Shown here in pieces: positions 1-11,017 of a stretch of DNA of 11,017 bases. Made by a program: the position numbers and the translations under genes. The notes below the pieces were generated by a model that saw only the letters and a list, made by a program, of their open reading frames with translations, did no database searches and was not told the origin of the DNA. Every line of letters begins with the position of its first letter. The first letter of the stretch is position 1. Origin of the DNA: Candidatus Altimarinota bacterium (lineage in GTDB: Bacteria > Patescibacteriota > Gracilibacteria > JAHISY01); the NCBI GenBank assembly GCA_023142645.1, contig JAGLJE010000034.1, forward strand, positions 1-11,017, written 5' to 3'.

Positions 1-69
1 GTGGGACGAGCAAGTGAGGTAATTGTGGAAGGGGAGTTAGTGGTAAAGAAAGGTGAGTTGTTGAAATGA
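1..69 (+). CDS. C-terminal end of an unidentified protein (partial, runs off the left edge)
   Basis: Reading frame 1 is open from the first base to a TGA at 67-69, giving 22 residues that end in VIVEGELVVKKGELLK. The TGA overlaps the ATG of the next gene as ATGA, the usual sign of translational coupling, and this supports a real gene end rather than a chance open frame. The pattern of two short hydrophobic strands followed by a Gly-Glu-Leu-Leu end resembles the C-terminus of amidohydrolase-type enzymes, but 22 residues are too few to assign a family. It probably shares a transcript with the transporter downstream. Confidence 0.5.
   Translation: MGRASEVIVEGELVVKKGELLK
49..57 (+). promoter_or_regulatory. 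Shine-Dalgarno sequence of the transporter gene
   Basis: AAAGGTGAG lies about 8-9 nt before the ATG at 66 and is complementary to the 16S rRNA 3' end. It supports the start at 66. It stands out because the ribosomal genes on the other strand have no comparable site. Confidence 0.6.
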
Positions 70-809
70 TTTTTGATTTATATTCTCTCGCATTTTTCGG
101 AATCGCTTTCGTCGGTGGATTGATCGCCGTTCCGATTGGCGGAAGTTTTTTGCTAATAATTCCTGCATTTCTGCTGCTTGGTTTGAACGGCTTGCAGGTT
201 TTGCTACTTTCACGAATCTTTGCTGTCGCCGCAACTGGTAGCGGAAGCGCGTATTTTTTTGCGAATCACCGCGAACATTTCGACTGGCGAGTAATTTTCA
301 AATTTCTTTCCGGTAATTTTATCGGCTATATTTTTGCAGCGAAAATAGCAACTTCGATTGACATCGAAACACTCACTAAAATCATACCGTGGATTTTGTT
401 TATAGGAGCGATAATTTTATTGCGCGACTGGAAAATAAAAAAAATTCACCACCAAAAATTTTTCGCAAAATTACTGCCAATCTTCGGATTCCTACTTGGT
501 TTTTACGCAGGACTCGGTGGCGCACCAAGTGCACTTATTATTATGCTACTCACACTTGCGCTCGGCTGGGGAATGCACCGCGCGATTATGAATACACGAA
601 TAATTGAATTTTTTGGAAATGGAATCGCGGTAGCTGCCTACCTTTATTTTGGCGCGAAATTTACGGGGTTTGAGTTTCCTGTAATTTTAGGGGGATTACT
701 GGGAGGATTATTAGGCGCAAAAAGCACGCTGAAATCAAAACCAGTATGGCTCAAAAAAGCCTTCCTTGTTCTTGTCCTCATTTCAGCAGTTAAAATAACT
801 TTCTTTTAA
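66..809 (+). CDS. TauE/SafE-type (DUF81) membrane transporter
   Basis: A 247-residue, very hydrophobic protein with roughly seven to eight membrane segments (about 6-24, 27-48, 75-95, 105-120, 135-150, 153-170, 183-198, 204-220, 230-246). It shows the internal duplication of the TauE/SafE family: a Gly-rich first half-motif near 17-40 (PIGGSFLLIIPAFLLLGL) and a second near 141-168 (GLGGAPSALIIMLL). Family members are proposed to export sulfite or organosulfur anions, but substrates are rarely proven, so the substrate is left open. The start at 66 is fixed by ATGA overlap with the preceding gene and by a good Shine-Dalgarno sequence. Its TAA at 807-809 overlaps the TAA of rpsE on the opposite strand (shared TTAA). 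Length is normal for the family. Confidence 0.8.
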   Translation: MIFDLYSLAFFGIAFVGGLIAVPIGGSFLLIIPAFLLLGLNGLQVLLLSRIFAVAATGSGSAYFFANHREHFDWRVIFKFLSGNFIGYIFAAKIATSIDIETLTKIIPWILFIGAIILLRDWKIKKIHHQKFFAKLLPIFGFLLGFYAGLGGAPSALIIMLLTLALGWGMHRAIMNTRIIEFFGNGIAVAAYLYFGAKFTGFEFPVILGGLLGGLLGAKSTLKSKPVWLKKAFLVLVLISAVKITFF

Positions 810-1525
810 TTCTTTTTCTCTTCCATCTCTGTTTCCAGCCGACCTTTTTCTTTTTGGATTTTTTCTGCCGCTTTTTTCAATCCCGATTGTTCTTCAGGCT
901 TGCCTTTATCTTTCACCATCGGTTTTTTCATACGCGGTCGGCGACCAGCTTTCCCTGAATTTTTTTGCGCAGCCATCCGCTTCTTTTTTTCTTCCTCTTT
1001 TTGTTTTTTCAAATTCGCTACAAACTTCTTTGCAGCTTCGGTCATTTTTAATTCCGAAAGTAATTTCAACATTGCTTGTCCCATTACCACGCGATTTGAA
1101 GTTCCGAAATTTTTCGAAAGAATATTTTTCACCCCTGCCAGTTCCAACATTTTTCGCACTGCCGAACCGGCAATCAGACCGGTGCCGGGGGCTGCCGGCA
1201 GAATGAGGATCCGCGCAGCTTTAAATTTCAATTTAACAGGGTGGGGAACTGTGTCGTTGACAATCGGCACTTCGATTAAATTTTTCTTCGCTTCCGCTGC
1301 AGCTTTCCGTGCCGCGATTTGAACATCCGCACCCTTCCCAAGTCCAATTCCGACACGACCCGCACGATTACCGATAATTACCGTTGCGCGAAAACGCATT
1401 CTCCGTCCGCCCTTTACCACGCGTGTCACGCGATCGAGTTGCAGCATGTATTCCTCGAATTCTTTTTCTTCACGAGGAGAGCGAGAACGTCGACGACGTT
1501 TCTGATCAGTTTTGGGAGAATTCAT
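806..1525 (-). CDS. rpsE: 30S ribosomal protein S5, with C-terminal extension
   Basis: S5 binds 16S rRNA near the decoding centre and, with S3 and S4, lines the mRNA entry channel. The product is 239 residues against about 160-170 usual. The N-terminal double-stranded-RNA-binding part is recognisable at about 30-95 (VTRVVKGGRRMRF, then GLGKGADVQIAARKA), and the S5 C-terminal fold at about 97-165 (PAAPGTGLIAGSAVRKMLELAG). Residues from about 172 on are a Lys/Glu/Arg-rich tail of some 65 residues that ends in KEKGRLETEMEEKKN, closely matching the end of S3. It starts with ATG 12 nt after L18, without a Shine-Dalgarno sequence. It is the last gene of the cluster: no L30, L15 or SecY follows, and a convergent transporter gene ends in the same TTAA. 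Confidence 0.97.
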   Translation of the reverse strand: MNSPKTDQKRRRRSRSPREEKEFEEYMLQLDRVTRVVKGGRRMRFRATVIIGNRAGRVGIGLGKGADVQIAARKAAAEAKKNLIEVPIVNDTVPHPVKLKFKAARILILPAAPGTGLIAGSAVRKMLELAGVKNILSKNFGTSNRVVMGQAMLKLLSELKMTEAAKKFVANLKKQKEEEKKKRMAAQKNSGKAGRRPRMKKPMVKDKGKPEEQSGLKKAAEKIQKEKGRLETEMEEKKN

Positions 1526-1537
1526 TTTTTCAAAAAA

Positions 1538-1885
1538 TTAAAATTTCAATCCAACCACACGTGCAGCTTCGGCGAGAATTTTAACACGACCGGCATACGG
1601 GAATCCGCCGCGATCAAAAACCACGCTTTCGATTTTCGAGATTTTCGCGGCTTCCGCCACCAATTTACCGACCTCAGATGCTCGCTCACTCTTCGAACCC
1701 TTTTTAATTTTGAGCGAACTCGCAGAAGCGAGAGTTTTTCCCGCAGAATCATCAATAATTTGCACATAAATTTCATTCAAGCTTTTGAAAACAACAAGTC
1801 GCGGTTTCACGGAAGTTCCCGAAATTCGCGCACGAATTCGCCGTTTCCGTGCCTGACGATCGAGAAGTTTTTTTGCAGTTTTCAT
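1538..1885 (-). CDS. rplR: 50S ribosomal protein L18
   Basis: L18 binds 5S rRNA in the central protuberance. The 115-residue product has the family's start ([18 protein letters not shown]), the [14 protein letters not shown] segment near 27-40, and the C-terminal [20 protein letters not shown] signature near 90-109. The frame is open a further 69 codons upstream, but that stretch lies inside rplF and is not L18-like, so the ATG at 1885, which matches the family start, is used. It begins 10 nt after the L6 stop and has no Shine-Dalgarno sequence. Length and sequence are ordinary, and it has no charged tail. Confidence 0.96.
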
Positions 1886-1895
1886 AAATTTAAAA

Positions 1896-2453
1896 TTAAG
1901 CCGCGCCTGCTCCACCCGCTGCCGATTTTCCAGCCTTGCGTGGAATGTATTCACCTTCATACGCGATACCCTTACCCTTGTAAGGCTCCGGTTTCCGCCA
2001 CTTTCGAATGTTGGCGGCAGTCTCACCGACGAGTTGCTTGTCGATGCCGCGAACCACAATCGTATTTTTCTTTGGATCGACTTCGAATTCAATTCCCATG
2101 GGAGCTTTCACTTCGATAGGATGCGAGAATCCAAGCTGCAATTCTAAATCTTTTCCTTTCAAAGCGGATTTATAGCCCACGCCGGTGATGATGAGTTTTT
2201 TTGAAAATCCATTCATCACTCCTTCAATCATATTTGCGATGAGAGTACGTGAAAGTCCCCATAGCGACCGCGCTTCTTTTGACTCGTTTTGCGGTACGAC
2301 GACGAGTGTTTCACCATCCTTTTTGATTTCAACTAGTTTATGAAATTTCTGGGAAAGCTCGCCTTTCGGGCCTTTCACTTTCACCTCGTTTCTAGAAATT
2401 TCAATAGAAACTTCGGAGGGAATAGGAACGGGATTTTTGCCAATTCTGGACAA
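1896..2453 (-). CDS. rplF: 50S ribosomal protein L6
   Basis: L6 binds 23S rRNA near the sarcin-ricin loop and factor-binding site. The 185-residue product starts with the classic [12 protein letters not shown], has VKGPKGELS at about 31-39, and ends with the conserved [22 protein letters not shown] short Ala/Gly tail (AAGGAGAA) follows. The start codon is TTG, chosen because it gives exactly the family N-terminus. The 103-nt gap upstream to S8 is the longest between two genes of the cluster and holds a heptamer repeat and a possible internal promoter. Confidence 0.97.
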
Positions 2454-2455
2454 GG

Positions 2456-2483
2456 AATAAGTAAGAATTATAAATTAAGAATT
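2456..2483. repeat. Four tandem 7-nt AT-rich units before rplF
   Basis: Plus-strand units AATAAGT, AAGAATT, ATAAATT and AAGAATT follow one another without gaps. In the mRNA sense they lie immediately before the TTG start of L6. Related arrays occur in several other spacers of this operon. Confidence 0.55.
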
Positions 2484-2499
2484 TTTTTTAGAATTGAAA

Positions 2500-2505
2500 A
2501 TTATA
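2500..2505 (-). promoter_or_regulatory. Possible -10 box of an internal promoter before rplF
   Basis: A perfect TATAAT lies on the minus strand in the 103-nt S8-L6 gap, about 47 nt before the L6 start. No convincing -35 hexamer is present at the proper distance, and the region is AT-rich, so this may be chance. Confidence 0.2.
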
Positions 2506-2556
2506 GTAGTGAGGATTTTACGGATTTCGATACTTTCAGCAATCAATTTTTTGCTT

Positions 2557-2937
2557 TTAATAAACTTCACAAATTATTTCTCCTCCAACTCCTTTTTCTT
2601 TCGCTTCGGAATTCGTGAGAAATCCAGTACTTGTCGAGATTACCGCGATTCCGAGGTCGGACAAAACCGGCTTGATTTCGCTCGCTTTCGAATAAATTCT
2701 TCGACCCGGCTTGCTGATCCGGCGAAAAGTAAAAGTGCTGTTGATTCGAAGCTCTACTTCAATTTCCGGAAATTTCTCACCTTTTGACTCCTTCACTTTT
2801 TTTACGAATTCATTTTTCTCTAAAACTTTAAGAATCGCGAGTTTCTGTTTCGAATGCGGAATGATTACCTGCGGTTTCCGCGCATGCTGCGCGTTGCGGA
2901 TGCGGGTGAGCATGTCGGCAACTGGATCTGTTGTCAT
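2557..2937 (-). CDS. rpsH: 30S ribosomal protein S8
   Basis: S8 binds the central domain of 16S rRNA and in E. coli also represses the spc operon. The 126-residue product starts MTTDPVADMLTRIRNAQHAR and ends with the signature ISTSTGFLTNSEAKEKG...GGEIICEVY, both typical of the family. Length is normal and there is no tail. ATG start, preceded directly by AT-rich repeat sequence (AAATTAAGAAT on the plus strand abuts the ATG) and by no Shine-Dalgarno sequence. Confidence 0.97.
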   Translation of the reverse strand: MTTDPVADMLTRIRNAQHARKPQVIIPHSKQKLAILKVLEKNEFVKKVKESKGEKFPEIEVELRINSTFTFRRISKPGRRIYSKASEIKPVLSDLGIAVISTSTGFLTNSEAKEKGVGGEIICEVY

Positions 2938-2967
2938 AAATTAAGAATGATGAAAATAATTTTTACC

Positions 2968-2988
2968 TTATAATTTATAATTTAAAAA
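2968..2988. repeat. Three tandem 7-nt AT-rich units between rpsN and rpsH
   Basis: Plus-strand units TTATAAT, TTATAAT and TTAAAAA lie directly after the S14 stop codon in the mRNA sense, in a 51-nt spacer. They belong to the same class of spacer arrays seen elsewhere in the operon. Confidence 0.5.
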
Positions 2989-3213
2989 TTACCAACTGGC
3001 TTTTTTTACTCCTACGATCTCTCCTCTAGAAGCCAATTCGCGGAAACAAATTCGGCACATTTCGAATTTTCGCATGTAGCCGTGGCTTCTTCCGCAAATT
3101 CGACAGCGGTTCACTATGCGCGTAGCTTTTTTCGGTTTCACACCAGCCGCGAGTGCGTTTGCGATACCACGTTTAAACTTTTCAGCTTTTACGATACGTG
3201 AGGTTTTTGCCAT
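2989..3213 (-). CDS. rpsN: 30S ribosomal protein S14, zinc-binding type, slightly long
   Basis: S14 sits in the 30S head near S3 and S10. The 74-residue product has two CxxC pairs (Cys37/Cys40 and Cys53/Cys56) in [14 protein letters not shown] and CRICFREL, the zinc ribbon of type-Z S14, and the conserved end VGVKKASW. Type-Z proteins are usually about 61 residues; the extra 13 or so lie between the N-terminus and the first CxxC. The open frame extends 21 codons further upstream, but only the ATG at 3213 gives the family start MAKTS, and it lies 10 nt after the L5 stop, so it is preferred. Confidence 0.95.
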
Positions 3214-3223
3214 TTTGAAAAAA

Positions 3224-3982
3224 TTATTTTTTAGAATCTTGAGAATCTTTTTCTTTCGACTTTTCCGAATCTTCATCCTCCTCGCTCGCAGCCTCTTCTT
3301 TCGGCTTCTCTTCTTTTATTAATCCTTCCGCTTTCGCAGCTTCTTCCGCAGCAGCGCGCGCCTCTTTTTCCGCTTCTTTGCGCGCTTTTTCTGCTGAATC
3401 TTCTTTCGAAGTATCTTTTTGAAAAGGAAATCCAAGTGCAGCGAGTAACGCTTTTGCTTCTTCGTCTGAATTCGCAGTCGTACAAATCGTGATTTCGATT
3501 CCGTGAACAAATTCCGCATCTTCGGGTTTCACCTCTGGGAAAACAGTGTAATCTTTCAGTCCGATTGAATAATTTCCATTGCCGTCGAAACTTTTCAACG
3601 ACAGTCCGCGGAAGTCGCGAACGCGGGGGATAGCGATGTTGACAAGTTTGTTGATGAAATCGAGTGCGCGATTACCCCGCAAAGTGACAGAAAGACCGAT
3701 AACCATTCCCTCACGCAGTTTGAAATTCGAAATCGCTTTTTTTGACTTATGAGTGCGCGGTTTTTGACCGGTAATTGTTGCGATATTTTTCGAAATTTTC
3801 TCAAGCATCCCTTCATCCATCGCGTTACTCGAACCGCTTTTCCGTGCAATTTTCCCGACACCTACGGAAACTTTTACTTTAGAAATCTGTGGAATCGCGT
3901 GCAGATTTTTGATCCCAAGTTCTTTCCCCACTTTCGGGAGGATTTCTTTCTTTACGGTTGCGGAGAGGTCTGTTGGATTCAT
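3224..3982 (-). CDS. rplE: 50S ribosomal protein L5, with C-terminal extension
   Basis: L5 binds 5S rRNA and forms a bridge to the small subunit. With the ATG at 3982 the protein has 252 residues; the core (1 to about 189) shows [42 protein letters not shown] and FPEV, all L5 signatures. About 63 residues of Glu/Lys/Ala-rich sequence follow, ending in KDSQDSKK. Another ATG at 4012 would add ten residues, but 3982 overlaps the TGA of the preceding 82-residue gene as ATGA and gives the family's normal N-terminal length, so it is preferred. The tail starts with an [17 protein letters not shown] segment that looks helical and is followed by an acidic, Ser-rich end. Confidence 0.95.
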
Positions 3983-4227
3983 TTTATTAATTCTTTGAAT
4001 AGTTTTTCCCATTTGTCTCCTTCGACTGAATTCAATATAGATTTTTTATCTACGAGAACTTCTTCATTATCTATCGAAATCATCGTAATTCTTGTTCTCA
4101 CCTTTTTACCTAGTTTTAATATCGTATTCTTCAGTGTCTCTTCTTGTGTCTCACCGTAAGGTGGAAAGACTTCCACAGTTCGATCAGACTTTCCCTGAAA
4201 TCGAAATTCAATTTTTCTAAGTGACAA
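3979..4227 (-). CDS. Small protein of unknown function between L24 and L5
   Basis: An 82-residue gene occupies the place where L24 and L5 are normally adjacent. It starts with TTG only 2 nt after the L24 stop and its TGA overlaps the L5 ATG as ATGA, so it is surely cotranscribed and probably translationally coupled. I do not recognise the family. By eye the order is strand (4-10), strand (17-21), helix (27-43), strand (45-52), strand (56-59), helix (61-82), a small alpha/beta fold. There are no Cys, no signal peptide and no membrane segment, so it is likely cytoplasmic. Charge is mixed (many Lys and Glu). It could be a lineage-specific ribosome-associated protein or assembly factor, but this rests on position alone. 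Confidence 0.7.
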   Translation of the reverse strand: MSLRKIEFRFQGKSDRTVEVFPPYGETQEETLKNTILKLGKKVRTRITMISIDNEEVLVDKKSILNSVEGDKWEKLFKELIK

Positions 4228-4229
4228 CT

Positions 4230-4565
4230 TTATCTCTTTTTAGATAATTTGGGGTTAATAATTCCTTCGCTGCACTTTTTACAGAAACGCGCTTTTTTAC
4301 CATTTTCGAGTTTTTTGAATCCCACTCGTGTGGATTTTTTACAACTCGGGCAGATGAGTTTTACATTCGAAACATCAATCGCCTTCTCAAATTTAATAAT
4401 TTGACCAGGTGTACCATCCGCACGTTTCTTAATATGCTTTGTCACAATATTCACTTTTTCCACCACGATTTTTCGGGCAGAATGGTCGGCACGCATCACT
4501 TTGCCGGTCTTGCCTTTATCTTTTCCGGCGGTGATTAAAACGGTATCGGAGGAGAGAATTTTCAT
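4230..4565 (-). CDS. rplX: 50S ribosomal protein L24
   Basis: L24 is an early assembly initiator on 23S rRNA and lies near the peptide exit tunnel. The 111-residue product has the KOW motif at about 5-35 (VLITAGKDKGKTGKVMRAD) and the family segment NIVTKHIKKR. Its C-terminal half carries two CxxC pairs (Cys72/Cys75, Cys95/Cys98: CPSC and CKKC), a zinc ribbon seen in many bacterial L24 proteins. ATG start 6 nt after L14. The next gene is not L5 but the 82-residue unknown gene. Confidence 0.97.
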   Translation of the reverse strand: MKILSSDTVLITAGKDKGKTGKVMRADHSARKIVVEKVNIVTKHIKKRADGTPGQIIKFEKAIDVSNVKLICPSCKKSTRVGFKKLENGKKARFCKKCSEGIINPKLSKKR

Positions 4566-4571
4566 ATTTTT

Positions 4572-4940
4572 TTATAAAACTTCCGGAGCTTGAGAAATAA
4601 TTTTTTGATAACCACGTTCGCGTAGCTCGCGGGCAATCGGACCAAATACACGCGTACCTTTCGGCTCACCTTTCTCATCGATAATCACCACTGCATTTTC
4701 ATCGAAACGGAGATAGCTGCCATCTTTTCGACGAATCGCATCTTTCGTACGTACGAGCACCGCCCGCTGAACACTTTTCTTCTTTGCAATCGCTTTCGGT
4801 GTGGCTTGCTTCACTGAGACGACAATTTTGTCGCCGATACGCGCATACCTTCTTTTTGAACCGCCGAGAACCTTGAAGCATTGTACAAGCTTCGCTCCAG
4901 TGTTGTCGGCTACTGCGAGAAGTGTTTCAGGTTGGATCAC
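4572..4940 (-). CDS. rplN: 50S ribosomal protein L14
   Basis: L14 contacts the 30S subunit in an intersubunit bridge and is the docking site of RsfS. The 122-residue product is canonical from end to end: [17 protein letters not shown], then [34 protein letters not shown], and [20 protein letters not shown]. The start codon is GTG, chosen because it gives the exact family N-terminus and length. There is no Shine-Dalgarno sequence; the 20-nt spacer before it is AT-only repeat sequence. No tail. Confidence 0.98.
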
Positions 4941-4968
4941 AATTAATTTAATATTAAAATTTAAGATT
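4941..4968. repeat. Four degenerate 7-nt AT-rich units between rpsQ and rplN
   Basis: Plus-strand units AATTAAT, TTAATAT, TAAAATT and TAAGATT fill the whole spacer and run into the last codons of S17. The units are more degenerate than in other spacers. Confidence 0.35.
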
Positions 4969-5404
4969 TAGACTTTTCTTCAGAATTTTCTGAATCTTCA
5001 ACTTCTCCTTTTTTAACTTTCTTCTCAATTTCGCTTGAATTTTCTGAATTTTTAATTTTCTCTTCTTTTTTTACTTCAACTTTTGGAGCTGTTTTTTCTT
5101 TCGCCACTGATTCTTTCAATTCTTTTTCCGAATCGCTCTCTACCGCTGCGGGTTGATCAACAACTCTCGCATTTTTCGAAAGAATCTTTTCAAGCTTCCA
5201 AGTTTTCTTTTTCGAAATCGGTTTCGACTCCACAATTTCCACCACATCTCCGACTTGCGCCTCGTTCTTCTCATCATGCGCGTGAAATTTCTTGCTCACG
5301 CGATAATTCTTTTTATAGATAGGGTGTCGCACTGCACGATCCACTTTTATTACAATGGTTTTATCGCTCGTGTCCGAGATGACAGTTCCTTGTTTGCTTC
5401 GCAT
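4961..5404 (-). CDS. rpsQ: 30S ribosomal protein S17, with long C-terminal extension
   Basis: S17 is a primary 16S rRNA binder in the 30S body. The 147-residue product has a normal core (1 to about 83) with the OB-fold signatures [20 protein letters not shown] and [23 protein letters not shown]. About 64 residues of low-complexity sequence follow, rich in Glu, Lys, Ser and Val, ending in SEEKSKS. The tail nearly doubles the family's usual length. ATG start 14 nt after L29. It lacks a Shine-Dalgarno sequence. Confidence 0.96.
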
Positions 5405-5418
5405 TTTTGAGAATTAAA

Positions 5419-5844
5419 TTAAGATTCCTTTTCTTCCGTTTTCTTTTTTCGTGAGAAAAATCCTTTTTTTTCAACTTTCTTAACTTTCACATCTTTCGAT
5501 GATTTTGCTTCGACTTTTTCCGCCACTTGCTCTGCCTTCTCAACTTTTTTCTCCGCTTTCTTTTTCTTCGAAGTTTGCGCTTTTTCGATCATAGAATGCA
5601 TCTCTTCTGTTTTTTTCGTAACTTCGCTCGAAGTTTTTTCCACTTTTTCACCGAGCTGTTTTCTTCGCCGCAATTCGGTAAGCATCTGCGCGATATATTT
5701 ACGGAGTGCTTTCACAATGTGTGTATCTTTCAAATGTTTCGTCCGCACTCCCATTTTTTGGCGGAAAAGCGAGTTCCTCGCATTTTCAATCTCATCTAGG
5801 AGATCGCGATCCGAAAGTTGCGCGATTTCAGAATAAAGTAGCAT
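5419..5844 (-). CDS. rpmC: 50S ribosomal protein L29, with long C-terminal extension
   Basis: L29 lies beside L23 at the mouth of the peptide exit tunnel. The core is residues 1 to about 64: LLYSEIAQLSDRDLLDEIE, then RQKMGVRTKHLKDTHIVKALRKYIAQMLTEL, the two-helix hairpin typical of L29. A further 77 residues or so are Lys/Glu/Val/Ala-rich (repeats of KVEK and KAEK type), ending KKGFFSRKKKTEEKES. The whole is more than twice the family's usual length. The ATG follows the L16 stop after a single base, so translation of the two is likely coupled. Confidence 0.95.
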   Translation of the reverse strand: MLLYSEIAQLSDRDLLDEIENARNSLFRQKMGVRTKHLKDTHIVKALRKYIAQMLTELRRRKQLGEKVEKTSSEVTKKTEEMHSMIEKAQTSKKKKAEKKVEKAEQVAEKVEAKSSKDVKVKKVEKKGFFSRKKKTEEKES

Positions 5845-5845
5845 T

Positions 5846-6265
5846 TTATTTATGAATGGCAGTTACGAATCGAGTTTTGGCGGGAAGTTTGTGGCTGGCG
5901 AGAGTGAAAGCTTCTTGAGCTTGTGTTTCGCTAACCCCCTCAAGTTCGAAGACCACAGTTCCTGGTTTGAGAGATGCCACATAGTGTTCCACCGAACCTT
6001 TTCCTGATCCCATCGGTACCTCCGCCGCTTTTCGAGTGATTGGTTTGTGCGGGAAGACGCGAATCCAAAGTTTGCCGCCTCTTTTTAAATATCGAGTAAT
6101 CGTTCGTCTCGCCGCCTCGATTTGACGAGAGGTGAGTTCGGCTTTTTGAGTCAATTTCAACCCATATGTTCCGAATGCAACTCGGCTTCCGCGCGTTGCT
6201 ACACCTTTCAGCGAACCACGGTTGCGATGCCACTTTCGATATTTCGTCTTTTTAGGAAAAAGCAT
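5846..6265 (-). CDS. rplP: 50S ribosomal protein L16
   Basis: L16 sits near the A-site tRNA elbow and completes the peptidyl-transferase region late in assembly. The 139-residue product starts [17 protein letters not shown] and has [40 protein letters not shown] and [18 protein letters not shown]. Length is normal and there is no tail. At the position of E. coli Arg81 (just before MGxGKG) this protein has Pro84, so the hydroxylation known there in E. coli cannot occur. ATG start 6 nt after S3. Confidence 0.98.
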
Positions 6266-6271
6266 TTTAAA

Positions 6272-7018
6272 TTATTTTTTAGTAGCTTCGAGCTCCTTTT
6301 CTAATCGACCTTTTTCTTCTTTTTGCGAAGAGTCTTTCCTTGATTCTGCCAACCAACTTTGATCTTCTTCATGTTGTGCGGAAGCTGTATCTTTCGTAAA
6401 CACTTCGCCTTTGTAAACCCACACTTTCACGCCAATTTGACCATATGTCGTCCGTGCCGGTATCTCGCCGTATTCGACATCCGCTCGAATCGTATGAAGA
6501 GGAATGTTGCCGTCTTTGAAAGTTTCTTCGCGGGAAATATCAGCTCCGTTCAATCTTCCCGCTACGCGAATTTTGATTCCCCGTAATCCCGCTTCCATTC
6601 CTTTTTTCACAGCCTGCTTAGCCGCTCGTCGGAACGGCATTCTCCGCTCAATTTGATTTGCGACCGACTCAGCAATCAACTGGGCGAAAGCATCCGGCTT
6701 GCTGACCTCGACGATGTTAATTTCGATTTTATCGCCGAATTGTTGCTCTATATCAGATTTCAATTCTTCAAGCGCAATACCTTGCCGACCGATTACCATC
6801 CCCGGTTTCGAGGTGAAAACATTCACTTTTACATTACCGGAGCTGCGCTCAATTTCGATCTCGCCGATTCCGCTTTCTTTCAGCCGCTCTTTAATCGCTT
6901 TTCGAAGTGTGATATCACGGTGGAGAAGATTCGCGTAATCTTTTTTGGAGAACCATCGTGAACTCCACGATTTGATCACTCCGATACGAAACGATTTTGG
7001 ATTGACTTTTTGACCCAC
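6272..7018 (-). CDS. rpsC: 30S ribosomal protein S3, with C-terminal extension
   Basis: S3 lies at the mRNA entry pore and takes part in the ribosomal helicase activity. The 248-residue product starts MGQKVNPKSFRIGVIKSW, has the KH domain with its GxxG loop (MVIGRQG, 74-80), and the C-terminal domain with QAVKKGMEAGLRGIKIRVAGRLNGADISR and GQIGVKVWVYKGE (about 135-205). Some 40 further residues are hydrophilic and end in EKGRLEKELEATKK, which matches the end of S5. The start codon is GTG, which gives the family N-terminus exactly. It follows L22 after a 17-nt AT-rich repeat spacer. Confidence 0.98.
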   Translation of the reverse strand: MGQKVNPKSFRIGVIKSWSSRWFSKKDYANLLHRDITLRKAIKERLKESGIGEIEIERSSGNVKVNVFTSKPGMVIGRQGIALEELKSDIEQQFGDKIEINIVEVSKPDAFAQLIAESVANQIERRMPFRRAAKQAVKKGMEAGLRGIKIRVAGRLNGADISREETFKDGNIPLHTIRADVEYGEIPARTTYGQIGVKVWVYKGEVFTKDTASAQHEEDQSWLAESRKDSSQKEEKGRLEKELEATKK

Positions 7019-7022
7019 AGGA

Positions 7023-7043
7023 TAAAAATTAAGAATTAAGAAT
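7023..7043. repeat. Three tandem 7-nt AT-rich units between rplV and rpsC
   Basis: Plus-strand units TAAAAAT, TAAGAAT and TAAGAAT fill the spacer and include the L22 stop codon and last serine codon. The 11-mer AAATTAAGAAT (7026-7036) recurs exactly at 2472-2482 and 2938-2948. Confidence 0.5.
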
Positions 7044-7548
7044 CTTTTTCGGCTTCGCTTTTTTCAGTGTCCGCTTTCTGCGATTCAATTTTCACAACTG
7101 GTGGAACTTTCGGCTCAACTTTTTTAATTGTCTCAACTTTCCCTTCTTTCGGCTCGTTTTTTTCAACTGATTTTTTACTTTTTGCTTTTTCCTTTTTACT
7201 TTCAACCGACTTTTCATTTTCGACAACCGGAGACAGCTCGACGAGAATTTTAGCCGTTCTCTTTTTGATCGGATGCCATCGTCCACGCGAGATTGGTCTA
7301 CCGCGTTTGAGAGTCATTCCTTCATTTACGATAATTTTGGAAATTATGAGCTTTTCTTTGTCTTGTTTGAAATTGTTTTCCGCATTCGCCGCTGCCGATG
7401 CAATTAATTTCGCGACAACCGGTGCGCTTCTTTTCGGTGTGAATTTTAGCTGCGTGAGTGCGTCCGAAACTTTTTTTCCGCGGATGAGAGCAGCGACAAC
7501 ATTCACTTTTTTAGGAGAGATACGGACTTGTTTTAAAAATGCTTTCAT
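7036..7548 (-). CDS. rplV: 50S ribosomal protein L22, with C-terminal extension
   Basis: L22 lines the peptide exit tunnel with its long hairpin and reaches the outer surface. The core (1 to about 107) shows VRISPKKVNVVAALIRGK, FTPKRSAPVVAKLIASAAANAENN and the hairpin region GRPISRGRWHPIKKRTAKILVEL. Residues 108-170 are a Lys/Glu/Val/Ser-rich tail (SVEKNEPKEGKVETIKKVEP) ending in SEAEKDS. The usual length is about 110 residues. ATG start 11 nt after S19. Confidence 0.97.
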   Translation of the reverse strand: MKAFLKQVRISPKKVNVVAALIRGKKVSDALTQLKFTPKRSAPVVAKLIASAAANAENNFKQDKEKLIISKIIVNEGMTLKRGRPISRGRWHPIKKRTAKILVELSPVVENEKSVESKKEKAKSKKSVEKNEPKEGKVETIKKVEPKVPPVVKIESQKADTEKSEAEKDS

Positions 7549-7559
7549 CTAAATAATTT

Positions 7560-7835
7560 TTAACTTTCTTTGGCTTTTTTACCTCCGTGTCTCCGCCATG
7601 TTCGTGTTGGTGAGAATTCGCCGAGGCGGTGACCGACCATTTGTTCGGTAATAAAAACGGGGAGGTGCTGCTTGCCGTTGTGAACAGCGAAGGTGAAGCC
7701 AACGAATTCCGGCGGAATCACGCATGCGCGACTCCACGTTTTAATTGGTTTTTTCTTCGCGTCAGCCGGCAGATTCTGAATTTTCTTCAGAAGCTTCAGA
7801 TCGACGTACGGACCTTTTTTGGCGGAACGAGACAT
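7560..7835 (-). CDS. rpsS: 30S ribosomal protein S19
   Basis: S19 forms a complex with S13 in the 30S head. The 91-residue product starts [19 protein letters not shown] and has [23 protein letters not shown] and the terminal signature [20 protein letters not shown]. Length is normal, no tail. ATG start, 54 nt after L2, a spacer that contains heptamer repeats and no Shine-Dalgarno sequence. Confidence 0.98.
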
Positions 7836-7844
7836 TTAAAATTG

Positions 7845-7865
7845 AAAGTTTAAGATTTAAGATTT
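7845..7865. repeat. Three tandem 7-nt AT-rich units between rplB and rpsS
   Basis: Plus-strand units AAAGTTT, AAGATTT and AAGATTT lie 10-30 nt before the S19 start in the mRNA sense. Same class as the other spacer arrays. Confidence 0.5.
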
Positions 7866-7889
7866 TCACTGATAGCCGTGAATTATCAA

Positions 7890-8747
7890 TTATTTTCTTC
7901 GCCGCGAGAATCTTCCCGGCTTCCGGCGTTTGAGAATTGCAGAGTTTGAATACTTTTTCTTCCTTCGTGTTTTCACGCCGAGCGCGAGTGCTCCCCACGG
8001 CGTTTTCGGCGCTTTCATTCCAATTGAATTTCGTGCCTCGCCACCACCATGCGGATGGTCACACGGATTCATTACTTTTCCGCGAACCTGCGGGCGGCGT
8101 CCCATTCGGCGAACTCTACCTGCTTTTCCGAGTTTTTGATGAGAATGGTCGAGATTAGCTGCCACGCCAATTGTCGCGAAGCAAGTTTTTGGAACGAGTC
8201 GAATTTCGGAAGAGGGGAGTTGAATTTGCGCGTTTTCTTTTTCGGTTGAAACGACTTTCGCGCGACTTCCGGCGGAACGGGCGAGCTGCCCGCCTTTCCC
8301 GATTTTTAGTTCGACATTAAAGACTTCGAAACCTGCAGGAATGTTTTTAATTTGACAGCGGTTGCCAACTTTGATCTTTGTTTTCTCTGCCGTGAGAATT
8401 TTGTCATCGGCTTTCATACCGTGAGCCGCGAGATGATACCGCTTGTCTCCGTCCGCGTAAACTACGAGCGCGATCCACGCGCTACGATTCGGGTCGTATT
8501 CGAGAGAGACAATTCTTCCTGGAACACCAAGCTTCGCGGTTTGATCGAAATCGATGAGGCGGTAATTTCGTTTCTCACCACCGCCGCGATGCCGACAAGT
8601 GAGTCTACCTGAATTATTTCTACCCGCCTTCTTCGTGAGCTTCGCGAGCAATCGCTTCTCACTCGGTTTTTTCGCGAGCGCGCCACGATCAACCACGCTC
8701 ATTCCGCGGCGTCCGGCAGCATTCGGCTTGTAAACTTTGACAGGCAA
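7890..8747 (-). CDS. rplB: 50S ribosomal protein L2
   Basis: L2 is a primary 23S rRNA binder required for subunit joining and peptidyl-transferase function. The 285-residue product starts MPVKVYKPNAAGRRGMSV and has the OB-fold region (RLTCRHRGGGEKRNYRLIDF), the SH3-like region (SEIRLVPKTCFATIGVAAN) and the invariant MNPCDHPHGGGEARN, whose His231 corresponds to the conserved histidine known from E. coli. It ends in a basic RRRK. The start is TTG, selected because it gives the family N-terminus. No tail. The 95-nt spacer before it carries 8-nt quasi-repeats and a 9-bp inverted repeat. Confidence 0.98.
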   Translation of the reverse strand: MPVKVYKPNAAGRRGMSVVDRGALAKKPSEKRLLAKLTKKAGRNNSGRLTCRHRGGGEKRNYRLIDFDQTAKLGVPGRIVSLEYDPNRSAWIALVVYADGDKRYHLAAHGMKADDKILTAEKTKIKVGNRCQIKNIPAGFEVFNVELKIGKGGQLARSAGSRAKVVSTEKENAQIQLPSSEIRLVPKTCFATIGVAANLDHSHQKLGKAGRVRRMGRRPQVRGKVMNPCDHPHGGGEARNSIGMKAPKTPWGALALGVKTRRKKKYSNSAILKRRKPGRFSRRRK

Positions 8748-8750
8748 GAT

Positions 8751-8798
8751 ATTGAAAGTTGAAAATTGGAAAGTATAAATTGGAATTGTGAATTTAAA
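8751..8798. repeat. 8-nt quasi-repeats in the rplW-rplB spacer
   Basis: The stretch can be cut into six degenerate octamers (ATTGAAAG, TTGAAAAT, TGGAAAGT, ATAAATTG, GAATTGTG, AATTTAAA). The similarity between neighbouring units is loose, so this is a weak call. Confidence 0.3.
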
Positions 8799-8824
8799 GC
8801 GAGAATCTTTTTTAATTCAACTTT
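8755..8824 (-). promoter_or_regulatory. Possible long-loop hairpin before rplB
   Basis: AAAGTTGAA (8755-8763) and TTCAACTTT (8816-8824) form a perfect 9-bp inverted repeat with a 52-nt loop, ending 7 nt before the TTG start of L2. There is no U-tract, so it is not a classical terminator. Function is unknown. Confidence 0.25.
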
Positions 8825-8842
8825 TCCATCATTCATAATTCT

Positions 8843-9139
8843 TTAAATATTAATTTTATTTACATCAATCGATTTTGCACCAACGGTTGTGACGATTGCT
8901 TTTTTCGCCGGTGAGCGTTTTTGAATTTCTCGACCGCGACCGACTTTTTTTGTTTTCGGAAGAATTTTAACGGTGCGGACAGACTTTATCTTTACTCCAT
9001 AATATTTTTCCACCGCATCTTTCACTTCAATTTTGCTCGCATCATTCTTGACTTGAAAAGTGAATTTCCCAGCTTTTTGACCACCGAAAGCCTTTTCGGT
9101 GTCTAACGGTTTCACGAGAATTTGATGAAGTCGACTCAA
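8843..9139 (-). CDS. rplW: 50S ribosomal protein L23
   Basis: L23 sits at the exit of the peptide tunnel and is the docking site of trigger factor and SRP. The 98-residue product has the family start (LHQILVKPLDTEKA), the central FTFQVKNDASKIEVKDAVEKYYGVKIKSVRTV, and a basic hairpin region (KTKKVGRGREIQKRSPAKKA). Length is normal, no tail. The start is TTG; no better start lies nearby. It begins 22 nt after the CCA end of the tRNA-Gly gene, so after tRNA processing its message would start close to the initiation codon. Confidence 0.95.
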   Translation of the reverse strand: MSRLHQILVKPLDTEKAFGGQKAGKFTFQVKNDASKIEVKDAVEKYYGVKIKSVRTVKILPKTKKVGRGREIQKRSPAKKAIVTTVGAKSIDVNKINI

Positions 9140-9159
9140 ATTTATAATTTATAATTTAA
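9139..9159. repeat. Three tandem 7-nt AT-rich units before rplW
   Basis: Plus-strand units AATTTAT, AATTTAT and AATTTAA lie between the tRNA-Gly 3' end and the L23 TTG start; the first base belongs to the start codon. In the mRNA sense this is an AU-only stretch directly before the start. Confidence 0.5.
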
Positions 9160-9161
9160 TT

Positions 9162-9238
9162 TGGAGCGGGCGAGCGGAATCGAACCGCCGTCTCCAGCTT
9201 GGAAGGCTGGCATAATAAAACCGTTATACGACGCCCGC
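9162..9238 (-). tRNA. tRNA-Gly (anticodon UCC), CCA encoded
   Basis: The minus strand folds into a full cloverleaf: acceptor stem GCGGGCG (9238-9232) pairs with CGCCCGC, the anticodon stem CCAGC/GCUGG carries loop CUUCCAA with anticodon UCC, and the T arm has loop UUCGAUU. The discriminator is U73 (9165), and CCA is encoded at 9164-9162. The D stem is weak (GUAU/UUAU) and the D loop is 10 nt, with the conserved A14 and GG present. UCC reads glycine codons GGA and GGG. The first 15 nt (9238-9224) are also the last four codons and stop of rplD on the same strand; the gene is followed after 22 nt by rplW. It lies inside an otherwise canonical ribosomal-protein operon and must be processed from that transcript unless it has its own promoter. 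Confidence 0.95.
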
Positions 9239-9952
9239 AGTTTCTTTTTTTGAAACAATTTTTTTCGCGGGTTCTTTTTTCTCAACTTTATTAACCTTTT
9301 CGACTTTATCAACTTTCACGACCTTTTTTTCAATCTTAAAAATTTTCCCTGCTTCTTCGAGTGCGCTTTTTTCAAACAAAATTTGATCGAATTTCGTGAG
9401 ATCGTGCGGATTCAAAAGATTCACAAGCAACGGTTTCACGAATTCGAGATTACGAGACGACTTCGCCAGAATATCGTTGCGGCTGTGAACTACGAGCAAA
9501 CTTCTGCTTTTCGGCAACGAGTTGCGGAGTTTTTCGAACGCTTTCGTTTTCGGATTTTCGAGCGTGAAACTTTCGAGAGCGAGAATTTTCAAATCTTTCG
9601 CTTTCACAGTAAGCATTGAGGCAAGTGCAAGTCGGCGCTGTTTTTTCGGCATTGCTTTCGTATAATTTTTCGTATTCCGCGGTCCCCACGCTATTCCACC
9701 TCCACGAAGAATCGGTGAACCACGATCACCTTTTCGCGCTTTCCCTGAACCTTTTTGCCTCATAATTTTCGCTGTCGAACGTTTCACCTCTCCTCGCCGC
9801 AATGTGTGAGCGGAAGGCTGTCGTGCATTAGCGTGCTGTCGCACGAGCGCAGAGTGGACGAGAAATTCATTCACTTTTGAAGCGAAGAGATGAGCGGGTA
9901 ACTCAATCTCTCCTGTTTTCTTGCCGTCTTGAGAATAAAGGGGTGCTTTCAA
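9224..9952 (-). CDS. rplD: 50S ribosomal protein L4, C-terminal tail overlapping a tRNA gene
   Basis: L4 reaches the constriction of the peptide tunnel and, in E. coli, represses the S10 operon. The 242-residue product has the signature QKGSGKARKGDRGSPILRGG and the following MPKKQRRLALASML (about 66-113), and a normal C-terminal fold to about 203. Residues 208-242 are a Lys/Val/Glu tail that includes KVD-KVE-KVN-KVE. The last four codons (Ala-Gly-Val-Val) and the TAA are the first 15 nt of tRNA-Gly; the tRNA starts exactly at the Ala239 codon. The start is TTG, which gives the family start. The gene lies 77 nt after the 88-residue membrane protein gene rather than next to L3. Confidence 0.96.
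   Translation of the reverse strand: MKAPLYSQDGKKTGEIELPAHLFASKVNEFLVHSALVRQHANARQPSAHTLRRGEVKRSTAKIMRQKGSGKARKGDRGSPILRGGGIAWGPRNTKNYTKAMPKKQRRLALASMLTVKAKDLKILALESFTLENPKTKAFEKLRNSLPKSRSLLVVHSRNDILAKSSRNLEFVKPLLVNLLNPHDLTKFDQILFEKSALEEAGKIFKIEKKVVKVDKVEKVNKVEKKEPAKKIVSKKETAGVV
9281..9316 (-). repeat. Four 9-nt tandem repeats in the rplD tail
   Basis: In the coding sense the units are AAAGTTGAT, AAAGTCGAA, AAGGTTAAT and AAAGTTGAG, coding for KVD, KVE, KVN and KVE. This looks like growth of the tail by slippage or unequal exchange. Confidence 0.65.
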
Positions 9953-10029
9953 TTTTAAAATTTAAAGTAATGAGGATCATTCGAGTTTTCAGTTCGAACA
10001 TTTAAAAGGTTCGCAACAATTAAAATATT

Positions 10030-10296
10030 CTATTCACAGCCAACTTTCTTGAGTTTAATTTGGGTTTCACCCGCAAAAATTGGGAAGGCTTCGCAAGTTT
10101 CAGCTTGCCGGATAAGTTGATCGACTATATCGACTTGAGCTTGCTGGTAAGCGGCGGTCGTTGCTTCCCGCATTTCCGCTTGATCGAAAGTGTAAGACTG
10201 CCAAATGCTTTTTCCGATGAATATGACTGAAAAGATGATCCACACTGCGAGAATGATTTGACTGAGATTTTCAGTCGGAAGTTTTAAGAATTTCAT
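10030..10296 (-). CDS. Small single-pass membrane protein between L3 and L4
   Basis: An 88-residue gene sits between rplC and rplD, which are normally adjacent. One membrane segment is clear at about 11-32 (LSQIILAVWIIFSVIFIGKS). The N-terminus carries two Lys before the segment and the following part is acidic, so the positive-inside rule suggests N-in, C-out. The C-terminal part is a likely helix (about 38-66) followed by a short strand-rich piece with Cys68 and Cys87, which could form a disulfide if outside. It starts with ATG 31 nt after L3 and ends with TAG; no Shine-Dalgarno sequence. I do not recognise a named family; similar small one-segment proteins with a C-terminal Cys pair seem familiar from CPR genomes, but I cannot verify this. 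Confidence 0.75.
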   Translation of the reverse strand: MKFLKLPTENLSQIILAVWIIFSVIFIGKSIWQSYTFDQAEMREATTAAYQQAQVDIVDQLIRQAETCEAFPIFAGETQIKLKKVGCE

Positions 10297-10327
10297 TTGA
10301 AGTAAAGTAAATTAGAGTGCAAATTTT

Positions 10328-10912
10328 TCAATTGGCTTCCACTCGAATGAGCGAACCAATTGAACCGGGAATCGGACCTTTCGTGACGAGCAGATTTTTC
10401 TCAATATCCACAGAGACTAAGAAATTACTTCTTCTCGTGACTTTAGCATTTCCCATCCGCCCGGGAAATCGTTTGCCTTTCGGAGTGCGACCGGTACCGG
10501 TCACCGCGCCTGAACTCGAACCGGGTTGGCGATGATGATGGCTGCCGTGCGTCTCCGGACCGCGAGAGAAGTTGTGACGTTTGATCACTCCTGCGAAACC
10601 TTTTCCTTTTGACCAGCCAATGATTTTCACATCTTTAACTTCCGCGAATTCTGCGACCGAAACTTTCTCACCTTTCTTTTTTTCAGAGTCCGCACTGATT
10701 TTAAACTCTGCGAGATAGCGGAATTTTCGCGTTTTTTTCGGCTTTTTTAATTCATCGAAACCGAGGATTAACGCGGGATATCCGTCATGTTCGGTTGTCT
10801 TGATTTGAACAATCTCATTAGGAGAACATTCAATGACCGAAACGGGGATCACACCACCATCATCCGCGATAACGCGAGTCATGCCGACTTTTTTTCCGAG
10901 GATTCCAGACAT
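10328..10912 (-). CDS. rplC: 50S ribosomal protein L3
   Basis: L3 is an early 23S rRNA binder that reaches towards the peptidyl-transferase centre. The 194-residue product, slightly short for the family, starts MSGILGKKVGMTRV and has SKGKGFAGVIKRHNFSRGPETHGS (split over 101-124), the loop HHHRQPGSSSGAVTGTGRTP, and KGKRFPGRMGNAKVT (145-159), ending in GSIGSLIRVEAN. It ends with TGA, at the point where the family normally ends, which shows that UGA is a stop here. ATG start; the upstream sequence is pyrimidine-rich (CCTCTTCC) and has no Shine-Dalgarno site. No S10 gene end is recognisable in the 105 bases upstream. Confidence 0.98.
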   Translation of the reverse strand: MSGILGKKVGMTRVIADDGGVIPVSVIECSPNEIVQIKTTEHDGYPALILGFDELKKPKKTRKFRYLAEFKISADSEKKKGEKVSVAEFAEVKDVKIIGWSKGKGFAGVIKRHNFSRGPETHGSHHHRQPGSSSGAVTGTGRTPKGKRFPGRMGNAKVTRRSNFLVSVDIEKNLLVTKGPIPGSIGSLIRVEAN

Positions 10913-10930
10913 TGCAGGAAGAGGTTAATG

Positions 10931-10976
10931 AAAGTCAATTAGTTATTGAGTTTTTGAGTCAATAAGTTCTGACTTT
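10931..10976 (-). promoter_or_regulatory. Two-stem hairpin in the rplC leader
   Basis: AAAGTCA (10931-10937) pairs with TGACTTT (10970-10976), and nested inside TTATTGA (10943-10949) pairs with TCAATAA (10959-10965). The 14 base pairs are separated by a small internal loop (5 and 4 nt) and closed by a 9-nt loop. It ends 18 nt before the L3 ATG. No U-tract follows, so it is not an intrinsic terminator. It could be a target for feedback by a ribosomal protein, since S10 leaders are regulated in other bacteria; here this is only inference. Confidence 0.4.
10934..10965. repeat. Four tandem 8-nt units in the rplC leader
   Basis: Plus-strand units GTCAATTA, GTTATTGA, GTTTTTGA and GTCAATAA each begin with GT. 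They overlap the hairpin described for the same place, so part of the hairpin may follow from the repeat, or the reverse. Confidence 0.5.
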
Positions 10977-11017
10977 GGATTGCCTTTGCTCTTAAATATT
11001 AAAAGAGAACTATCTTG

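Follow-up and report, generated by a model that had tools for sequence, protein, structure and literature searches.

In the stretch of DNA analysed here (the window, a whole contig of 11,017 bases from an assembly of 791,606 bases in 165 contigs that is 71.65% complete), the reading frame of rplD, the gene for ribosomal protein L4, ends inside the tRNA-Gly(UCC) gene that follows it on the same strand and takes its only stop codon from the D arm of this tRNA. The same 15-nt overlap, with the same ending A-G-V-V-stop, is found in five of the six genomes compared within the family. The best explanation, to which we would give slightly less than an even chance, is that the rplD frame captured a stop codon and that a transcript common to both genes is processed in an order of events in which translation comes first. 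An essential ribosomal protein whose sole stop lies inside an apparently single-copy tRNA would represent a natural test of how one RNA is split between a message and a structural RNA, as well as of the way in which ribosomes deal with a message that has lost its stop. It would also illustrate a simple route to new C-terminal tails, namely by reading into a tRNA that holds a stop in one frame.

Geometry of the overlap

Ribosomal protein genes form an S10/spc-like cluster on the minus strand of the window, the relevant features of which are collected in Table 1. The 3' end of rplD reads GCG GGC GTC GTA TAA, and these codons are at the same time nucleotides 1-15 of the tRNA, the first nucleotide of which coincides with a codon boundary of L4. 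The original prediction of an exact same-strand overlap, 15 nt long, starting at a codon boundary and stopping at nucleotides 13-15, was borne out. ARAGORN and Rfam both confirm the tRNA, which has the anticodon UCC and a CCA end, the Rfam model RF00005 covering positions 9165-9238 with 59.1 bits as compared to a gathering score of 29. The rplD frame is matched by Ribosomal_L4 of Pfam (PF00573, 4.7e-53), with the domain ending at residue 200, and by TIGR03953 of NCBIfam (178 bits, cut-off 130). Only frame 0 meets an early stop within the tRNA of the window (at nt 15), while the other two frames extend beyond the tRNA and stop at nt 83 and 97.

Table 1. Positions of rplD, the overlapping tRNA gene and neighbouring features in the window.
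Feature	Positions	Strand	Remarks
rplD (ribosomal protein L4)	9224..9952	-	242 codons, TTG start, ends A-G-V-V-UAA; matches PF00573 and TIGR03953
L4 tail, residues 206-238	9239..9337	-	rich in K, E and V; reaches from the conserved core up to the last base ahead of the tRNA
Overlap of rplD and tRNA-Gly(UCC) nt 1-15	9224..9238	-	5 codons including the stop
UAA stop of rplD	9224..9226	-	tRNA nt 13-15 (9226-9224), D arm; TAA there in E. coli tRNA-Gly(UCC) too
tRNA-Gly(UCC)	9162..9238	-	CCA encoded at 9162-9164 (ARAGORN); sole Gly(UCC) tRNA found in the genome
rplW (L23)	8843..9139	-	TTG start 22 nt 3' of the tRNA; ORF and profile match
rplC (L3)	10328..10912	-	upstream gene of the S10-like cluster; recognised by sequence and place; orthologues in 6 of 6 genomes
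Two adjoining sigma70-like matches within the L4 tail	9258..9312	-	possible private tRNA promoter; not conserved

A view on 61 tRNAs, of which 22 belong to the window genome and 39 to 30 stretches holding a part of the tRNAs of the other family genomes, shows that a frame of at least 100 codons enters the 5' end of a single one, which is the tRNA behind rplD. Five other tRNAs are entered by frames of 60-84 codons, which we take to be chance occurrences. Among 24 classmates of other families (DNA was available for 30 of 43 genomes matching the tRNA pattern, and six of these 30 came from the family of the window), the longest open run before the Gly(UCC) tRNA amounts to 58 codons. As judged from the sequences, the overlap is in excess of what chance would be expected to produce.

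Two further observations concern the cluster as such. Most of its gene starts in the window lack an obvious Shine-Dalgarno sequence by eye, and a frame of 88 codons lies between rplC and rplD (10030-10296, minus strand), in which a probable membrane-spanning segment and, close to the end, two cysteines were noticed by eye. Orthologues of this frame are present in the four other genomes of the genus (43-71% identity); it was not found in the family genome from another genus, and it had no match in Pfam or NCBIfam.

Occurrence, gain and losses

The host clade, made up of tiny and uncultured bacteria, belongs to the Patescibacteria, the records of close relatives being labelled Patescibacteria group bacterium, Candidatus Gracilibacteria or Candidatus Peribacteraceae. 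The window genome (G000) was compared with five other genomes of its family, four from the same genus (G001-G004) and one from another (G005). All six share the same-strand order rplD, tRNA-Gly(UCC), rplW, with the tRNA inside the gap between the two protein genes, and the distance from the tRNA end to the rplW start is 22 nt in the window, 14 in G002, 15 in G005, 53 in G004, about 130 in G001 and about 146 in G003. The genomes sharing the overlap are the window genome itself, G001, G002, G004 and G005, the L4 proteins of the latter four being 83, 75, 68 and 63% identical to that of the window, respectively. The alignment of relatives, which had been proposed as a check, thus revealed a conserved overlap and not a one-off case. 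The L4 cores of the window and G001 differ by a dS of 0.96, and all other pairs are near or past saturation. A pattern search for Gly(UCC) tRNAs gave exactly one match in each of the six family genomes, always the tRNA behind rplD; over 60 genomes, the same pattern, which misses some forms, matched once in 43 and not at all in 17.

The exceptional family member is G003, where the original tRNA is broken: its first 8 nt remain at the end of rplD and about the last 23 nt lie downstream, with other sequence between them that contains a complete, different tRNA-Gly(UCC), and L4 ends in A-G-V-P-P-S-S-A. The nested arrangement (about 2180-2420 of stretch L034) may be due to a newcomer that replaced an essential tRNA, or to a chimeric assembly. 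TCCGCC-NN-GGCGGA palindromes occur near it and are absent from the matching stretches of four relatives.

Outside the family, no tRNA was found near rplD in the stretches fetched around this gene from 73 genomes (24 + 29 + 20, the last being the new ones among 22 loci), 72 of which are informative, the contig of G031 ending about 13 nt past the L4 match; most of these stretches extend 1-1.5 kb to each side, and some are cut by contig ends. An L4 match was absent in one of 60 genomes searched (G045). Among 353 genomes of the class, no further close relative was detected, the best L4 match dropping from 5e-119 to 9e-78. In part of the class, the L4 frame continues through TGA codons (for example 15 in G016 and 9 in G044), fitting a use of TGA as a sense codon; the rplD matches of the six family genomes are free of internal stops, and rplC of the window ends with TGA.

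At the protein level, a C-terminus A-G-[V/I]-V is present in 27 of the 43 L4 proteins with E values up to 1e-60 (26 with AGVV, one with AGIV), and in none of the 78 further L4 proteins from a wider search covering the best 120 of 1,430 matches. The DNA of the tRNA was read for five of these 27 proteins and the ending serves as a proxy for the other 22; the proxy was correct in all five genomes with readable DNA. A tree was calculated from 205 core columns, excluding the tail, for 56 rows, consisting of 42 of the 43 close proteins and 14 hand-chosen ones of the 78 wider matches; P0043, a fragment ending in AGVV, was left out. All 26 overlap rows fall within one clade of 47 rows with a support of 100/100. 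The minimum number of changes on the tree is seven, and Dollo counting gives one gain and six losses, a number that is approximate because several deep forks of the tree are open. The losses affect P0010, P0013, P0018 (the protein of G003), the group of P0014, P0020 and P0021, that of P0036, P0041 and P0048, and a clade of 12 rows. An earlier tree of 42 rows that included the tail columns required six changes and was replaced by the tail-free one. With some six losses, the overlap is not indispensable. As a separate observation, P0020 and P0021 are identical over the core columns of the tree and their C-terminal ends differ right past it, which looks like a recent exchange of the end of rplD.

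Origin of the stop codon and of the L4 tail

TAA or TAG is present at nucleotides 13-15, in frame 0, in the Gly(UCC) tRNAs of nine of the 24 classmates of other families, and the E. coli tRNA, whose form GCGGGCATCGTATAA would encode an ending AGIV, carries TAA at these nucleotides. Any reading frame that enters a tRNA of this kind in frame 0 will thus meet a stop immediately. The stop is a native feature of many tRNA-Gly(UCC) species, and we take it to have been captured by the rplD frame.

The stretch of L4 that leads into the tRNA mostly accompanies the overlap. All 26 overlap rows have 20-53 residues past core residue 205, as compared to 1-16 residues in 18 of the 21 non-overlap rows of the clade (the exceptions being P0040 with 22, P0018 with 30 and P0010 with 44), although a test of independent pairs on supported branches found three pairs, too few for the sign test to reach significance. 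Together with the end of the Pfam domain, the short non-overlap proteins confirm the earlier statement that the L4 core is complete well before the overlap. The sequence of the tail is highly variable among the overlap genomes, while the position of its end is fixed. Long charged C-terminal tails were also noticed in rplV, rpmC, rpsQ, rplE and rpsE (L22, L29, S17, L5 and S5) of the window and its relatives, and these vary in length and end.

Many single mutations would close the frame before the tRNA is reached. Among the 33 codons of the window tail, 19 are one substitution away from a stop; the five overlap genomes offer 11-20 single-base routes to an earlier stop and G003 offers 12, and in all six genomes a single change would also turn either of the two codons that precede the last one before the tRNA (AAA, AAG, GAA or GAG) into a stop. 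The overlap-bearing branch length of the tree amounts to 5.23 amino-acid changes per column. A rough neutral estimate built on this length, scaled by how dS relates to protein change in one pair (window and G001) and employing Jukes-Cantor distances and parsimony, predicts about 131-239 truncations of the tail, as compared to six losses of any kind, a wide gap even for so coarse a figure. This points to selection that would keep the tail frame open. The estimate itself does not tell whether such selection would act on the tail as protein or on entry into the tRNA. A hint in favour of the latter is that tails are short in most rows lacking the overlap, and another that other charged tails of the cluster (L22, S17, L5 and S5) shift their ends. 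The native origin of the stop, the tie between most tails and the overlap, and the several losses had all been missed in the original prediction.

Proposed use of a shared transcript and comparison with known systems

The course of events that we tentatively prefer begins in an ancestor of the clade, where, within the cluster of ribosomal protein genes, a single tRNA-Gly(UCC) gene would have come to adjoin the 3' end of rplD. Extended by a short charged stretch, the L4 frame would then have entered the tRNA and adopted U13-A14-A15 as its sole stop, as supported by the sequences and the tree. One operon transcript would give rise to both L4 and the tRNA, with ribosomes that finish L4 occupying the 5' half of the tRNA and blocking its folding or cutting. 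Between or after ribosomes, the tRNA would fold and RNase P would cut at the codon boundary before nucleotide 1. If one transcript serves both products, this cut would produce an L4 message without a stop; it would end L4 synthesis from that RNA and separate an L3-L4 message from another one starting with L23. A ribosome caught by the cut would lose nothing but A-G-V-V, four residues that are not part of the L4 core. It speaks against this course that, with 60/20 nt of context, a structure other than the cloverleaf is predicted as the minimum-energy fold in three of five genomes. RNase P RNA, found in G001-G005, speaks for it, and the failure to find one in the 71.65% complete window genome against it. 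A more far-reaching version, which we regard as possible if rather doubtful, is that selection holds the L4 frame open since ribosomes must enter the tRNA. In that case, translation would delay the release of the tRNA, the RNase P cut would come at the very end of the lifetime of each rplD message, and tRNA maturation and L4 output would be coupled for each molecule, even in some members without the rescue systems that were sought.

The distribution of these rescue systems does not support the earlier proposal that the overlap is a burden solved by tmRNA, if this is understood as a general rule. Both tmRNA and SmpB are present in the overlap-bearing genomes G000, G004 and G005 and in G003, which has no overlap (ARAGORN supports the Rfam tmRNA matches in G000, G003 and G005, and made no call for that of G004). 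Neither a tmRNA above the cut-off nor SmpB was found in G001 (96% complete) and G002 (97%), two drafts which have retained the overlap; in 14 control genomes, the Rfam tmRNA search passed the cut-off in nine and the SmpB search in ten (10/14 bacteria). G001 is the nearest relative of the window with DNA by L4 identity, and absence in both G001 and G002 would need two losses or hidden genes. A search with the GGQ release-factor domain detected no short ArfB-like protein in the six family genomes, its matches being long frames of 363-376 codons only (none in G000, one in G001 and two each in G002-G005), and RqcH was not found above the cut-off in any of the six, the NFACT_N matches being short and below it. 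Thus, tmRNA seems not to be required for the overlap, and the pattern suggests that L4 messages without a stop either seldom arise or do no harm. This would be expected if translation came first and the cut last, if only four tail residues were lost by a caught ribosome, or if the tRNA had a promoter of its own.

The last of these options implies that a promoter inside the L4 tail makes most of the tRNA, that the operon message is rarely cut, and that the overlap is a compact arrangement with little conflict. We consider it possible, but on the whole improbable. In the window, the ends of two sigma70-like matches lie 46 and 19 nt ahead of the tRNA, and as many promoter-like sites in the tail were obtained in one of 500 codon shuffles, and the failure to detect tmRNA, SmpB, a short ArfB-like protein or RqcH in G001 and G002 likewise suggests that few nonstop L4 messages arise. 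However, the 150 nt before the tRNA contain no such site in G001, G003, G004 and G005, G002 has one further upstream, and the five sites on both strands of the wider window region are near chance (shuffle mean 3.2, sd 1.5). A conserved internal promoter was rejected, as sites are present in two of the six genomes only. It is unlikely, in our view, that the overlap is a functionless accident held in place by a useful L4 tail whose nearest stop happens to be in the tRNA. Such an origin would agree with the stop being native to the tRNA, with the charged tails on L22, S17, L29, L5 and S5 in the same clusters, and with the expectation that any translated tail keeps its frame; it agrees less well with the association of tail and overlap, within the limits of the three independent pairs, and with the fixed end of a strongly varying tail, given that other tails shift theirs.

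The original prediction further proposed a regulatory switch, in which the supply of glycine-tRNA is tied to ribosomal protein synthesis by the ratio between translation of L4 and cleavage by RNase P. The geometry would indeed make the two uses of one RNA mutually exclusive if there is one transcript, and a tRNA that is single-copy by pattern and an arrangement retained for long are what a switch might call for, but neither a sensor nor a conserved alternative fold was found and six losses have been tolerated, which leaves this proposal with little probability. Complements to tRNA nucleotides 1-9 in the tails of five genomes, as needed for a conserved tail-tRNA fold, did not go beyond codon shuffles. 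A hairpin pairing CCCGC in the tail (window and G001) with GCGGG of the tRNA was seen in folds and rejected as a conserved element, complements as long being present in 28, 37, 225, 222 and 141 of 300 codon shuffles each. An artefact of assembly or annotation, finally, is hardly credible: three matching public records are metagenome assemblies, but separate assemblies share the 15 nt in five genomes, and 27 of 43 proteins have the same kind of ending. A viral-contig scan gave no match.

No report of rplD or another bacterial ribosomal protein gene ending inside a tRNA was found among the titles and abstract openings listed from open-licence papers. Gene finders that bar overlaps between coding sequences and tRNAs may miss such cases. 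In E. coli, the tRNA-tufB operon has the order tRNA-Thr, -Tyr, -Gly, -Thr, tuf in one annotated record. Among E. coli tRNAs, the tRNA-Gly of this operon comes closest to the one described here (82.1% identity); it contains TAA at nucleotides 13-15 and lies upstream of a translation gene; however, the tRNAs precede the protein gene in this operon, and no annotated protein gene overlaps the tRNA-Gly. In the tyrT operon of the same species, the protamine-like tpr frame is said to overlap the 3' part of a tRNA, reportedly described by Altman et al. in 1981. As in the window, a protein frame overlaps a same-strand tRNA, but the overlap in tyrT concerns the 3' side and a doubtful small protein, whereas here it concerns the 5' part and the protein is an essential ribosomal one.

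The tRNA punctuation of animal mitochondria, where partial stop codons are completed by the poly(A) tail, offers another parallel. According to PMC9674279, tRNAs mark the sites at which mitochondrial transcripts are cut, and a rescue factor is needed for nonstop mRNAs. The likeness to this account is that a tRNA is located between two same-strand messages in all six family genomes, and that its excision would set mRNA ends and may leave stopless messages. The difference is that we deal with a bacterial operon in which the stop consists of three tRNA bases and no incomplete stop codon is involved: after a cut at nucleotide 1 of the tRNA, the message would end on a complete sense codon (ACT, or TCT in G001) and not on a partial stop. 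Same-strand overlapping genes of bacteria (PMC2542354) likewise share bases at a gene junction, but both partners encode proteins there, whereas the overlap described here joins a coding sequence to a structural RNA.
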